Assembly: GCA_029975295.1 (NCBI GenBank)
Contig: JARKPK010000056.1
Location: 1-64,000, forward strand
DNA length: 64,000 bases
Source: Thermoguttaceae bacterium
Lineage (GTDB): Bacteria; Planctomycetota; Planctomycetia; Pirellulales; Thermoguttaceae
Direction: 5' to 3'
A program made the translations under genes and the position numbers. Numbering within the stretch: the first letter of the stretch is position 1; every line of letters starts with the position of its first letter. The notes beneath the pieces are model-generated. The model was not told the origin of the DNA, searched no databases, and saw only the letters and a program-made list of their open reading frames with translations. This document shows, piece after piece, positions 1 through 64,000 of this stretch.

Positions 1-386
1 GTCGCGTGTTTCCCGCACGGCGGCGTCGCTCGGCATCAGATAGGGCGATTGCGCCCGTTCCGCCGCTGCGCATGAGTGTAGCGCGCCGCCAACGAAACGA
101 CAATGCCATCGACCGTCGTTGGGGGGCCGGTTGCATCGGAACCGCGGCAATCTTGGCACGACGGCGGCAAGAGCCTCCGATCGTCGGAAAAACGACGCGG
201 CCGCGGAACTCTCGGCGGCCGACGGAGGGCGGCCTCTGGTCGATCGGCCTGATGGCATCGCTATCGCGAGCGACGCCAAGCTGCCCCTCGGCGCAGCAAC
301 GTTGCGAGGCCGACGAACGACCGGCCGAATTGTCCCACGCAAACGCCTGCCGCTCTGCCGGTGTGAACATCAGGGATTGCGAGAAT
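1..386. other. Left-edge non-coding stretch
   Basis: No gene is supported here. The open frames crossing this stretch are arginine-rich GC-driven frames that overlap the tail of the TPR-CHAT gene. The window starts inside this intergenic region, so part of a gene further left cannot be excluded. Confidence 0.5.
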
Positions 387-3300
387 CTACGGTCCGTTCT
401 GCGCGGCGGGCGCGGCAGGCTCGGCCGGCGCTGCGCCGGGTTGGGCCGGCGCCGTGTTGGCCGGTGGATCGACCGCTGGCGGGTTGCCGGCCGGCGGTTC
501 TGCCGGCGCGCGGTTGGGCGGCGGTGCGCCGGGTGCGGCCGGCGGGGCAGGCTCGGGCTGCTTGATGCGGAAGTCGTTTTCGGCCGGTTTGTCCGTGGCG
601 GCGGGTTTCGGTCCGGCGTCGATCAGCAGGTAGGCCGCCCAAAAGAACGGGTGGTCGGCCTTGATCAACGGATCGTTGGCGGCTGCTTTGACGCGGGGCT
701 CGCCGGACGGATCGACTTGCGTTTGTTGTGCCAAAAGCACGGCGCGCTGCCAGGCCTCGGGGGCCGACGTATGCGGCAGCTCTTGAGCGAACTCGGCCAC
801 GAGCATTTCACTGGTGCGGCCGCCCGGTCGCCAGCGGCTGATGAGGATCGTCCGCGTGCCGGTGGCCATCAACGCGCAGCTTGTCAGGAACAGATCGTTG
901 CCGGGCCACGGCTTGGGCAGCGATTTGAGCGAGTCTTCGGCCGCCGTGTGGAACCCGGGAATGACCACCTCGGCCGGGCCGCCCCAGGGCAGCGAAAGCC
1001 AATCGATCAGCGCGCTGCCCGGCTTGCCGCGATCCAGCGAGATCGGGCCCCATTCCAGCGGGTTGGCTGAGGTCGGCGGCAAGTCGTCGAGCACGACGAG
1101 CCGATGCAAGATCGATCCGAACACCGACGACGGCGCCGGCAGCGGTCCGCGCAGCAGCACCGTGCCCGGCAAACCGGCGGCCAACCGCTCGGCGGCGCGA
1201 ACGGCCACTTCGGCGTCGTCGCGCGGGAAGAGCTTGCCGGGCGTCACCACCGAGTTGGCCGGCGCGGGCAGCCCGGGCAGGGTCGCCACGGCCAGCGATG
1301 CGGTCGGCGCATAGCGGATGCGCACCCGATTGATGAGCGGCTCGAAGCGGTTTTCGATCTTTACCGTCAGCGCTTCGAAGGGGAGATACCACAGCAGGCC
1401 GTCGGGCACGATGATCAATTCATCGAACGATTGCGTGAAGTCGGCCTTCGAGCCTTTCATCAGTCCTTCGAGCAACTGGTTGGCCGACGCTTGCCAGGCG
1501 GGATCGGCCAGTTCTTTTACGGGCACTTCGTTGTTGGCGGCGAACAGCCCCCATTGCCGCAGCAGTCCTTGCGTTTGCCGGGCCACCGTCGGCGGCGACG
1601 CCACGCTCCAATAGCTGTACCGCTCGTTGTTCAACAGAAATCCGTAGGTTTGCCGGCTCGTGGCGAAAAACACCAGCAGGGCGCGGCCCGGCGGCAATGC
1701 CTTCTGAATCGCCTGCGTTTCCATCAACGGCGGGAAAACCAGGCTGGCCGGTTCGCGCCGCACGGCGATTTCGCGCAGCGCGGCCTCTTGCTGCACGCTG
1801 ACGGCGACCAGACGTTGCCAAACGGCCGATTGCTCGCGGGCCACTTCGGCGTCGGCCGGCGCCAGCGGCTGCTGCGCCAGCGCCCGCCGCAGCTCGCTTG
1901 CCGTTTTCGAGAGCTGGGCGTAGGCCGGGTAGCGGGCCAGCAGGTCTTGACGGTGCAATCGCGAGGCGGCGTCGAGCTGTTCGATCGGCGCTTCGAGAAC
2001 CCAACGCAGCGACAAGAGCCGCCCGCCCATCGGCAACGTGGTGAAAAAGCGGTGCCGACGCGCGCGATCGGCAATTTGCAGGGCCGTTTCATACTCTTTG
2101 CGGTCGAGGGCGATTTCGAACCAGCGCTCGTACGGCCCGGGGTGCGGGGTGGTGAGCACGGCCAGGGCTTCCAGGGGATCCGACTGCCAGTCGCTCGGCT
2201 GCGGATCGCGGAGCACTTCGCCGTACATCTCCATCGCCACCCGCGGCGTTACATTGCGGCTGCCGCAGAGCACGTCGGCCAACTTGATGTGATACAGCCA
2301 GTAGCCGCCTTGCTGCATGAAGGCCAGCACGGTGCGCAATGCGGCGTCGCCCTCGGCGGCGCGCCCTTGCTGGTAGCTGATTAAGGCGCTGAGGTAGCCG
2401 GCGCGGGCGCCGATGCGGCCCTGGCCCATCAGCCGTCGGCCGACCACCACTTGCGCTTCGGCCAGCAGATCGCGGGCTTGGGCCGCTTGCCCCTGAAACG
2501 CGGCGATTTCGCACGCCGAAAGAAGCAACGACGCCCGAAGCTGCCGCAGGTTCTTCACCTTGGCCCATTGCGCCGCAGCCGCCAACGGCGCCACAACGCC
2601 CGGGCGATTGGCCAATTGATGCACTAAGGCCGTATAGCGAAAGGCTTCTTCCAGCGTGCCCAGGTCGTCGTAATGGAACGCCGAATAGGTCGATTCCTCG
2701 AAATACTTGGCTGCCGTCGGATAGTCGCCGTTGGCCAGAGCCAGGCGGCCCAACTCCAGCAACGCCACGCAGGTGAGCGGATGATCGTATTCGCCGCCGG
2801 CCACCAATGATTGCTTCAAAGCGTTGATCCCTTGAGCCTCCTTGCCCGCCGCCACCAGCGCCAGCCCCAGTTGAAGGTTGATCCACGCCTCGGACCAGTG
2901 GTTCGGCGGGCCCGGGCGGCGCATCAGGGCGTTGGCCACCTCTTGCGTCAGCGGATCGTAGGAGCACGTTGGGCCGAGAATCTTCGCCCGACGCCGCATG
3001 GCCAGGGCCGTGCAGCGGACAATCTCTTGAACGTTCACCGGATACAGGGTGGCCGGCTGCACCGGGCCGCCGCGCTTGATCTGCGCGTTGACGTCGATCT
3101 GCCCCTGGGCAATCAACGTCGTCGTCGGGTAGTGGCCCAGGCGGGCCGTGCGCGAGCTGGCGCCCCAGGGCACGGGCCGCACGGTGGTCATCGGGCGAAT
3201 CGTCGGGGCGAACTGCACACGGATCATCCAGTCGGAGTACGCCACATAAAGCCGCAGCGCTGCCGTGTAATGGCTCAGCGCTTCGTCCAACCGGCCCATT

Positions 3301-3713
3301 TCGTGGTAGCACTCGCCCACCATCGTCTCGTAGCAGATCGAGTCGATCCAACGGGCCTGCGAGGTTTTGATCGCACCGCGCACCTGATCTTCGAACAGCT
3401 TCAGCGCGTCACGATATTCGCCGTCGAAAAAGTTCGGAAAGATGCCGAAGTATTCCGGCGAAGGGGCTCCGCGGTTTCCCGTTTGAGCCGATGCCGGCGC
3501 CGAGCAACTCAGCAGGAACGCCGGTACAAGAACGGCCAAAGCAATCAATCGCAATACCGGTGCGGCGCACCGCCGGGCCTCGGCCCTTAGCGGCCCACAG
3601 ACGGCCGGCGGCCCGTGCTCCGCAGCGCCTTCGCTCGCGGTCGAAGACAATTGCGTTGCCCGAAGCGAGGGCCTTGGCGGAAAACGGCCGCAAGCGAGGG
3701 AATCGGAACGCAT
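387..3713 (-). CDS. Exported TPR-repeat protein with C-terminal CHAT (caspase-like) domain
   Basis: This is a 1108-residue protein. The N-terminus carries a basic stretch, then a hydrophobic segment ending near SAPASAQ, so it is probably exported or membrane-anchored. The middle is a long alpha-helical array of TPR-like repeats (for example EALSHYTAALRLY and DYPTAAKYFEEST). The last third is a CHAT domain, with the typical IIVPDGLLWYLPFEAL segment and the presumed dyad His922 (GFHTAAE) and Cys946 (LTSCALM). The protein ends in a tail of about 75 residues rich in Pro and Ala. The ATG at 3713 is preceded by GGAGGAGG nine bases upstream, which decides the start; the frame stays open to 3959. CHAT proteins are caspase-related peptidases or scaffolds. 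The His-to-Cys spacing of 24 residues is shorter than in most family members, so activity is uncertain. No partner gene is adjacent. Confidence 0.85.
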   Translation of the reverse strand: MRSDSLACGRFPPRPSLRATQLSSTASEGAAEHGPPAVCGPLRAEARRCAAPVLRLIALAVLVPAFLLSCSAPASAQTGNRGAPSPEYFGIFPNFFDGEYRDALKLFEDQVRGAIKTSQARWIDSICYETMVGECYHEMGRLDEALSHYTAALRLYVAYSDWMIRVQFAPTIRPMTTVRPVPWGASSRTARLGHYPTTTLIAQGQIDVNAQIKRGGPVQPATLYPVNVQEIVRCTALAMRRRAKILGPTCSYDPLTQEVANALMRRPGPPNHWSEAWINLQLGLALVAAGKEAQGINALKQSLVAGGEYDHPLTCVALLELGRLALANGDYPTAAKYFEESTYSAFHYDDLGTLEEAFRYTALVHQLANRPGVVAPLAAAAQWAKVKNLRQLRASLLLSACEIAAFQGQAAQARDLLAEAQVVVGRRLMGQGRIGARAGYLSALISYQQGRAAEGDAALRTVLAFMQQGGYWLYHIKLADVLCGSRNVTPRVAMEMYGEVLRDPQPSDWQSDPLEALAVLTTPHPGPYERWFEIALDRKEYETALQIADRARRHRFFTTLPMGGRLLSLRWVLEAPIEQLDAASRLHRQDLLARYPAYAQLSKTASELRRALAQQPLAPADAEVAREQSAVWQRLVAVSVQQEAALREIAVRREPASLVFPPLMETQAIQKALPPGRALLVFFATSRQTYGFLLNNERYSYWSVASPPTVARQTQGLLRQWGLFAANNEVPVKELADPAWQASANQLLEGLMKGSKADFTQSFDELIIVPDGLLWYLPFEALTVKIENRFEPLINRVRIRYAPTASLAVATLPGLPAPANSVVTPGKLFPRDDAEVAVRAAERLAAGLPGTVLLRGPLPAPSSVFGSILHRLVVLDDLPPTSANPLEWGPISLDRGKPGSALIDWLSLPWGGPAEVVIPGFHTAAEDSLKSLPKPWPGNDLFLTSCALMATGTRTILISRWRPGGRTSEMLVAEFAQELPHTSAPEAWQRAVLLAQQTQVDPSGEPRVKAAANDPLIKADHPFFWAAYLLIDAGPKPAATDKPAENDFRIKQPEPAPPAAPGAPPPNRAPAEPPAGNPPAVDPPANTAPAQPGAAPAEPAAPAAQNGP

Positions 3714-4349
3714 CGGCAGGGCCTCCTCCGGGCGCGGTGGGCGCACCCTTCTACCAGTTCCACGTGGGACGATCGCTCGAACTCCGGCCCATTCGTGCGG
3801 GAAAACACGTTGGCCTTGGCTATCGAACGCGCCCGATCCATAGGCGACCGCTTGACCCGAAACGCCGGCCAATCGGCCGCCACCCCCACGGATCCATTCT
3901 AAAGGAAACCGCGGCAAAGCGAAAACAGCGCGAGCCCCCAATGCCCCGGCGCCCGACATTCACCGCCCACCGGGCAGAAGCCAGTCGGTTGCCGCCGTTT
4001 GCGGCCGGTTGTTTTGGGGCGTCGGGCAGAGCCGTCGGTCCTCGGCCGTGGGATGCCCGGGGCCGCGCGGCCGGTTCTTCAAGAATAACGCACTGCCGGA
4101 AGCAAGGATTCGCATTGCCAGTAAAGTTTCGGCTCGGTGGCGGCCGATAACGATGCTGACGTTTGTAGCGATTGTAGCGGCTGTAGCGCCTTGGTGCGGT
4201 TGTACGGCCGAAGATGGTCTGCACGATAGCGAAAGCGACCGCGAACGAAGCGCCGAGCCGAGCACGCACGCTGGGGATTGGTTGTCGCTTTCGATATGGT
4301 GCGGCTCTGTTCAGATAATTTGGGTAAACCTGCGAAGACGAGGTTTGTG
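3714..4349. other. Intergenic region with a TGTAGCG triplet repeat
   Basis: This gap lies between two divergent genes and should hold both promoters. I see no convincing -35/-10 pair. It contains three head-to-tail copies of TGTAGCG in a 9-bp period at 4164-4188. No gene is supported. Confidence 0.4.
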
Positions 4350-4595
4350 ATGAAGATCACCTCGGGTCAGAAACTGTGGGGTTTGGTGCTCTCGGCTTCG
4401 GTGTGCCTGAGCAGCTTGGGCACGTTGGGTTGCCAAGTGGAAGTCGGCGGGCAGACGCTTCCCAGCCCCTATTACTTGACCGACGACGTGCAGTACTTCC
4501 CGCGCGGCCATGAGTTCAAGCTCTACAACGAGGCCGCCGCGATGAAGGCCTACAATGAACAGGTTGCGCGGCAGCAGCAACAGCAGGCAAGATAG
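4350..4595 (+). CDS. Small exported or lipoprotein-like protein, planctomycete type
   Basis: This is an 81-residue protein. Its N-terminus has a Lys-containing start, a hydrophobic stretch (LWGLVLSASVCLSSLG) and then TLGC, a weak lipobox, so it is probably exported and possibly lipidated. The mature part contains LPSPYYLTDDVQYFPRG and ends in a Gln-rich run (QQQQQ). I chose the ATG at 4350 because it begins directly before the signal-like segment; the frame stays open upstream to 4278. No family with a known function was recognised. It resembles short conserved hypotheticals of planctomycetes, which is recollection and not a search result. Confidence 0.7.
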   Translation: MKITSGQKLWGLVLSASVCLSSLGTLGCQVEVGGQTLPSPYYLTDDVQYFPRGHEFKLYNEAAAMKAYNEQVARQQQQQAR

Positions 4596-4809
4596 TCGCC
4601 GCTTCGGGGGGGACGGCGCCCGAAGTTGCTGACATCCGCTGCCGCAACGGCCTGACGAGGGCTGCGGGGCGGGCGTCGGCAATTTCGGTTTTCTTGAAGA
4701 GACTTCCATCCGGCCAAACGCAGCGGAGTGCAGCCGGCCGCAACGCGGACAGTTGCGGTTGGCGATGATGCCAAAACGGGTGTTCGCGGCGCCGAAGCGG
4801 TGTTCGACC

Positions 4810-5232
4810 ATGCTGATTGCACAAGTAGCGCCTGACGTGCAACATTGGATCCACTTGGGGCTGGTTTGGGTCGGCTTCGGCGCGGTGGTCGGCTGGATCG
4901 CCCGCGCCATCCTTCCGCTTCGGCATCCCATCGGTTCGGCCGGCACGATTGTCGTGGGCATGATCGGCAGCACCATGGGGTTGTTGTGCTATTCGCTGTT
5001 CTTTCCCGCAGGCCGCGACCATCCTCTGAGCATCAGCGGCTTCGCGGCCTCGGTGGTCGCCTGCTGGATCGTCCTTGTGCTTTACCAACCTTGGGTTGCC
5101 TGGCAAACGCGCAGGGCGGCCGCCGCGCAGCCATCTGCGGCAGCGGCCGATGCTCCGGCGACGCCGGCCGACGCCCCTTGGCCTCCGGTTGTGCGCTCAC
5201 CGATCGGCGCCGAGAAGGAACGCGCCGTCTGA
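4810..5232 (+). CDS. GlsB/YeaQ/YmgE-family membrane protein (transglycosylase-associated type)
   Basis: This is a 140-residue protein with three predicted membrane segments (about residues 12-32, 42-62 and 70-92), followed by an Ala/Pro-rich cytoplasmic tail. The first segment with GWIARAIL, followed by GTIVVGMIGSTMG, follows the glycine-rich pattern of the GlsB/YeaQ/YmgE family. These are small inner-membrane proteins often linked to stress, and their biochemical role is not settled. The ATG at 4810 starts directly before the hydrophobic part, and other in-frame starts lie upstream. The tail of about 40 residues is longer than in the typical family member of 80-90 residues. Confidence 0.75.
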   Translation: MLIAQVAPDVQHWIHLGLVWVGFGAVVGWIARAILPLRHPIGSAGTIVVGMIGSTMGLLCYSLFFPAGRDHPLSISGFAASVVACWIVLVLYQPWVAWQTRRAAAAQPSAAAADAPATPADAPWPPVVRSPIGAEKERAV

Positions 5233-5647
5233 CCGAATCGCTCTAGCGTCGGTTGGGTCCATGATTTTCTTTCCAGGCGGCAAGCCGATGGCGGCGGGCC
5301 CCATCGACGCGGAATTGGCACGATAGGGCCGTCCGGTTTTTCCGTTTCGGATTGCCGGTCTGGCAGACTCTGCGCAACTGTCTGCGCCGCCGACCCGCGG
5401 GGCGTTGTTCTCGGCACAGGCGCTTCTTTTTAGCCGGGCATTGCCGTGCAGTTGCGTTGTGCCGAGCAGGTTCCCGCTGTCTTCGGTAGCGGACGGAAGG
5501 TTTGCTCCCATCGTGTCGCGCGCGGCGAAATCCTTTGCGGCCGCGGTTTTCCGTGGCCGATAGCCCGAAGGGAGACACGATTGCAGCGTCGGTCGCCGAG
5601 GCGGGGGACTCGGCCGTCGGTTGACGGAACGCAGAAAGGATGGGCGA
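5233..5647. other. Intergenic gap, nothing recognised
   Basis: There is no supported gene, clear terminator or promoter in this 415-bp stretch between the GlsB-like gene and a small hypothetical gene. The frames that cross it are compositionally biased and have no start-site signals. Confidence 0.4.
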
Positions 5648-5962
5648 ATGAAAAAAGACACTTTTCGCGTGGTGACGCGCGGGGCGGATGGGCAAATCCG
5701 CATCCGCGACTACGACTCGGCCGAGGCATTGCTGAAACGCCACGTTCAAGTCGGGATCGACGATTGCAGCGCCGACTTGGACCTTCGCGGCCTGCCGGTC
5801 TTTCGCGGGCTGATCGGTCCGATTCCCGAAGGAAAAAACATCATTCGTTACGAGTCGCCGGAGGTGTTTGAAACGTTGACGAAGGATTGGAGCGCACCGA
5901 GAACCTCGCGCCGCGCACGGAACAAAGCTCGCCAAGCGGAGGAACATCCGCCTGGGGCCTGA
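5648..5962 (+). CDS. Hypothetical protein, 104 aa
   Basis: This soluble protein of 104 residues has no signal peptide or membrane segment. The ATG at 5648 follows a purine-rich GAAAGGA at a suitable distance, and the next in-frame start upstream lacks one. The N-terminal 75 residues look like a compact alpha/beta unit (TFRVVTRGADGQIRIRDY, then IIRYESPEVFETL). The C-terminus is strongly basic (RTSRRARNKARQ). I do not recognise the family. It is judged real because of the ribosome binding site and the non-repetitive composition. Confidence 0.6.
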   Translation: MKKDTFRVVTRGADGQIRIRDYDSAEALLKRHVQVGIDDCSADLDLRGLPVFRGLIGPIPEGKNIIRYESPEVFETLTKDWSAPRTSRRARNKARQAEEHPPGA

Positions 5963-6350
5963 GTTGGCGTCGCCAGATGAAGTGCGGCGGCGATAGCGGT
6001 TCCTGCCGCGCCCATCGTCGGCCGCTCGGAGCACCTTCGCAGGCGATGCTCCGAACCCCTTCGACGGCGACGCACTACCCGAACAGCCCGACGGCCCGAT
6101 GCTCGGAAGGGCATCGGCCCGACGCTCCGCCACCCTAGAGCCGGGGCGGGCAGTTCCGTCCGGTAACTACCGAAAACGGAACAGCCTTCGCCTCGGTCAA
6201 CGCGAACGGCCGGAACGCCGGGAACATGCCGACGGGCCGAGCGCACCGCAGAGGTTCGTTCAATGCAGTCTGGGCGATGCGAATCGTATCGGCCCCCAAC
6301 CTGTGCCCGCCTCGGCAAAGCACCGGCTGGTTCGGTCGATCGGTTCGCCT

Positions 6351-6540
6351 CGCCCGACCGCTTTTTCTTGTCCAATTCAGCCTGCATTCAAGAAGCAACC
6401 GCCCGTTGCTCTCTGGACCTCGCAACGTCGCCCGACCGCTTTTTCTTGTCCAACTCCATCATGACCTGCAAGCCTCAGTCGGATTGGGGCGCTGCGCAGC
6501 CGAGATATTTCAACCGCCTTGTCTTGTCCAATTCAGCCCG
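6351..6540. repeat. Three direct repeats spaced exactly 78 bp apart
   Basis: The core TCTTGTCCAA starts at 6366, 6444 and 6522, a period of 78 bp both times. Copies 1 and 2 are identical over 25 bases (6351-6375 and 6429-6453). Copies 1 and 3 share TCTTGTCCAATTCAGCC (6366-6382 and 6522-6538). The intervening sequences differ. There are only three copies, copy 3 diverges on its left side, and no cas genes lie nearby. Confidence 0.75.
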
Positions 6541-6666
6541 CGTTGCCGCGCACGCGTTCAGGAAACGGGCACAGGCCCGTGTTGCCGGGTGCGTACTCCG
6601 ACTGGCTGCGGCAAAGCCCAATGGGGACGGGATTCGTTAGGAAACAAACGCCCGACGGCAAAAGCG

Positions 6667-6700
6667 AACGCCCCGCAACGCAGTCGTACCGGGCGTTTTT
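6667..6700 (+). terminator. Possible rho-independent terminator
   Basis: AACGCCC (6667-6673) pairs with GGGCGTT (6691-6697), and the right arm runs into a T stretch ending at 6700. The loop of 17 bases is long, so the structure is weak. No + strand gene ends immediately before it, so it would terminate transcription coming from the repeat patch or from the small gene ending at 5962. Confidence 0.35.
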
Positions 6701-6778
6701 GATCAGAAGCCGCCGCCGACGAGACGAGTTCCCTCGATGGTGGGGATTGCCGGGGCGGGGCGCTTCAGAAATTGCGAG

Positions 6779-6862
6779 TGCCCGGGAGAGGATTTGAACC
6801 TCCAAGACCTTGCGGTCACATGGTCCTGAGCCATGCGCGTCTGCCAATTCCGCCACCCGGGC
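6779..6862 (-). tRNA. tRNA-Leu (anticodon CAG)
   Basis: The gene is 84 nt long and folds as a class II tRNA. The acceptor stem is GCCCGGG with CCCGGGC and discriminator A. The D-arm region contains TGGCGGAATTGGCAGACGC. The anticodon stem CATGG/CCATG carries the loop CTCAGGA, with the CAG anticodon at 6826-6828. A variable arm (TGACCGCAAGGTCTT) follows, then the T arm GAGGTTCAAATCCTC. The CCA end is not encoded. It decodes CUG, the preferred Leu codon in a GC-rich genome. Confidence 0.96.
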
Positions 6863-7106
6863 CGACTTTCCTTTTCTAACCACAATCGGGGTCGGTTGCA
6901 AGGGGGCGACCGCGAGTCCGTTCCCGTGCTCCGGTGCGTGCGCGTTCGATGGGCCTTCAGCGGTCGCGACATCCTCTAACCATGCGACATCTGCCGGCCA
7001 TGCGTCGGTTCCGCACGCGGTATGAGCGTAAGGAGCGTAAGGAAGGAACGAGAGCTTCGCGCTTAGCGCCGCTACCCACGGATCCGACCTGTCGATCGAT
7101 GTTCGG

Positions 7107-8855
7107 CTATCGGCTGCGGACGCGGTCGCGCAGGGCGATCAGCGACTTCATCACCGAATAGAGTGCGCCGCCCGAGCCGCCCGACGCCGGGCCGCTCGCA
7201 TCGCCGCCGGCGCCGGCCGCCCCTGCGCCCGGCAGGCCGAAGGCGTCGTGCAGCAGGCAGTAGAGCCGATAGAGTTCGGCATAGATTTGGGCGGCCGCCT
7301 TGTTGGGGCGATAGACCTCGGGCTTCACGCCGGTCATGCGGCGCTGGGCTTTGGCAACATCGGGATATGCCCCGCCGACGACCGCGCCGAACACGGCCGC
7401 CCCCAGCGCGCAGGTTTGCGGCGCTCGGCTGATTTTCATAGGGCGGTTGCACACATCCGCGTAGATTTGCATTACCAGCGGGTTCTTTTCGGCGATGCCA
7501 CCGCAGTTGACCACTTCGTCCACCTTCAGGCCGTATTCCTCGAAGCGGTTGATAATCCGCAGCGCGCCGAAGGCCGTGGCCTCGATCAGTGCCCGATAGA
7601 CCTCGGCGGCCGTGGTGTGCAGCGTTTGCCCCACCAACAGCCCGGTGAGCAGCGGATCGACAAGGATCGTGCGATTGCCGTTGTTCCAATCGAGAGCGAG
7701 CAGGCCGCTTTCGCCGGGGCGGAGCTTGGCGGCGTCGCGCGAAAGCCGTTCGTGCGGATCGCCGTTGCGGGTGTACTCGGCCGGCGCAAGGTAGCGGACG
7801 AACCAGTGAAAGATGTCGCCGACGGCCGACTGACCCGCCTCCAGCCCGTACATCCCCGGGATGATCGAGCCAGGCACGATGCCGCACAGGCCGGGCACGT
7901 CGGGCAGTTGGGCCTCGCCCGGGGCGACGAGCATGTCGCACGTGCTGGTGCCGATGATCTTCACCAGCCGTCCGGGTTTGATGCCCGCCCCCACCGCGCC
8001 CATGTGCGCGTCGAACGCACCAACGGCCACCGGCACGCCCTCGGGCAGGCCAACCCGGGCGGCCACCTCCGCAGCCAACCGACCGGCGGGCCGATCGGAG
8101 GTTTGCGCCGGCGTGGCGTAGTGCTCGCGAATGCGGGGCAGGTCGGGATCGAGTTGAGCCAGAAAGTCGGCACTGGGCAACCCGCCCCACGATTCGTGAT
8201 ACATCGCCTTGTGCCCGGCCGCACAGATGCCGCGCGGCAGGGTGTCGGGATCGGTTCGCCCGGTGACGAAGGCGGGCACGAAGTCGGCCAACTCCACCCA
8301 GCTATAGGCGGCCTCGAACACCCGCGGGGCGGTCCGCTTGCAGTGCAACAGCTTCGACCAGAACCACTCGCTGCTATACACCCCGCCGCACTTGGCCAGG
8401 TAGGGTTCGCCGCAGCGACGGGCCAGGTCGGAGATTTCCGCAGCCTCGGCATACGAGGTGTGGTCTTTCCACAGCCAGGCGTGGGCGGCCGGGTTGCGGC
8501 GGAACTCGGGCCGAAGCGCCAGCGGCCGGCCTTGGCGATCGACCGGCAGCGGGGTCGAGCCGGTCGTGTCGATGCCGATGCCCACCACGGCCTCGGGCGA
8601 AAAGCCTTTGCGTTTTCGGGCTGCGCGAACCGCTCCGCCGACAGATTGATAGAAGCCCTCGATGTAGTCGGCCGGGTTTTGCCGGGCCAGGTGCGGGTCT
8701 TTCGGATCGACGATCACGCCGGCTGTGCCGCTGGGGTAGTTGAACACGGACGAGCCGACCTCGCTGCCGTCAGCCGTATCGACCACCACCGCCCGAACGC
8801 TATTGGTGCCGTAGTCCACACCGATAGACAACCGCGATTTCTGTTGTTTGGTCAT
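7107..8855 (-). CDS. araB: Ribulokinase
   Basis: This is a 582-residue FGGY-family sugar kinase. It would phosphorylate L-ribulose (or a related ketose) to ribulose 5-phosphate with ATP in the cytoplasm. The N-terminal ATP-binding motif IGVDYGTNSVRAVVVD, the GIDTTGSTPLPVD segment, the substrate-side WKDHT motif, and the second ATPase lobe (GTSTCDML, then GGIAEKNPLVMQIYADV) match bacterial AraB in order and total length. No araA, araD or araC gene is nearby, so the sugar pathway genes must be elsewhere, or the enzyme uses another ketose. The last 25 residues before the end are Gly/Ala-rich. Confidence 0.92.
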   Translation of the reverse strand: MTKQQKSRLSIGVDYGTNSVRAVVVDTADGSEVGSSVFNYPSGTAGVIVDPKDPHLARQNPADYIEGFYQSVGGAVRAARKRKGFSPEAVVGIGIDTTGSTPLPVDRQGRPLALRPEFRRNPAAHAWLWKDHTSYAEAAEISDLARRCGEPYLAKCGGVYSSEWFWSKLLHCKRTAPRVFEAAYSWVELADFVPAFVTGRTDPDTLPRGICAAGHKAMYHESWGGLPSADFLAQLDPDLPRIREHYATPAQTSDRPAGRLAAEVAARVGLPEGVPVAVGAFDAHMGAVGAGIKPGRLVKIIGTSTCDMLVAPGEAQLPDVPGLCGIVPGSIIPGMYGLEAGQSAVGDIFHWFVRYLAPAEYTRNGDPHERLSRDAAKLRPGESGLLALDWNNGNRTILVDPLLTGLLVGQTLHTTAAEVYRALIEATAFGALRIINRFEEYGLKVDEVVNCGGIAEKNPLVMQIYADVCNRPMKISRAPQTCALGAAVFGAVVGGAYPDVAKAQRRMTGVKPEVYRPNKAAAQIYAELYRLYCLLHDAFGLPGAGAAGAGGDASGPASGGSGGALYSVMKSLIALRDRVRSR

Positions 8856-9503
8856 GGTTGAACATTCCGCAAGCGAGCTATTCCGCAGACAACTGTTTCA
8901 TCGAGGTTCGACCTGTCGGGCGACCGCGCCGCGACAGGCTGCGCGAAGCCGTTTTCACGCCTTGAAATAATCGAACACACCGGTACGAACGAAAGCAGCG
9001 CTGGCCGAGGCGTCGCTGCCTCCGCACGGCTGAGCCGCATCTGAGCACGACTGGCTGCGCCAACTAATGACTGGCAACGCGCCGGCCGACGGAGCCGCCG
9101 ACGCAGGCATTGTACCGCGGCATTGTGCGGGCGATCTACTCCGCCGGCAAACGCCCCGCGGCCGTTCTCTCGCCGGTTTGCCGCGACGGGCCGAACGCCG
9201 GCAGAGAATCTTGCTTTTCCAAGCCGTTGTGGGCCAAGATAATTCCTGTACGGGGCGTTTCCAATGCAAAAACGCGCAAACCATCGCGCGCCGGGCTTTT
9301 CAGCAAGCGTTGGTTGGCTTAGGCTATCTCGATCGTGCTTCAGCCGCCGATCGCCTATCGGATTGCGACGGCAAGGGGGCTCTCCTAAGCGCCGGAAATG
9401 CAATGCAACCGCAAGATCGCCTTCCATCCGCAGCCGCCGCCGGCCGACCGCGCGCCGGCCTCGTTGCATTGTTGTTTTGAGCATCCATAGGTTCGGTCCG
9501 CGT
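8856..9503. other. Intergenic region between divergent genes
   Basis: This 648-bp gap lies between ribulokinase (minus) and the CorA-like gene (plus). It should hold both promoters, but I see no convincing -35/-10 pair. The frames crossing it are GC-driven and have no supporting signals. Confidence 0.4.
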
Positions 9504-10418
9504 ATGCTGCAATGCTGGTTGTTGAGCAATGGCAAGTTGTCGCCGGCGGCCGAGACGGAAGCCAATGTTCGGGTGTATGTGCGCCCCGACGAGCGAGAGC
9601 GGCGCGAGCTGCTTGATCGCTGGCAGATCGACGAGCACACGTTGACCTCGTCGCTCGACCCCGACGAACTGGCGCGCCTCGAGTTCGAGGCGGATCACGT
9701 CGCGATGATTTATAAGCGGCCCCGCAACTACTCGAGCGAGGAGCGGTTTCTCTTCAAGGTCAGCTCTTGCGGCATGTTCGTCTATCCCGACTCGATGTTG
9801 ATCGTCTTGCCGGAAGACGCGACGCTGTTCACCGGGCGGCTGTTCGCCCGAGTCGGATCGTTGCCCGAGTTGATGCTGAAATGCATCTTCGCCTCGATCC
9901 ATCACTTCCTCGAACATCTCCGCGTGATCAATGCCGTTTCCGACGCGCTGGAAGAGCAGATCAACGCGGCCATGGACAACAAGTACCTGCTGAATCTCTT
10001 CAGCTTGGAGAAGAGCCTGGTTTACTATCTCAACGCCGTCAATTCCAACGGCAAGTTGATCGAGCGGATGAAGCTCAACGCGCCGAAGCTCGGGCTGAGC
10101 GGCGAATTGGTCGAGCTGCTCGACGATCTGCTGATCGAGAACAACCAGTGCAAAGAGCAGGCCGAAATCTATTCGAACATTCTCGCCGGGCTGATGGACG
10201 CGCGGGTGTCGATCGTCAGCAACAATCTGAATTTGCTGATCAAAGCTCTGACGGTGATCACCATCGCCATCATGCTGCCGACCTTCGTGGTGAGTTTGTT
10301 CTCGATGAACGTGCCGATCCCGTTCCAGGAACACCCTTGGGCGTTTTGGGCGGTGCTGACGCTTTCGCTGTCGTCGATTGCGATGGTGAAACTGTTCTTG
10401 TGGTGGAAACGCTGGTAG
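9504..10418 (+). CDS. CorA-family divalent cation transporter
   Basis: This is a 304-residue inner-membrane protein of the CorA metal transporter superfamily (magnesium, cobalt or zinc). It has a large N-terminal cytoplasmic alpha/beta and helical region, a long stalk helix, and two C-terminal membrane segments (about residues 241-262 and 272-292). The lysine/tryptophan-rich end WWKRW matches the family. The signature at the end of the first membrane helix is LFSMNVP, so the usual GMN reads SMN. Members with changed GMN triads exist, and the transported ion cannot be read from the sequence. The ATG at 9504 was chosen because the homology-like region starts there; the frame stays open upstream to 9264. 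An HPr gene starts 32 bp downstream. Confidence 0.8.
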   Translation: MLQCWLLSNGKLSPAAETEANVRVYVRPDERERRELLDRWQIDEHTLTSSLDPDELARLEFEADHVAMIYKRPRNYSSEERFLFKVSSCGMFVYPDSMLIVLPEDATLFTGRLFARVGSLPELMLKCIFASIHHFLEHLRVINAVSDALEEQINAAMDNKYLLNLFSLEKSLVYYLNAVNSNGKLIERMKLNAPKLGLSGELVELLDDLLIENNQCKEQAEIYSNILAGLMDARVSIVSNNLNLLIKALTVITIAIMLPTFVVSLFSMNVPIPFQEHPWAFWAVLTLSLSSIAMVKLFLWWKRW

Positions 10419-10450
10419 CGCGCCGGGTCGCCCGGCAGGCGAGGTGTGCT

Positions 10451-10729
10451 TTGACGGAGAAAGCGACGCGAACCGTGACGATCACGCATCCGGGCGGACT
10501 GCATGCGCGGCCCTGCGTGGCGATTGCGCAAATGGCCAAGCGGTTCCGATCGCAGATCCGTTTGTCGAACCGCCGGCAAACGGTCAATGCGGCCGACGTC
10601 TTGCAGGTGCTCACGCTGGGCGCGCCGTGCGGATCGCAGGTGACGATCGAAGCCCATGGGCCCGACGCCGTCGCGGCGCTGGAGGCCTTGTGCGGACTGT
10701 TCGCCGACAACTTCGGCATGGAATCGTAG
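10451..10729 (+). CDS. HPr-like phosphocarrier protein
   Basis: This is a 92-residue cytoplasmic protein of the HPr family. The active-site histidine is His18 in GGLHARP, the residue phosphorylated by enzyme I or relay kinases. The start is a TTG at 10451 preceded by GAGGTG (10441-10446), and no ATG lies in a suitable place. The regulatory serine of Firmicute HPr sits 31 residues after the active histidine; here the residue at that distance is Asp49 (VNAADVLQVL). No enzyme I or enzyme II genes are adjacent. It may serve a nitrogen-type or regulatory phosphorelay instead of sugar uptake. The gene lies 32 bp after the CorA-like gene and is probably co-transcribed with it. Confidence 0.88.
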   Translation: MTEKATRTVTITHPGGLHARPCVAIAQMAKRFRSQIRLSNRRQTVNAADVLQVLTLGAPCGSQVTIEAHGPDAVAALEALCGLFADNFGMES

Positions 10730-10817
10730 CTATTGATTTTCTCGACGCTATTGGGAAAGCGGCCGCCCACACCGGGAAGCGGTCGAACATTCATCAGGCT
10801 CGACAGGAGCACCCACG

Positions 10818-12737
10818 ATGGTCAAGCGAATGGCGTTGCGGCTTGGGCAGGCGAAGTGGGCCGTCGTAGCGGCGGCGGTATTGATTGTGTGCGCGGCCGG
10901 CGCGGGCGCGGCCTGGGCGGCCGACGGCGCGGCGCTTCAAGGGGCGGCTCAGGATGCGGCGGCCGGCGCGCCGCGGTTGGCCCCTCTGGATTGGGCCCTG
11001 ATCGGCGCCTACTTCGTCGTGCTGCTCGGTGTGGCTTGGTGGGTGGTGACGAAAAATAAGGACACGGCCGACGATTACTTCCTCGCCGGGCGGAATCTGG
11101 GATGGTTCCTCGTCGGCGCGTCGATCTTCGCCAGCAACATCGGCTCAGAGCACCTGGTGGGGCTGGCCGGCAGCGGTTGCACCGACGGTGTGGCGATGGC
11201 CCACTACGAGTTGCACGCTTGGTGCCTGCTGGTGCTGGCCTGGGTGATGGTGCCCTTCTATGTCCGCAGCCGCGTGTTCACCATGCCCGAGTTCCTCGAA
11301 CGCCGCTTCAGCCCTTCGGCACGATGGGTGCTTTCGATCATTTCGCTGGTGGCCTACGTGCTGACAAAGATCGCCGTGGGCATCTTCGCCGGAGGGATCG
11401 TTTTCCGCACGCTGATGCCGGAGATCAGCATCACGGTCGGCGGAGTGGTGATCGACGCTTTTTGGATCGGCTCGGTGCTGGTGATCGTGCTTACCGGGCT
11501 ATACACGATGCTCGGCGGGATGCGCGCAGTGGCCTACAACGACATGATCCAAACGATCGTCCTCATCACCGGATCGGCGCTGCTGACGTTCTATGGTCTG
11601 GCGGCCATCGGCGGCTGGAGCGGATTGCGCGAATCGCTCGGCGGCGAAGCCTTCAACTTGTGGAAGCCGCTCATTCCCGAGGGGATGCAGGGCACCTGGG
11701 CCCCGGTAAAAACCGCGGACACGATCGCCTGGTACTTCAACGGCAACTATCCCTGGGTGGGAATGCTCTTCTGCGCACCGGTGATCGGCTTGTGGTACTG
11801 GTGCACCGACCAATACATCGTGCAACGGGCGTTGGGCGCCCCCAGCGAGCGCGAGGCCCGGCGCGGCAGCATCTGCGCCGCCTTCCTCAAGCTGCTGCCC
11901 GTGTTCATCTTCATCGTTCCCGGCATGACCTGTTTGGCGTTGGCGAAAAGCGGCGCGCCGGGGCTGACGCAAATCCTCGACGACCAAGGCAATCCCATCC
12001 GTGAGGAGTGCCAACGCGCTTTTCCGTTGATGACGCTTTACATTCTGCCGGTCGGCGTGCGCGGCATTGTGGTGGCCGGCTTGCTTTCGGCGTTGATGAG
12101 TTCGCTGGCGGGCGTGTTCAACGCCTCGGCCACGCTGTTCACGATGGACCTCTACCAGAAGTTCCGGCCCCAGGCCGCTCAGCATCGTTTGGTTTGGATC
12201 GGACGGGTGGCCACCGGGGTGTTGGTGGTGGTCGGGCTGTTGTGGATTCCGGTGATTCGCGGCGCGCAGGGCTTGTACGACTATCTCCAATCGGTGCAGG
12301 GCTATTTGGCGCCGCCGATCTTCGTGGTGTTCTTCCTGGGGGTGTTTTTCCGCCGGTTGAACGCCAAGGGCTGCCTGGCCGCACTGATTGTCGGGTTTGC
12401 CTTGGGGGTGTTTCGTCTGGCCGTCGATACGCCGGTGAAGCTGCAACTGGCCGGCTTCGAAAACGGCTATCCGGAAGGCTCACTGCTGTGGATCGTCAAC
12501 AACATCTACTTCCAATACTACAGCATCTTGATTTTGCTCGTTTCAGCCGTCACGATGGTCGTGGTGAGCCTTATGACCGAGCGGCCGTCGGCGGCCCAGG
12601 TGCAGGGTATCACCTACGGCACGGCGACGGCCGAACAGCAGTTGGCCACTCGGCAGAGTTGGTCGGGCATCGACGTGGTTGCCTCCGTTGTTGTGGTGGC
12701 GGTGATCGTGGCCGCCTACCTCTATTTCAACGGATGA
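10818..12737 (+). CDS. Sodium/solute symporter (SSS family, SGLT-like)
   Basis: This 639-residue inner-membrane transporter has about 13-14 hydrophobic helices. The start of the core (TADDYFLAGRNLGWFLVGASIFASNIGSEH, residues about 82-111) is the SGLT-type sodium-coupled sugar symporter signature. WYWCTDQYIVQRALGA around residue 330 matches the sugar-transporting branch. The protein carries an additional N-terminal hydrophobic segment ending in AWAADG, which resembles a cleavable signal and is not part of the core fold. An AGGAG motif lies about ten bases before the ATG at 10818. The substrate is not certain; sugar or inositol is likely from family knowledge. Confidence 0.9.
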   Translation: MVKRMALRLGQAKWAVVAAAVLIVCAAGAGAAWAADGAALQGAAQDAAAGAPRLAPLDWALIGAYFVVLLGVAWWVVTKNKDTADDYFLAGRNLGWFLVGASIFASNIGSEHLVGLAGSGCTDGVAMAHYELHAWCLLVLAWVMVPFYVRSRVFTMPEFLERRFSPSARWVLSIISLVAYVLTKIAVGIFAGGIVFRTLMPEISITVGGVVIDAFWIGSVLVIVLTGLYTMLGGMRAVAYNDMIQTIVLITGSALLTFYGLAAIGGWSGLRESLGGEAFNLWKPLIPEGMQGTWAPVKTADTIAWYFNGNYPWVGMLFCAPVIGLWYWCTDQYIVQRALGAPSEREARRGSICAAFLKLLPVFIFIVPGMTCLALAKSGAPGLTQILDDQGNPIREECQRAFPLMTLYILPVGVRGIVVAGLLSALMSSLAGVFNASATLFTMDLYQKFRPQAAQHRLVWIGRVATGVLVVVGLLWIPVIRGAQGLYDYLQSVQGYLAPPIFVVFFLGVFFRRLNAKGCLAALIVGFALGVFRLAVDTPVKLQLAGFENGYPEGSLLWIVNNIYFQYYSILILLVSAVTMVVVSLMTERPSAAQVQGITYGTATAEQQLATRQSWSGIDVVASVVVVAVIVAAYLYFNG

Positions 12738-12862
12738 CCGGCGCACATCGGCGGTCGCAATTCAACACGAACCGCTCGTAACGGGTTCGGCCCGGACGAG
12801 TTCAAAAGCCGTTCGCCGCTGCGCGCAGTCTGTCTTTGTGTCCTCGGGCGAGGAGGTTGCTC

Positions 12863-13774
12863 ATGCCCGCGAACAATTCGATGGGGTGTGGCCGCGCGGA
12901 AGATCGCCGGCGGCGCAGGGCGGTTCATCGGGCGGCGCTGGGAGCGGCGCCGATTCGGTTCGACGCACGGCGGCGGTTGCGCCTGCCGTTGGCGTTTCGG
13001 TCGGCCGTGTTCGTTGCCATGTTGCTTGCGTTGAGTACGGCGGCGTGCATGGCGGCCGAGGGCCAATCGCCTTCGCCCCCCGCCGAAGCGCCGGCGAAGG
13101 CGAACGTGGTGCTCGTTACCGGCGAAGACTATCCCGGCCACAAGTGGCGTGAAACCGCGCCGGTGCTCGCCCGCGCGCTGGGGGCCGAGGGGCGACTGAA
13201 GGTCGAGGTGGTCGAATCGCCGATGTTTCTGGCCGAGGGCGATTTGGCGGCCTATCGCGTCGTGGTTCTGCACATGAAGAACTACGACCCTGCCAAGCCC
13301 GGTCCCGAAGGCGGCAAACGCCTGGCGCAGTTCGTGCGCGACGGCGGCGGGCTGGTGCTGGTGCATTTCGCTTGCGGCGCGCTGCAAGAGTGGCCCGAGT
13401 TCGTCGAGCTGGCCGGCCGTGTGTGGAACCCGAAGCTTCGCGGGCACGATCCGCACGGGCGGTTCCGCGTGGAAATCGTCGATCGGAAGCACGCGATTAC
13501 CGCCGGCATGGCCGACTTCGAGACGACCGACGAGCTTTACACCTGTCTCGACGGCAAGACGCCGATCACCGTGCTGGCCACGGCCCGCTCGAAGGTTGAC
13601 GGCCGCGACTACCCGATCGCCTTCGTGCTCGACTACGGCAAGGGCCGCGTGTTCCACTGCGTGCTGGGGCACGATGTCCGCGCGCTGGAGCCCGAGGCGG
13701 TGCAAACGCTCTTTCGTCGGGGTACGGCCTGGGCGGCCGGGATGGACTTGAAGCCGATCGGACAGACAGACTGA
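12863..13774 (+). CDS. Exported ThuA-like domain protein
   Basis: This is a 303-residue protein. A long basic N-terminus is followed by a hydrophobic segment (AVFVAMLLALSTAACMAAEG, about residues 48-67), so it is probably exported. The rest is a ThuA-like domain of the class I glutamine amidotransferase fold: VVLVTGEDYPGHKW, VVVLHMKNYDP, GGGLVLVHFACGA and RVFHCVLGHD. The family contains trehalose-utilisation-type proteins and many exported planctomycete proteins of unknown reaction. The strong ribosome binding site GCGAGGAGG (12849-12857), five bases before the ATG at 12863, fixes the start. It follows the symporter by 125 bp and may act on imported or extracellular carbohydrate, which is inference. 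Confidence 0.82.
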   Translation: MPANNSMGCGRAEDRRRRRAVHRAALGAAPIRFDARRRLRLPLAFRSAVFVAMLLALSTAACMAAEGQSPSPPAEAPAKANVVLVTGEDYPGHKWRETAPVLARALGAEGRLKVEVVESPMFLAEGDLAAYRVVVLHMKNYDPAKPGPEGGKRLAQFVRDGGGLVLVHFACGALQEWPEFVELAGRVWNPKLRGHDPHGRFRVEIVDRKHAITAGMADFETTDELYTCLDGKTPITVLATARSKVDGRDYPIAFVLDYGKGRVFHCVLGHDVRALEPEAVQTLFRRGTAWAAGMDLKPIGQTD

Positions 13775-13853
13775 AGCCGGCAAACGAACTCGGGCCGACC
13801 GATGGCAAGCGAGGATTTCGGATTGCCCGACTCGGCCCCGGCAAGGCGGCACG

Positions 13854-13883
13854 TTGCCTTGGTCGGACGGTTCGCAGTAGAAT
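13854..13883 (+). promoter_or_regulatory. Candidate sigma-70 promoter of glnB-glnD
   Basis: TTGCCT (13854-13859), an 18-bp spacer and TAGAAT (13878-13883) fit a housekeeping promoter about 190 bp ahead of glnB. I found no sigma-54 GG/GC pair here. The 300-bp gap from 13775 to 14074 holds nothing else that I recognise. Confidence 0.45.
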
Positions 13884-13951
13884 GGCCTTCGTTGCTTGGA
13901 GTTGTCGGCCGTTGGAGGGCGGGCGAGCGGCGTTTCTGTCCCCTCGAATGA

Positions 13952-14416
<465 letters not shown>

Positions 14417-14475
14417 GCCGGCCGGAGCGCGTCGGCGGTTTGCCTCTGTAGGAAATCGACGATTCGGAGAATCGG

Positions 14476-17130
14476 TTGGTGTCCGCATTGCGTCCTACGA
14501 TCATTGCCGCGCGGGCCCGACTGACCGAGGGCATGGCCGAGATTCGCCGGGCCCACGATGCCGGCCGTTCCGGCTGGGCCACTTCTCAGGCGATTTCCGC
14601 CCTGCGCGAAGAAGTGCTGCGCCGCATTTGGGTCGAAGCGTGCGACGCGGTCGTCCCCCGATCATCCGACGGCTGCCCGGCTGGCGCCGCTTTGGTGGCC
14701 TACGGGGGAACCGGCCGCGGCGACGTTTCGCCGCACAGCGACGTGGACCTGATGCTCCTTTATGAACCGTCGTTCGCTCCGCATACGAGCGACCTGGCGC
14801 AACGCCTGGTGCGCGACGTGTTCGACGCCGGCTTGACTCTCGGCCATAGCGTGCGGACCATCGAGCAGGCGTGCCGACTGGCCCGCGAGGAACCGGAGAT
14901 TGCCACGTCGTTGATGGAATCGCGGCTTTTGGCCGGCGACTCGGGGCTATTCGAGCGATATCGAAAGAAGTTCCGCAGTTTCGTCCGCCACCAGCGCCGC
15001 GGCCTGCTGACGGCCGTGGCCCGAAGCCGCACCGAAGAATGCTTGCGCTACGGCGAAACGGTGTACTTGCTCGAACCGAACGTGAAACGGTCGCGCGGGG
15101 GGCTGCGCGACGTGCAGTGGGCGCGATGGATCGGGTTTATTCGCTATGGGTTCAGCGGGCTCGACGAATTGAAGGAGCAGGAGGCCCTCTCGCCCCGCGA
15201 CGCAGAGATCATGGCCGAGGCCCACGAGTTCCTGCTTTGGCTGCGCCACGAGCTGCACTTCTCGGCCGACTCGGCCGCCGACGTGTTGACTCGGGCTCAG
15301 CAGTTGCGCATCGCCGCGCTGCGCGGCTATCAAGACAAGCCCGGGCTGCTGGCGGTTGAGCAGTTCATGCAACAGTATTTCCGCCACACGCAGGCGATTG
15401 CCGACGTGACCGAGCGGCTTTCGGCGCGGGCCGTCTCGCATCCGTATTGGGCGCATGTGGCCACGGTGTTGTTCGGCCATTGGGTCGAGCCGGGCGTTCG
15501 GATCGGGCCGGTGGGGGTGCGCCTCGATCGCCGCGGCGCGCGGCGGTTGCAGTCGGATTGGGATGCGGTCGTGCGCTTGGCCGAGCTGGCCAATCTCTAT
15601 CACACGCAATTGGCGCCCGATACGATCGAGGCGATTCGGCGGGCCCTGCCGCACCTGGGCGACGCGCCGTCGGCCTCGGCGCGGCGGCGGTTCCTCAGTT
15701 TGCTGGGACATCCGGGCCGGCTGGGGCCGGTGCTCCGCGAATTGCACGACGCCGGGATTCTCGAACGGTTTGTCCCCGGCATGGAGCGCGCCCGCGGCCT
15801 GCTGCAATTCAACCAATATCACAAATACACGGTGGACGAGCACTGCCTGCGCGCCGTGGAGAACGCCGTGGCGCTGCTCGACGATCCGGGGCCGCTGGGG
15901 CGCGTTTACCGCAGCCTGAGCGGCAAATGGCTGCTGCACCTGGCCCTGCTGATGCACGACTTGGGCAAAGGGCGGCTCGAGGATCATCGCGTGGTCGGAG
16001 TGGAGCTGGCCCGCCAAGCGGCCGCCGAATTCGCCCTCGGCGACGACGATGCGCAGACGCTGATCTTCCTGATCCAGAAGCATCAGATGCTCACGCACGA
16101 GGCGTTTCATCGCGACAGCGAAGATGAAGAGACGATCGTGCGGTTGGCCGTGCAAACCGGCTCGCCCGAGCGCCTGGAACTGCTTTACGTGATGACGGCG
16201 TGCGACCTGGGGGCGGTGGGGCCCAACGTGTGGGACGGTTGGAAGTCCGATGTCGTCACGCGGTTGTTTCACCGCACGATGCAGTATTTGGCGGCCGAGT
16301 CGCCGGCGACGACCAACGCCGAGTTCTATGCCCAGCGGCGCGCCGAGATCGCCGCGGCGCTGGGGCCCGAGGGCGCCGATCCCTGGTTCGCCCGGCAGGT
16401 GGCAGCGCTGCCCCCGCCCTATTTGCACGCCACCGACGCCCGCCGCGCCGCCGACGATTTGCGTTTGCTCCGGGGCCGAGGCGGGCAACCCGCCGCGGCT
16501 TCTGCGCGCTACCGCGACGAAACCGGCATGCTGGAGCTGACCATCGGCACAAGCGAGGCCGTGGCCAGCGGCATCTTCCACAAGCTCACCGGAGTGTTGA
16601 CCGGCTGCGGCCTGGAGATTCGGGCGGCGCAAATTCACACCTTCGGCGATCAACAGATTCTCGACCGGTTCTGGGTGCGCGATCCCGACTTCCAGGGGCC
16701 TCCTCCGGAACACCGGATCGCCGAAATCTGCCGCGGGTTGGTCGATGCAGTTTTCCAACAGCAGCCGCGGCCCCCGCGGTTTCGCAAGCTGTGGCAGTCG
16801 GGCGCGGCGGCCGGTTTGCCGCCGGCGCCTCCGCGCGTGAACATCGACAACACCACCAGCAATCGCTACACCATCTTCGACGTTTTCGCGGCCGACCGGG
16901 CGGGCCTGCTCTACGACATCGCCCGCACCTTGTTCGAACACGATCTTTCGGTGTGGCGGGCGCGGATTGCGACCTATCAGGTGCAGGTGGTCGATGTTTT
17001 CTATGTGACCGATCGCGACGGGGGAAAATGCCACGACGCCGCGAGGCTCGAAGCCGCGCGGCGCCGTCTGTTGGAGGTCATTGTCTCTTCGGGCGAGTCG
17101 TCGTCCGCTGCTCCTGCCGATCAGCGGTGA
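14476..17130 (+). CDS. glnD: Bifunctional [protein-PII] uridylyltransferase/uridylyl-removing enzyme
   Basis: This 884-residue cytoplasmic enzyme has the complete GlnD layout. The nucleotidyltransferase core is GGTGRGDVSPHSDVDLMLL, with the metal-binding DVD near residues 86-88. A central helical linker follows, then an HD phosphohydrolase domain (LALLMHDLGKGRLEDH), and two C-terminal ACT domains (about residues 685-750 and 795-870, the second with RYTIFDVFAADRAGLLYDIARTL). It uridylylates PII when glutamine is low and removes UMP when glutamine is high. The start is TTG at 14476 or GTG at 14479, with GGAG six to nine bases before. The adjacent glnB encodes its substrate. Confidence 0.95.
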   Translation: MVSALRPTIIAARARLTEGMAEIRRAHDAGRSGWATSQAISALREEVLRRIWVEACDAVVPRSSDGCPAGAALVAYGGTGRGDVSPHSDVDLMLLYEPSFAPHTSDLAQRLVRDVFDAGLTLGHSVRTIEQACRLAREEPEIATSLMESRLLAGDSGLFERYRKKFRSFVRHQRRGLLTAVARSRTEECLRYGETVYLLEPNVKRSRGGLRDVQWARWIGFIRYGFSGLDELKEQEALSPRDAEIMAEAHEFLLWLRHELHFSADSAADVLTRAQQLRIAALRGYQDKPGLLAVEQFMQQYFRHTQAIADVTERLSARAVSHPYWAHVATVLFGHWVEPGVRIGPVGVRLDRRGARRLQSDWDAVVRLAELANLYHTQLAPDTIEAIRRALPHLGDAPSASARRRFLSLLGHPGRLGPVLRELHDAGILERFVPGMERARGLLQFNQYHKYTVDEHCLRAVENAVALLDDPGPLGRVYRSLSGKWLLHLALLMHDLGKGRLEDHRVVGVELARQAAAEFALGDDDAQTLIFLIQKHQMLTHEAFHRDSEDEETIVRLAVQTGSPERLELLYVMTACDLGAVGPNVWDGWKSDVVTRLFHRTMQYLAAESPATTNAEFYAQRRAEIAAALGPEGADPWFARQVAALPPPYLHATDARRAADDLRLLRGRGGQPAAASARYRDETGMLELTIGTSEAVASGIFHKLTGVLTGCGLEIRAAQIHTFGDQQILDRFWVRDPDFQGPPPEHRIAEICRGLVDAVFQQQPRPPRFRKLWQSGAAAGLPPAPPRVNIDNTTSNRYTIFDVFAADRAGLLYDIARTLFEHDLSVWRARIATYQVQVVDVFYVTDRDGGKCHDAARLEAARRRLLEVIVSSGESSSAAPADQR

Positions 17131-17167
17131 GTTGCGGCGCGTCGCCGTCGGCGGGCTCGCGCCCGCC

Positions 17168-18583
17168 TCAGAACGCTCCGCCTGCTCCCGATCGCGGCGG
17201 GTTCCGCGGCCGGAAAACGTCGCTCACGTTGCCGGTCGAGGTCCGCGGGCCTTCGGGGGCCTTTGCCCGGAAGTCGGCCGGGTTGGCGCCCATCCCGTAG
17301 CGGATGACCGGGGTTTGGTTCTTCCAGCCCATCCGCTGCAACAGGTCGGGCAACGGAATCTTCTGAATGCCGAGCTTCTCGGCGTTGGTCACCATTTTGG
17401 TGAAACCGGCGATCGTGCCGGCCGCGCCGCGTTCGCCGGGCTGATCACCGATCACCAGGTAGCGGGTGTTGATCGTGATTTCGCCTTGGATTTCGCCCTT
17501 GTCGTCGGTCCAGGCGTCGACGATGCCGCCGTTGAGCTCGATCAACTGGCGCACCTGTTCGATGTCGCTGCGGCCGTCGCCGTCGAGGTCGCAGAACCCG
17601 GTGATGGCGAACCGCTTCTTCTCGCCGGAGTTCCACAGCGGGGTGAATATCTTGTCGCCCGGCATGATCGGATTCGAGATCGTGTCTTCGACGATCCGCG
17701 CCTCGGCCAAATGGTCGCCGAGAATCTGCGTCACTTGAATGCTCGCCTTCTTGCCGGACGAACTCAGGTCGGTGGCATCGGACCCATAGACGGAAAAGCT
17801 CATTTGCCGCGTCAGGTTGTCGAGCCGGCCGAGGTTGATCCACACCGTTCCGGCCCGCTGATTGACCCAACGCACTTCGCCGTCGGGCAAGTCCATCGTT
17901 TCCTTGGTGACTTCATCGAGCTTCTTGGTGGTCGACGTGAGCAAGGTGCTCATCTTGTTCAGTCGGTTGGCGGCGTCGGTCAGTTGGGTTTCGACTTTGG
18001 CCAACGCGTCTTGAGCTTCTTTCTTGGCTTTGGCCAGGGCGTCGGCCACTTGCTGTTGCAGGGCGGTCATTTGGCGGCGTTCGTCGTTGAACTTGTTGCG
18101 TTCGGCCACCAGGTCATCGCCCGCCTTCCTCATGGCGGTGTCGAGAGTTTGGATTTGACCGTCTTTATTCGCTTCGCGGACGGCCAGGGCGTCTTTCAGT
18201 TGTTGCACGTCGGCCTTGACGGCCACCAGTTCCGAGTTGCGGGCGTTGATCGTATCGTACAACTGTTTGACCAGCGGACGATAGAACCGCTGATCTTCGG
18301 GGAAGGTGCCGGCGTACATCTGCATGTCCTCGGCGAACTTGGCCTCGATCGCCGGGATTTCGTCGGTCACGGCGAAGCCCATCAACTGCTTCAGCCGGTT
18401 GGCCTCTTCGGCTTTGGCCGAGGCGCGCGTGCTGTCTTTCGTGGCTTGTTCCTGGGCCGCCTTCGCCTTGATTTCCGCCTCTTCGTAGCGGCGGAAGAAC
18501 AAGAAGGTGGTCACGCCGAGCACGATCGTGAGCATCACGAAGATGATCAGCGCGATCTGCAAGCCTTGGTTTTCCCGTGCCAT
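17168..18583 (-). CDS. Membrane-anchored coiled-coil protein with a BRCT-like segment
   Basis: This is a 471-residue protein. One N-terminal membrane segment (about residues 8-29) is followed by a long charged coiled coil (about 32-235). Next is a beta-rich region (VWINLGRLDNLTRQMSFSVYG, later GDHLAEARIVED and PIMPGDKIFTPLW). Then comes a segment around 323-377 that reads like a BRCT fold: RFAITGFCDLDG, VRQLIELNGG and TRYLVIGDQPG follow the TG...GG...YLVxG pattern of DNA-ligase-type BRCT. The C-terminus is Pro/Gly/Arg-rich. I have no function to assign. Most of the protein would face away from the cytoplasm if the first segment is a signal anchor. A near-consensus promoter precedes it (18739-18767). 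Confidence 0.8.
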   Translation of the reverse strand: MARENQGLQIALIIFVMLTIVLGVTTFLFFRRYEEAEIKAKAAQEQATKDSTRASAKAEEANRLKQLMGFAVTDEIPAIEAKFAEDMQMYAGTFPEDQRFYRPLVKQLYDTINARNSELVAVKADVQQLKDALAVREANKDGQIQTLDTAMRKAGDDLVAERNKFNDERRQMTALQQQVADALAKAKKEAQDALAKVETQLTDAANRLNKMSTLLTSTTKKLDEVTKETMDLPDGEVRWVNQRAGTVWINLGRLDNLTRQMSFSVYGSDATDLSSSGKKASIQVTQILGDHLAEARIVEDTISNPIMPGDKIFTPLWNSGEKKRFAITGFCDLDGDGRSDIEQVRQLIELNGGIVDAWTDDKGEIQGEITINTRYLVIGDQPGERGAAGTIAGFTKMVTNAEKLGIQKIPLPDLLQRMGWKNQTPVIRYGMGANPADFRAKAPEGPRTSTGNVSDVFRPRNPPRSGAGGAF

Positions 18584-18738
18584 GTCCTGCCGACTCCTGG
18601 AACTGGGGCGATCCGATAAGCCAAGCTGCGGCGGTGCGCCACCGGCGACGCCTCTTCTCCGGTTGCTGCGTGAGACCGCTCAGCCAACGAGCAGATGTCA
18701 GGTTCCGCAACGTTCGCGCCATCGGAACCTAAAACTCG

Positions 18739-18767
18739 ATTCTAATTACGCCGCCAAAGGGTGTCAA
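18739..18767 (-). promoter_or_regulatory. Near-consensus sigma-70 promoter of the coiled-coil gene
   Basis: On the minus strand, TTGACA (18767-18762), a 17-bp spacer and TAGAAT (18744-18739) form one of the best promoters in the window. The predicted start lies near 18732, leaving a leader of about 150 nt before the ATG at 18583. Confidence 0.65.
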
Positions 18768-19114
18768 CGAAATACAACTCCTCCCGCGATAACGGGTTTG
18801 GGCTACGGCGGGAACGCCGCACCGTCGGGTGCCGCCGGTGGCCCGCCCCGCCGCGCCGTTGCCGGCCTGGTTGACTTTCATCAACAGCGATGATGCATTG
18901 CGGCTGCAACACTGGAGCAATTCTCGGCTTGCGCCGCCGACGCCCTGCCCGGGCCGGTGCAACGGCCGGGCCGAACGCTCGGCCGGACACGATTGCCGGC
19001 TGAACGCAGACTTCGACTGGGCAGAGGTGACTGGGCCGCTCTCGGTCGGACCTGGGAGGGGGGCCGTCGGCTCGCCGCGGCTGCCCGCGTTGGTTCAACG
19101 TGCGTGCAATTCTT

Positions 19115-19143
19115 TTGCCGCATTGGCGCGGCGGAAATAGAAT
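19115..19143 (+). promoter_or_regulatory. Candidate sigma-70 promoter of the subtilase gene
   Basis: TTGCCG (19115-19120), a 17-bp spacer and TAGAAT (19138-19143) would start transcription near 19150. This lies downstream of the longest possible translation start (TTG at 19146) and so supports an internal ATG at 19248 or 19263. Confidence 0.5.
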
Positions 19144-19262
19144 GATTGAAGAAGCAGGCTTCGGGGGGAGCGCGTGTCGTCGGGCTCGCGGTCGGATCGT
19201 GGGCGTGTTTCCTTCTCGCAGGCATTCTTCGTTGGATCGGTCAGTTGATGAGGCAGCGAGTG

Positions 19263-20459
19263 ATGATCGCCGTTAGGCGACCCGATTTTCGCGACATGCA
19301 CGCGGCGGCTCCGGCGAAAACCGCGGACGGCGCAGCGCGGTTCGGTCGCTGTCCGAACTCTGCCGGGCGGTTTTCTCCGCTCTCGGTTGCTTTGCGGATT
19401 GTGCGGAGCTGTTTGGCGGCCGCGTTGTGTTGCGCCGGGCTGCCGCCTTCGTCGGCCTCCGCCCTGACGCCCAACGATTTCTACTACTCGACTTACCAAG
19501 GCTACTTGAACCTGATTGGCGCGCCGGCGGCTTGGGACGTCAGCACCGGCTCGCCCAGCGTGATCGTGGCCGTACTCGACTCGGGGGTCAATGCGGCCAC
19601 GCCCGATTTGGCGGGCCGAGTGTTGCCGGGCATTTCGACCACCACAGGACCAGTGCTCGACGGAATCGCCATTTCGCACGGAACGCAGGTGGCCTCGGTC
19701 GTGGCCATGGACATCAACAACGGCATCGGCGGGGCGGGTATAGGCCGCTTCACGATTCTGCCGATCACCGTGACCAACACCAGCGGGTCGAACACCTCGT
19801 ATTGGTTGGCTGATGGGGTGCGCCGCGCCGCGGCCGAGGGCGCCAAAGCGATCGTCATCTCGCAAAGCACGCTGACCTATGCCCCGGTCAATCAAGCGGC
19901 GGCCGAGGTTGCCGATCAGGCGCTGGTGTTCGTGGCGGCGGGCAACTCGAACGCGCGCCGCTCGGAAGCCGCCTTGCCCAACTACGAGCACCTGATCTTC
20001 GTCTCCGGCACGATGGGCGACGAACGAGCGGTGTGGACGGGCGGAGGAAGCAGTTGGGGGCCGGCCGTCGATCTCTCGGCGCCGGCCGTGAGTGTGTTGG
20101 TGGCCGACCCGACCGTCTTGCCCAACGGCTATGGGCTAAACAGCGGCACCAGCTTTGCCGCGCCGATCGCCGCCGGCGCGGCTGCGTTGGCTTGGTCGAT
20201 CAATCCCGATCTGTCGCCCACCCAAGTCAAGCAGATTCTCTTTTCCACGGCCACCGACTTGGGCGACCCGGGCTGGGACGAAGTGTTCGGCCACGGGCGG
20301 GTGAATTTGGCCGGCGTGGCCGCCGCGGCGGCAGCCACCGTGCCCGAACCGGCTGCGGCGATTTCGTTGGTCGTGCTGGCCGCCGTTGGGATCGGTCGCG
20401 CCGGCCTGCGTCGGCGGGGCTTTGTCAGAAGCCGCTTTGCGCCCTATACTTACAGGTAA
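19263..20459 (+). CDS. Exported subtilisin-like serine protease (S8) with PEP-CTERM tail
   Basis: The protein has 398 residues from the ATG at 19263. A hydrophobic signal-like stretch (IVRSCLAAALCCAGLPPSSASA) precedes a compact S8 peptidase domain. The catalytic triad is visible: Asp in VAVLDSGVN, His in SHGTQVASV and Ser in SGTSFAAPIAAG. The C-terminus is VPEP, a hydrophobic helix and then RAGLRRR, the PEP-CTERM sorting signal recognised by an exosortase. This suggests surface display or exopolysaccharide-linked export. No exosortase gene lies in the window. ATG 19248 is an alternative start, and the first in-frame TTG at 19146 lies before the predicted transcription start. A promoter for the next gene overlaps the last codons. 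Confidence 0.85.
   Translation: MIAVRRPDFRDMHAAAPAKTADGAARFGRCPNSAGRFSPLSVALRIVRSCLAAALCCAGLPPSSASALTPNDFYYSTYQGYLNLIGAPAAWDVSTGSPSVIVAVLDSGVNAATPDLAGRVLPGISTTTGPVLDGIAISHGTQVASVVAMDINNGIGGAGIGRFTILPITVTNTSGSNTSYWLADGVRRAAAEGAKAIVISQSTLTYAPVNQAAAEVADQALVFVAAGNSNARRSEAALPNYEHLIFVSGTMGDERAVWTGGGSSWGPAVDLSAPAVSVLVADPTVLPNGYGLNSGTSFAAPIAAGAAALAWSINPDLSPTQVKQILFSTATDLGDPGWDEVFGHGRVNLAGVAAAAAATVPEPAAAISLVVLAAVGIGRAGLRRRGFVRSRFAPYTYR
20422..20450 (+). promoter_or_regulatory. Strong sigma-70 promoter inside the subtilase 3' end
   Basis: TTGTCA (20422-20427), a 17-bp spacer and TATACT (20445-20450) lie in the last codons of the protease gene. The predicted start near 20457 gives the HPF-like gene at 20753 a leader of about 295 nt. 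The leader (20460-20752) contains no supported gene. Confidence 0.55.
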
Positions 20460-20752
20460 GGCCGAGGCGGAAGGAGCGATCGGCCGCCGGAAGGAGGGCC
20501 GGGCGCCAAGCTTCGGCTTTCATCGGGCGGCAGATTCGGTTCCGCTTGGCCGGAAGAAGTGTTGAAGCGCGGGGCAAGACGGTCGGATCGCTTCCGCAGC
20601 GAGAATCGAGCGCAGCCGCGGCAAAACGGCCGGCGGCGGAGGTCGGTTCGGCGCCGCTTGCGGCATCGAGCGGCGCTGTGCGGAAGTTGCATCGGTCGGC
20701 TTGCCGGCGCAACGAAGTCTCGTCGTCTTTGCAGCGAGAGAGGGAGTACGGC

Positions 20753-21061
20753 ATGCAATTGCAAATCCACCGCCAGAACATTCGTCTGGACCAAGGCCAG
20801 TTCGAAGAGATCGAACGCCGAATGATGTTTGCGCTCGACCAATTCGAGTCTTGGGTCGTCGATGCCACGGTGTACGTCGAAGATGTCAACGGCAACAAAG
20901 GTGGAATTGACAAGTCGTGCCGCGTGTTGGTCAATTTGCGTTCCGGCAAGACGATCAAGGTGGAAGACATCGACGCCGAACTGATGGCCGCCGTGGCCCG
21001 CGCTGCCGATCGGTTGAGCAACGTCGTCGGCCGCGAGATCGAGAAGAAGCGGGCGCACTGA
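20753..21061 (+). CDS. HPF/RaiA-family ribosome-associated protein
   Basis: This 102-residue cytoplasmic protein has the short HPF/RaiA beta-alpha-beta-beta-beta-alpha layout. QLQIHRQNIRLDQGQFEEIERRM forms strand and helix 1. The strands VVDATVYVEDVNGNKGG and KSCRVLVNLRSGKTIKVEDID follow, and the helix AELMAAVARAADRLSNVVGREIEKKR closes it. Such proteins bind the decoding centre and hibernate or protect ribosomes. The fit is by pattern, with changes in the basic residues compared to classical HPF. The ATG at 20753 follows AGAGAGGGAG, a clear ribosome binding site. The gene has its own promoter and a long leader, which is consistent with growth-phase control. Confidence 0.75.
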   Translation: MQLQIHRQNIRLDQGQFEEIERRMMFALDQFESWVVDATVYVEDVNGNKGGIDKSCRVLVNLRSGKTIKVEDIDAELMAAVARAADRLSNVVGREIEKKRAH

Positions 21062-21304
21062 TTCGGCGTGCGCCGGCCGTTGCCGGCGTGTCTGTTGGTC
21101 CTCGGGAAGATCGATGCGCCTCGGGCGGCAGCGCCGCCGCCCGCCCGAGGGCGCCTGTTCGCCGGTGGGCCTTGTCGCATTGCGATTCCGGGCTTTTGCT
21201 GTGCGCGTAGGTCGAAGGCCCGCGAAATTCACCGGGACGCGGATACGGCATGAGCTGGGCGCGAAAATCGCGCCGCCGCCCCCTCGCCGCGGTGCCAAGG
21301 CCGC

Positions 21305-23095
21305 TCACGTCTCGGCGTCGCTGCGGACGCTGAATTCGAGCTTCCAGCGGCCCGAGCCCTGCGCGCCGACGCACCAAAGCTCCAGCACCCCCAGTTCCGT
21401 GATCCGCGCGTGGAAACGGACGGGCACGAACGATTCGTCGCGCGATTCGTCGGCCGGCAGCAGTGTTTCCAGCGAGTCGGTTTCCTGCAATTCGTCGGGC
21501 GACCATTGGGCGAGCACAACCCCGGGCCGATCTTCTTTGCGCATCGACGAGCTGAAGAAGCGAAACTGAGCCGGTTCGCCCACCACGAGTCCGATCTCCG
21601 CGCCGGGCACGTCGGTTTCGGTGCCTTCTTCCATGCCAATCGGCGCCACGCACAACGCCCGCAAGGGCCGCGGCGCGCCAGGGACGGCCGGTCCAGCCGT
21701 CTCGATTCCGACGTAGTAAGCCCGCGCCGTACCGCCGCGGATGCGCATTCCGCCGCGTTGCTTGGCGAATCCGTAATGCGCCGCTCCGCGGGCCACGGCA
21801 TGATCGAGGTCGTGCGGCCCTTCCAACGCGGCGGCGCCGCCGGCCTCGGCGAACCAGTCGCCGAGCACATCGAGCATTCGCCGACGGAAGGCCTCGGCCT
21901 TGAATACGCCGCCGTTGAACAAGACGTGCGACGGGCGGATCGGTTGGCCGTCGGCCCCGTGGGCTTGAAGGAAGGCGGCCACATGGCGCGTAACGGCCGT
22001 ATCGCTTTCGAAGGGGAGGCCCAATTCCTGAAAGCCCGAGGCGCGCCGCCGCGCCGGCTTGTCGCCCAGCGCGCAGCGGGGGAAGAACCCGTCGAGCAGC
22101 AACGACGCGGCCGCGGCGCGGTCCAATTCGATCGAAACGGCGCCGCCCACCACGCGCCGCCCGCGCCCCAGCACGGCCACCGGATGCTTTTCCGGTCCGT
22201 CGGCGGCCAGCAGCGATTCCTTGGCCGCACGGCAACTGTGCCAAAGGGCCACGGATTGCCAAGGGTCGAGCTGCACGTTCTTTTCGGCGAACCGTTCGGC
22301 CGCATAATGGGCGAGGGCCAAGTCCATGTTGTCGCCGCCGACGAGCAAATGGTTGCCCACGGCCAGCCGGCGGAGCACCAGTTCCCCGTTTTCTTCGGCC
22401 ACGGAAACCAGCGTCAGGTCGGTGGTGCCGCCGCCCACGTCGCACACCAGCAGCGTATCGCCCACCTTCAGCAGGCGGCGCCAACGGTCGCCCACCGCGT
22501 CGAGCCAGGCATAGACGGCCGCCTGCGGCTCTTCGAGCAGAACGAGGTTTTCGGGCAACCCAGCGGCCAGCGCGGCCTCGCGGGTGAGTTCCCGCGCGCC
22601 GGCGTCGAACGAGGCGGGCACGGTCAGCACCACGGCCTGTCGCTCGATCGGCGCTTCGGGAAAGGCACCGCTCCAGGCGGCGGCCACGTGTTCCAAGTAG
22701 CGCCGCGCGGCAGTGACGGGCGACACCTTCCGCACGTCGTCGCCGGCCCCCCAGGGCAAGATCGGCTGTCGGCGATCGACTCGGCTGTGCGCCAGCCAGC
22801 TCTTGGCTGCGCCCACGGTTCGTTCCGGCGATTCGGCCGCGCGGCGGCGGGCCCATTCGCCAACCACGTCAATCGAGCGGCCCCAGGGTAGATCGAGCGA
22901 GCCGCGCTCTGCCTCCGACTCGTCGGCTAAGTAGAGGAACGAAGGAAGCATCGTCCGCGACTCGACCGTGCCGGCGGCCACCAATTGCGGCACGGGCAAC
23001 AGTTGCACCTGCGCCCGCTCGGCACCCAGCGGCGCGTAAGCCAGCACGCTGTTCGTGGTGCCCAAGTCGATTCCAATCACGTATTCCGCGCTCAT
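21305..23095 (-). CDS. Hsp70-family chaperone-like ATPase, DUF2760-linked type
   Basis: This is a 596-residue protein. The Hsp70 nucleotide-binding domain begins VIGIDLGTTNSVLAYA, has the second phosphate loop LLVCDVGGGTTDLTLV, and the adenosine motif HVLFNGGVFKAEAFRRRM. The C-terminal 150 residues are beta-rich and do not resemble the DnaK substrate-binding and lid domains. It belongs to the Hsp70-like group found beside DUF2760, whose clients are unknown. The DUF2760 gene lies upstream on the same strand (235-bp gap). In the arrangement I know from other bacteria a second, larger Hsp70-like gene often follows; here the next gene is a convergent HPF-like gene, so that partner is absent. Confidence 0.85.
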   Translation of the reverse strand: MSAEYVIGIDLGTTNSVLAYAPLGAERAQVQLLPVPQLVAAGTVESRTMLPSFLYLADESEAERGSLDLPWGRSIDVVGEWARRRAAESPERTVGAAKSWLAHSRVDRRQPILPWGAGDDVRKVSPVTAARRYLEHVAAAWSGAFPEAPIERQAVVLTVPASFDAGARELTREAALAAGLPENLVLLEEPQAAVYAWLDAVGDRWRRLLKVGDTLLVCDVGGGTTDLTLVSVAEENGELVLRRLAVGNHLLVGGDNMDLALAHYAAERFAEKNVQLDPWQSVALWHSCRAAKESLLAADGPEKHPVAVLGRGRRVVGGAVSIELDRAAAASLLLDGFFPRCALGDKPARRRASGFQELGLPFESDTAVTRHVAAFLQAHGADGQPIRPSHVLFNGGVFKAEAFRRRMLDVLGDWFAEAGGAAALEGPHDLDHAVARGAAHYGFAKQRGGMRIRGGTARAYYVGIETAGPAVPGAPRPLRALCVAPIGMEEGTETDVPGAEIGLVVGEPAQFRFFSSSMRKEDRPGVVLAQWSPDELQETDSLETLLPADESRDESFVPVRFHARITELGVLELWCVGAQGSGRWKLEFSVRSDAET

Positions 23096-23330
23096 CGGTT
23101 CTGTTTCCCGTAGGTGTGTTTCGCTGCGGCCCGTCGAAATCGCTCTTTCGGCCGCGTTGCATTCGTGTTCCGAGCGTCAATGCTTGGGCGCTGGCCGGCC
23201 TTGCTTCTGTGCGCGACCGCAGGATTTCGCATCGGACGGCACGATTCGGGAAGCGGTCGCCGACGGAGCGGGGCGGCCGATGCAAGTGTATCGCTTGCTT
23301 CGAATTGCGGTTCCGTTTTCGGCGATTTGT

Positions 23331-23876
23331 TCAGCCCACTTCAATTTCGATTGGGGCGATCACTCGGGCGGCGGCCGCGGCTCCGGTCCACGTGGGCAAG
23401 TCGCAGCGCGAAGCCTCCCAGCCCGGGTGAACCAATCGCCCGCGAAACGGCCCCGGACCGCTCACCTGACCGAGAAGCCGGTACCGGCCCGGATCAAAAC
23501 CGGCGGGCACCTCGACCGAGGCGCCTTCGGCTTCGGCGGCCGCCGGGCGAATCGCGAAGAACCGCTCGATCACCTGTGCGCAATCACGATGCACGTCGCG
23601 CACGGCCGCGCCGATCTGCGCGTCGGAGTAGCCGTCGAGCGGCTCCATTAGGAAGTCCACCAAGCGCCCTTCGCGTTGCAGCGCCGCGAGCAGGTTCAAC
23701 GCGTCGCTCCGCGGCGCCGGTTTGGGGGCCGGCGTTTTCGGCCCCCGCGCCGCCTCGGTGGGCAAGGCGGGCTGCGCCGGCGGCTCGGCCGAAAGCGCCT
23801 CGGCCACTCGCTCGGCCTGCTGCCGCGAAAAGAGCACCGCAAAGAACACGCGCATCGCAAGAATGATCCGATTCAT
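23331..23876 (-). CDS. DUF2760 domain protein
   Basis: This is a 181-residue protein. A short hydrophobic N-terminus (IILAMRVFFAVLF) is followed by a Pro/Ala-rich linker. The conserved DUF2760 core then follows: ALNLLAALQREGRLVDFLMEPLDGYSDAQIGAAVRDVH, then RDCAQVIERFF and GPFRGRLVHPGWEA. The molecular role is unknown. The family is regularly encoded just upstream of an Hsp70-like protein, as here, and the two are probably co-transcribed despite the 235-bp gap. Confidence 0.88.
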   Translation of the reverse strand: MNRIILAMRVFFAVLFSRQQAERVAEALSAEPPAQPALPTEAARGPKTPAPKPAPRSDALNLLAALQREGRLVDFLMEPLDGYSDAQIGAAVRDVHRDCAQVIERFFAIRPAAAEAEGASVEVPAGFDPGRYRLLGQVSGPGPFRGRLVHPGWEASRCDLPTWTGAAAAARVIAPIEIEVG

Positions 23877-24233
23877 CGGTGGTCTTTCTTCCGTTTGTTG
23901 AAAACGCTGACGGAATCCTCAAAAAAAAGAAAACGGCAGCGCGGGCCTCCGCCCGAGGCGCCGCGGCCGGCATTCTGCCCCTCGAACACAGTGAACGAGC
24001 TTTTCGGATGGGCGGCCTTGAAACCTTGTATCGAACCACATTCGGCCGCGGTCGGCAAGGGCTTGCACGCCATGGCGGCGGGCGGCCGGGCGGCGGGCAG
24101 CGCCGCCGCGCGTTGCTTCTCAGCCGAGGGAGCGGGCATTATACTGGCCGCAGCGCCGGCGGCGGTGTTGCAGCAACCTCCAACCTCTTGGAGCAGCGGG
24201 ATTCATTCCTTCGATCACGGAGTCTCTAGTCGC
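23877..24233. other. Divergent intergenic region
   Basis: This 357-bp gap lies between DUF2760 (minus) and the dipeptidase gene (plus). It contains a candidate plus-strand promoter (24117-24145). I see no gene and no clear promoter for the DUF2760-Hsp70 pair. Confidence 0.45.
24117..24145 (+). promoter_or_regulatory. Candidate promoter of the dipeptidase gene
   Basis: TTCTCA (24117-24122), a 17-bp spacer and TATACT (24140-24145). The -10 is good and the -35 is poor. The leader to the ATG at 24234 would be about 80 nt. Confidence 0.4.
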
Positions 24234-25607
24234 ATGTCACGCATTGACGATTACTTGGCCGCACATGCCGCGAGGTTTGAAGACGATTTGTGCGCGTTCT
24301 TGCGGATTCCCAGCGTCAGCGCCGACCCGCAGCACGCGGCCGACGTCGCCGCCGCCGCCCGCTGGGTGGCCGACCAATTCGCCGGTTTGGGCTTTGCCGT
24401 GGAAGTGATTCCCACCAAAGGCCATCCGTTGGTGTTCGCCCAGTCGCCCACCGTGCCCGGCGCGCCGACCGCCTTGGTGTACGGACACTATGACGTGCAG
24501 CCGGCCGACCCGCTGGAGAAGTGGATCACCCCGCCGTTCGAGCCGACGCGCCGCGACGGAAACGTCTATGCCCGCGGCGCCACGGACGACAAAGGCCAGA
24601 TGCTCACGCATGTGAAAAGCGCCGAGGCGTGGATCGCCGCCGAGGGACGCCTGCCGATCAATCTGAAGTACATCATCGAGGGCGAAGAAGAAGTCGGCTC
24701 GATGGCCCTGGAAGAATATATCGCCGGCCACGCCGAAAAGCTGCGCTGCGATTGCGTGGTGATTAGCGACGGCGGGCAGTTCGCCCCGGGAATTCCGGCC
24801 ATCACTTATGGGCTCCGCGGCATCGCCTATTACGAGCTGCGGCTGAAGGGGCCGAACCGCGACCTGCACTCGGGCTCGTTCGGCGGCTCGGTGGCCAACC
24901 CGGCCAACGCGCTGGCCCAGGTGCTCGGCGCGTTGATCGACGACCAAGGCCGCGTGCAAATCCCCGGCTTTTACGACGACGTGACGCCGCTTACGCCGCG
25001 CGAGCGCGAACAGTTCTCGCAGTTGCCTTTCGACGAACAACGCTATTTCGAACAGATCGGCGTGGCCGTCGGCGCGGGCGAGGCGGGCTACACCACCCTG
25101 GAACGCCGCTGGGCGCGGCCCACCTTCGACATCAACGGGCTTTGGAGCGGTTATCAAGGCGCCGGCGCGAAAACGGTGCTGCCCGCCACCGCCGGGGCCA
25201 AGTTCAGCTTCCGGCTGGTGCCGAACCAGGAACCGAGCAAGATCACCGCGGCGCTGAAATGGCGTTTGGCCGAACTATGCCCGCCGGGGATCGAGATGGA
25301 ATTGATCGACTTCCACAACTCGCCCGGCGTGCTGGCGCCGCTGGAGAGCAAATATGTCGAGGCCGCGGCGCGGGCCATCGAGCGGGCCTTCGGCCGCCCG
25401 CCGGTGTTCACGCGCGAGGGCGGGTCGATTCCCATCGTGGCCGCCTTCCACGAAGCGCTCAAAGCCGACACCTTGCTCTTGGGTTGGGGCCAAGACGACG
25501 ACAACACGCACAGCCCCAACGAGAAGTTCTCGCTGGCCGACTTCCACCGCGGCATCCGCGCCAGCGCGCAGCTTTGGGCGGAACTGGCCGACTTGGGCGG
25601 CAAGTGA
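24234..25607 (+). CDS. M20-family dipeptidase
   Basis: This 457-residue cytoplasmic di-zinc peptidase is of the M20A/PepV-like dipeptidase group. The metal and catalytic motifs appear in order: LVYGHYDVQPAD (His and Asp), GATDDKGQM (bridging Asp), EGEEEVGS (catalytic base and metal Glu), VISDGG (Asp), and THSPNEKF (His). The lid/dimerisation domain lies between about residues 190 and 340. It should cleave dipeptides or short N-acyl amino acid substrates. The ATG at 24234 begins exactly at the homology start (MSRIDDYLAAH). The frame is open further upstream without sense. Confidence 0.92.
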   Translation: MSRIDDYLAAHAARFEDDLCAFLRIPSVSADPQHAADVAAAARWVADQFAGLGFAVEVIPTKGHPLVFAQSPTVPGAPTALVYGHYDVQPADPLEKWITPPFEPTRRDGNVYARGATDDKGQMLTHVKSAEAWIAAEGRLPINLKYIIEGEEEVGSMALEEYIAGHAEKLRCDCVVISDGGQFAPGIPAITYGLRGIAYYELRLKGPNRDLHSGSFGGSVANPANALAQVLGALIDDQGRVQIPGFYDDVTPLTPREREQFSQLPFDEQRYFEQIGVAVGAGEAGYTTLERRWARPTFDINGLWSGYQGAGAKTVLPATAGAKFSFRLVPNQEPSKITAALKWRLAELCPPGIEMELIDFHNSPGVLAPLESKYVEAAARAIERAFGRPPVFTREGGSIPIVAAFHEALKADTLLLGWGQDDDNTHSPNEKFSLADFHRGIRASAQLWAELADLGGK

Positions 25608-25825
25608 AGCTCGCAACGGAACTCCGATCGCGCCGGCAGGCGAGCGGCCGGCTTCGACGAGCGATCACGCCGCCGGGCGGCCCGGCACGGAGCCGGTTGC
25701 GTTGTCGGCCCTCGATCACAAATTCTTGAAGCCGGTATCGCAGTGCTGTCGCAATGGGTGGCAGGGCGCACGCCACAACGCGACCGGCTCAGCGGCGCGG
25801 TTTGGCCCCGCGCCGACACGGGTTG

Positions 25826-27910
25826 CTATTGCGAAGTGCGCGACGGGGTGTTTCCGTCCGTCTTGCTTTGGGCGGGCGTCGGCTGGGCCGGTTGATCGGC
25901 AGGCGGCATCTGGCCCAGGGCGCGCCGCGCTTCGGCCACGGCCTGCGCCGCCCAGGGCTTGCCGGCATAGAGTGTTTCGATGGCGCGGTAGATTCGTTGC
26001 GATTTCTCCGGATCGGTCGATTGGGCGCTTCGCGCGGCGGTCAGTCGTTCGTTGAGCATCGCGTGCAAGTCGCCGCCGGCCCGTTCGATCTCGGTCTGCA
26101 ACTGCTCCAGACGCCGCCGGGCCAGTTCGAGGCAAAGGCCTTGCGGTCCGGGGTCGCCGCGCGAGTCGCAATACAGGTCGAGCAAGGCGGAAAGGCGGGC
26201 AATGCCCGCGTCGATGTCGGTTCGGGCGGCGCTGATCGCCTCGAAATAGGCGCGTTCGATCGGCAGCAGACTCTCTGCGCCGAAAAGCCCCTTGGCGCGG
26301 CGGTCGAAACGGCGTTCCAGTCGTCGAAGTTCGATTTCGCGCTGATATTCCCGCAAGGTCGCGGCGCGCGGATCTTTTGGGTAGCGCATGAGGAAGTCTT
26401 CGATGTCGGCCTCGGCGGCTTCGATCATCGCCCCGCCTTCGACGGCCTTGGCGTGGATTCGGTCGTAGAGCGCATCGGCCGTGGGGGGCTGAAGGAAGTA
26501 CCAAACAATCGCTCCCAGGCCTACCAGCGCGGCCGCCAGCAACAACGTCCACAGGGAGACGGCAAACGGGTTGGCCGGCTCCTCGCTGGGCAGGGGATCG
26601 AGCTGCTCGCGGGCGACGGAAACGAAACGCCCCGACGTTGTTGCCGACGGCGCGGCGGCCGTGCCTTTGCCCGGGACAACGCCGGTGGCCAGCGTGGCCG
26701 CCTCGGCGCATGCGGCGCCGCTGCCGGCCTCGATGGCGATGGGCGCGGCGCCGGCGCCGGATTCGGCCCGATCGTCGTCCGATGGGACGGCCGTGGCGGC
26801 AATCGTCGGGCCCAGCGACACGCCGGCAAGCGACGGCTCGGCGGAAGCGGGCGAGGTTGAACACGACGGCGACTCGGCGGGGACTGCGCCGCCCGGCGGG
26901 GCGGCCGTGGCGGCCAACGTCGGCCCGATTTCGGCCGATCGCTCGGCCGGCGGCAACGAAGCGGCGGCGAGGTCGTCCAATTCGGGCAACGCGATTGCCG
27001 GCAGCGCGGGGCGAAGGTCGGGACCCTGCACGGCGGACAACGCGGCATCGGAGGCCGCGCTGGGATCGACGAGCGTTTCGGGCAACGCCGGCAGCGATTG
27101 ATCGATCGCCGCCAGTCGCCGGGCAACGACCATCGCGTTGGCCGGCCGTTTTTCCGGCCGCTTCTCGATCAATTGCATCACCAGTTGTTCCAGTTCAGCG
27201 GGGCAATCCGCCGCGTGGCGGCTGAGCGGCTCGGGCAGAGCGTGCCGTTGTTTGTCGAGCATTTCCAACAGCGATTGGGCGCGGAACATCGGCCGCCGCG
27301 CCAGCAACAGATAGAACACCCCGCCCAGGCTGTACAAATCGCTGCGCGGATCGACGGGCTTGCCCTCGGCCTGTTCGGGGGCCATGAATTCGGCCGTGCC
27401 GAGGATGCTGCCTGCTTGAGTTCGCCGCGTGTTGTTGAACAGCCGCGCGATGCCGAAGTCGGCCAGTTTCACCTGGCCCGAGCCGGTCAGCAGCAGATTG
27501 CCCGGCTTCAAATCGCGGTGGACAATCCCTCGATCGTGCGCATGGCGCAGCGCTTGGCATACTTGGATGCCGAGTTGAACAACTTCTCGCGGCGAAAACC
27601 GCCGCCCGCGGGCAAGCTCGTCTTCCAGGCTGTCGCCTTCGACCAGTTCCATGGCGTAGAACAACTGCCCATTCTGCTCGCCGTAGCCGAGCAGGCGGAC
27701 GATGTTCGGATGGTTCAACTTCAGCAGGGTTTCGATCTCGGCGTTGAAGCGATCGCGAAACCCCTGTTCGTCGGCCAACGCGGGTGAAAGCAGTTTGACG
27801 GCCGCCGGTTCGCCCGTCGCCCGACTGACCGCCTTGTACACCGCGCCCATGCCGCCCCGACCCAGGGGGCTGACAATGCGATACGGACCGAGTTCGTCGC
27901 CGACATTCAT
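25826..27910 (-). CDS. Transmembrane Ser/Thr protein kinase (PknB type)
   Basis: This is a 694-residue kinase. The cytoplasmic kinase domain (residues 10-270) has all key motifs: GRGGMGAVY glycine loop, AVKLL with Lys39, HRDLKPGN, ADFGIARL and APEQ. An Ala/Pro-rich linker of about 180 residues follows, then one membrane segment (SLWTLLLAAALVGLGAIVWYFL, about 455-477). The external C-terminal region has about 215 residues, is helical, contains TPR-like stretches, and ends Gln/Pro-rich. This is the usual planctomycete receptor-kinase layout; the signal sensed is unknown. It is convergent with the dipeptidase gene. Confidence 0.93.
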   Translation of the reverse strand: MNVGDELGPYRIVSPLGRGGMGAVYKAVSRATGEPAAVKLLSPALADEQGFRDRFNAEIETLLKLNHPNIVRLLGYGEQNGQLFYAMELVEGDSLEDELARGRRFSPREVVQLGIQVCQALRHAHDRGIVHRDLKPGNLLLTGSGQVKLADFGIARLFNNTRRTQAGSILGTAEFMAPEQAEGKPVDPRSDLYSLGGVFYLLLARRPMFRAQSLLEMLDKQRHALPEPLSRHAADCPAELEQLVMQLIEKRPEKRPANAMVVARRLAAIDQSLPALPETLVDPSAASDAALSAVQGPDLRPALPAIALPELDDLAAASLPPAERSAEIGPTLAATAAPPGGAVPAESPSCSTSPASAEPSLAGVSLGPTIAATAVPSDDDRAESGAGAAPIAIEAGSGAACAEAATLATGVVPGKGTAAAPSATTSGRFVSVAREQLDPLPSEEPANPFAVSLWTLLLAAALVGLGAIVWYFLQPPTADALYDRIHAKAVEGGAMIEAAEADIEDFLMRYPKDPRAATLREYQREIELRRLERRFDRRAKGLFGAESLLPIERAYFEAISAARTDIDAGIARLSALLDLYCDSRGDPGPQGLCLELARRRLEQLQTEIERAGGDLHAMLNERLTAARSAQSTDPEKSQRIYRAIETLYAGKPWAAQAVAEARRALGQMPPADQPAQPTPAQSKTDGNTPSRTSQ

Positions 27911-28439
27911 CGCGTTGATCGAACCTTGCGAATACCAATGGAACGGGGTGCCGCTCGCTTGCCTCGCGGCGTTGCCGGCCGCCCGGCCCCGCCCGATCGC
28001 GTTGCACCGCAGCAGGCAGCTCTCCGGTTCATCCTACTGACCGGCAGGGCCCGCGGCCAGTCTGGCTGGCTGCGCGGACGATGGAATCGTTCGGGAGTGT
28101 TTGCGGGCGGCAGGGCGCCGCGGCGCTTGGGGCGAAGCGTCGAAGTGCGGCTCGTCCGATGGGCGACGGGCCGGCATTTGCGGAGGGCGGCGGCGTTGCT
28201 TTGGTGCGTTCGATTCCGAACGATCAATCGGCGCGGTTCGGGTAGAATACGGGCTTGCCGAAGCGAGACCGGTTCCGCTATGGTTGCCCAAAGGACACTG
28301 CGTGAAATCGAGTTGGCTTCGTTGCTCGCTCGGCTCAGTCGGCCGCGTTTGAGCGCCGGCGACTCTTCGGCCCGATGGCATTATTGTTCTCAGCATCAGT
28401 GATCAGGCATTGGTAATCAGGCAGCGGTGATTCGAAACG
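27911..28439. other. Divergent intergenic region
   Basis: This 529-bp gap lies between the kinase and truB. It holds a TAGAAT (28243-28248) without a recognisable -35, and a 14-bp tandem repeat directly before truB (28400-28427). No gene is supported. Confidence 0.4.
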
Positions 28440-29447
28440 ATGCTCGATGGAATACTCTTAGTGGATAAGCCGCGGGGAATGACCTCGCGGCGGGCGGTGG
28501 ACCTAGCGGCCAAGCTCGTGCAGCCGACGAAGGTCGGTCATGCGGGCACGCTCGACCCGCTGGCCGAGGGTCTGCTGGTGCTCTGCCTCGGCTCGGCCAC
28601 GCGGCTGATCGAGTTCGTACAGCAGATGCCCAAGTGTTACGACGCCCGATTCCGACTCGGTTGCTTCAGCCCCACAGAAGACCTCGAAGGCGAGGTGACG
28701 GAGATGCCCGACGCCCCGATCCCCTCGGCCGATGAGCTGGCGGCGGCGCTGCCGCGGTTTCGCGGCCCGATCGAGCAACGCCCGTCGGAGTATTCGGCCC
28801 TGAAGATCGGCGGCCGACGGGCCTGCGACCTGCTTCGCGCCGGCCGAGCGGTGGAGCTGCCGCCGCGGCCGGTGACGATCTATCGCCTTGACCTTCTCGA
28901 ATACCGCTATCCCGAAATGCGGTTGCTGATCGAGTGCAGTCGGGGGACGTATGTTCGGGCGCTGGGGCGCGATCTGGCGGCGGCGCTGGGAACCTCGGCC
29001 GTGATGACCGCCCTGCGGCGACTGCGGATCGGCGAGTTTTCCGTCGAGGCGGCCTGCGACCCGACCAGCCTATCGCGCGATCAGATTGCCGAGCGACTGC
29101 GTCCGTCGCGCGAGGCCGTGGCCCATCTGCCGCAATGGACCGCCGACGAGGCCGCGCTGGCCCGATTGCGCTGCGGACAGGCTGTTCGTTGCCCGGCCGA
29201 ACTGCTTTCGGCCCCCCGCTGCGGCCCCGATAAGGCGGGCAACATCAATAAACCTGCCATCGGCGGCGAGAACGCGTCGGGCGATGGGTCGGCAAGCAGC
29301 AAGCCCGCCGCCGCGTCGAGTGATGGGCCGATGGTGGCCGTGCTCGACCGCCAAGGTCGGCTGGCGGCGTTGGCAGCCGTGCAATCGCCCGACCGCTTGG
29401 CCCCGATCCGCAACTTTCCCCTTTCGGACGAGTGCGACGGCCGCTAG
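28440..29447 (+). CDS. truB: tRNA pseudouridine(55) synthase
   Basis: This 335-residue enzyme converts uridine 55 in the T loop of tRNAs to pseudouridine. It opens with GILLVDKPRGMTSRRAVD, and the catalytic aspartate is in GHAGTLDPLAEGLLVLCLG. The RPSEYSALKIGGRRACDLLRAG and CSRGTYVRALGRDLAAALG segments complete the family pattern. The C-terminal PUA-like part is interrupted by a low-complexity insertion of about 40 residues (NINKPAIGGENASGDGSA and following). The usual neighbours rbfA, rpsO and infB are absent. Confidence 0.96.
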   Translation: MLDGILLVDKPRGMTSRRAVDLAAKLVQPTKVGHAGTLDPLAEGLLVLCLGSATRLIEFVQQMPKCYDARFRLGCFSPTEDLEGEVTEMPDAPIPSADELAAALPRFRGPIEQRPSEYSALKIGGRRACDLLRAGRAVELPPRPVTIYRLDLLEYRYPEMRLLIECSRGTYVRALGRDLAAALGTSAVMTALRRLRIGEFSVEAACDPTSLSRDQIAERLRPSREAVAHLPQWTADEAALARLRCGQAVRCPAELLSAPRCGPDKAGNINKPAIGGENASGDGSASSKPAAASSDGPMVAVLDRQGRLAALAAVQSPDRLAPIRNFPLSDECDGR

Positions 29448-29833
29448 CCGGGAGAACCGCTTCGGGCGAACGTGCGACGTTGCTGGATTTCAAAGGGATT
29501 TCAAGAGAACAGTTGCGGGCCGCGATTGGTTTGCCGCATGCCGCACGAGCTGAACTAGGCGCGACTCTGGAGGTGGTGTGGAATCGATCCCCAGCATTGG
29601 ACCGCCAAGAGCGCACGGCCGGGCAAGCCGGCCGTGGCAGCCTGCGCGCCCGCTGGCCCGAGCCGCGCTGAGCAATTGCCGCCTGTTACCTTGCCGGGGG
29701 AAAAAGCGTATATTGTCGGGCGATGGCGACGGCGGCGGGGGCATGGGATGAATGATGTCGCTTTGGGCTGTCGCCGAATCGACATAGGATTGTCTTCGAT
29801 CATATTTGGACGGAAGCGCCGGGGATTTCAACT
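29448..29833. other. Intergenic region with a promoter
   Basis: This 386-bp gap between truB and the zinc-ribbon/PH protein contains a candidate promoter (29686-29714) and no supported gene. Confidence 0.45.
29686..29714 (+). promoter_or_regulatory. Candidate promoter of the zinc-ribbon/PH gene
   Basis: TTACCT (29686-29691), a 17-bp spacer and TATATT (29709-29714). The leader to the ATG at 29834 would be about 110 nt. Confidence 0.45.
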
Positions 29834-30469
29834 ATGAACTGCCCGAAATGCCATGCGGAGATTATTCAGCCGGCGAGGTTCTGCCATCTCTGCGGCGAAA
29901 GTTTGCCGTCGGAGACCGAGGGCGAAGAGCTTTCGCCGGCCGCGCGGATGCGGCAGGCGGCCGCCCGGGCTGCCGGCAGCGGCGACCAGGAAGAAGAGCT
30001 TTGGAGCGGCACCTATTCTCCCAAGGCGATGATCGGGACATGGATTTTCGTTGCGATCCTCTCGTGCGGGGCGATCGCAGGTTGGATTATTTGGATGCCG
30101 CCGGCTGTTTGGTGGTTGGTTCTGCCGGGCATCATTGTGGTCATTTGGGGAGTGCCGGCCGTGCAGCTTCTCTACCGCCGGTTGAGCATTCACTATCAAC
30201 TGACCACCCGGCGGTTCATCCATCAAAGCGGGCTGTTGCAGCGGGTAACCGATCGGATCGAAGTGATCGACATCGACGACATCACCGTGGAACAAGGATT
30301 CATCGAACGGTTGATGGGCGTGGGCACGATTCGGGTCAAGTCGTCGGATCGGACGCACCCGGATTTCCGTTTGCCGGGAATCGAGAATGCTCAGCAGGTG
30401 GCAGCGATCTTCGACAACGCCCGGCTGGCCGAGCGCCGCCGCCGCAGCCTGCACGTGGAGCAGATTTGA
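29834..30469 (+). CDS. Zinc-ribbon membrane protein with bacterial PH domain
   Basis: This is a 211-residue protein. The N-terminus is a four-Cys zinc ribbon (CPKCH, then CHLCG). A charged linker leads to two membrane helices (about 68-89 and 96-115). A bacterial PH domain (bPH2/YdbS type) follows: LSIHYQLTTRRFIHQSGLLQRVTDRIEVIDIDDITVEQGFIERLMGVGTIRV. The fold is common in membrane-associated proteins of unknown role. The start is directly before the zinc ribbon. Confidence 0.85.
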   Translation: MNCPKCHAEIIQPARFCHLCGESLPSETEGEELSPAARMRQAAARAAGSGDQEEELWSGTYSPKAMIGTWIFVAILSCGAIAGWIIWMPPAVWWLVLPGIIVVIWGVPAVQLLYRRLSIHYQLTTRRFIHQSGLLQRVTDRIEVIDIDDITVEQGFIERLMGVGTIRVKSSDRTHPDFRLPGIENAQQVAAIFDNARLAERRRRSLHVEQI

Positions 30470-30636
30470 GTTTCGATCGCAGGCCGACGGTGCCCTGCGG
30501 ACCTCGACCGATTGATTCAACGCGCAGTGATCTTCAATCGCCCAATGGCCGAGCGAACCGACTGCGGTCTGCCCGCCTTTTTTTCCAGCCTTTTGCACGT
30601 CCCGCCGTTATTGCTTTCTGAGAAGGGGAACCGACC

Positions 30637-33600
30637 ATGCCGCACATTATTTTGAGAACAGTGACGAACCGCATCTTTTGGTTGACGGCCGTCGGCGGCT
30701 TTGCGATCGGCTCGGTTCTCTCGGCCACGGCGGCGGAAACGGCCGCGGCTGCGGCAGGGGCGGCGAATGCGGCATCGGCTGTGGGACCCTCGGCGGCCCA
30801 TGCTCCCGAGCCACTGGTACTTTTCGATTTTTCGTCGCTGCCGCAGTCGGAGGCGATTGTCGCCTCCGACGCACAATTCACCGTGGCCGACGGGCGGCTT
30901 CAGATCGCCACCGGCGTGAAGTCGCGCTGGCCGGGCGTTACGCTCAAGGCGCCTGGGGGAAAGTTCGACTTGCGGACGTTCGCCGAGGTTGCCGTTCGGC
31001 TGCGGAACCTCGACGACGAGCCGGTGCGGGTCAGTTGCCGAGTGGATAACCCCGACGCCGACGGCTCGAAGAACTGCGTTACGCAATCGATCGACCTAAA
31101 GCCCGGCGAGGTTCGCACGTTGCGGGTGGCGCTGGCCGAGTCGATTCCCGAGGCGCTCCGCGACAAGCTCTTCGGCATGCGCGGCTATCCGTTCGGCTGG
31201 CGCGAGCAGGGGCTGCAACTCGACAACATCACACAGATTCTCTTTTTCGTCGCTCAGCCGAAGCGCGAGCACCGCTTCGCTGTCGAGCGCGTCGCGGCCG
31301 AGGGCGCGCGCAGTGCGCCGGCCGATCGGTCGCCCGAGAAGCTTTTTCCGCTGATCGACCGCTACGGGCAATTCCGTCACGGACAGTGGCCGGGCAAGGT
31401 CCACTCCGACGACGAACTGCGTGCCCGCGCGGAGCACGAGGCCGCCGACTTGAAGGCCCATCCGGGCCCGAGCGACTGGAACCGCTACGGTGGTTGGGCG
31501 GGCGGACCGCAGTTGAAGGCCACCGGCTCGTTCCGTGTCGAGAAAGTGGAGGGCCGATGGTGGTTGGTCGATCCGGAGGGCCGGCTGTTCTGGTCGCACG
31601 GGACCGATTGCGTGCGGTTCGAGGCGGCCACGCCGATCAGCGACCGCGAGTTCCTCTTCGCCGAGTTGCCCCCGAGGGATTCCGAGTTCGGCATTTTCTA
31701 TGGGCGGGGGGCCAACGCCGCACACGGCTACTATTCCACGCGCCGGTTCGATACGTTTAGCTTCGCCGGCGCGAACCTGATGCGGAAGTACGGCCCTCAG
31801 TGGCGGACACGGGCCACCGACTTGGCCCATCAGCGGCTGCGCAGTTGGGCGATGAACACGATTGCCAACTGGTCCGACGAGCGCATTTACCTTGAGCGGA
31901 AAACGCCGTACACGGCCACGGTGGGGGTGAAGGGCCGAAGCCGTCCGATCGAAGGCAGCCAAGGCTACTGGGGCAAGTTCTCCGATCCGTTCGACCCGGC
32001 CTTTGCCGCCGCGGCCGCCGAGGCGATGGAGCGCCACCGCCGCACCACGGCCGACGATCCCTGGTGCATCGGCTACTTTGTCGATAACGAGTTGAGCTGG
32101 GGCGACGACACCTCGCTGGCGCTGGCCGCGCTGGCCTCGCCCGCCGATCAGCCGGCCAAGATCGCATTTTGCGACCAGTTGCGCGGCAAGTACGGCACGA
32201 TCGCCGAGTTGAACGCCGCTTGGGGCACAAAGCACGAATCGTGGGACGCACTGCTGAAGAGCACGGCCCTGCCCGACAAGAAGAAGGCCGAAGACGACCT
32301 GCGCTCGTTCTATCGCCGCACGGCCGAGCAGTATTTCCGCGTCTGCCGCGAAGCGGTCAAGAAGGTTGCTCCCGAAAAGCTCTACCTCGGGTGCCGGTTC
32401 GCGTGGACCAATCCGATCGCGGTGCGGGCCGCGTGCGAACACTGCGACGTGGTGAGCTTCAACTTCTATCGCAACGAGGTGCCGAAGAACCCGCTGCCCG
32501 AAGATTGCGACAAGCCAATCATCGTCGGCGAGTTCCACTTCGGCGCGCTCGACCGCGGCATGTTCCACACCGGGCTGGTGCCGTGCAAAGATCAGAACGA
32601 ACGGGCCGAGCGCTACTTGGGCTACGTCCGCAGCGCGGTCGATAACCCGCGCTACGTGGGCGTACACTGGTTCCAATACGGCGATCAGGCGACCACGGGC
32701 CGACCGGACGGCGAGAACTACCAGATCGGGCTGCTCGATGTGTGCGACACGCCCTATCCAGAAACGATCGCGGCCGTGCGGCAGGCGGGCGAAGAGATGT
32801 ATGCGCGCCGCGCGGGCCACCCGTCGCAGCAACAAAAACAACAATCGGCACAAAGCCGGGGGCAACCGGCCGCCGCGGCAGCGCAGGCGGGTTCAGCATC
32901 GGCCGGCGCGCATGAGCATGCCGCCGCGGGTGCGACGACCGACAGCGCCGCGGCGCTTTCGACCAAGGCGCCGGCGACCGCAGGACGAGCGGCCAGCGGC
33001 AAGGCGACGGCGCTGTTCGATGGCCAAACGGCTACCGGCTGGACGGCGGCCGATGGGAAGCCCGCGACGTTGGCCGAGGGCGCGTTGCAGATCGCCTCCG
33101 GCCGACAGGCGGTGGTGCGGGCCGACGCCATCGCGGCCCTACCCGGCGACGCGAAGGCTGCGCGATGGACGTTCGAGCTTTGTACCCGCGGCGGGGGCTG
33201 TGGCGCTGTTGTGCTTCGGCCGGCTGAATCGCTCGGCTGCGGTCGCGCGCCGGTGGCGGTGGTCATCGACAATCGCCCGGTGGGCGACCCGGCGGCCGGC
33301 GCGTCGCCGCGGACCGGCAGCATCGTCGGCCTGCGGCATCTGGCCAAAAGCATTGCCGCCGGCGACCAGTGGTTCACCCTGCAACTGACGCTCTGCGGCG
33401 GCCGAGCGGCCGTCGAGTGCAACGGCGCGCTGCTGGTCGATTGCGCGCTGATGGACGACCACGAGGGCGCAGCGGCCGTCTTGCTGGCGAACCATGTTTC
33501 GTCGTTGCCTCAGTTCGCCCCGGGCACGCTGGCCATCGCGCCCGGCCGAGCGCGTCAGGGCGAGGTGCTGGTGCGGCGAGTGTCGGTCGAGACGGGCGAC

Positions 33601-34593
33601 GAAGCGGCCGCGAGGCAGTGGTTCCGCCGACCGCCCGCGGGCGCAACGCCGGCCGGTGCGGGAACCTCGGCCCATGGGCCGGCATCGCAGGGCGCTGATG
33701 GTGCTGCGGGCGCTGCCGGCGCCGCACATGCCGCCCCCGCGGTCGATTCGGCCTTGGGTGCCGGCACCGCCAGAGCGGAAACGGGCGATTCCGCCCGGCC
33801 CGATCGCGCCGTGGTCGCACTGCTTCGCCGCGGCTATCTGGTGGTGAACTATCACGCGCATCTCAAGGGCGACTTGACGCTCGAAGGCCTGCTGGCCGAT
33901 CAGCGCCGCACGGGCATCTTTTACGGGCTGGCGGTCAACTGCGGCAAGGGTTTTCCCATCACCGACGACGCGGCGGCCGAGCGCTTCGTCGCCTCGATGA
34001 AAAACCAGCCCGTGCTGCTGGGCATGCAGGCCGAGGGGCGCGAATGGCTCTCGATGTTCTCGCCCGACCAGATCGCGAGGTTCGACTACGTGTTCACCGA
34101 TTCGATGACCTTCACCGATCATCGCGGGCGGCGGACTCTGCTCTGGATTCCCGAAGAAGTGGATGTGCCCGACCCGCAGGCCTTTATGGAGATGCTGACG
34201 GCCGTAACGGTGAAGATTTTGGAAACCGAGCCGATCGACATCTACGTGAACCCCACCTTCCTGCCGGCGGTGATCGCCGCCGACTACGACCGCCTGTGGA
34301 CGCCCGAGCGGATCGACCGCGTGATCGCCGCGGCCGTGAAGAACGACGTGGCCATCGAAATTAACGACCGCTACCGGCTGCCGCGCGAACCGTTCATCAA
34401 GCGGGCGAAGGCGGCCGGGGCGAAGTTCGCCTTCGGGGTGAACAACACCGACAGCAGCCTGGGTCGGTTGGAATACTGCTTCGAGATGATTGAGCGTTGC
34501 GGACTACAGCCCGACGACTTCTTCACGCCCAAACCGGCCGGCAAGAAGAAGGCGCAGTTGCGCGGCCAACAGCCGCCGGCCTCGCCCCAGTGA
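30637..34593 (+). CDS. Exported agarase-like glycosidase fused to LamG/DUF1080-like and degenerate PHP domains
   Basis: This 1318-residue protein keeps one uninterrupted frame. It begins with a signal peptide (about 1-33). A beta-sandwich carbohydrate-binding-like region follows (about 60-215). A (beta/alpha)8 domain resembling GH50 beta-agarases (about 220-730) has the presumed acid/base Glu485 (VDNELSWGD) and nucleophile Glu632 (VGEFHFG). After a Gln/Ala-rich linker comes a LamG/DUF1080-like domain (about 790-1000, ALFDGQTATGW). After a second Ala-rich linker comes a PHP-like C-terminal domain (about 1060-1300): VNYHAHL (His1073, His1075), YVNPTFLP (Asn1205) and FGVNNTDSSLG (1267-1277). In active PHP phosphoesterases the last two sites usually carry His and DxH, so metal binding looks impaired. 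The likely substrate is an agar-type galactan. GC content is uniform over the gene. Confidence 0.8.
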   Translation: MPHIILRTVTNRIFWLTAVGGFAIGSVLSATAAETAAAAAGAANAASAVGPSAAHAPEPLVLFDFSSLPQSEAIVASDAQFTVADGRLQIATGVKSRWPGVTLKAPGGKFDLRTFAEVAVRLRNLDDEPVRVSCRVDNPDADGSKNCVTQSIDLKPGEVRTLRVALAESIPEALRDKLFGMRGYPFGWREQGLQLDNITQILFFVAQPKREHRFAVERVAAEGARSAPADRSPEKLFPLIDRYGQFRHGQWPGKVHSDDELRARAEHEAADLKAHPGPSDWNRYGGWAGGPQLKATGSFRVEKVEGRWWLVDPEGRLFWSHGTDCVRFEAATPISDREFLFAELPPRDSEFGIFYGRGANAAHGYYSTRRFDTFSFAGANLMRKYGPQWRTRATDLAHQRLRSWAMNTIANWSDERIYLERKTPYTATVGVKGRSRPIEGSQGYWGKFSDPFDPAFAAAAAEAMERHRRTTADDPWCIGYFVDNELSWGDDTSLALAALASPADQPAKIAFCDQLRGKYGTIAELNAAWGTKHESWDALLKSTALPDKKKAEDDLRSFYRRTAEQYFRVCREAVKKVAPEKLYLGCRFAWTNPIAVRAACEHCDVVSFNFYRNEVPKNPLPEDCDKPIIVGEFHFGALDRGMFHTGLVPCKDQNERAERYLGYVRSAVDNPRYVGVHWFQYGDQATTGRPDGENYQIGLLDVCDTPYPETIAAVRQAGEEMYARRAGHPSQQQKQQSAQSRGQPAAAAAQAGSASAGAHEHAAAGATTDSAAALSTKAPATAGRAASGKATALFDGQTATGWTAADGKPATLAEGALQIASGRQAVVRADAIAALPGDAKAARWTFELCTRGGGCGAVVLRPAESLGCGRAPVAVVIDNRPVGDPAAGASPRTGSIVGLRHLAKSIAAGDQWFTLQLTLCGGRAAVECNGALLVDCALMDDHEGAAAVLLANHVSSLPQFAPGTLAIAPGRARQGEVLVRRVSVETGDEAAARQWFRRPPAGATPAGAGTSAHGPASQGADGAAGAAGAAHAAPAVDSALGAGTARAETGDSARPDRAVVALLRRGYLVVNYHAHLKGDLTLEGLLADQRRTGIFYGLAVNCGKGFPITDDAAAERFVASMKNQPVLLGMQAEGREWLSMFSPDQIARFDYVFTDSMTFTDHRGRRTLLWIPEEVDVPDPQAFMEMLTAVTVKILETEPIDIYVNPTFLPAVIAADYDRLWTPERIDRVIAAAVKNDVAIEINDRYRLPREPFIKRAKAAGAKFAFGVNNTDSSLGRLEYCFEMIERCGLQPDDFFTPKPAGKKKAQLRGQQPPASPQ

Positions 34594-34825
34594 TCGATCG
34601 CGCTACGGTGTTCCCGGCGATTGTGCGGAACATTCCAGAATCGCCGAGCTTGCCGTTCTGATGCCGGAATGGAGCGGTCGTGCGCCCCCCGGCCTCGGCC
34701 TGCCGGCACAATGAACAGCGCAGACGCCGGCGCGGCGAAGCGGCCCGGCGGTGTTTCGGCCGTTGGGCCATGCACCGTGTTCCGCGCCCCGTCTTCGGGT
34801 TCGAACGGGTCGCAGGGTGGTTGTT

Positions 34826-35941
34826 TCAGCGGTTGGCGCCGGTGGGCTGCGGGGCCGGTTGCTCGCGGATCGGCTCTTCGGAAACGGTTGCGTCTTCGCC
34901 CAGCAGATGCTTGCCGAGGAAGGCGCGAACGCGTTGGGGCACCTCGCGTGCCCGGAACCCGTGCCCGCCTTCTTCTACGGGAATCAAAATCGACGATACG
35001 CCGGCCTTCTTCAGCGCTTCGTGCAGCCGTTTGCCTTGGTCGAAGGGGACGAGCTGATCCTTCGTGCCGTGGATGGTTAAAAACGGTGGATCGTCGGCCG
35101 AAACGAAGGTGATTGGCGAGGCGGAACGGGCCTTTTCCGGGTTCTCTTTGATCGGGCCGCCCACTAGCAGCGATTCCGGCGAATTGGCGGCGTAGTGGTC
35201 GATTTGGCTGGGGAAGTCGCCGATGACGGAGAAGTCGGTCGGACCGAAGAAGTTCACCACGCAAGTTACGCGGCTGTCTTGGTCGGTGTGCTTGCCGAGC
35301 GTGCCTTCCAGTTCCTTCACTCCGCCGCTGGTGCCGAGCATGGCCACCAGATGTCCGCCGGCCGAACTGCCCCACACGGCGATTTTATTCGGGTCGAGGT
35401 TGTACTTCTTGGCGTTGCCGCGAATCCAACGGATGGCGGCCTTGCAATCGTGGATTTGCGCCGGCCAGGTGGCCTCGTTGGTCAACCGATAGCCGACCGA
35501 AACCCCGGCGAACTTGCCGCTAGCGACCAGCGGGACCAGTTGCCCGCGGCCGCCGCGCTTGTCGCCCCCGCGCCACGCGCCGCCGTGAATGAACACCACC
35601 ACCGGCAACGGGCCTTCGCCGGCCGGTTGTTTGGGCAAGAGCAGATCAAGCTGCTGACGCGGATTGTCGGTGTCGGCATAGGGAATGTCGGCCTCGAGAC
35701 GGATGTTCTCGGGCATGGGGCGCTGCTGCGGCGGCTGGCCCGGCTGCGCGGCCCCGGCGCGATCCGCTGCGGCAAGGGCGCCGATTACCAGAACGGCCAA
35801 AAGAAGGGCCACAACCGCTTTTCGGCCTGCGGCAACTCGGCCGGCCCAACGCGCCCCGGCACGGCCACCACTGGCCGCAACACGCGACGATTCCGACGCG
35901 ATCGCACCACACACGGCAGGAGAAACACGGTAGGAAGGCAT
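34826..35941 (-). CDS. Exported alpha/beta-hydrolase (BD-FAE/esterase type)
   Basis: This is a 371-residue protein. A long basic N-terminus and hydrophobic segment ([24 protein letters not shown]) indicate export. The catalytic domain has the HGGAW oxyanion motif ([14 protein letters not shown]), the nucleophile elbow GSSAGGH, an Asp in GTKDQLVPF and the His in EGGHGF. This is the order of carbohydrate/feruloyl esterases and lipase-like planctomycete hydrolases. The ATG at 35941 has GGAG about eight bases before it; an in-frame start at 36034 lacks one. It is convergent with the agarase-like gene and fits polysaccharide deacylation, which is inference. Confidence 0.85.
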
Positions 35942-36138
35942 GGCCGAGGCTCCGAACAAGGGGTGTTGCGAATCGGGGGACTGGCCTCCACGAACCGCGT
36001 GGAAAGCCGCGTTCGAACGGATGCGCATAGTCAAGGAGGATGAACACCAGCGAACAACGCGCCGCCCCGCAATGAAACACTGCGGAACCCGTTTAGGTAT
36101 CGCCGCGGCCGTGCTCCGTTCGCAATTTCGCCCCGGCG

Positions 36139-36927
36139 CTACAGGCCGAGCACATCGTTCATGTTATACAAGCCCGGAGACTTCTTGGCCACGAACTTGG
36201 CGGCCGCCAGCGCCCCGACGGCGTAGCAATCGCGGTTCGAGGCGCGGACCGTCAACTCGATCGTTTCGCCCAGCATGCCGAAGACGATCGTGTGTTCGCC
36301 GGGGTTGTCGCCGGTGCGGACGGCGTGGTAGCCGATTTCCCCGTGGGGCCGCGGGCCGGGCCGACCCTGCCGGCCGTGCGCCGCGGCGGTTTGGCCCATC
36401 TCGGCGGCGATGATCTGCCCGAACTTCAGGGCGGTGCCGCTGGGGGCGTCTTCCTTGAAGCGGTGATGGCGCTCGATGATTTCGACGTCGGCATCCTTGT
36501 CGGCCAAGGCTCTTGCGGCATCTTTGGCCAGTTTCATCGTCAGGTTGACCGCCAGGCTCATGCTCGGCGCCCAAACGATCGCAATATCGGCCGCGGCCCG
36601 GCGAATCCGCTCGAGCTGTTCGGACTTTAGGCCCGTGGTCGCCACCACCAGCGGCACACGGCGGGCCAAGCAGGTTTCCAACAGCGGGTCGAAGGCCTCG
36701 GGTACGGAGAAGTCGATCACCACGTCGGCCGGAACATCGAGCGCCGCCGAAAGGGGCACACCCAACGGCCCCACGCCGGCCAGCGTGCCGGCATCGTGCC
36801 CCAGTTGCGGATGCTCGGGCGTTTCGAGTGCGGCGACGATCTTCAGCTCCCCATCGGCCGCGCCGAGGGCGATCAACCGTTTACCCATCCGCCCGGCCGC
36901 CCCGTGAATGGCAATCGAAAGCGTCAT
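36139..36927 (-). CDS. dapB: 4-hydroxy-tetrahydrodipicolinate reductase
   Basis: This 262-residue enzyme of the lysine/diaminopimelate pathway reduces the product of DapA with NAD(P)H. Motifs are the Rossmann [14 protein letters not shown], the [15 protein letters not shown] and [12 protein letters not shown] segments, and the active site [19 protein letters not shown]. The ATG at 36927 follows GGAG; an in-frame TTG at 36945 overlaps that motif, so the ATG is preferred. It lies downstream of thrC on the same strand with a 106-bp gap that holds three 11-bp repeats. DapB and ThrC share the aspartate-derived amino acid pathway. Confidence 0.96.
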
Positions 36928-36949
36928 AATCGTTCGTTGCTCCAATGTG

Positions 36950-36982
36950 TTCTCAAAGGATTCTCAAAGGCGTTTCAAAGTG
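36950..36982. repeat. Three 11-bp direct repeats between thrC and dapB
   Basis: The units TTCTCAAAGGA (36950-36960), TTCTCAAAGGC (36961-36971) and GTTTCAAAGTG (36972-36982) follow each other without gaps. On the coding strand the core reads TTTGAG/TTTGAA, one per helical turn. They sit 23 bp upstream of the dapB ATG. This could be an operator or a translational leader element. Confidence 0.6.
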
Positions 36983-37033
36983 GTGTTTTCGCACGACACC
37001 TCGGCCGAGTACGCCGCCGCGCCGCCGGCTTGG

Positions 37034-38449
37034 TCAATGAGAATGGGCTTGAATCTGGCGGACGATCTCGTCGAGGTCGTTGGCCACCGCCACGGGCCGA
37101 TTGGCGAACGGGGCCTGGGTAACGCCGTAGGGCGCCAGCACCTTTTCGCATTGGGTCCGTTCGGCCGTGTGGTAGGCCACCGTGGCGTTGGGGTCTTTGA
37201 GTTGGTGTCCGGTAAGCACGCACACCACGCGCTCGTTGGGGCCGATCACGCCTTCGGCTCGAAGCTTCTTCGCCCCGGCCACCGAGGCGGCGCTGGCCGG
37301 CTCGCAACCCAACCCGCCCGCGCCCACCTGGGCTTTCGCGTCGAGGATGTCTTGGTCGGTCACCTCGCGGACCACGCCGCTGCACACCTCTAGCGCGCGG
37401 AGGCATTTCGTCAGGTTCACCGGACGGTTGATCTCGATGGCGCTGGCGATGGTCGATGCCCGGCGTCCTTCGGCATCCATTTGGCCGAAGAAGCGGTCGG
37501 CGGCGGTCATGTTCGGCTCGCCGCGATTCCATCGCAGCGATTGTTGTTCGTAGAGTTGATAAAGCGTGTTCGCCCCGGCCGCGTTGATTACCGCCAATCG
37601 CGGCGCGCGGCGGATCAACCCCAATTCGAGCAGCTCCATGAAGGCCTTGCCGAACGCGCTGGAATTGCCCAAGTTGCCCCCCGGCACGACGATCCAGTCG
37701 GGCGGCTCCCAGCGCAAGGCTTCGAGCACGCGATACATGATCGTTTTTTGGCCTTCCAGGCGGAACGGGTTCACGCTGTTGACCAGGTAGATGCCCAACT
37801 GCTTGGCCACTTGTTGCACGCGGGCCATCGCGTCGTCGAAGTCGCCGGCGATCTGAAGCGTCAGCGCCCCGTAATCGAGCGCCTGCGAAAGTTTGCCGTA
37901 GGCGATTTTGCCCGAGCCGACGAAGATCACCGCCCGCATCAATCGCGTCACCGCGCAGTAGATGGCCAGCGAGGCGCTGGTGTTGCCCGTCGAGGCGCAG
38001 GCGGCCGTGGTGGCGCCGACCATCCGCGCGTGCGAGAACGCGGCCGACATGCCGTTGTCTTTGAAGCTGCCCGATGGGTTCATCCCTTCGTACTGAAGGT
38101 ACAGCCGATCGGGCTGCACGCCCACGTAGCGGGCCACGGCATCGGCCCGATGAAGCAGCGTTTGGCCCTCGCCGATCGTAACGCACAGCTCCGGTGGGGC
38201 GAAGGGCAGCAGACGGCGAAACCGCCACACGCCGCTGAAGCTCAGCGGGTTGGCCCGATCGGCCCATAAAGCCTCGAACTCGGCCAGCGACTTCGGCGGC
38301 GGCAGGCGGTCCCAGTCGTAGGCCACATCGAGCAGGTGCCCGCACTTCGGGCAGGCGGTAAGCACTTCGTCCACGGCGAAGGTCGCCCCGCAGCGACGCG
38401 AAATGCAACGTTGAAAGGCCGCTTCGGTTAGAGAAAGATTCATCGGCAC
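37034..38449 (-). CDS. thrC: Threonine synthase
   Basis: This 471-residue PLP enzyme converts O-phosphohomoserine to threonine. The N-terminal four-Cys zinc-ribbon-like part (CISRRCG and CPKCG) is typical of the larger archaeal/cyanobacterial/plant-type branch. The PLP lysine is in [14 protein letters not shown] and the phosphate loop is near [13 protein letters not shown]. The C-terminal part ends with EKVLAPYGV, a family-like end. A second ATG six bases downstream (38443) is an equally good start. dapB follows. Confidence 0.95.
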
Positions 38450-39200
38450 AAAAACTCGTTACTATCGTTGGGTAAAGGAGTTCGGACGGTTGCCCCGCCA
38501 TCGGGCTGCGGGCGTTGCGTTCCAGATGCCAGCCTCGACATGCCTTCATCGCCTCGGGCGATTCGGCCGCAGGCATCGACGCTTGTGTGGCCCCGTGGCC
38601 GCTTTGCCCGCTGGGTTTGGCCGTGCTGCCGCGCCGGGGCTGCCGCGCTTGGGCCGACAATCGCGGGCAGGCGATCGCGCGCCGTTGGACGATCGGCCGG
38701 CGTCGGCCGCCAACCGCTCGGGCCTGCCCGAGTTCGCCGTATCCAAAGCCGCCCTCGGGGCGCTGGGATACGTCCTGCGGTGGTCCATTCGGAACCGGGC
38801 TGCTCGGCAATGCCTCGATCGTGCAGGCCGTGCCTTGGTTTCCTGCTTTCCGCACGAAACACGGTTTCTCAGTGTAAATAAAACGGTTGCTCAGCGAAAG
38901 CGGCACCGGAAACGCGGCGGTGGGAAAGAAGAATCGGGAACTTGGGAATGTGGAACCCGCACCGAAACCGGGCCGGGGGGGGCGAAGGATCGTTGCTAAG
39001 GCGGAGAGGTCGGCGCGGTTGAACAAACAACCGCCTGCCGGATGCCGGCCGTTTTCGCTTTTTTGCCTTTTTGTCTTCTTGGAACTGATCTTGCATCGCT
39101 GCTTGCCTTTGCGGTACAAGTGCCCGCCTGAAATTCCGTACGCGCTGCGGTATTTTCCCGCCTTTCCGATTTGTGTGAACCGATTTCGGCGAGCAGAACA
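38450..39200. other. Divergent intergenic region, 751 bp
   Basis: This gap lies between thrC (minus) and the SH3 gene (plus). No gene is supported. A plus-strand stem-loop GCCGG-ATG-CCGGC (39037-39049), followed by T tracts (from 39052), looks like a weak terminator or attenuator inside the gap. No clear sigma-70 pair was found. Confidence 0.4.
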
Positions 39201-40349
39201 ATGCGAACAGTGCTGGTCGCGTGGATCTTGGTCGCGTCGGCTTCGGCCGCGGAGACGAAGTTTCCCTATACCGCCTATGTGGTTACGGACGAGCTTTACG
39301 TCCGCAGCGGGCCGGGCCAGAGCTACTATCCCACCGATAAGCTTTCGCGTGGGCAGGCGGTCGAGGTTTATCGGCACGACCCGGGCGGGTGGCTGGCCGT
39401 GCGCCCCGTCGATGGCAGCTTTTGCTGGGTTCATGCCCGATATCTGGAACCCAAAGGCGATGGGCTGGCTGAGGTTACAGCCGACGGAGTTTCCTGCCGC
39501 ATCGGCAGTCGACTGAGCGATGCCCGCGACATCATCGGCGTGCGTTTGAAGAGGGGCGAGGTGGTCGAATTGCTCGACGAAAACCAACTGCGCCGCGGAG
39601 ACGGCTGGTGCCGCGTTCTGCCGCCGGCGGGCGACTTCCGCTGGGTTTACGGCAAGTACGTATCGCCCGACTACCCGCGCGATGGTTTAAGCAAGTCGGC
39701 CGACACCCCAACGGCCGGTTCGACGCCGCCGACTCCGCCGGTGGTCAGCCCTTCGCCCTTGGCAACCGCATTGCCGGCCGGGCCGCTTTCGGCCGACGAC
39801 TACCGCGCACTGGTCGAGGCCGTCGACTTGGAGTTGGCGATTATCGTGGCCGAAGAGCCCTCGGTTTGGAATCTTGCCCCGCTGCGCCAGCGCGCCGAAG
39901 AATTGCTTCAGCGCGCCCCCGGCCCCGTTGAACGCGGCCATGTGCGCGTGCTTCTGGGCAAGATCGAGCGGTTCGAGGGCATCCGTCAACGATGCCAATC
40001 GATCGAGCTTGCCCGAGAAGAGGCCGAGCGGGCCCGGCGACTTCTTTCGGGTGTCGGGCAAGCGCCGCCGTTGCCGCCCGAGGCGGCGAGGCCCGGCAGC
40101 GATCGGTTCGACGGCACGGGCCGATTGGCCGAGTTGCGCGCCTCGCGCACCGGCGCCCCGCGTTACGCGCTGGTGAACGACCGCGGAAAAATCCAGTACT
40201 ATGTGACGCCCGCTCCGGGCGTCAATTTGCGGCATTACGTGGGCCGAGAGGTGGGCATCAACGGCACGCGCGAATTCCTGCCCGACAGGAACTCGAGCCA
40301 TCTGATCGCCAAGCATGTGTTGCCTTTAGAGGGCGACCGACTGCGCTAG
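39201..40349 (+). CDS. Exported protein with two bacterial SH3 domains
   Basis: This is a 382-residue protein. A short signal peptide (VLVAWILVASASAAET) precedes two SH3-type domains. The first is at about 24-92 (DELYVRSGPGQSYYPTDKLSRGQAVEVY, CWVHARYL). The second is at about 93-160 (GVSCRIGSRLSDARDIIGVRLKRGEVVELLDE). A helical region and a C-terminal beta-rich segment (RYALVNDRGKIQYYVTPAPGVNLRHYVGREVGINGTREFL) follow; the last resembles another small beta-barrel. Such domains bind peptidoglycan or act as periplasmic interaction modules. The start at 39201 coincides with the signal peptide. Confidence 0.8.
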   Translation: MRTVLVAWILVASASAAETKFPYTAYVVTDELYVRSGPGQSYYPTDKLSRGQAVEVYRHDPGGWLAVRPVDGSFCWVHARYLEPKGDGLAEVTADGVSCRIGSRLSDARDIIGVRLKRGEVVELLDENQLRRGDGWCRVLPPAGDFRWVYGKYVSPDYPRDGLSKSADTPTAGSTPPTPPVVSPSPLATALPAGPLSADDYRALVEAVDLELAIIVAEEPSVWNLAPLRQRAEELLQRAPGPVERGHVRVLLGKIERFEGIRQRCQSIELAREEAERARRLLSGVGQAPPLPPEAARPGSDRFDGTGRLAELRASRTGAPRYALVNDRGKIQYYVTPAPGVNLRHYVGREVGINGTREFLPDRNSSHLIAKHVLPLEGDRLR

Positions 40350-40473
40350 GGGCAATGCCGTTGCCGTCGTCGCCCATCGCCGGGCAGACATCTTGGTTCC
40401 GGCCCGCGCCGGCGGGTCGCCGCACGCGCAACGCGCGAGCTTCCCATCGGGGACACGGGGGGGCGCGGAGCCG

Positions 40474-41340
40474 CTACGCGCACTTGACGCGGAGTTCGGG
40501 TCGGGCCGCCGTTTCGCCTTCGGCATCGGCCTCGACGCGCAGCTTGATCGTGGCCTGCGGCGGTCCGCGCCGTTCGGTGACGATGCCGCGAGTGGTTGCT
40601 TCCAAAAAGGGAAGATACTCGGCGGCCGGCCCGTCGGCGAACTCGCTGCGGAGCACTTCGAGGATTTCGCGCCAAGGCAGCCCGCTGCGATAAATCACGC
40701 GGTAGGCCGCCTTCAATTGCGCCACCTGAACGGTGGAATAGCCCGCGCGGCGCAAGCCCACTTGGTTGATGCCCACGACGAGGCTGCTCAGACCGTCGAT
40801 GGTGACATAGGGCGGCACGTCGCGGGTGATATGGGCCTGTCCGCCCACCATGGCCAGCGTGCCGATGCGGCAGAACTGATGGACGGCGGCAGCGCCGGAA
40901 AGATAGGCCCGGTCGGCCACGGTGACGTGTCCGGCCAGCAGCACGTTGTTGGTGATGATGCAATGATTGCCGATCGTGCAATCGTGGGCGACATGCGCGC
41001 CGACCATCAACAGGTTGTGGTCGCCGATGACCGTTTGCCGATCGGGCTTCAGCGGGCGATGAACGGTGACGTTCTCGCGGATCGTATTGTTCGCGCCGAC
41101 AACCACCCGGCCCGGCGCCTCGCTCCAATGGACGTGTTGCGGAAACCCGCCCAGAACCGCGCCCTCGCACACGCGGTTGTTCGGTCCGAGCGTTACGCCC
41201 GACTTGATCGTCACTCGGTTCTCTAAGATACAGCCGGGACCGATGCGCGTGTCGTCCTCGATGATGCAGAAAGGGCCGATCTCGACGCCCGAATCGATCT
41301 CGGCCCGCGGACTGACAAGAGCCAGCGGATGAATGCTCAC
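40474..41340 (-). CDS. lpxA: Acyl-ACP--UDP-N-acetylglucosamine O-acyltransferase
   Basis: This 288-residue enzyme carries out the first step of lipid A synthesis in the cytoplasm. The N-terminal half is a left-handed beta-helix of hexapeptide repeats (SIHPLALVSPRAEID and following). The catalytic His lies in VGAHVAHDCTIGNH. The helical C-terminal domain begins near VGLRRAGYSTVQVAQLKAAYRVIYRSG, as in E. coli LpxA. The start is a GTG at 41340 with GGAG six bases before it. The usual neighbours lpxD, fabZ and lpxB are not here. It implies a lipid A-based outer membrane. Confidence 0.95.
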   Translation of the reverse strand: MSIHPLALVSPRAEIDSGVEIGPFCIIEDDTRIGPGCILENRVTIKSGVTLGPNNRVCEGAVLGGFPQHVHWSEAPGRVVVGANNTIRENVTVHRPLKPDRQTVIGDHNLLMVGAHVAHDCTIGNHCIITNNVLLAGHVTVADRAYLSGAAAVHQFCRIGTLAMVGGQAHITRDVPPYVTIDGLSSLVVGINQVGLRRAGYSTVQVAQLKAAYRVIYRSGLPWREILEVLRSEFADGPAAEYLPFLEATTRGIVTERRGPPQATIKLRVEADAEGETAARPELRVKCA

Positions 41341-41870
41341 GGGGTGCTCCTTGATGCGTGAACCGTTGCGCTGCGGTCGCAGCAACCGCAGCCCATCCAT
41401 CTATATCGGTTATGGCATTGGTAGTGGTTGCTCCGGTCGGAGCGACCGAAAGAGTCGGGCCAGATTAACCAGTTTCCGCCCGCAATCCGCGGCGAGTGGG
41501 CGTGTTCAGAAGGACAGCAGGGCCTTCGAACGCTTGGGGCGAACGCGGGCCGAATGCCGCTGGTGGGTTTGCTCTCGGCCGATGCCGCAGGGTTCCGGGC
41601 AACCAGATTGTCCGAACCGAAAACGATTCTGCAACGAAATCCGCCGCCGTGCCGAATCTGCCGGTCGGCCGCCGACACACAACCGATCGTCTGACCTAAC
41701 CGACTGCTAGCACAAGGGGTGGAACCGCGCTCAGTTCGGCACGCGAAGTGCTGGCGCGCAGTTGCCATGCGCCCCCGCCCACAGGTTGTATTGACGACCC
41801 CGGAGGAAAGCGCTAGACTGTTTGTTGGTGCAATAGTGCAACCGGGCATTCACCACGGAAGGCGGCGGCG
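41341..41870. other. Divergent intergenic region
   Basis: This 530-bp gap contains a strong plus-strand promoter (41791-41819). Near 41431-41449 are two overlapping, mutually exclusive short hairpins (GCTCCG-GT-CGGAGC and CGGTCG-GAG-CGACCG). No gene is supported. Confidence 0.4.
41791..41819 (+). promoter_or_regulatory. Strong sigma-70 promoter of the first BON gene
   Basis: TTGACG (41791-41796), a 17-bp spacer and TAGACT (41814-41819). The leader to the ATG at 41871 is about 45 nt and contains an imperfect inverted repeat around GGTGCA-ATAG-TGCAACC. Confidence 0.6.
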
Positions 41871-42107
41871 ATGGCGGAGCGAGGGGCCCTTATTGATCGA
41901 GCTCAGGCGGCGCTGGCCAACAGTCCTTTTCACGAGCTGCACGGCATCCGAGTGGATCAGCAACACGGCGCCTTGGCCCTGTGCGGCCATGTGTCGAGCT
42001 TTTATCACAAACAACTCGCACAAGAAGTGGTGCGATCGGTTTGTCGCGACGTGAAACTGATCAACGAGATCGAGGTGGCGACTCCCAGCGAAGTGGCGTT
42101 CGACTAA
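41871..42107 (+). CDS. Short BON-domain protein
   Basis: This 78-residue protein consists of a single BON-like domain (ALIDRAQAALANSPFHELHGIRVDQQHGALALCGHVSSFYHKQLAQEVVRSV, then VKLINEIEV). BON domains usually bind membranes or lipids in exported proteins. Here there is no signal peptide, so it would act in the cytoplasm. The ATG follows a GGAAGG motif. A paralogue lies 414 bp downstream; both share the CGH..S(F/Y)Y.KQLAQ motif. Confidence 0.75.
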   Translation: MAERGALIDRAQAALANSPFHELHGIRVDQQHGALALCGHVSSFYHKQLAQEVVRSVCRDVKLINEIEVATPSEVAFD

Positions 42108-42521
42108 CGCCGGCGGTCGTTGGCGGAAGCACCGGTTTCGTCGAGGCGTCTCGGGGCTGTGTGTCGGCAACCGGCGCGCCGGCGGGCGATTGTTTGTCGG
42201 TGCGGCCGTTCGGCCGAGCGGCGATTTGCAAGTCGAACGAGCGGCTGCTGCGCGCCTACGTTGACTGGCGCTGGGCATGGGCCGGCATGGCGGCAACGGC
42301 GGCGGGCGAGGCGGTGCGCCCGCGCAGGGCCGGGCGGTTATGCCGACGAGTTGCGGTTTTCGGCAAGATTGCGTCCTCGCGGTCGGGCAACAGACACGAC
42401 GGGCCGATCGCGATCTTTTCCGTTGTGTCGGGGATGGGAAGCACGGAACGCTGACCGATGAGCGGACGCTCGATCTTCGGCGAATGGAGTTCGCCGCTCG
42501 GCGTCGATCATGGAGGGTGTT
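42108..42521. other. Gap between BON paralogues
   Basis: This 414-bp stretch has no supported gene. The frames are Arg/Gly/Ala-rich. Nothing else was recognised apart from the ribosome binding site GGAGG just before the second BON gene. Confidence 0.4.
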
Positions 42522-42800
42522 ATGAGCGACCTGCTGACCACGTGGGATCGAGTGGTCGACGACGGGCAAGAGTGGTTGCCCGATACGTCGGAGGCCGCGC
42601 GCCGGCTGGCGGCGCAGATTCGCACGGCCGTCCAACAGGAGACGGGCCACGCCATTCGCGGACTGACCGTCGAGGTCACTCGCCACGGCGTTCGCCTGTG
42701 CGGACATTGCGACAGTTACTACTCGAAACAACTCGCCCAACATGCGGTGATGTCGCTGCCGTGCAATCGGCCGCTCAGCAATTGCATCGAAGTCTCGTGA
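42522..42800 (+). CDS. Short BON-domain protein, paralogue
   Basis: This 92-residue protein has an N-terminal helical extension (MSDLLTTWDRVVDDGQEWLP), followed by a BON-like domain: RRLAAQIRTAVQQETGHAI, VEVTRHGVRLCGHCDSYYSKQLAQHAVMSL. The C-terminal NCIEVS end matches the NEIEVA end of the paralogue at 41871. It has no signal peptide. The ATG at 42522 has GGAGG at a suitable distance; an ATG 12 bases upstream lies inside that motif. The role is unknown. Confidence 0.75.
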   Translation: MSDLLTTWDRVVDDGQEWLPDTSEAARRLAAQIRTAVQQETGHAIRGLTVEVTRHGVRLCGHCDSYYSKQLAQHAVMSLPCNRPLSNCIEVS

Positions 42801-43269
42801 CGATGCCCGCCGGCGTTCCCATTTGCCAACTTGGTTGATCTGACGCAGTCTGCGGCCGGTATCGGCGCACCGCTGCCATCGATGTGGGCGGCCATCGCCG
42901 GGCTTTCCCAATCGCGAGGGCGCCGTTCTCATTGGCATCGCGAAGAAAAAAAGCGACCCCGGAAAATCCGGGGCCGTTTTTTTTCGCCTGCGGCGAATGA
43001 GCCCGCCTGCCGCGCCCGGCCTTGCTCGCCCCTGCGGCGGGGCGATTCTCCTGTGCGAAGGCCCGGCCGCTTACGGCCCTCGGGCGGCGCTTGCCGGGCC
43101 GAGGCGGTCTGAATACGATAACGTTCGCGCCGGGCCGCCTGTCCGCCGCTGCGTTGTGAAAGAGCGTCAGTCGCATTCAGCCTGCCGATCGCCTTTGCGA
43201 CTTCCTGTTGCCGCTTAACGAAGCGGCGCGTTGTCTCGGGTTTCTTCTTCGACGAAAAGGTCCGCCTCG
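42801..43269. other. Gap with a bidirectional terminator
   Basis: This 469-bp gap holds the strong terminator at 42947-42984. The rest has no recognised feature, and no promoter pair for the nucleoside hydrolase gene was seen. Confidence 0.45.
42947..42984 (+). terminator. Strong rho-independent terminator, bidirectional
   Basis: The stem CCCCGGA (42957-42963) pairs with TCCGGGG (42967-42973). It is followed by CCG and eight T residues (42977-42984) on the plus strand. The minus strand shows seven T residues after the stem, within 42947-42953. It ends the BON transcript. Confidence 0.85.
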
Positions 43270-44376
43270 ATGATCCCGTTCCGTTTGCTCAATGATGCAA
43301 GCGCCGCTGCATTGCGGCGTTGTCTCAGCGCGGCCCGTTCGGCGCCGGCTGCCGCGTTCGTTGCTGTTTTGGTTGCCGTGTCGGTTGCGGGGGGAATTGC
43401 GGGCGCCGCCGCTTCGGCGGGCGAGCCGCGGCCGCAGCCGGTGAAATTGATCTTCGACACCGACATGGACACCGACTGCGACGACGCCGGCGCGTTGGCG
43501 TTGTTGCACGCCCTGGCCGACGCCGGCCGCGTGGAGATCTTGGCCACGATGGTCAGCTCGCACTATCCCTACTCGGCGCCTTGCGTCGAGAGGATCAACC
43601 GATACTTCCGCCGACCGGATCTGGCGATCGGCGTTCCCAAGGGAAAGGGCGCGCCGATCGACCGCGGCTCGCGCTATGCCCGTCCGATCGCCGAGAAGTT
43701 TCCCGGACAACTGAAAACCAACGCCGATGCGCCCGATGCGGCCCAACTGTACCGCAAGATTCTCGCTGCGCAGGCCGACGGCGAAACCGTGATCGTCACC
43801 GTAGGCTACTTGACCAATCTGCGCGACCTGATGGCCAGCGGTCCCGACGAACACAGCCCGCTGAGCGGCCGCGACTTGGTCCGCCGGAAGGTGAAGCATT
43901 ACGTTTGCATGGGCGGACGCTATCCCGAGCATCTCGACCCGGGCGTGTTCGGCAATCTGAAGCCCGATCCCGAGTCGGCCCTCGCCGTCGCCCGTGATTG
44001 GCCCACGACGATCTACTTTTGCGGGCTCGGCGACGACGTGATGACCGGCGAGCCGTTGCGAAGCGAGGGCGATGACAACCCCGTGCGACGCATCTACGAA
44101 CTCTACTTGGGCCGTCAGCCGGCGCGCCCCAGTTGGGATCAGATCGCCACGTTGTTCGCCATCGTCGGGCCCGAGCCGTACTGGCAATTGCGCCGCGAAG
44201 GCTACAACCACATCTTTCCCAACGGCACGAACCAATGGCGTGCCCAGCCCGACGATCCGCGGCACGTGCTGATCGAATGGAAGCCCGGGGCGCGCGACCG
44301 CTGCCGGGCGCTGATCGATCGGCTCATGACCCATCGGCCCGGCAAAGAGGTTCCACCCGTGCCGGCAACGGAGTAG
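43270..44376 (+). CDS. Exported nucleoside hydrolase-like protein
   Basis: This 368-residue protein carries an N-terminal signal-like segment (AAAFVAVLVAVSVAGGIAGAAASAG). The remainder is a nucleoside hydrolase-type domain. Its calcium-binding aspartate cluster is KLIFDTDMDTDCDDAGAL (the DxDxxxDD signature), and VTVGYLTNLRDLM is the second conserved block. It would cleave ribonucleosides to base and ribose, or a related N-glycosidic substrate, outside the cytoplasm. The ATG at 43270 follows AAAGG; an upstream in-frame GTG-like start at 43231 is less likely. C-terminal residues VPPVPATE form a short tail. Confidence 0.85.
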   Translation: MIPFRLLNDASAAALRRCLSAARSAPAAAFVAVLVAVSVAGGIAGAAASAGEPRPQPVKLIFDTDMDTDCDDAGALALLHALADAGRVEILATMVSSHYPYSAPCVERINRYFRRPDLAIGVPKGKGAPIDRGSRYARPIAEKFPGQLKTNADAPDAAQLYRKILAAQADGETVIVTVGYLTNLRDLMASGPDEHSPLSGRDLVRRKVKHYVCMGGRYPEHLDPGVFGNLKPDPESALAVARDWPTTIYFCGLGDDVMTGEPLRSEGDDNPVRRIYELYLGRQPARPSWDQIATLFAIVGPEPYWQLRREGYNHIFPNGTNQWRAQPDDPRHVLIEWKPGARDRCRALIDRLMTHRPGKEVPPVPATE

Positions 44377-44543
44377 CCGCGGCTTCACCCGCGGGCAATA
44401 GCGAAACTTCGCCCGCGGGAATAGATATCCCGGGCGACGATCAGGCCACCGCGCCGCGTTCGTCGCGGCGGCACGGCCCCGCGGCCGGTCGGCCGCGCCG
44501 CAGCATGTTGATAAGGTAGAATGCAAGGCGAACAGCGCGGCCG

Positions 44544-46376
44544 CTACTTGCCTGCCGGGCCCGAGGAGCGAAGGGCGTCGAACTTCTCCATCTCGCCGTG
44601 CGGATGGTCGTCATTGCCGCCGTCTTTTCCTTCTTCTTTCTTCTCTTTCTTCTTGACGATCTGCTCGCGGGTCAGATGGATCTTTTCGAACTCGCTGTTC
44701 GAGATGACGTAGTACCAATCGGCGAAGCGATCGTTCAATTCTTTGGCCTTCTCCTTGCCCCTTTTTACGCGGTCTTCATACTCTTCCATTTTGCGTTTGT
44801 TCTCGGTGCGAACGCGCTCGCGATCGGCGGCGTTCGGCTCGGCGCCTGCCGGCTTGTCGGCCGGTTGAGCCGCCGGCGCGCCCGCGGGCTTGTCGCCGAC
44901 GTCGGCCGGTTTGGCGTCGGCGGGGGCCGGGTCGGCCTTCGGCGCGTCTTCGCCGGGGCTGCCTGATTGCCCATCGAGCGACGGGGCCTTTTCGTCGGCG
45001 GGCTTGCCGCCGGCCGGCTCGGTTGGGGCCGATTTCTTCGCCGGTTGCTCGGGCGCAGCGGTCGAAGGGGCGGGCTGCGGCGCATCGGCGGGTTTCGCAT
45101 CGGCCGGCTTGGCTTCTGCCGGGGCTGGTTCTGCGGCCGAGGCGGCCGGTTCGTCTTCGAGCTTCGGGCGTTCGATCAAGTCTTGATTGAACTGCGCCAT
45201 GACGAACAGATACCGGTTCATGCCCGGCGCCGATTCATTCTTTTCACCGTTCTTGTCCGCATCGCCTTCTTTCTTGTCGCCTTCGTCTTTCTTCGATTCT
45301 TCGCCGGTGACTTCGCCGAAGCGAAGCACATACTCGACCCCGTCTTTCGTGCCCACGCGAATCTCACCGCGGCTCGAATAGACCTGTTTGCCTTCGCCCA
45401 CATCGGCGATGACGAAACCGCGGGCGACGAGCGACTCTTCATTGGCCACGGCGTCGCCGGTGGCTTTCAGGTCGGCGCTGAGGCCCTCGGGCTTGCGCTC
45501 GACATCGACGATCTTCAGATCGTCCAAGGCCGTCTTCATCCCGTCGAGTTTCTGGGTGTCGAGCTCCTCGTCGTCGGCCAAGGGGGTTTCCTTCCACTGG
45601 CCCGAGTCGGGGTCGAGCGCGGTGTCGCTCACCAATCGCCATTTTTGCTCGGCGGCGTCATTGTGTTCGAGGGTCATTCGCCCGCGCACTTCCAGCCGCT
45701 GGCGCAGAAGGTCGGCCCGATAGTCGTTCACGCGTACGGTGGTGATGTCCCATGGGTTGAGTTTCAACAAGTCCTTTTCGATCCACTTGTCGAAGTCGGC
45801 CGTGATCTTGTCCACCGACAATTTGACGACGCACACCCGGTCGTCGCCCACGCGGCGGACATAGCGGAGTTCGGGCTTGTCGGGCACGGCCTTGCCGATG
45901 ATCAGCGCGGCGAGCTCGCCGCCTTTCTCGTCGCGAAGCACGACGCGCTTGCCCACGCCGCGATCGCCCGGTTTGCGCACCTTCGGATCGGGATCGAGCA
46001 CTCCGTACTCCGCGTGCCCGGCCGAGCTCTCGCTCACCAGATCGAGCACGGGCAATCCCATGACGGCGGCGGCTGCGTCGGAAAGCTGGTTTTGCGCGTC
46101 GGTCGGATAGTCTTGATGCGAGGGGATCACCCAGCGGACCTGATCCTTGACCTTCTTCCGCTCGACGCGGAACGGCTTGACGGCGGCGTTGGCCTCGTCG
46201 AACTCGACGATTTCAATGCTCGCCGCGGCCAACGGATCGAATTGCTTGATCAGGTCCGTTCCAATCAAATCGGCGGAGCCGGGCTGCTCGATTTCGCGCG
46301 GGCCGGTCAGCCAAGCCGCTGCGCAAACCACCACGGCAATCGCCACAAACAGCAGGGTTTTTGCAGATTCGTTCAT
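44544..46376 (-). CDS. DUF4340-type membrane protein
   Basis: This 610-residue protein has one N-terminal membrane segment (LLFVAIAVVVCAAAWLTG). Repeated beta-rich DUF4340-type units follow (about 35-400), with AAASIEIVEFDEANAAVKPFRVERK near the start and WVIPSHQDYPTDAQNQLSDAAAAVMGL further on. An acidic/Pro/Ala-rich linker (about 400-520) leads to a charged helical C-terminus, including a Lys/Glu stretch near KKKEKKEEGKDGG. DUF4340 proteins are regularly encoded with GldG-like proteins and ABC-2 permeases. Here it is the last gene of the ABC operon, 86 bp after the permease. The role is probably in assembly or regulation of the exporter (inference). Confidence 0.8.
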   Translation of the reverse strand: MNESAKTLLFVAIAVVVCAAAWLTGPREIEQPGSADLIGTDLIKQFDPLAAASIEIVEFDEANAAVKPFRVERKKVKDQVRWVIPSHQDYPTDAQNQLSDAAAAVMGLPVLDLVSESSAGHAEYGVLDPDPKVRKPGDRGVGKRVVLRDEKGGELAALIIGKAVPDKPELRYVRRVGDDRVCVVKLSVDKITADFDKWIEKDLLKLNPWDITTVRVNDYRADLLRQRLEVRGRMTLEHNDAAEQKWRLVSDTALDPDSGQWKETPLADDEELDTQKLDGMKTALDDLKIVDVERKPEGLSADLKATGDAVANEESLVARGFVIADVGEGKQVYSSRGEIRVGTKDGVEYVLRFGEVTGEESKKDEGDKKEGDADKNGEKNESAPGMNRYLFVMAQFNQDLIERPKLEDEPAASAAEPAPAEAKPADAKPADAPQPAPSTAAPEQPAKKSAPTEPAGGKPADEKAPSLDGQSGSPGEDAPKADPAPADAKPADVGDKPAGAPAAQPADKPAGAEPNAADRERVRTENKRKMEEYEDRVKRGKEKAKELNDRFADWYYVISNSEFEKIHLTREQIVKKKEKKEEGKDGGNDDHPHGEMEKFDALRSSGPAGK

Positions 46377-46462
46377 TGCGGGTGTCTAATGAAATGCGAA
46401 AGGGGTTGTTGAATCCATCGGTCGTCGCGAGGGCGTCGCGGGCCGCCGGCGCGCCGGTTCGG

Positions 46463-49261
46463 CTACCGCAGACGCGAACGGGCCACGCCTTCGGTTTCGC
46501 GCTGGCGACGCACCAACCACACGCCCACGGCCAGCAGCAACAGCGGCGCAGGCGGCAACAGGATCGACCAAACCTTCACCCGGTCGCGCACCTGTTTGAT
46601 CTTCAGGTTCAATTCGGTTTCAATGCGGTTGATCTCGCGGTCGCGTTCCTGCTTGCGGCGTTCGATCTCCACCTGCGAGCGCCGTTCGAGGTCTTGTTGC
46701 ATCATGCCCACCTCGATCAGCAACCGCATCGGCTCGATGTCTTTGCGGTTGCGCAGTTCGTCGAGCTTCTTTTGGATCTCGTCGCGAACCTTCTTCTCGT
46801 ATTCGTTGAAATCCTCGACGAATTTGTCCCGCTGCTTGTCGGCCTCTTTGCGAGCGTCGTTCGTCCACGCGTCGATCGTCGAAAGGCGGCGATGAACGGG
46901 CCGGCGCTTGCGAAGCTCGACGTATTGGTCTTCGCCGGCCAAAGTGTCGATGATGTTCAAGACGAAGTTCACGTTGTCGAAATCGAAATGGATGCCCACC
47001 TCGGGCAAATCGCCCTGCTCGCGCAGCCGGAAGAACTCCTGCGTGAGCATGTCCAGGTCGGTCACCAGCACCACATGAATCTTGTTTTCGGGGGCCGCCC
47101 CGCCCGGGGCTGCGCCCTTCTCCTCGGCCTTGCCGCTCGGCAGTTCATCGGCGCCGGGGGCGGTGGGCAACGCGCTGTCGCCCGAACCGGCCTGCGGGGC
47201 CGATGCGGCCGGCGCCGCAGGCGCAGCCGGAACCGTCCCCGTGATTTCAACCGCCAGCGTGAACGGGCGCGGGTCGGGAATCCGCCGCCGCATGGGGTTC
47301 AAACCGCCGCGCGGGCCGAACGGGCTCATCTGCATGATCTCGCCGTAGCGGACCGTGCCGGTCTGCACCCCGGTTTTCACCAACGGCTTCACTTTCAACG
47401 TCGAGGTGTTTTTGCCCCGGACCCAGCCGGGGAACGGGAAGAGCAATTGTTGCAACCGGCTGCTGATTTGGTCGTCTTGGTTGAATTCGCCCTCGCCAGC
47501 GGCATCGACGAACACCAGTTCCCGCTCGCGCTCGAACCAACTGACGCGCTTATAGGGGTTGTAGTTCTGCCAAACGATCTGATCTGCGGGGAATTCTACG
47601 CCCAACAGATCCCACAGCTTGCCGATGTCGCCTTTGGGCAGGTTGCGCATGCCCATCATCATCGGATTCATTCCGCCGGGCGGTTGTTTCGGCGCGCTGG
47701 TGGCGGCCACTCCTTGGGCGAACACCGGCATCGGGTCTTCGAAGATCGCCGTCGGCGTGCCGCTGCGAACCAGGTTCACAAAGCGATCCATCTCCTCCGG
47801 ACCAAGCATCGACGGCTGGACGGCCAGCACGGCGTCGAACTTGCCTTCCACGTCGCGCGACAGATCGATCTGCTCCACTTCGTACTGTTTGCGAAGTTCG
47901 TCGATGATCGGCCAATCCGTGGCGGGCGACATCGACATGAAGTCGAACTGGCCGAACAACGGCACGCCGGTGTTGACGATGCCCAACCTCTTGCGTTTTT
48001 CGGCGGCCATCGTGCCGATCGAACGGACCAGCTCGTATTCCACCGGGATGCCGCGATCGAAGAACACCGGCGGCACCTTCTTCAGGCCGCTGCTGACGGC
48101 AACGTGCATGAAGATTTGGTCTTCGCTCCACGCTCCGCGCTGCGTGTAGGTGACCCGCCGCGGTTCAATGCCGTGCAGTTGTTGGGCGCGGGCGGCCGTG
48201 TCGGTGAATCGCTCGGTGTCGTGAATCCGCAAACGGATCTTGCCGCCGGCCCGTCCCTCCAATTCACGCAGGGTGTTCAACAGGTTGAGCCGCGTTTGCA
48301 CGAACGGCTCGGGGACGTTTGGGCTGATGAAGGCCTCGATGACGATCGCCTGTTTCGGGTCGATCTTGGCCAGCATGTCGCGGGTCAGTGGCGAAAGCGA
48401 GCTCAACCGCTCGCTCGTCACGTCCCAGCGCAGGTCGTGCCGCGCGCAAAGTGCGTTGAGACCGACGACCAACGCCAGCAGCGCCACGGCGCGGACGGCG
48501 TAGTGGCCCACCAGCGCGTGGCGCTGCATCCCGGTGAACCAGTGCCGCCGGCCGATGAGAATCATGCTTACGTACAAGGCCGTGGCCGCGATCAGCGTGA
48601 AATAAACGGTGCCCGAAAGGGTGATCACCCCGCGGCCGAAGTCGCGGAACTGCTCGGCGATGCTCCATGCCTTGACGGCTTGGCCCACGCGGAGCAGCCC
48701 CGGCACCGTGTCGGCGTACATCAAAATCACCAGGGGCAGATTGAACAGCGCCCCAAGGATGAACGCGACCGTAAGGTTGCCGGTGAGAAACGAGGCGGTC
48801 ATCCCCACGGCCAGCATCGCCAGGCCGATGAGCCAGTAGCCGAAGTAGGTGCCGACGAGCAAGCCGAAGTCGGGATTGCCCAGCACTTTGAGCACCGTGA
48901 AATTGCACACCAGCGAGTAGGCGAGCGAAACGGTGAAGATCGCCACCGCGCCCAAATACTTGCCGGCCACGATGTCCCAATCGCTGGCGGGCATGGTGAG
49001 GATCAACTCGTCGGTCCCTTGCCGCCGTTCATCCGACCAAACGGCCATGGTGATCGCCGGAATGAAGATCAGCATGATGAACGGGAACACCCGATTGAGC
49101 TGATCGAGGTTGGCCAGGTTGACGTTGAAGAACTCGGGCGAGAGGATGGCGAACCCCGTGCTCAGCCCGACAAACACCAGGATGAACACGTAGCCCAACG
49201 GGCTGGCGAAGTAGCTGGTGAAGTTGCGTTTGAAAACGGCGAATAAGACGTTGGCGTTCAT
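46463..49261 (-). CDS. ABC-2 permease fused to GldG-like extracytoplasmic domain
   Basis: This 932-residue protein has an N-terminal ABC-2 permease of six helices (about 1-240; it begins NVLFAVFKRNFTSYFASPLGYVFILV). A further membrane segment (ALVGHYAVRAVALLALVVGLNALC) follows. Next is a GldG-like (DUF7088-type) domain (about 280-600), whose pattern starts RWDVTSERLSSLSPLTRDMLAKI. A low-complexity Ala/Pro linker and a long coiled coil (about 750-900) come next, then a final membrane helix (VWSILLPPAPLLLLAVGVWLV). In Bacteroidetes the same parts are separate GldF and GldG proteins of the gliding-linked ABC transporter. The fusion is in one frame. The ATPase gene lies 88 bp upstream. Confidence 0.88.
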   Translation of the reverse strand: MNANVLFAVFKRNFTSYFASPLGYVFILVFVGLSTGFAILSPEFFNVNLANLDQLNRVFPFIMLIFIPAITMAVWSDERRQGTDELILTMPASDWDIVAGKYLGAVAIFTVSLAYSLVCNFTVLKVLGNPDFGLLVGTYFGYWLIGLAMLAVGMTASFLTGNLTVAFILGALFNLPLVILMYADTVPGLLRVGQAVKAWSIAEQFRDFGRGVITLSGTVYFTLIAATALYVSMILIGRRHWFTGMQRHALVGHYAVRAVALLALVVGLNALCARHDLRWDVTSERLSSLSPLTRDMLAKIDPKQAIVIEAFISPNVPEPFVQTRLNLLNTLRELEGRAGGKIRLRIHDTERFTDTAARAQQLHGIEPRRVTYTQRGAWSEDQIFMHVAVSSGLKKVPPVFFDRGIPVEYELVRSIGTMAAEKRKRLGIVNTGVPLFGQFDFMSMSPATDWPIIDELRKQYEVEQIDLSRDVEGKFDAVLAVQPSMLGPEEMDRFVNLVRSGTPTAIFEDPMPVFAQGVAATSAPKQPPGGMNPMMMGMRNLPKGDIGKLWDLLGVEFPADQIVWQNYNPYKRVSWFERERELVFVDAAGEGEFNQDDQISSRLQQLLFPFPGWVRGKNTSTLKVKPLVKTGVQTGTVRYGEIMQMSPFGPRGGLNPMRRRIPDPRPFTLAVEITGTVPAAPAAPAASAPQAGSGDSALPTAPGADELPSGKAEEKGAAPGGAAPENKIHVVLVTDLDMLTQEFFRLREQGDLPEVGIHFDFDNVNFVLNIIDTLAGEDQYVELRKRRPVHRRLSTIDAWTNDARKEADKQRDKFVEDFNEYEKKVRDEIQKKLDELRNRKDIEPMRLLIEVGMMQQDLERRSQVEIERRKQERDREINRIETELNLKIKQVRDRVKVWSILLPPAPLLLLAVGVWLVRRQRETEGVARSRLR

Positions 49262-49349
49262 GGCTTCGCTTGTGTTGGTGGGTCGAATGTCGTTGTTCGG
49301 CCGGGGGCGCCGGCGTTCGTCCGCGGGGCCCGGTCGCGCCCGCGGCGCG

Positions 49350-50105
49350 TCAGGCGGCGCGCGTCAATCGGCGGAAGTGCTCTTCCAAGGGTCGGCCGTC
49401 CGCGCGCAACGCGGCGATCGTTCCGTCGTAAACCAGGCGTCCCTCGTTGATGAACAAGATGCGTTCGGCCATCGCTTCCACCTCTTGCAAGATGTGCGTG
49501 GAAAGCAGGATGGTCTTGCTTTGGCCCAATTTGCGGATGGTTTCGCGCACCTCGTGAATTTGATTCGGGTCGAGGCCGGCGGTCGGCTCGTCGAGGATCA
49601 ACACGTCGGGCTCGTGCAACAGCACCTGCGCCATGCCCACCCGTTGCCGATATCCGCGCGACAGCTTGCCAATCGGCTTGCCGATGACGCCGCCCAAATC
49701 GCACAGTTCGATCACGTCGGCGATCCGCTGCCGTTTGCGTTCGCCGGCCAATCCGCGAGCGTCGGCAAAGAAGTTCAGCAGCGCCCGAGGAGTCATGTCG
49801 GGATAGAGCGGCCCGTTTTCGGGCAGGTAGCCCAATCGGGCGGCGCCGGCCAGCCGCTGGCTCGACATGTCGAACCCGGCGATCTTCGCCACGCCGGCCG
49901 ACGGGGCCAAATAGCCGGTCAACAGTTTCATCGTGGTGCTCTTGCCGGCCCCGTTGGGGCCGAGAAACGCCACCACTTCGCCCCGGCGAACCTGGAACGA
50001 AACCTTGTCGATCGCGGCGAACTGCCCGTAATACTTCGACAGCCCGACGGCTTCGATCATCACCGGGCGATCGGAAGAAGACGCTGGAGAGGTGTGTTCA
50101 GTCAT
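49350..50105 (-). CDS. ABC transporter ATP-binding protein, GldA-like
   Basis: This 251-residue cytoplasmic ATPase of the ABC-2 exporter type has Walker A GPNGAGKST and the signature LSRGYRQRVGMAQ. Walker B is VLILDEPTAGLDPNQ, and the H-loop STHILQEVEA follows. It should pair with the downstream permease-GldG fusion. The ATG at 50105 begins MTEHTSPASSS; the frame stays open upstream to 50546 but loses sense. A candidate promoter lies at 50325-50353. Confidence 0.93.
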   Translation of the reverse strand: MTEHTSPASSSDRPVMIEAVGLSKYYGQFAAIDKVSFQVRRGEVVAFLGPNGAGKSTTMKLLTGYLAPSAGVAKIAGFDMSSQRLAGAARLGYLPENGPLYPDMTPRALLNFFADARGLAGERKRQRIADVIELCDLGGVIGKPIGKLSRGYRQRVGMAQVLLHEPDVLILDEPTAGLDPNQIHEVRETIRKLGQSKTILLSTHILQEVEAMAERILFINEGRLVYDGTIAALRADGRPLEEHFRRLTRAA

Positions 50106-50721
50106 GGTTGGATGATGATCCACGCGTGACAACAAGTTGGCTTCGCGGCCCGTGAGGCGGCCGCACCGACGTACGCTCGATCGTGTTCGAGCAACAGACC
50201 GCACGGTTGGCATCGCGGGCCGCGGCGCAAGCCGGCGCCGGGCGATTGCCGAAACCGGTTCCGCCGCCGACAGCCAAAAACCGTGCCGCGCGGCTGGAAT
50301 CTTGGCCCGAATGGTAAACCGATTATTATAAGGCTCCCTAGCGACAAAGCTAGACCACCGCCCGCAACCGCCCCCTAAGGCTGCGGCCCGCGGGAATAGA
50401 ACCCCCGGGACCGAACTGGGGCCCGGCGTTCGCCGCGGCGCTCTTTTCCGACGCAAACGGCGAGTTCGCCGCAAGCAAGCGGTTGCGTCTACCACGAATT
50501 GGCGCGCTTCCGTGGGGGCGAGCGCGCAGCGGACCGCCATTTTCACATCAACTTGGTGTAAGATGGTTGCCGGTCTGCCGGGTGTCTTGCAGTTGGAGAA
50601 GTCCGCGCCCCGGTGCTGGCTGCCCGGCGGTCGATGGGCGGCAGTCCCGAGGCGCCGGCCGCGGCGGCCGCATTGTGCGCCCTAGAAGGAGTGGCTTGAT
50701 CGAACTGAAGGAAATCGAGTG
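50106..50721. other. Divergent intergenic region
   Basis: This 616-bp gap separates the ABC operon (minus) from the Nudix gene (plus). It contains a TATAAT with an overlapping inverted repeat (50325-50353) and a copy of the dispersed CCCGCGGGAATAGA motif (50387-50400). No gene is supported. Confidence 0.45.
50325..50353 (-). promoter_or_regulatory. Possible promoter/operator of the ABC operon
   Basis: The minus strand has a perfect TATAAT (50330-50325) with no good -35. At the place where the -35 would be lies the inverted repeat CTAGC-GACAAA-GCTAG (50338-50353). An activator or repressor site is possible. The leader to the ATG at 50105 would be about 210 nt. Confidence 0.3.
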
Positions 50722-51297
50722 ATGGAGTCTTTTCCCGCGAAAACCCGACGCCCCCGAACGCCTCGCCAGATCCACTACCAGGGGAAGTTCATTCGGGCCG
50801 TTTCCGAGAACGGCTGGGAATGGGTCGAGCGGACGAACACCACCGGAGCGGTCGTCATCGTGCCGATCACCCCCCGGGGGGAAGTGGTGCTGATCGAGCA
50901 ATACCGCATCCCGATGGGGGCGGCGGTGATCGAGCTGCCGGCAGGCTTGGCGGGCGACACGGCTGGCGACGAGACCGAATCGCTCCTTTCGGCCGCCCGA
51001 CGCGAACTGCTCGAAGAGGCCGGCTTCGAGGCCGACCGCTGGGAGTACCTGACCGAAGGCCCCAGCTCGGCCGGGCTGGCCACCGAGGTGTTCGCCCTGT
51101 TCCTCGCCCGTGACGCCCGACGAACCGCGCCCGGCGGCGGCGACGCGGCCGAGGAAATCACCGTGCATGTGATTCCCTATGCCGAGTTGGAGCCATGGCT
51201 CGAACGCCGTCGGGCCGATGGGGCGATGATCGACCCGAAGGTATTCGCCGGTCTCTACTTCGCCCTCACCCGCGGGGCGGTGCGCGGCATACCGTGA
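50722..51297 (+). CDS. Nudix hydrolase, ADP-ribose pyrophosphatase type
   Basis: This 191-residue hydrolase is of the Nudix superfamily. The box runs GDTAGDETESLLSAARRELLEEAGF; the RELLEEAGF part is standard, while the Gly-to-Glu spacing before it is extended by two residues. The upstream VVIVPITPRGEVVLIEQYRIP and downstream PSSAGLATEVFALFLA regions resemble ADP-ribose pyrophosphatases (NudF type). The ATG at 50722 directly follows an in-frame GTG at 50719; both have AAGGA upstream. Confidence 0.87.
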   Translation: MESFPAKTRRPRTPRQIHYQGKFIRAVSENGWEWVERTNTTGAVVIVPITPRGEVVLIEQYRIPMGAAVIELPAGLAGDTAGDETESLLSAARRELLEEAGFEADRWEYLTEGPSSAGLATEVFALFLARDARRTAPGGGDAAEEITVHVIPYAELEPWLERRRADGAMIDPKVFAGLYFALTRGAVRGIP

Positions 51298-51446
51298 CGA
51301 ATTGCGGACACGACACGACGCCGATGATCGAACAGCGCCAACCGGTGCGACCGCATCGGCAAGCCGCGATGGCCGGGCGACGGAGAATCGTCGCCACCGC
51401 CAAATCCAATGATGCCAGCGCTCGATCCGCGGCGAGGCTGATCGCT

Positions 51447-52355
51447 CTATTGCGAATCGACGCCGCGGACGCGCATCTCGATGGCATACAGACCGCGGCT
51501 GGCGGTGATGAACAATCGGTTCTTCTCTTTGCCGCCGAAGCAGACGTTGGCCGTCCAGTTCTCCGGCACGTCGATTTGCTGAATCTTTTCGCCCTTGGGG
51601 TTGAACACCATCACCCCTTTGCCGGTCAGATAGATGTTGCCTTCGTTGTCGATGGTCATGCCGTCGGAGCCGGCCTCGCAGAAGAGGGTCTTATCGCTGA
51701 GCGAGCCGTCGTCGGCGATCTTGTAGCGGTAGGTTTTCTTGGCCTTGATGTCGGCCACGTAGAGGGTTTTTCCGTCGGGCGTGCCGATGATGCCGTTGGG
51801 CTGCTCGAGGTCGTCGGCCACGCGGACGAGCCGTTTGCCGTTGGCCGCGAGGAAATAGACCGCCTGCGGGCTTTCGCTGGGGCCGCGGTTCCAGTAGGGC
51901 CGCTTGTAATACGGATCGGTAAAATAGAGTCCGCCTTGCGGGCGGCACCACACGTCGTTGGGCCCGTTGAGCAGCTTGCCCTCGAAATCGCGGACGACAA
52001 CCGTGTGCTGCTTCGTCTTCGGGTCGATCCGCCAAAGCTGGTTCTTTTCGTCGGCACAGGCCCAAAGCATGCCCTGTGCGTCGAAGGTCAGGCCGTTGCT
52101 TCGGCCGGCCGGTTGCATGAAGGTTTCGAGCTTCTCTTCGATCGTCCAAACCAGGATGCGATCGTTCGGTTGATCGGTGAAATAGACGTTCCCGGCCGCG
52201 TCGGAGGCAGGGCCTTCGGTGAACTTGAAGCCGTCGGCCAGGAGGCGAACCTCGGCCCCAGGGGCGGTTACGGCCGGTTGATCGGCCGGGTGGGCAGCCG
52301 TGCCGGTCATCAGAACGCCCAACATCAACAGCGGGAGAGACCAACGGTGCGTCAT
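51447..52355 (-). CDS. Exported SMP-30/gluconolactonase-like beta-propeller
   Basis: This 302-residue protein begins with a signal peptide (RWSLPLLMLGVLMTGTAAHPAD). The mature domain is a six-bladed beta-propeller of the SMP-30/gluconolactonase/LRE family: FTEGPASDAAGNVYFTDQPNDRI, NGLTFDAQGMLWACA, GPNDVWCRPQGGLYFTDPYY and PNGIIGTPDGKTLYVADI. The conserved Glu, Asn and Asp residues of the metal site are at the expected places. It probably hydrolyses a sugar lactone in the periplasm. The ATG at 52355 has AAGGA upstream; the frame stays open to 52502. Confidence 0.88.
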   Translation of the reverse strand: MTHRWSLPLLMLGVLMTGTAAHPADQPAVTAPGAEVRLLADGFKFTEGPASDAAGNVYFTDQPNDRILVWTIEEKLETFMQPAGRSNGLTFDAQGMLWACADEKNQLWRIDPKTKQHTVVVRDFEGKLLNGPNDVWCRPQGGLYFTDPYYKRPYWNRGPSESPQAVYFLAANGKRLVRVADDLEQPNGIIGTPDGKTLYVADIKAKKTYRYKIADDGSLSDKTLFCEAGSDGMTIDNEGNIYLTGKGVMVFNPKGEKIQQIDVPENWTANVCFGGKEKNRLFITASRGLYAIEMRVRGVDSQ

Positions 52356-52502
52356 CGGAGGGTTCCTTTCGTCAAAACGAGTTATGGGCCGAGTGTTTCT
52401 CGCAGGGTTGCCGCAGCGACCGTCCGGCGATGGCGCGCCCCGTCGGGTTCTAGGTTGCTTCGCACGGCCGCGCAAGCCGGAAGCAGCAAACAAAGCCCCC
52501 AT

Positions 52503-53666
52503 TTACACGCATAAGCGGTAGATTTCGTGCAACATCTCCGGCGTATAGCGGGTGATGCCCCAGAGTTTGCCTAGTTTGATCGCTTCGTCGGCGATTTTGG
52601 GAATGTCTTCCGCGGGAATGCGTCCTTGGGCGAAGGTGGTCGGCGTGCCGATCTTGTTGAACCAGGCGCGAAGGGCCTCGATGCCCCGTCGGGCGGCCTC
52701 GGCGTCGTCGTCGCAGCGGATGTCGAATACCTGTCGGGCGAATCGGGCGAAGCGGGCCGGGCGCTGCCGGGCCGACCACTGCATCCAGGCGGGCAGAACA
52801 ATCGATAAGCCCGCCCCGTGCGCGAGGTCGTATAGGCCGCTCAACGGGTGCTCCATCATGTGGTTGGGCAGCTCGAATGGCCCGACGCCGGCGTTGGCCA
52901 GCCGGTTCCACGCCAGCGTGGCCGCCCACATCATCGTGGCGCGGCCTTGGGAGTCGCGCGGATCGGCCAGGATCTTTTCAGTGGCCTCCATGATCGTGCG
53001 CACCAGGCCTTCCACGTAGCGATCTTGGATCGGCGCCCAGGGATCGTTGTGGGTGAAGTAGCTTTCCAACAGATGGGTCATCGAGTCGGCGGCCGAGTAG
53101 GCCACGTAGTCGGGCGGCACGGTGTAGGTGGTCGTCGGGTCGAGGATCGACGCCCGCGGGTGCAACGGTCCGGCGGCAAAGCCGAACTTCTCGCGGGTTT
53201 CGTCGTGGGTGATGACCAGTCCGCCGTTCATCTCCGAGCCGGTGGCCGGCAGGGTGAGCACGGTAACGATCGGCAGGGCGTCCTTCACGGTCGCTTTTTG
53301 CGTGAAGAAGTCCCAAACATCGTGCTCGACCACCGCCCCGGCGGCGATGGCCTTGGCTTCGTCGATCACGCTGCCGCCGCCGACGGCGACGATCAGTTCG
53401 AGTCGCTCCTTCTTGACGATCTCTACGCCCTGCCGGGTGTGCGAGAGCACCGGATTCGACTTCACGCCGGGATGCTCGACGTAGTTTACCCCGGACTGGC
53501 GAAGTGAGGCGACCGCTTGATCGTACACCCCATTCGCCTTGATGCTATTGCGCCCATAGAGGAACAGCGCCTTGCGGCCCCAGTTTCGGGCTTCGCCGCC
53601 AACGCGGCCGACGGTGCCTTCGCCGAAGATGATTTTGGTCGGGTTGTGGTACTCGAACGGATACAT
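52503..53666 (-). CDS. Iron-containing alcohol dehydrogenase
   Basis: This 387-residue cytoplasmic oxidoreductase is of the Fe-ADH family (butanol dehydrogenase/YqhD-like). The N-terminal NAD(P)-binding part has VAVGGGSVIDEAKAI. Metal ligands appear in YSAADSMTHLLESYFTH (Asp and His) and in HMMEHPLSGLYDLAHGAGLS (two His). The ATG at 53666 starts with MYPFEYHNPTKIIFGEG, the usual family beginning. It lies 147 bp upstream of the SMP-30 gene on the same strand. The substrate is not determinable; an aldehyde or glycerol-like diol is likely. Confidence 0.92.
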   Translation of the reverse strand: MYPFEYHNPTKIIFGEGTVGRVGGEARNWGRKALFLYGRNSIKANGVYDQAVASLRQSGVNYVEHPGVKSNPVLSHTRQGVEIVKKERLELIVAVGGGSVIDEAKAIAAGAVVEHDVWDFFTQKATVKDALPIVTVLTLPATGSEMNGGLVITHDETREKFGFAAGPLHPRASILDPTTTYTVPPDYVAYSAADSMTHLLESYFTHNDPWAPIQDRYVEGLVRTIMEATEKILADPRDSQGRATMMWAATLAWNRLANAGVGPFELPNHMMEHPLSGLYDLAHGAGLSIVLPAWMQWSARQRPARFARFARQVFDIRCDDDAEAARRGIEALRAWFNKIGTPTTFAQGRIPAEDIPKIADEAIKLGKLWGITRYTPEMLHEIYRLCV

Positions 53667-54026
53667 AGAAATCGTCCCTGCATGGATAGAGGATCATTGC
53701 TGTCGAGGATCAGAATGGCAATGCGGCACGGCCGACCGCCGGGCGGCCGGCTTCTTTTCGGCGGCAGCTCGGCCGCAAGCTTGCATCGCTCTTCTGACAA
53801 CCGAGAATCGAGCGCCGCGATGGTCCGAAACCGTGCGGACCCGGATCATCCGGTCTCTCTTGCCGCAGCGGCCGCAGCCCATCGGCGCGTTACGAACTAT
53901 CACGATGGCCCACGGCGGCAGGAAAGTCAACTGCCTTGAGACAGTTGAGATGGGCAAGTAGAATAGATCGTTTCGGGGCAATTCTTCCCGCTTGGGCGGG
54001 GCGGAACAGAAGGCTGATCGTCGAGC
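53667..54026. other. Divergent intergenic region
   Basis: This 360-bp gap between the Fe-ADH gene and the tandem Hsp70 genes contains a good plus-strand promoter (53936-53964). No gene is supported. Confidence 0.5.
53936..53964 (+). promoter_or_regulatory. Sigma-70 promoter of the tandem Hsp70 genes
   Basis: TTGAGA (53936-53941), a 17-bp spacer and TAGAAT (53959-53964). A second TTGAGA (53945-53950) follows three bases after the first and forms a 9-bp-phased pair inside the spacer. There is no CIRCE-like inverted repeat, so HrcA control is unlikely. Confidence 0.6.
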
Positions 54027-56117
54027 ATGGCTCGTTTGATACCGGTCGGAATCGACTTGGGCACAACGTTTTCGGCCGTGGCGACGCTCGACGCTGCCGG
54101 CCGCAGCGTGTTGCTTTCGAACGACGAAGGCGACCTGCTCACCCCCAGCGTGGTGCTTTTTGCTCAGTCGGAAGTGGTTGTCGGCAAAGATGCCCGCAAC
54201 GCCGCGCTGATTGATCCGGCCTTGGTGGCCGAGTGGGTCAAGCGCGATATGGGTTCGCCGTTCTACAGCCGCCCGATCCAGGGCCGCTATCTGCCGCCCG
54301 AGGTGATTCAGGCCTGCATCTTGCGCAAGCTTCGGGGCAAGATCGACGCGGAGTTGGGCCCCGACGCCCGCTGCGTGATCACCGTGCCCGCCTATTTCGA
54401 CGAAACGCGGCGGAAGGCGACGGCCGACGCGGGCGAGATGGCCGGCCTCCGCGTTCTCGACATCGTCAACGAACCGACGGCCGCGGCCTTGGCCTTTGGC
54501 GAAACAGCCGGGTATCTCGATGCCGAGCGGGCCCCGTCGGGCGCGACGACCGTGTTGGTTTACGACCTAGGCGGGGGAACCTTCGACTGCACCTTGCTGC
54601 AACTGTCGGCCGGAAAGGTCGTTACCTTGGCCACCGACGGCGACGTGCAACTGGGCGGCCACGACTGGGATCTCCGCCTGATGAACCACGCCGCCGCCGA
54701 GTTCCGCCGCCTGCACAACCTCGATCCGCTGACCGATCCGGCTGCGGGCAATCGGCTGCTGCAAGCCGCGATTGAAGCCAAACACTCGCTCAGCGCTCGG
54801 CCGCGCACCCACATGCGGATTGACTTCCAGGGCCGCAGCCTCGACTTGGTGATTACGCGCGAGCTGTTCGCGGAACTGACGGGCGACTTGCTGGAGCGGA
54901 CGGCCTACACCACCCGCCAACTGCTCAACGACGCTCGATGGAGCTGGGATCGGGTTGATCGGGTGTTGCTGGTCGGCGGGGCGACGCGGATGCCGATGGT
55001 GGCCCAGATGCTGCGGCAACTGAGCGGCCGCGAGCCCGATCGCTCGGTCAATCCCGACGAAGCCGTCGCCCGAGGCGCGGCGCTGTATGCCGGTTACCTG
55101 CTGGCCAAGGCCGAAGGCGGCGCGGCGGGGCGGTTCGAGGTGACCAACGTCAACTCACACAGTTTGGGAATCGAGGGCATCGAACCGAGTACGATGCGGA
55201 AGATCAATGTGGTGTTGATTCCGCGGAACACGCCGCTGCCGGCGGTGAAAGTCGAGCGATTCACCACCAAGTCGGACAATCAGCGATCGATCGTCGTCCA
55301 TGTGCTCGAAGGCGAGAGTCCTTCGCCGGGCGACTGTACGAGCATTGGGCGGACGGTGATCCGCGACCTGCCGCCGGGGCTGCCGCGTGGATGGCCGGTC
55401 GATGTCGTTTTCTCGTACGAGACCAATGGGCGATTGCGCGTCGAGGCCTCGGTGCCCGGCACCGGCCAGGCCGCGCAGCTCGACCTGGAGCGCGCCGGCG
55501 GATTGACCGGCGGCGGGATTGATCGGTGGAAACGGGTTCTTTCGGGCGAACCGGGCTTTGCCGAGTTCGATCGGACCGTGTGCGACCTGCTCAACGAGGC
55601 GGGCGGACTGATCGCACCGGCCGGAGCGACCAGCGCCGTGGCGGCGCTGCCGCTCGGCGCAGCGGCCCCTGGGAACGCACCACCCGTGGGTGCGGCGGGG
55701 CCGGCGGCAAACAACGGGGGCGGCGCGTATGCCCCCGGCGATTCGGCGGTTGCCGCCCACTGGGGCGGGGCGGCTTTGTCGGCGGCCGAGTTGCCCGAGC
55801 GTGCGGCATTGCGGTCGCCAACCGGCGCGCCGGCAAGTATGCTGGAGGGAACAACGCCTTCGGCCGGCCCAGGGGGCGCGCTTGCGACGGCTGGGCCCGC
55901 GCCCCCGCCGGTGCAGCCCGGCGCTGAGGGCGCGCCGGGCGCGGCGGCAGCGGGGAGCACGGCGGCCTCGGGTGCGCCGGAAGCTCCTTCGCGGGGCGGA
56001 ATTCCGCATTGGCTGGTGATCGTGATCGGTTACTTGCTTTCGGCCATCGTCGGGTTGTCGTTGGGCTATTTGGTGTTGATGTGGCTTCGGCCCGAGTCGT
56101 TTCCGCGGCCGTGGTAG
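54027..56117 (+). CDS. Tail-anchored, lid-less Hsp70-family protein
   Basis: This is a 696-residue protein. The Hsp70 nucleotide-binding domain (1 to about 375) has VGIDLGTTFSAVATLD, VITVPAYFDETRRKAT, VLVYDLGGGTFDCTLL and LLVGGATRMPMVAQML. A beta-type substrate-binding domain (about 385-520) follows, with NVNSHSLGIEGI and IPRNTPLPAVK. The helical lid is missing. A Gly/Ala/Pro linker of about 130 residues leads to a single C-terminal membrane helix (HWLVIVIGYLLSAIVGLSLGYLVLMWL), so the ATPase should be held at the cytoplasmic face of a membrane. It is first in an apparent operon with a second Hsp70 (88-bp gap) and holA. No J protein or GrpE is nearby. Confidence 0.9.
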   Translation: MARLIPVGIDLGTTFSAVATLDAAGRSVLLSNDEGDLLTPSVVLFAQSEVVVGKDARNAALIDPALVAEWVKRDMGSPFYSRPIQGRYLPPEVIQACILRKLRGKIDAELGPDARCVITVPAYFDETRRKATADAGEMAGLRVLDIVNEPTAAALAFGETAGYLDAERAPSGATTVLVYDLGGGTFDCTLLQLSAGKVVTLATDGDVQLGGHDWDLRLMNHAAAEFRRLHNLDPLTDPAAGNRLLQAAIEAKHSLSARPRTHMRIDFQGRSLDLVITRELFAELTGDLLERTAYTTRQLLNDARWSWDRVDRVLLVGGATRMPMVAQMLRQLSGREPDRSVNPDEAVARGAALYAGYLLAKAEGGAAGRFEVTNVNSHSLGIEGIEPSTMRKINVVLIPRNTPLPAVKVERFTTKSDNQRSIVVHVLEGESPSPGDCTSIGRTVIRDLPPGLPRGWPVDVVFSYETNGRLRVEASVPGTGQAAQLDLERAGGLTGGGIDRWKRVLSGEPGFAEFDRTVCDLLNEAGGLIAPAGATSAVAALPLGAAAPGNAPPVGAAGPAANNGGGAYAPGDSAVAAHWGGAALSAAELPERAALRSPTGAPASMLEGTTPSAGPGGALATAGPAPPPVQPGAEGAPGAAAAGSTAASGAPEAPSRGGIPHWLVIVIGYLLSAIVGLSLGYLVLMWLRPESFPRPW

Positions 56118-56204
56118 TTGCCGTCTGCGATGACCTCGGTGGGGTGCAGAGGTTCAGGTGTTGTTCGAGAGAAACCGGATCAAGCGATTGGCGCAGCGGG
56201 GTTT

Positions 56205-57752
56205 ATGAAAAAACTATCGGTACCAGCGGTGGGCATCGACCTGGGGACGACGTTCTCCGTGGTGGCCAAACTCGATGACGAGGGCCGCCCGCAAACGTTG
56301 ATCAACGCCGAAGGCGAACGGCTGACCCCCAGCGTGGTGCTTTTCGATCAAGACGCGGTGGTGGTCGGCCGCGAGGCGTTGAAAGCCTTGGCGATCGAGG
56401 CCGAGAATTGCGCCGAGTGCTCGAAGCGCGATGTGGGACACCGTGTTTTCCATAAGGTGCTCGAAGGCAAACAGTATCCTCCCGAGGTGATCGAGGCGTT
56501 GATCCTCAACAAGCTTCGGATCGACGCGGCCACGCAGGTCGGCCCGTTCAGCAAAGCCGTGGTGACCGTGCCGGCGTATTTCGATGAAGTTCGCCGCAAG
56601 GCCACGCAAGACGCCGGCTACATGGCCGGGCTGGAGGTGATGGACATCATCAACGAGCCGACGGCCGCGGCCGTGGCCTTCGGCTTCCAGCAGGGCTATC
56701 TCAACCGCGAGGGCAGCTCGATCGAGCCGCAGCATGTTTTGGTGTACGATTTGGGCGGCGGCACATTCGATCTGACGTGCATGGAGATTCGCGGCACGGA
56801 GTTCATCGCCTTGGCCACCGACGGCGACGTCCGCCTGGGCGGCTACGATTGGGACCAGCGATTGGTCGATTTGGTGGCCGAGCAGTTCATCCGCAAACAC
56901 GGCGCTGACCCGCGCGAAGATCCCCGGTCGTCGGGTAAGCTGTGGCGCGAGTGCGAAGACGCCAAGCGCACGCTCTCGACGCGTCCGAAAGCTACGGTCA
57001 TTTGCGAGCATCGCGGATTGATCGCGCATGTGGAAGTGACGCGCGAACAATTCGAGGAATCGACGCAAGACCTGCTCGATCGCACCCGCTTCACCACGGT
57101 GCAAACGCTCAAGGCGGCCGGGCTCCAGTGGAGCGAAATCGACCGCGTGCTGCTGGTCGGCGGTTCGACGCGGATGCCGATGGTCCGCAAAATGCTCGAA
57201 GAACTGACCGGCAAACCGCCCGACGCCTCGGTGGCCGCCGACGAGGCTGTGGCCCACGGCGCGGCCCTGCACGCCGGGTTGCTGCTGGCCAAAGAGCAGG
57301 GCCTGCCGCGGCTGTTCCGCATTCGCAACGTCAACTCGCACAGCCTGGGCGTGGTGGGCATCGACCCGCTCACCAAACGCCGCCGCAACGGGATCCTCAT
57401 TCCCCGCAACACGCGGCTGCCGGTGACGGCCAAGCGGACGTTCAAAACGTCGAAGGCCAATCAACGATCGGTGCTCGTGCAAATCGTCGAGGGCGAAAGC
57501 CCCTCGGCCGACGAATGCACCCCGATCGGCCGCTGCTCGCTGCCGAAACTGCCCTCGGGCCTCTCGGCGCAAACACCGGTGGATGTGTGGTTCCACTACA
57601 AGCCCAACGGGCGATTGAAGGTCCGCGTGCTCGTGCCCGGCACCGACCGCAAAGTGGAAACCGAGATCGTTCGCGAAAACAGCCTGCCCAAGGAACACCT
57701 CGACGGCTGGCGACAGTATATTTCGGGCGTGCCGCCGACGGAGTATCGGTAG
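56205..57752 (+). CDS. Short lid-less Hsp70-family protein
   Basis: This 515-residue protein is paralogous to the gene before it. Both begin VGIDLGTTFS-VA-LD--GR and share LTPSVVLF. The nucleotide-binding domain covers residues 1 to about 370 (VVTVPAYFDEVRRKATQDAGYM, VYDLGGGTFDLTC, LLVGGSTRMPMVRKML). A beta substrate-binding domain ends near residue 500 (VDVWFHYKPNGRLKVRVLVPG). There is no lid, linker or membrane helix, so it is soluble. The ATG at 56205 begins MKKLSVPAVGIDLGTT; the frame stays open upstream to 56118. The two genes probably arose by tandem duplication. Confidence 0.9.
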   Translation: MKKLSVPAVGIDLGTTFSVVAKLDDEGRPQTLINAEGERLTPSVVLFDQDAVVVGREALKALAIEAENCAECSKRDVGHRVFHKVLEGKQYPPEVIEALILNKLRIDAATQVGPFSKAVVTVPAYFDEVRRKATQDAGYMAGLEVMDIINEPTAAAVAFGFQQGYLNREGSSIEPQHVLVYDLGGGTFDLTCMEIRGTEFIALATDGDVRLGGYDWDQRLVDLVAEQFIRKHGADPREDPRSSGKLWRECEDAKRTLSTRPKATVICEHRGLIAHVEVTREQFEESTQDLLDRTRFTTVQTLKAAGLQWSEIDRVLLVGGSTRMPMVRKMLEELTGKPPDASVAADEAVAHGAALHAGLLLAKEQGLPRLFRIRNVNSHSLGVVGIDPLTKRRRNGILIPRNTRLPVTAKRTFKTSKANQRSVLVQIVEGESPSADECTPIGRCSLPKLPSGLSAQTPVDVWFHYKPNGRLKVRVLVPGTDRKVETEIVRENSLPKEHLDGWRQYISGVPPTEYR

Positions 57753-57801
57753 TCGGGGGGGAACGCGGGATCGCTGCCGAGAGGGCGAGGATCGAGCGAA
57801 G

Positions 57802-58854
57802 ATGGAACGTGTGGTCGCCGCCAGCGAAGCGATTCTCGGTCCGGCCTGGAAGGACGTGCCGCCGGTGGTCGTCTTTTTCGGGGCCGAGGCGTTCTTCAAG
57901 TCGCATTTGTGGCGCCGGGTGCGCTTGGCCGTCGTGGGCGATCAGCCCGACGAGTGGTCGCTCGGCGTTTTCGACGGCGCTGAGGCGGACTGGCGCGACG
58001 TTGAGGCCGAATTGCGGACCGTAGCCATGTTCGGCCCGCGGCGATTGGTGCGGGTCGAATCGGCCGACGCGCTGGTCAGCAAGAATCGTGCGGCGCTGGA
58101 GGAGTACGTCGCCCAGCCGGCCGGAAAGAGCGTGCTGGTGCTCGAGCTGTCGAGCTTTCCGAGCAACACGCGGCTCTACAAGGCGGCCGTTGCCGCCGGA
58201 TTGGTCGTCGATTGCTCTCCGCCCCCGCCGGCGGCGCTGGCCAGATGGCTGCGCCGCTGGGCCAAAGCGGCGCATCGGGCGGAGATGGACGACGCTGCCG
58301 CCAAGTTGCTGGCCGATCTGATCGGCGCCGATTTGGGGTTGCTCGACCAAGAGACGGCCAAACTGGCGCTTTGGGCCGGCGATCCCCCCCGGATCACCGC
58401 CGAGCTGGTGGGCCAACGCACTGGGGCTTGGCGGGCGCGGACCGCCTGGGAGTTGATCGATGCTGCGCTCGAAGGCAAGCCGGCCGAAGCGCTGAAGCTG
58501 CTCGATCAGCTCTTGGCCGCCGGCGAGCAGCCCATCGGAATCTTAGCCCAAATCTCGTCCACCTTGCGCCGCCTGGCAGCCGCCACCCGGCTGATTATTC
58601 GCGGCGAACAGATCGGGCGGCGGCCGCCGCTGCGCCAAGCGCTGTTGCAGGCGAAGGTCCATCCGCACTTCGTCGAAAAGACGCAGAAGCAATTAGAGCG
58701 GCTGGGCCGCGCCCGCGCCCGCACGCTTTACCGGCGATTGCTCGATGCCGATCTCGATCTGAAGGGCGGCAGCGTCTTGCCGCCGCGATTGCTGCTTGAG
58801 CGGCTGATCCTTTTCCTGGCCGCTCCGCCGCCGCCGAAACCTTCCGCCCGATGA
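57802..58854 (+). CDS. holA: DNA polymerase III subunit delta
   Basis: This 350-residue clamp-loader subunit opens the sliding clamp during replication. It matches HolA: PPVVVFFGAEAFFKSHLWRRVR at the start, MFGPRRLVRVESADALVSKNRAALEEY in the middle, and DLIGADLGLLDQETAKLALWAG followed by the domain III helices (GEQPIGILAQISSTLRRLAAATRLI). The usual N-terminal YLLYGEE reads VVFFGAE. It follows the second Hsp70 gene by 49 bp and may share its transcript. Confidence 0.9.
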   Translation: MERVVAASEAILGPAWKDVPPVVVFFGAEAFFKSHLWRRVRLAVVGDQPDEWSLGVFDGAEADWRDVEAELRTVAMFGPRRLVRVESADALVSKNRAALEEYVAQPAGKSVLVLELSSFPSNTRLYKAAVAAGLVVDCSPPPPAALARWLRRWAKAAHRAEMDDAAAKLLADLIGADLGLLDQETAKLALWAGDPPRITAELVGQRTGAWRARTAWELIDAALEGKPAEALKLLDQLLAAGEQPIGILAQISSTLRRLAAATRLIIRGEQIGRRPPLRQALLQAKVHPHFVEKTQKQLERLGRARARTLYRRLLDADLDLKGGSVLPPRLLLERLILFLAAPPPPKPSAR

Positions 58855-58947
58855 ACGCGCCGGGATGGCGCAACAGGCATGGGCGATCGTTCCCCTATCG
58901 TGCAACGCGGCGCCGGGCGGCCGCGCCGAGCAGGCCGGCCCGCGCCA

Positions 58948-59184
58948 TCAGAGCTTGTTCTTCCAGCCGAGAAAGAACGTGATTCCGCCGACGATCAACC
59001 CGAAGAAGGCCCCTTTGAATCCGGCCGAAAACACGCTGAAATCGTGGATCACCTGCGAACCGTTGGGCAGTTTCTCCACCCAAGGGCGAAAGGTCAGCCA
59101 GGCGAACAGCACCCAAAGGATCAAAACGACGTTGAACGCCACCAAGCCCATCATGCCGTAACGGCGAATTTCGTCTTCGTTCAT
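58948..59184 (-). CDS. Small two-helix membrane protein
   Basis: This 78-residue protein has two membrane segments (about 11-30, VAFNVVLILWVLFAWLTF, and about 50-70, GFKGAFFGLIVGGITFFLGW). A short external loop containing EKLPNGSQVIHDFSVF lies between them, and the protein ends with KNKL. The ATG at 59184 begins MNEDEIRRYG; an upstream in-frame stretch to 59346 lacks sense. The family was not recognised. Convergent with holA. Confidence 0.65.
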   Translation of the reverse strand: MNEDEIRRYGMMGLVAFNVVLILWVLFAWLTFRPWVEKLPNGSQVIHDFSVFSAGFKGAFFGLIVGGITFFLGWKNKL

Positions 59185-59480
59185 AGCTGTTCTGCTTAGG
59201 GATCGAAAAGGCGACACGAAGGGATCGACGCATCCGCCGTCGGTTGCCGGCTGCCCTGCCCATGCGCGGCCGCTGCCCGGTCTGCCGATGCCTGAAACGA
59301 CACTGCAACAATGCCGGCCGGCCGAATGCCGACTTCCGCGGCCCAAGTCGATTCCGCCGTCGCCTGATGCTTGTGCCGACCGGAAAACGGGGCGTCGCCG
59401 ACGGCGAAGCGGCCGGAAACGAAGCGGCCGAGCTGCACGTTTCGCCCGCGCTCGCCCGTTCTCGTCTTCGGCGGTTCGGT

Positions 59481-60329
59481 TTAGAAGTCGTCCACGCCCA
59501 GCTTGGGCTTGTCGGGCTTCTTCGGTTCGGGCTTCGGTTCGGGTTTAGGCTCCGGCGTCGGTTCGGGCTTCGGTTCCGGTTTGGGTTCTTCCGACGGCTT
59601 CGGCTCGGGTTTGGGTTCGGGCTTCGGTTCGGGTTTGGGCTCGTCGGTTGTTGCGGGCTGGTCCGGTTTCGGTTCCGGTGTCGGCTCGGCCGCGGCCGAC
59701 TTGGGGAACTGCATCCCCAGCGCCACGGCGTAAAGGTGCGGCTTCCATTGGGCGGCCGCGCTCTCCAGATCGCGCAACTCGAGGATGTAGCGGCGGCCGT
59801 CGCGAACCGTTTCTACAACGTAATAGTCGAGCACGCCTTCCGAGGTCCGCACGCGCCGAGCGTACTGGACACCGAGGAACTTGCCGATCTTAACCGGTTC
59901 GATGCCCTCAGCCAGTTTGACCTTGCCGTCGCCTTTGCCCTCTTGCTGCAATTTTCTGGCCTTCTCTTGCATCGCGGCAAAGACTGCCTTGCCGTACTCG
60001 ATCTGGTTCTCGGCAGTCACGTTCTGCACGCGATCGAAGTCTTCGACCGTGATGATGATCGACGGAAGCGGCTCGCGTTTATCGCCTCGGAATGCGGCCA
60101 AATAGCGTTGGCTGCGGGGCATCACCTGCCAACCGGCGGGCGGGGCGACGATCACGCGATCGTCGTCCAGCGGGGGCATCGGGTCGCCGAGTTTGGGCAA
60201 AGGGCCGGTTCTGGCCGCGCCGCCACTACCGCCCGATTCCGCGCCGCCCATGCCGCCGCAGCCGACCAAGCAGCATCCGCCCAACGCGGCCAACACGATC
60301 AGAAAGCGAGCGGGTCGGGGTTGACTCAT
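59481..60329 (-). CDS. Lipoprotein with Pro/Lys/Glu-rich C-terminal tail
   Basis: This 282-residue protein starts with a lipoprotein signal (FLIVLAALGGCCLVGCGG; lipobox LVGC). The mature part (about 40-200) is a beta-rich domain, with VAPPAGWQVMPRSQRYLAAFRG and YYVVETVRDGRRYILELRDLESAAAQW. The last 70 residues are EPKP-type repeats ending KKPDKPKLGVDDF. Such tails span the periplasm in TonB-like proteins; here the membrane anchor is a lipid at the other end. The ATG at 60329 has GGAGG nine bases upstream. The function is unknown. Confidence 0.8.
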   Translation of the reverse strand: MSQPRPARFLIVLAALGGCCLVGCGGMGGAESGGSGGAARTGPLPKLGDPMPPLDDDRVIVAPPAGWQVMPRSQRYLAAFRGDKREPLPSIIITVEDFDRVQNVTAENQIEYGKAVFAAMQEKARKLQQEGKGDGKVKLAEGIEPVKIGKFLGVQYARRVRTSEGVLDYYVVETVRDGRRYILELRDLESAAAQWKPHLYAVALGMQFPKSAAAEPTPEPKPDQPATTDEPKPEPKPEPKPEPKPSEEPKPEPKPEPTPEPKPEPKPEPKKPDKPKLGVDDF

Positions 60330-60460
60330 CGCATGTTCCTCCGGATTGGCTCGAAGCCCCAACGCACGGCAACCCGTTGCGTCGTCCCATCACGCCGCAA
60401 TCCGCCCTGCTCGGCGCGGCGCTCGGCGGCGCGATTGGTTGGCGCAGCGAGACAATCGGG

Positions 60461-60805
60461 CTACTCGTTGATGATCTCTTTTACCAACTGAACGAAGTGC
60501 GGCGTTCCCTGCGAATTGGTCAGGTCGGCAGCCTTCTTCTCCGCCTGAGTTCGTTCGTGGAATTCGAACAGGGCGATGCGCTTCATGGCCTGATTGAAGA
60601 CGGCCCAAAATGCTTTCAGGCGGACTTCCTTCGGCTCTTTCGAGCGGCTTTTGCGCTTGGCGGCCGGCTTCTTCTTTGCCGGCTTCTCCTGCTCTTCGCC
60701 CTCGTCGGCCTCGTCGTCCATTCCAACGTCTTCTTCCTCGTCGAGCCGTTCGGCCGCCTCAGCGGCCGCCCGCAACTCGCGGCGATTCAAAATCTTTCGT
60801 GCCAT
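60461..60805 (-). CDS. Small charged protein, planctomycete type
   Basis: This 114-residue soluble protein starts MARKILNRRELRAAAEAAERL. It continues with an acidic run (EEEDVGMDDEADEGEEQE), a Lys/Ala/Pro-rich basic run, and a compact helical C-terminal part (RLKAFWAVFNQAMKRIALFEFHERTQAEKKAADLTNSQGTPHFVQLVKEIINE). The ATG at 60805 follows GGAGA. The C-terminal part looks like a conserved small domain of planctomycetes, from recollection. The role is unknown. Confidence 0.7.
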   Translation of the reverse strand: MARKILNRRELRAAAEAAERLDEEEDVGMDDEADEGEEQEKPAKKKPAAKRKSRSKEPKEVRLKAFWAVFNQAMKRIALFEFHERTQAEKKAADLTNSQGTPHFVQLVKEIINE

Positions 60806-61148
60806 GAGCGTCTCCATCTTTCTCGGCGCGCCCCGCGTGGAGCCGGGTTGCCGCAACCCCGCCCGAACGCGGCCGCCAAGCCGCTTACGTTACTGCCTCA
60901 GATGCCGCCGGGCGACCGAAGCCGGCGGGCCCGACCCAATCCCCCCTTTTTCCGTCAAGATACCCCATTCGCCCTCGACTGAAAAGTCCCAGATGAAACC
61001 GCGGAAAACGGAAAGCGTCCGGGTCGCGTCGCGTAAGCTCTTCGGCCGATTGGCTGTGCGTGCGGCCGTTTTCTCTGGTGCGTGGACCTGTTTCATGTCG
61101 CCGCCGCGCGGCCGGCCCGTCGCGCCGCTGCCGGCGGTCTTCGCTGGC
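60806..61148. other. Intergenic gap
   Basis: This 343-bp gap separates two minus-strand genes. No gene or clear regulatory element is visible apart from the ribosome binding site at its left edge. Confidence 0.4.
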
Positions 61149-62021
61149 TCACTCGGCGGTGTCGGTCTCCACACCGTCGATCATCTGCAAGAACGCCTCC
61201 ATCGAGGGGCAGCGGCGGCTCAGCTCGGGTTCGATGCAGGCGTGAATCGCCGCAACCAGCTTCGGGTGGAGATCGGGCCGATGCTTGCGGATGTCGATGG
61301 GCGGCTTGTCGTGGTTCATCGCCGCCAACCCGGTAGCGCCCGAGGGCCACGGCAGCGCGAACGCGCACAGCTCGTAGGCCGTGGCGCCGAAGGCGAAGAC
61401 ATCGACTCGTTTGTCGGTTGCGCGGCGACGCACGATCTCCGGCGCCATGTAGTTGGGGGTGCCCGTTCGGTTGCCCGGCTGCATGAACGGCGGTTCGGCC
61501 GGCACGGTCAGGCCGAAGTCGATCAGTTTCAGATTCCGCCCTTTGTCGGTGAGCATCAGATTGCGCGGGCAAACATCGCGGTGGATGAAGCCCGCCGCGT
61601 GTACGGCCGCCAGCGCCTCGGCAGCCTGGCGGATGAAGTGCGCGCGCCGGCCTTGCAGCACCGGGCTTCGGGCGATGACCAGCGAGTTGAAGTCGGGCCC
61701 TTCAAGATACTCCATCACCAAATAGGGCGAGCCGTCGGTGGTCAGCCCGTGTTCGAACGTTTCGACGATCCGCGGATGCCGCAGCCGCATGGCGATTTCG
61801 CCTTCGCTGGGCTTTTTCAGATTCTTGAATCGGGCCTCGAACACGGCCGCCTTCTGGCGGTCGAGGATCTTCAAACCGACCGTCTTGTTCGTCTTCAGAT
61901 CCCGCGCCACGTAGAAGCTCGACATCGTGCCCGAGATCGCCTCGCGCTGGATGGCGAACCGCGAGGCGACGTTGAGACGGCTCGGGCCGAAGAGCGATTT
62001 GAAAGCGTCGAACAGTGCCAT
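61149..62021 (-). CDS. Atypical soluble Ser/Thr protein kinase
   Basis: This 290-residue protein is only a kinase domain, with no membrane segment. Lys51 (VGLKIL), the catalytic HRD (His147-Arg148-Asp149), Asn154 and DFG (168-170) are present, as are the APE motif (APEIV) and the DVFAFG helix. Two features are unusual. The glycine-rich loop reads ISGTMSSFYVA, with no GxGxxG. The catalytic loop is HRDVCPRN, so the lysine normally two residues after the HRD Asp is Cys151. It may still be active, but with different regulation. A good promoter lies upstream (62188-62216). Confidence 0.85.
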   Translation of the reverse strand: MALFDAFKSLFGPSRLNVASRFAIQREAISGTMSSFYVARDLKTNKTVGLKILDRQKAAVFEARFKNLKKPSEGEIAMRLRHPRIVETFEHGLTTDGSPYLVMEYLEGPDFNSLVIARSPVLQGRRAHFIRQAAEALAAVHAAGFIHRDVCPRNLMLTDKGRNLKLIDFGLTVPAEPPFMQPGNRTGTPNYMAPEIVRRRATDKRVDVFAFGATAYELCAFALPWPSGATGLAAMNHDKPPIDIRKHRPDLHPKLVAAIHACIEPELSRRCPSMEAFLQMIDGVETDTAE

Positions 62022-62187
62022 CGCGGCCCATGGGGCGAAAAGGGAAACAGACTCTGCGCTTCGGCCGGCGCCGACCGCCCGATCGCCGCCCGATCGAGCG
62101 GCAAACCGGACGCGGGGCAGTGCCGCGGCCGCCGCCGCAAACCCGGCGAAACCGGCCGCCGCAGCCCGCGCGCCTCGCGGAAATTCG

Positions 62188-62216
62188 AGTATAACTTGCC
62201 GTCGGAACGCTCACAA
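62188..62216 (-). promoter_or_regulatory. Sigma-70 promoter of the atypical kinase gene
   Basis: On the minus strand, TTGTGA (62216-62211), a 17-bp spacer and TATACT (62193-62188). The leader to the ATG at 62021 is about 160 nt. Confidence 0.55.
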
Positions 62217-62488
62217 GAAAACGATTCGCTCATCCGCTTATCGGCCGCGCAACGTGCGGGAATCGGTCCTTCAGGCGGGGAATGCGCCGGTCGGTCTTCG
62301 GCGCAAACGGCGAACCGGCTTCCGCGCGGCCGAGCGCGCGGCCTTGCGGATCGCCGGGACGGTTCATCAGGGCCTCGGCAGCCGGCGGGGCAGGCGAAAA
62401 ACGATTATTTGGGTCACGATCGGCAAGAACGGTTCAAGCCGCAGGCCGCCTACAACCGACCGAAAAAGAATAGACCTGCCGGGAGGGC

Positions 62489-62561
62489 GGGATGCTTCGG
62501 CGTCCCGTATCAGGATAAAGATCATGGTATGACGACGGACCGGCGTACCATGATCTTTTTT
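62489..62561. terminator. UUCG hairpin followed by a 13-bp terminator stem
   Basis: GGGATGC (62489-62495), loop TTCG and GCGTCCC (62500-62506) form a stem with a classical C(UUCG)G tetraloop. Ten bases later, AAAGATCATGGTA (62517-62529) pairs perfectly with TACCATGATCTTT (62546-62558) and is followed by further T residues to 62561. The plus strand has the better T tract. On the minus strand the structure lies about 140 bp downstream of the GH26-like gene and probably ends it. Confidence 0.7.
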
Positions 62562-62698
62562 GTTGCGCCTCGGGGATGCTGCGGCGCTTCGGGCGACAGG
62601 CTGCGCCTTGGGGATTCTGTTGCGTTTTGCGGGCGGCGCGGCACCGCCGCGCCCCGGGCGAATGGGCGATCGCCCCGTCCGCTTTTCCGCGGCCGCGG

Positions 62699-63796
62699 TC
62701 ACCGTTTCGGTGTGCCGAACAGCTCGACATATCGCTCGCGCGCCTTGGGGTATTGGGGCGAGTCGTAGAGTCGCGAGCGAATCTCGGCGTTGTCTTCCTC
62801 GAAGTAAGCGTGCCATGCCGCGTTGTTGGCCGGATCGTGCAGCCAGCGGTGCATCCGTTCGATGAACAGCGGATTGTCTTCGCCGCCATGTCCGTCTTTG
62901 CGTCCGGCCAGGCCCCATTCGGGCACGGTCATCGGCTTGCCCTTTTTCCGGGCGAACTCGGCCCACCAGTTGAGGTTGTAGTTGCCCCACTCGACCATGC
63001 TCCGCCAGGCGTTGTCTTGCCGCCATCGGCGACGCCAGGTCTCTTCGCCTTCTTTATGGGGATAGGCGTTCGGGTGCCAGGATTGATCGTAGATGTTGCA
63101 GCCGATCTGATCGACCCATTCGTTGCCCGGGTAGGCGTCGGCAGGATTCATGCCGCAATCGCCGACCGTTCCGCACCAGTTGAACTGAAACTGCGCCCCT
63201 TCGACGGAACGCATGGCCGCGACGATCCGACGCCAATACTCAGCCCAGCCCTTGGGGTTCTTCTGCGCCGACCACTTGAACCAACCGCCGTTGAACTCCC
63301 AGCCCAGCCGGATGGTGTTTCGCCCATAGCCGGCAGCGACCAGCTTTGCCGCGATCGCGCGAAAACGCTCGTCGTATTCGCCCGCCGCGCCTTTCTCAAT
63401 CGAAGCGCTGCCGTCACCGGGCAGCATCGGCAGCGAAATCACTACCCGCCGGCGATATGGTTGCTCCCAAATCCCCAACCACCACTCCAAGCCCAGCCCG
63501 GGCCTCGTTCCGACCAGTTCATCCCAGTTGTTGCCCGGAGTGAACTCCATGATCACGTCGAGCTTCCGGCCCAGCCATTTCTCGTAGGCTTCAATCTGCT
63601 CTTCTTCGCCGTGCGTAAGATAAACGCCCAGGCCGGGCCGAGGTTCGCCAGCGTCGACGCGCCACGCGCCCGAGTTGAGGGCGACGAAAAACGCGCCGCA
63701 TATGACCGCCAGGGCGCGGACCGATCGGGCAGGGTCGTCGAGGCGCCGGGCCCGAGGAAGACTGGGGTGGCGGCCGAAGGTTGTCGCTTGTTGCAT
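62699..63796 (-). CDS. Exported GH26-like glycoside hydrolase
   Basis: This 365-residue protein has an N-terminal basic region and hydrophobic segment (VRALAVICGAFFVALNSGAWRVDAG), so it is probably secreted. The catalytic (beta/alpha)8 domain resembles GH26 mannanases. The acid/base Glu167 lies in IRLGWEFNGGWFKW, matching the GH26 pattern H/W-E-x-N-G-x-W-F. The probable nucleophile is Glu293 in MTVPEWGLAG. The intermediate NIYDQSW segment also fits. The substrate is mannan or another beta-linked glycan, not provable here. The ATG at 63796 has AAGGCGA upstream; the frame stays open further upstream to 63973. Confidence 0.82.
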   Translation of the reverse strand: MQQATTFGRHPSLPRARRLDDPARSVRALAVICGAFFVALNSGAWRVDAGEPRPGLGVYLTHGEEEQIEAYEKWLGRKLDVIMEFTPGNNWDELVGTRPGLGLEWWLGIWEQPYRRRVVISLPMLPGDGSASIEKGAAGEYDERFRAIAAKLVAAGYGRNTIRLGWEFNGGWFKWSAQKNPKGWAEYWRRIVAAMRSVEGAQFQFNWCGTVGDCGMNPADAYPGNEWVDQIGCNIYDQSWHPNAYPHKEGEETWRRRWRQDNAWRSMVEWGNYNLNWWAEFARKKGKPMTVPEWGLAGRKDGHGGEDNPLFIERMHRWLHDPANNAAWHAYFEEDNAEIRSRLYDSPQYPKARERYVELFGTPKR

Positions 63797-63845
63797 GCGC
63801 GTGTCGCCTTTTCCGTTTCTGTGGAGTAAAGTCGTTCGAGCCGCC

Positions 63846-63875
63846 ATTCTAATGATCATCGGAAGGACAACGCAA
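63846..63875 (-). promoter_or_regulatory. Candidate promoter of the GH26-like gene
   Basis: On the minus strand, TTGCGT (63875-63870), an 18-bp spacer and TAGAAT (63851-63846). The leader to the ATG at 63796 is about 45 nt. The sequence from here to the end of the window (64000) shows no gene. Confidence 0.45.
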
Positions 63876-64000
63876 ATCGGGCATCCCGGGCTGCCGGGAG
63901 ACGGCAACCGCCCGCCGATCGGCCTCAGGGCATGGTTGTTCCGAACGCGGAAATCGCCGGACTCGCCCGACACAAATGGCGGGGTAGTCGCCTGGCACGA

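Follow-up and report, generated by a model that had tools for sequence, protein, structure and literature searches.

A tandem pair of lidless Hsp70s, one with a predicted membrane anchor, and a candidate J-like co-chaperone in planctomycetes

Introduction

What could two adjacent Hsp70 genes do for a cell when both encode proteins that end after the beta substrate-binding domain (SBD-beta) and when the sites through which J-domains act on DnaK are altered in both? Such a pair, called here A and B, is found in a stretch of 64,000 nucleotides from a Thermoguttaceae bacterium (contig JARKPK010000056.1, assembly GCA_029975295.1), to which we refer as the window. To our knowledge, the contact between the HPD motif of J-domains and an arginine of the Hsp70 nucleotide-binding domain (NBD) is regarded as near-universal in Hsp70 machines. 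In the literature within reach (titles and the beginnings of abstracts, with many subscription papers lying outside it), we found nothing on planctomycete Hsp70s that are lidless or altered at the J site, nor on the J-like domain described below.

Results

Two lidless Hsp70 paralogues

Gene A (54027..56117, forward strand) encodes a protein of 696 residues composed of the NBD, SBD-beta, a linker and a predicted C-terminal membrane helix, an assignment based on the PF00012 match, the AlphaFold2 model and its membership of the A clade. Gene B (56205..57752, forward strand) encodes a soluble lidless Hsp70 of 515 residues, as indicated by PF00012, the AlphaFold2 model and 18 aligned relatives in which its start and end are kept; the ATG at 56205, conserved among relatives, replaces the TTG at 56118 as its start. 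The PF00012 match covers residues 7-500 of A (profile 2-509 of 599, E 1.5e-116) and reaches profile position 507 of 599 in B (E 2.1e-114), and the scores of 390 and 383 bits, respectively, against a curated cut-off of 20.6, place both proteins in the Hsp70 superfamily. They are 52% identical to each other over 503 residues. Neither has the alpha-helical lid of DnaK, as the profile match stops at SBD-beta; in the AlphaFold2 models its place is taken by two short helices in A (495-506 and 511-524), and a short C-terminal helix is the sole element after SBD-beta in B (496-506; 57690..57722, forward strand). The profile extents and the models therefore agree with the initial annotation, which had described tandem Hsp70 paralogues ending after SBD-beta. 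The best structural match was DnaK, at 34% identity. The scores stayed below the cut-offs of the NCBIfam equivalogs for DnaK (A 379-383 bits, B 350-367 bits; cut-offs 822.55 and 648) and for HscA (A 337 bits, B 310 bits; cut-off 708.55).

The A tail consists of a disordered Pro/Ala-rich linker (residues 530-656; 55614..55994, forward strand; AlphaFold2 pLDDT mostly below 50) and a predicted membrane helix (661-687; 56007..56087, forward strand; hydropathy and AlphaFold2) that is strongly hydrophobic and leaves nine residues to the end of the protein. A single hydrophobic helix so close to the C-terminus is what would be expected of a tail anchor. The helix is predicted in all 18 A-clade proteins and in none of the 26 of the B clade. 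The long linker and membrane helix that had been proposed for the first Hsp70 hold as a prediction. Flank charges bear on whether the N-terminal part would lie in the cytosol: the N-terminal flank of the helix is more basic than the C-terminal one in three relatives (L055, L058 and L172), and the flanks of A in the window point neither way. We also considered the tail as a shared membrane module, searching 30 genomes with the last 48 residues of A. This idea was discarded because the ten matches at E<=5.1e-4 were without exception tails of the A type, including one at a contig edge, and the remaining ones (E>=0.01) resembled chance hydrophobic stretches.

The A and B clades are well supported in the tree. 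The scan of named genomes used too general a pattern and returned 80 loci, mostly canonical DnaK, 13 of which entered the tree. A lies immediately upstream of B in 13 of the 24 B-clade loci having enough context; no A is found nearby in 10 of the 24, and lone A-type genes occur at five loci (L166, L169, L172, L176 and L177). The search for the pair across relatives, which the initial annotation had proposed, thus returned an arrangement that is more frequent than chance, given these 13 loci and the well-supported clades. These sequence comparisons support a pair of lidless Hsp70s, one predicted to be membrane-anchored and one soluble, and the pairing is not obligatory. No recurrent third gene was detected: besides Hsp70, no family was present at three loci or more, either among 21 B loci or among 12 loci where B mostly stands alone, and holA, the gene adjoining B in the window, does not recur beside B at these loci.

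Altered J-domain contact and linker sites

A and B are members of a planctomycete Hsp70 clan. The position of DnaK Arg167, where J-domains dock, is occupied by Asp145 in A (codon 54459..54461, forward strand; pattern match 54459-54484) and by Asp147 in B (codon 56643..56645, forward strand; pattern match 56643-56668), and the alignment tally gave Asp in 73 of the 76 clan members. The interdomain linker motif is NVNSHSLG in both proteins (residues 374-381 of A, 55146..55169; 375-382 of B, 57327..57350; forward strand), so that Asn374 and Asn375 align with DnaK Asp393, a position that is Asn in 58 of 76 members. The DnaK Q378 site is also replaced (R167, Q378 and D393 being J-domain contact and linker sites), and the hydrophobic residues of the linker are altered. 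A and B, with Asp and Asn, therefore lack the Arg167/Asp393 combination that marks coupling of DnaK to J-domains and that the host genome's own DnaK retains. The catalytic residues (DnaK D8, K70, E171, D194, T199 and D201) are kept in A and B and, save for rare A-clade exceptions, across the 76 members. The GrpE signature was absent from all 76.

Chaperone partners and the J-like domain

The initial annotation considered the pair to be without J-domain or GrpE partners. This is true of the gene neighbourhood, but not of the genome, which contains one full-length DnaK, one GrpE and three HPD-bearing J-domain proteins, of which two pass the Pfam cut-off and the third does not. It also encodes seven J-like proteins without HPD, six of them with a predicted membrane helix, and in these six the J-like domain is N-terminal.

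The J-like domain is homologous to the J-domain according to hhalign (P 96.6%, E 6.4e-10, 63 columns), although three J-like sequences taken by themselves gave no significant result (P 3.8%; best PDB E 0.053), and J-domains top the list when the PDB is searched with it. HPD was found in none of 51 J-like domains and in 65 of 69 J-domains. Its position typically reads R-[K/T]-[Y/F]. More than one alignment of the loop was obtained, which leaves the identity of the facing residue uncertain. None of the eight J-like proteins scanned reached a Pfam cut-off (L156 scored 18.2 bits with the DnaJ profile, whose cut-off is 27.8), and the seven host proteins gave no DnaJ match at E<=0.05.

A J-like gene lies within 7 kb of 47 of the 99 clan matches, when about 0.45 would be expected, in counts that are dominated by family f20 and are not independent. 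Among 148 genomes of the host's class, 73 contain both the clan and the J-like domain, 6 the clan only, 19 the J-like domain only and 50 neither. At three of the five lone A-type loci, a J-like gene is oriented head-to-head with the A-type gene. In the distant genome G204, outside the class, a J-like gene comes directly after a gene in which a clan-like Hsp70 is joined to a Ser/Thr kinase. A-B pairs had no linked J-like gene in the stretches examined, and in one genome (G028) an HPD-bearing DnaJ gene follows A-B. Two genomes carry J-like domains without a clan match: G090, 98% complete, has six (no match at E<=1e-105) and G033 has three (no match at E<=1e-90). In family f21, six clan-bearing genomes lack a J-like match at E<=1e-6 and 20 lack one at E<=1e-21, and 1 of 22 clan genes is linked to a J-like gene. 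In the phylum sample, the Asp pattern occurred without a J-like match in a single genome (G185), which was set aside, as its protein is by sequence a different Hsp70-like ATPase. From these sequence data, we consider the J-like domain a candidate co-chaperone of the clan.

Discussion

We propose that the clan has parted from the DnaK/DnaJ/GrpE system and that A and B belong to a membrane-facing Hsp70 system whose J trigger has been rebuilt on both sides, a reading to which we assign a probability of roughly 0.55. The J-like domain would dock at the J-domain site of the Hsp70 through a contact of inverted charge, the Hsp70 having exchanged Arg for Asp and the J-like domain having lost its Asp and gained a basic residue, and this docking would trigger ATP hydrolysis by A and B. 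As the J-like domain is N-terminal in the six host proteins with a membrane helix, these could be receptors that, on the inner side of the membrane, recruit and fire both the tethered A and the soluble B. With neither lid nor GrpE, substrate binding would be short-lived and local, and instead of general refolding the system may hold or remodel those parts of membrane complexes that lie in the cytosol. The broader claim, a natural orthogonal Hsp70-J system in which the contact between HPD Asp and NBD Arg is charge-inverted on both partners clade-wide, within a membrane network where many J-like receptors address a tethered and a soluble Hsp70, is put forward tentatively, at slightly less than even odds.

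An unlikely alternative is that A and B work without a partner of the J type: the exchange of Arg for Asp and the changes in the linker would uncouple the domains, A and B would be constitutively cycling ATPases forming an ATP-gated membrane scaffold, and the J-like domains would serve other ends. In DnaK and Ssq1 the engineered Arg-to-Asp change raises basal ATPase activity and prevents effective J stimulation (PMC7289447), an effect that speaks for this alternative and equally for the rebuilt trigger proposed above. The altered linker hydrophobics, the A-B pairs without an adjoining J-like gene, and family f21, with its mostly unlinked clan genes and its six genomes lacking a J-like match, fit this possibility as well. 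However, it leaves unaccounted for the 47 of 99 clan matches near a J-like gene, three of the five lone A-type loci included, and the co-occurrence of clan and J-like domain. The clan-wide Arg-to-Asp change, together with the gene-order and co-occurrence link to a J-like domain devoid of HPD, makes a dedicated rewired co-chaperone more likely than none. A partner-free scaffold is close to what the initial annotation had in view.

A shade less probable is that the J-like domain binds the clan without triggering it. It could be an adaptor of the Pam16 kind, bringing the Hsp70 to membrane proteins or keeping it there, or it could block the Hsp70. Pam16/Tim16 is an HPD-less J-like subunit, and such proteins are regulatory partners, which agrees with the lack of HPD in all 51 J-like domains. 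The Hsp70 partner of Pam16 is, however, an ordinary one, whereas here the matching Hsp70 residue has changed too, suggesting that the contact was rebuilt rather than lost. That A and B are accessory Hsp70s using the cell's ordinary DnaJ and GrpE seems improbable, since R167, Q378 and D393 have given way to other residues and none of the 76 members has a GrpE signature, despite the canonical DnaJs and GrpE of the host and the HPD-bearing DnaJ gene after A-B in G028.

A and B share with DnaK of E. coli and of the host an NBD with intact catalytic residues and SBD-beta, and differ in the missing lid, the altered linker, the Arg167-to-Asp change and the absent GrpE signature. E. coli HscC, which works with the tail-anchored J-proteins DjlB and DjlC at the plasma membrane, resembles them as a specialised Hsp70 shorter than DnaK, without a GrpE signature and with deletions near DnaK 84-106 and D211 (PMC8215388). 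HscC nevertheless keeps Arg167 and Asp393 and uses J-proteins, whereas here Hsp70 A itself is predicted to be anchored and the candidate co-chaperone has no HPD. In our tree HscC falls tentatively with the canonical Hsp70s (100/99), but on a very long branch (2.65). The laboratory mutants DnaK R167D and Ssq1 R207D carry the identical change at the J-domain site (PMC7289447), but in the clan it is natural and clan-wide, and it occurs alongside a changed J-like domain. Conflict systems also bring two bacterial Hsp70 genes together, the second Hsp70 lacking the peptide-binding domain and GrpE and J domains lying in the neighbourhood (PMC7159879). They were considered and set aside; A and B both have SBD-beta and no GrpE or J neighbours.

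If our proposal is true, both sides of the contact changed together, which would turn the clan into a natural experiment in the triggering of Hsp70 by J-domains and a possible source of an orthogonal chaperone pair. A function would also be assigned to a domain that is common in planctomycete membrane proteins, and the purpose of a lidless, membrane-tethered Hsp70 becomes testable.

Results

Architecture of the A-B pair and its conservation

Genes A (54027-56117) and B (56205-57752) encode Hsp70s that are 52% identical. In both, the Pfam HSP70 match stops where SBD-beta ends, and both proteins score far under the NCBIfam cut-offs for DnaK and HscA. The AlphaFold2 models (mean pLDDT 76.1 and 76.7 for A and B) place two short helices after the NBD and SBD-beta in A and one in B, with no lid, and the closest solved structure to the A model is ATP-bound DnaK (4b9q). 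Beyond these helices, A has a Pro/Ala linker, which is disordered, and then a hydrophobic helix (661-687) predicted to be a membrane segment. The initial annotation, which had described two adjacent paralogues truncated after SBD-beta, the first with a linker and a C-terminal membrane helix, is supported on both points. The open frame of B extends upstream to 56118, and the conserved protein begins at ATG 56205, leaving 87 nt between it and the stop codon of A. Elsewhere in the window, a 596-aa frame (21308-23095, reverse strand), of which residues 153-295 match PF00012 as a partial Hsp70-type ATPase (54 bits), looks like a separate Hsp70-like family.

A 92-member Hsp70 tree grouped the A-type proteins in a single clade (18 rows, SH-aLRT 100) and placed the B-type proteins in their own (26 rows, SH-aLRT 99); a careful tree of 40 rows recovered five A sequences at 100/100 and five B sequences at 100/99. 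A membrane helix near the C-terminus was predicted by 19-residue hydropathy in 18/18 A-clade and 0/26 B-clade proteins. Two of the 26 B loci (L046 and L052) stop at a contig edge, leaving 24 for the neighbour count. The pairing is conserved in part: A lies directly upstream of B in 13 of these (the window, L040, L042, L043, L044, L045, L047, where A was recognised from its tail only, L048, L049, L050, L054, L055, and L058) and ∼2.9 kb upstream in L175, while ten have no A nearby (L041, L051, L053, L056, L057, L059, L170, L180, L181, and L182). No gene family besides Hsp70 was shared by at least three of 21 B loci. Of the two segments flanking the membrane helix, the preceding one is the more basic in L055, L058, and L172, which fits a cytosolic Hsp70 part of A; the flanks in the window point neither way. 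In genome G148, a 1308-residue frame (L171 2737-6663, reverse strand) contains a clan Hsp70 and a membrane helix predicted at 827-845; its long C-terminal part is by eye like a cyclase-type repeat protein.

Residue changes in the clan

We aligned 76 members of the clan of planctomycete lidless Hsp70s (A 18, B 26, C 19, D 13; groups C and D are also lidless) using E. coli DnaK numbering. The catalytic residues are retained, with rare exceptions in A. According to PMC8215388, DnaK R167 together with Q378 contacts the Asp of the J-domain HPD motif; this position is Asp in 73/76 members and Gly, Asn, and Ala in the remaining three. The linker D393 position is Asn in 58/76, group C retaining Asp in 10/19, and the DnaK linker VLLLDVTPLSLG becomes roughly [F/L]x[V/I]xNVNSHSLG in A and B. 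The GrpE-signature positions (DnaK 290-291) are absent in 76/76, likewise in HscA and HscC. The cleft salt bridges are gone in B and mixed in A; in HscA their absence accompanies fast ADP release (PMC8215388). HscC and Bacillus DnaK also have the deletion at DnaK 84-106, which is therefore not distinctive of the clan. The DnaK of the window's genome has Arg and Asp at R167 and D393, and its three J-proteins all carry HPD. In PMC7289447, the same engineered Arg-to-Asp change raised basal ATPase and made J stimulation ineffective, and in Ssq1 left J stimulation at 30% of wild type. Tandem Hsp70s also occur outside planctomycetes, in Metabacillus litoralis (L067 6306-7967 and 7974-10079), where the J-site is Asp in the first and Arg in the second, which is fused to a VWA domain.

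A J-like domain as candidate partner

In 9 of the 21 loci retrieved for C-type Hsp70s, the Hsp70 gene is followed by one for an MshEN membrane protein, of which residues 22-86 weakly match the J-domain (18.2 bits, cut-off 27.8). The example in L156 (10008-11033), directly downstream of its Hsp70, combines a J-like domain, MshEN and a membrane helix; its MshEN points to input from a nucleotide second messenger. Aligned by hhalign, 51 J-like and 69 J-domain sequences matched over all 63 J-domain columns (P 96.6%, E 6.4e-10), and ten against three gave P 81% and E 1.2e-5. J-domains came out on top of a PDB profile search (best E 7.2e-5), in which a WD-40 protein ranked third; three J-like sequences alone gave no significant J-domain match (P 3.8%; PDB best E 0.053). 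HPD is present in 0/51 J-like domains vs 65/69 J-domains. In the 51-vs-69 alignment, the H33 column is Arg/Lys in 37/41 and the D35 column Tyr/Phe in 33/41 J-like domains from genomes with Asp-type Hsp70s, and the ten from genomes without this pattern have mixed residues at both. The HPD loop aligns differently in separate alignments, so the residue that would face Asp145/Asp147 is assigned by inference. Seven proteins of the window's genome contain the domain, six of them with a predicted membrane helix after it; one protein (L226 2516-5056, reverse strand) joins it to a double zinc ribbon and a PilM-type ATPase.

Linkage and co-occurrence

Among 99 clan matches from 148 class genomes (no more than ten candidates scored in any genome) and the 150 J-like positions among the matches listed, a J-like match lies within 7 kb of at least 47 clan matches and within 600 bp of at least 39 (35 same strand downstream, four divergent), where ∼0.45 would be expected for J-like genes scattered over 6.5-Mb genomes; the linked cases are not independent, the majority being the C-type operon of family f20. 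The window's own A and B are among the 52 clan matches with no listed J-like match nearby, together with 21/22 genes of family f21. In the stretches fetched, A-B pairs had no J-like gene beside them; the pair of G028 is followed by an HPD DnaJ gene. At lone A-type loci a J-like gene lies head-to-head in 3/5 (L166, L176, and L177); in L176 its open frame is 199 residues long and has a C-terminal membrane helix of its own.

Across the class sample, clan and J-like occurred together in 73 genomes, clan only in six, J-like only in 19 and neither in 50 at E<=1e-6, and in 59, 20, one, and 68 at E<=1e-21, counts for which a Fisher p ignores kinship. All clan-only genomes at both thresholds belong to f21. 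The single strong and clearest exception is G090, from the window's family (98% complete), with six J-like domains (best E 9.7e-36) and no clan Hsp70 at E<=1e-105. In the phylum sample (148 genomes), 16 have the Asp pattern, 25 J-like and 15 both; 14 of these 15 are also in the class sample, so only G204, from another class, counts outside it. There, a gene joining a Ser/Thr kinase and a clan-like Hsp70 (L257 3387-5906) is immediately followed by a J-like gene (5910-9155), whose product by eye has a zinc ribbon, a membrane helix and repeats. G185, with the Asp pattern and no J-like match, carries a different Hsp70-like protein. Among 25 relatives, J-like was found in 18/19 genomes with a clan match at E<=1e-90, the one lacking it (G011) being 68% complete, and in 3/6 without such a match.

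Discussion

The closest working likeness of the A/B system is HscC with its tail-anchored J-proteins, as PMC8215388 describes them, although it lacks the tested characteristics of HscC, HscA, and DnaK, and we regard it as a modified form of the Hsp70-J machine. On the best-supported reading of the observed sequence changes, linkage and co-occurrence, J-like domains would recruit A and B and trigger them through a rebuilt, charge-inverted contact. The J-like domain would dock on A and B, this contact would let it trigger them, and the outcome would be ATP-driven binding of clients at the membrane, local and short-lived, probably on its cytosolic side and perhaps with A and B cooperating. On a bolder reading, the clan Hsp70s and the J-like domain may constitute a natural orthogonal pair.
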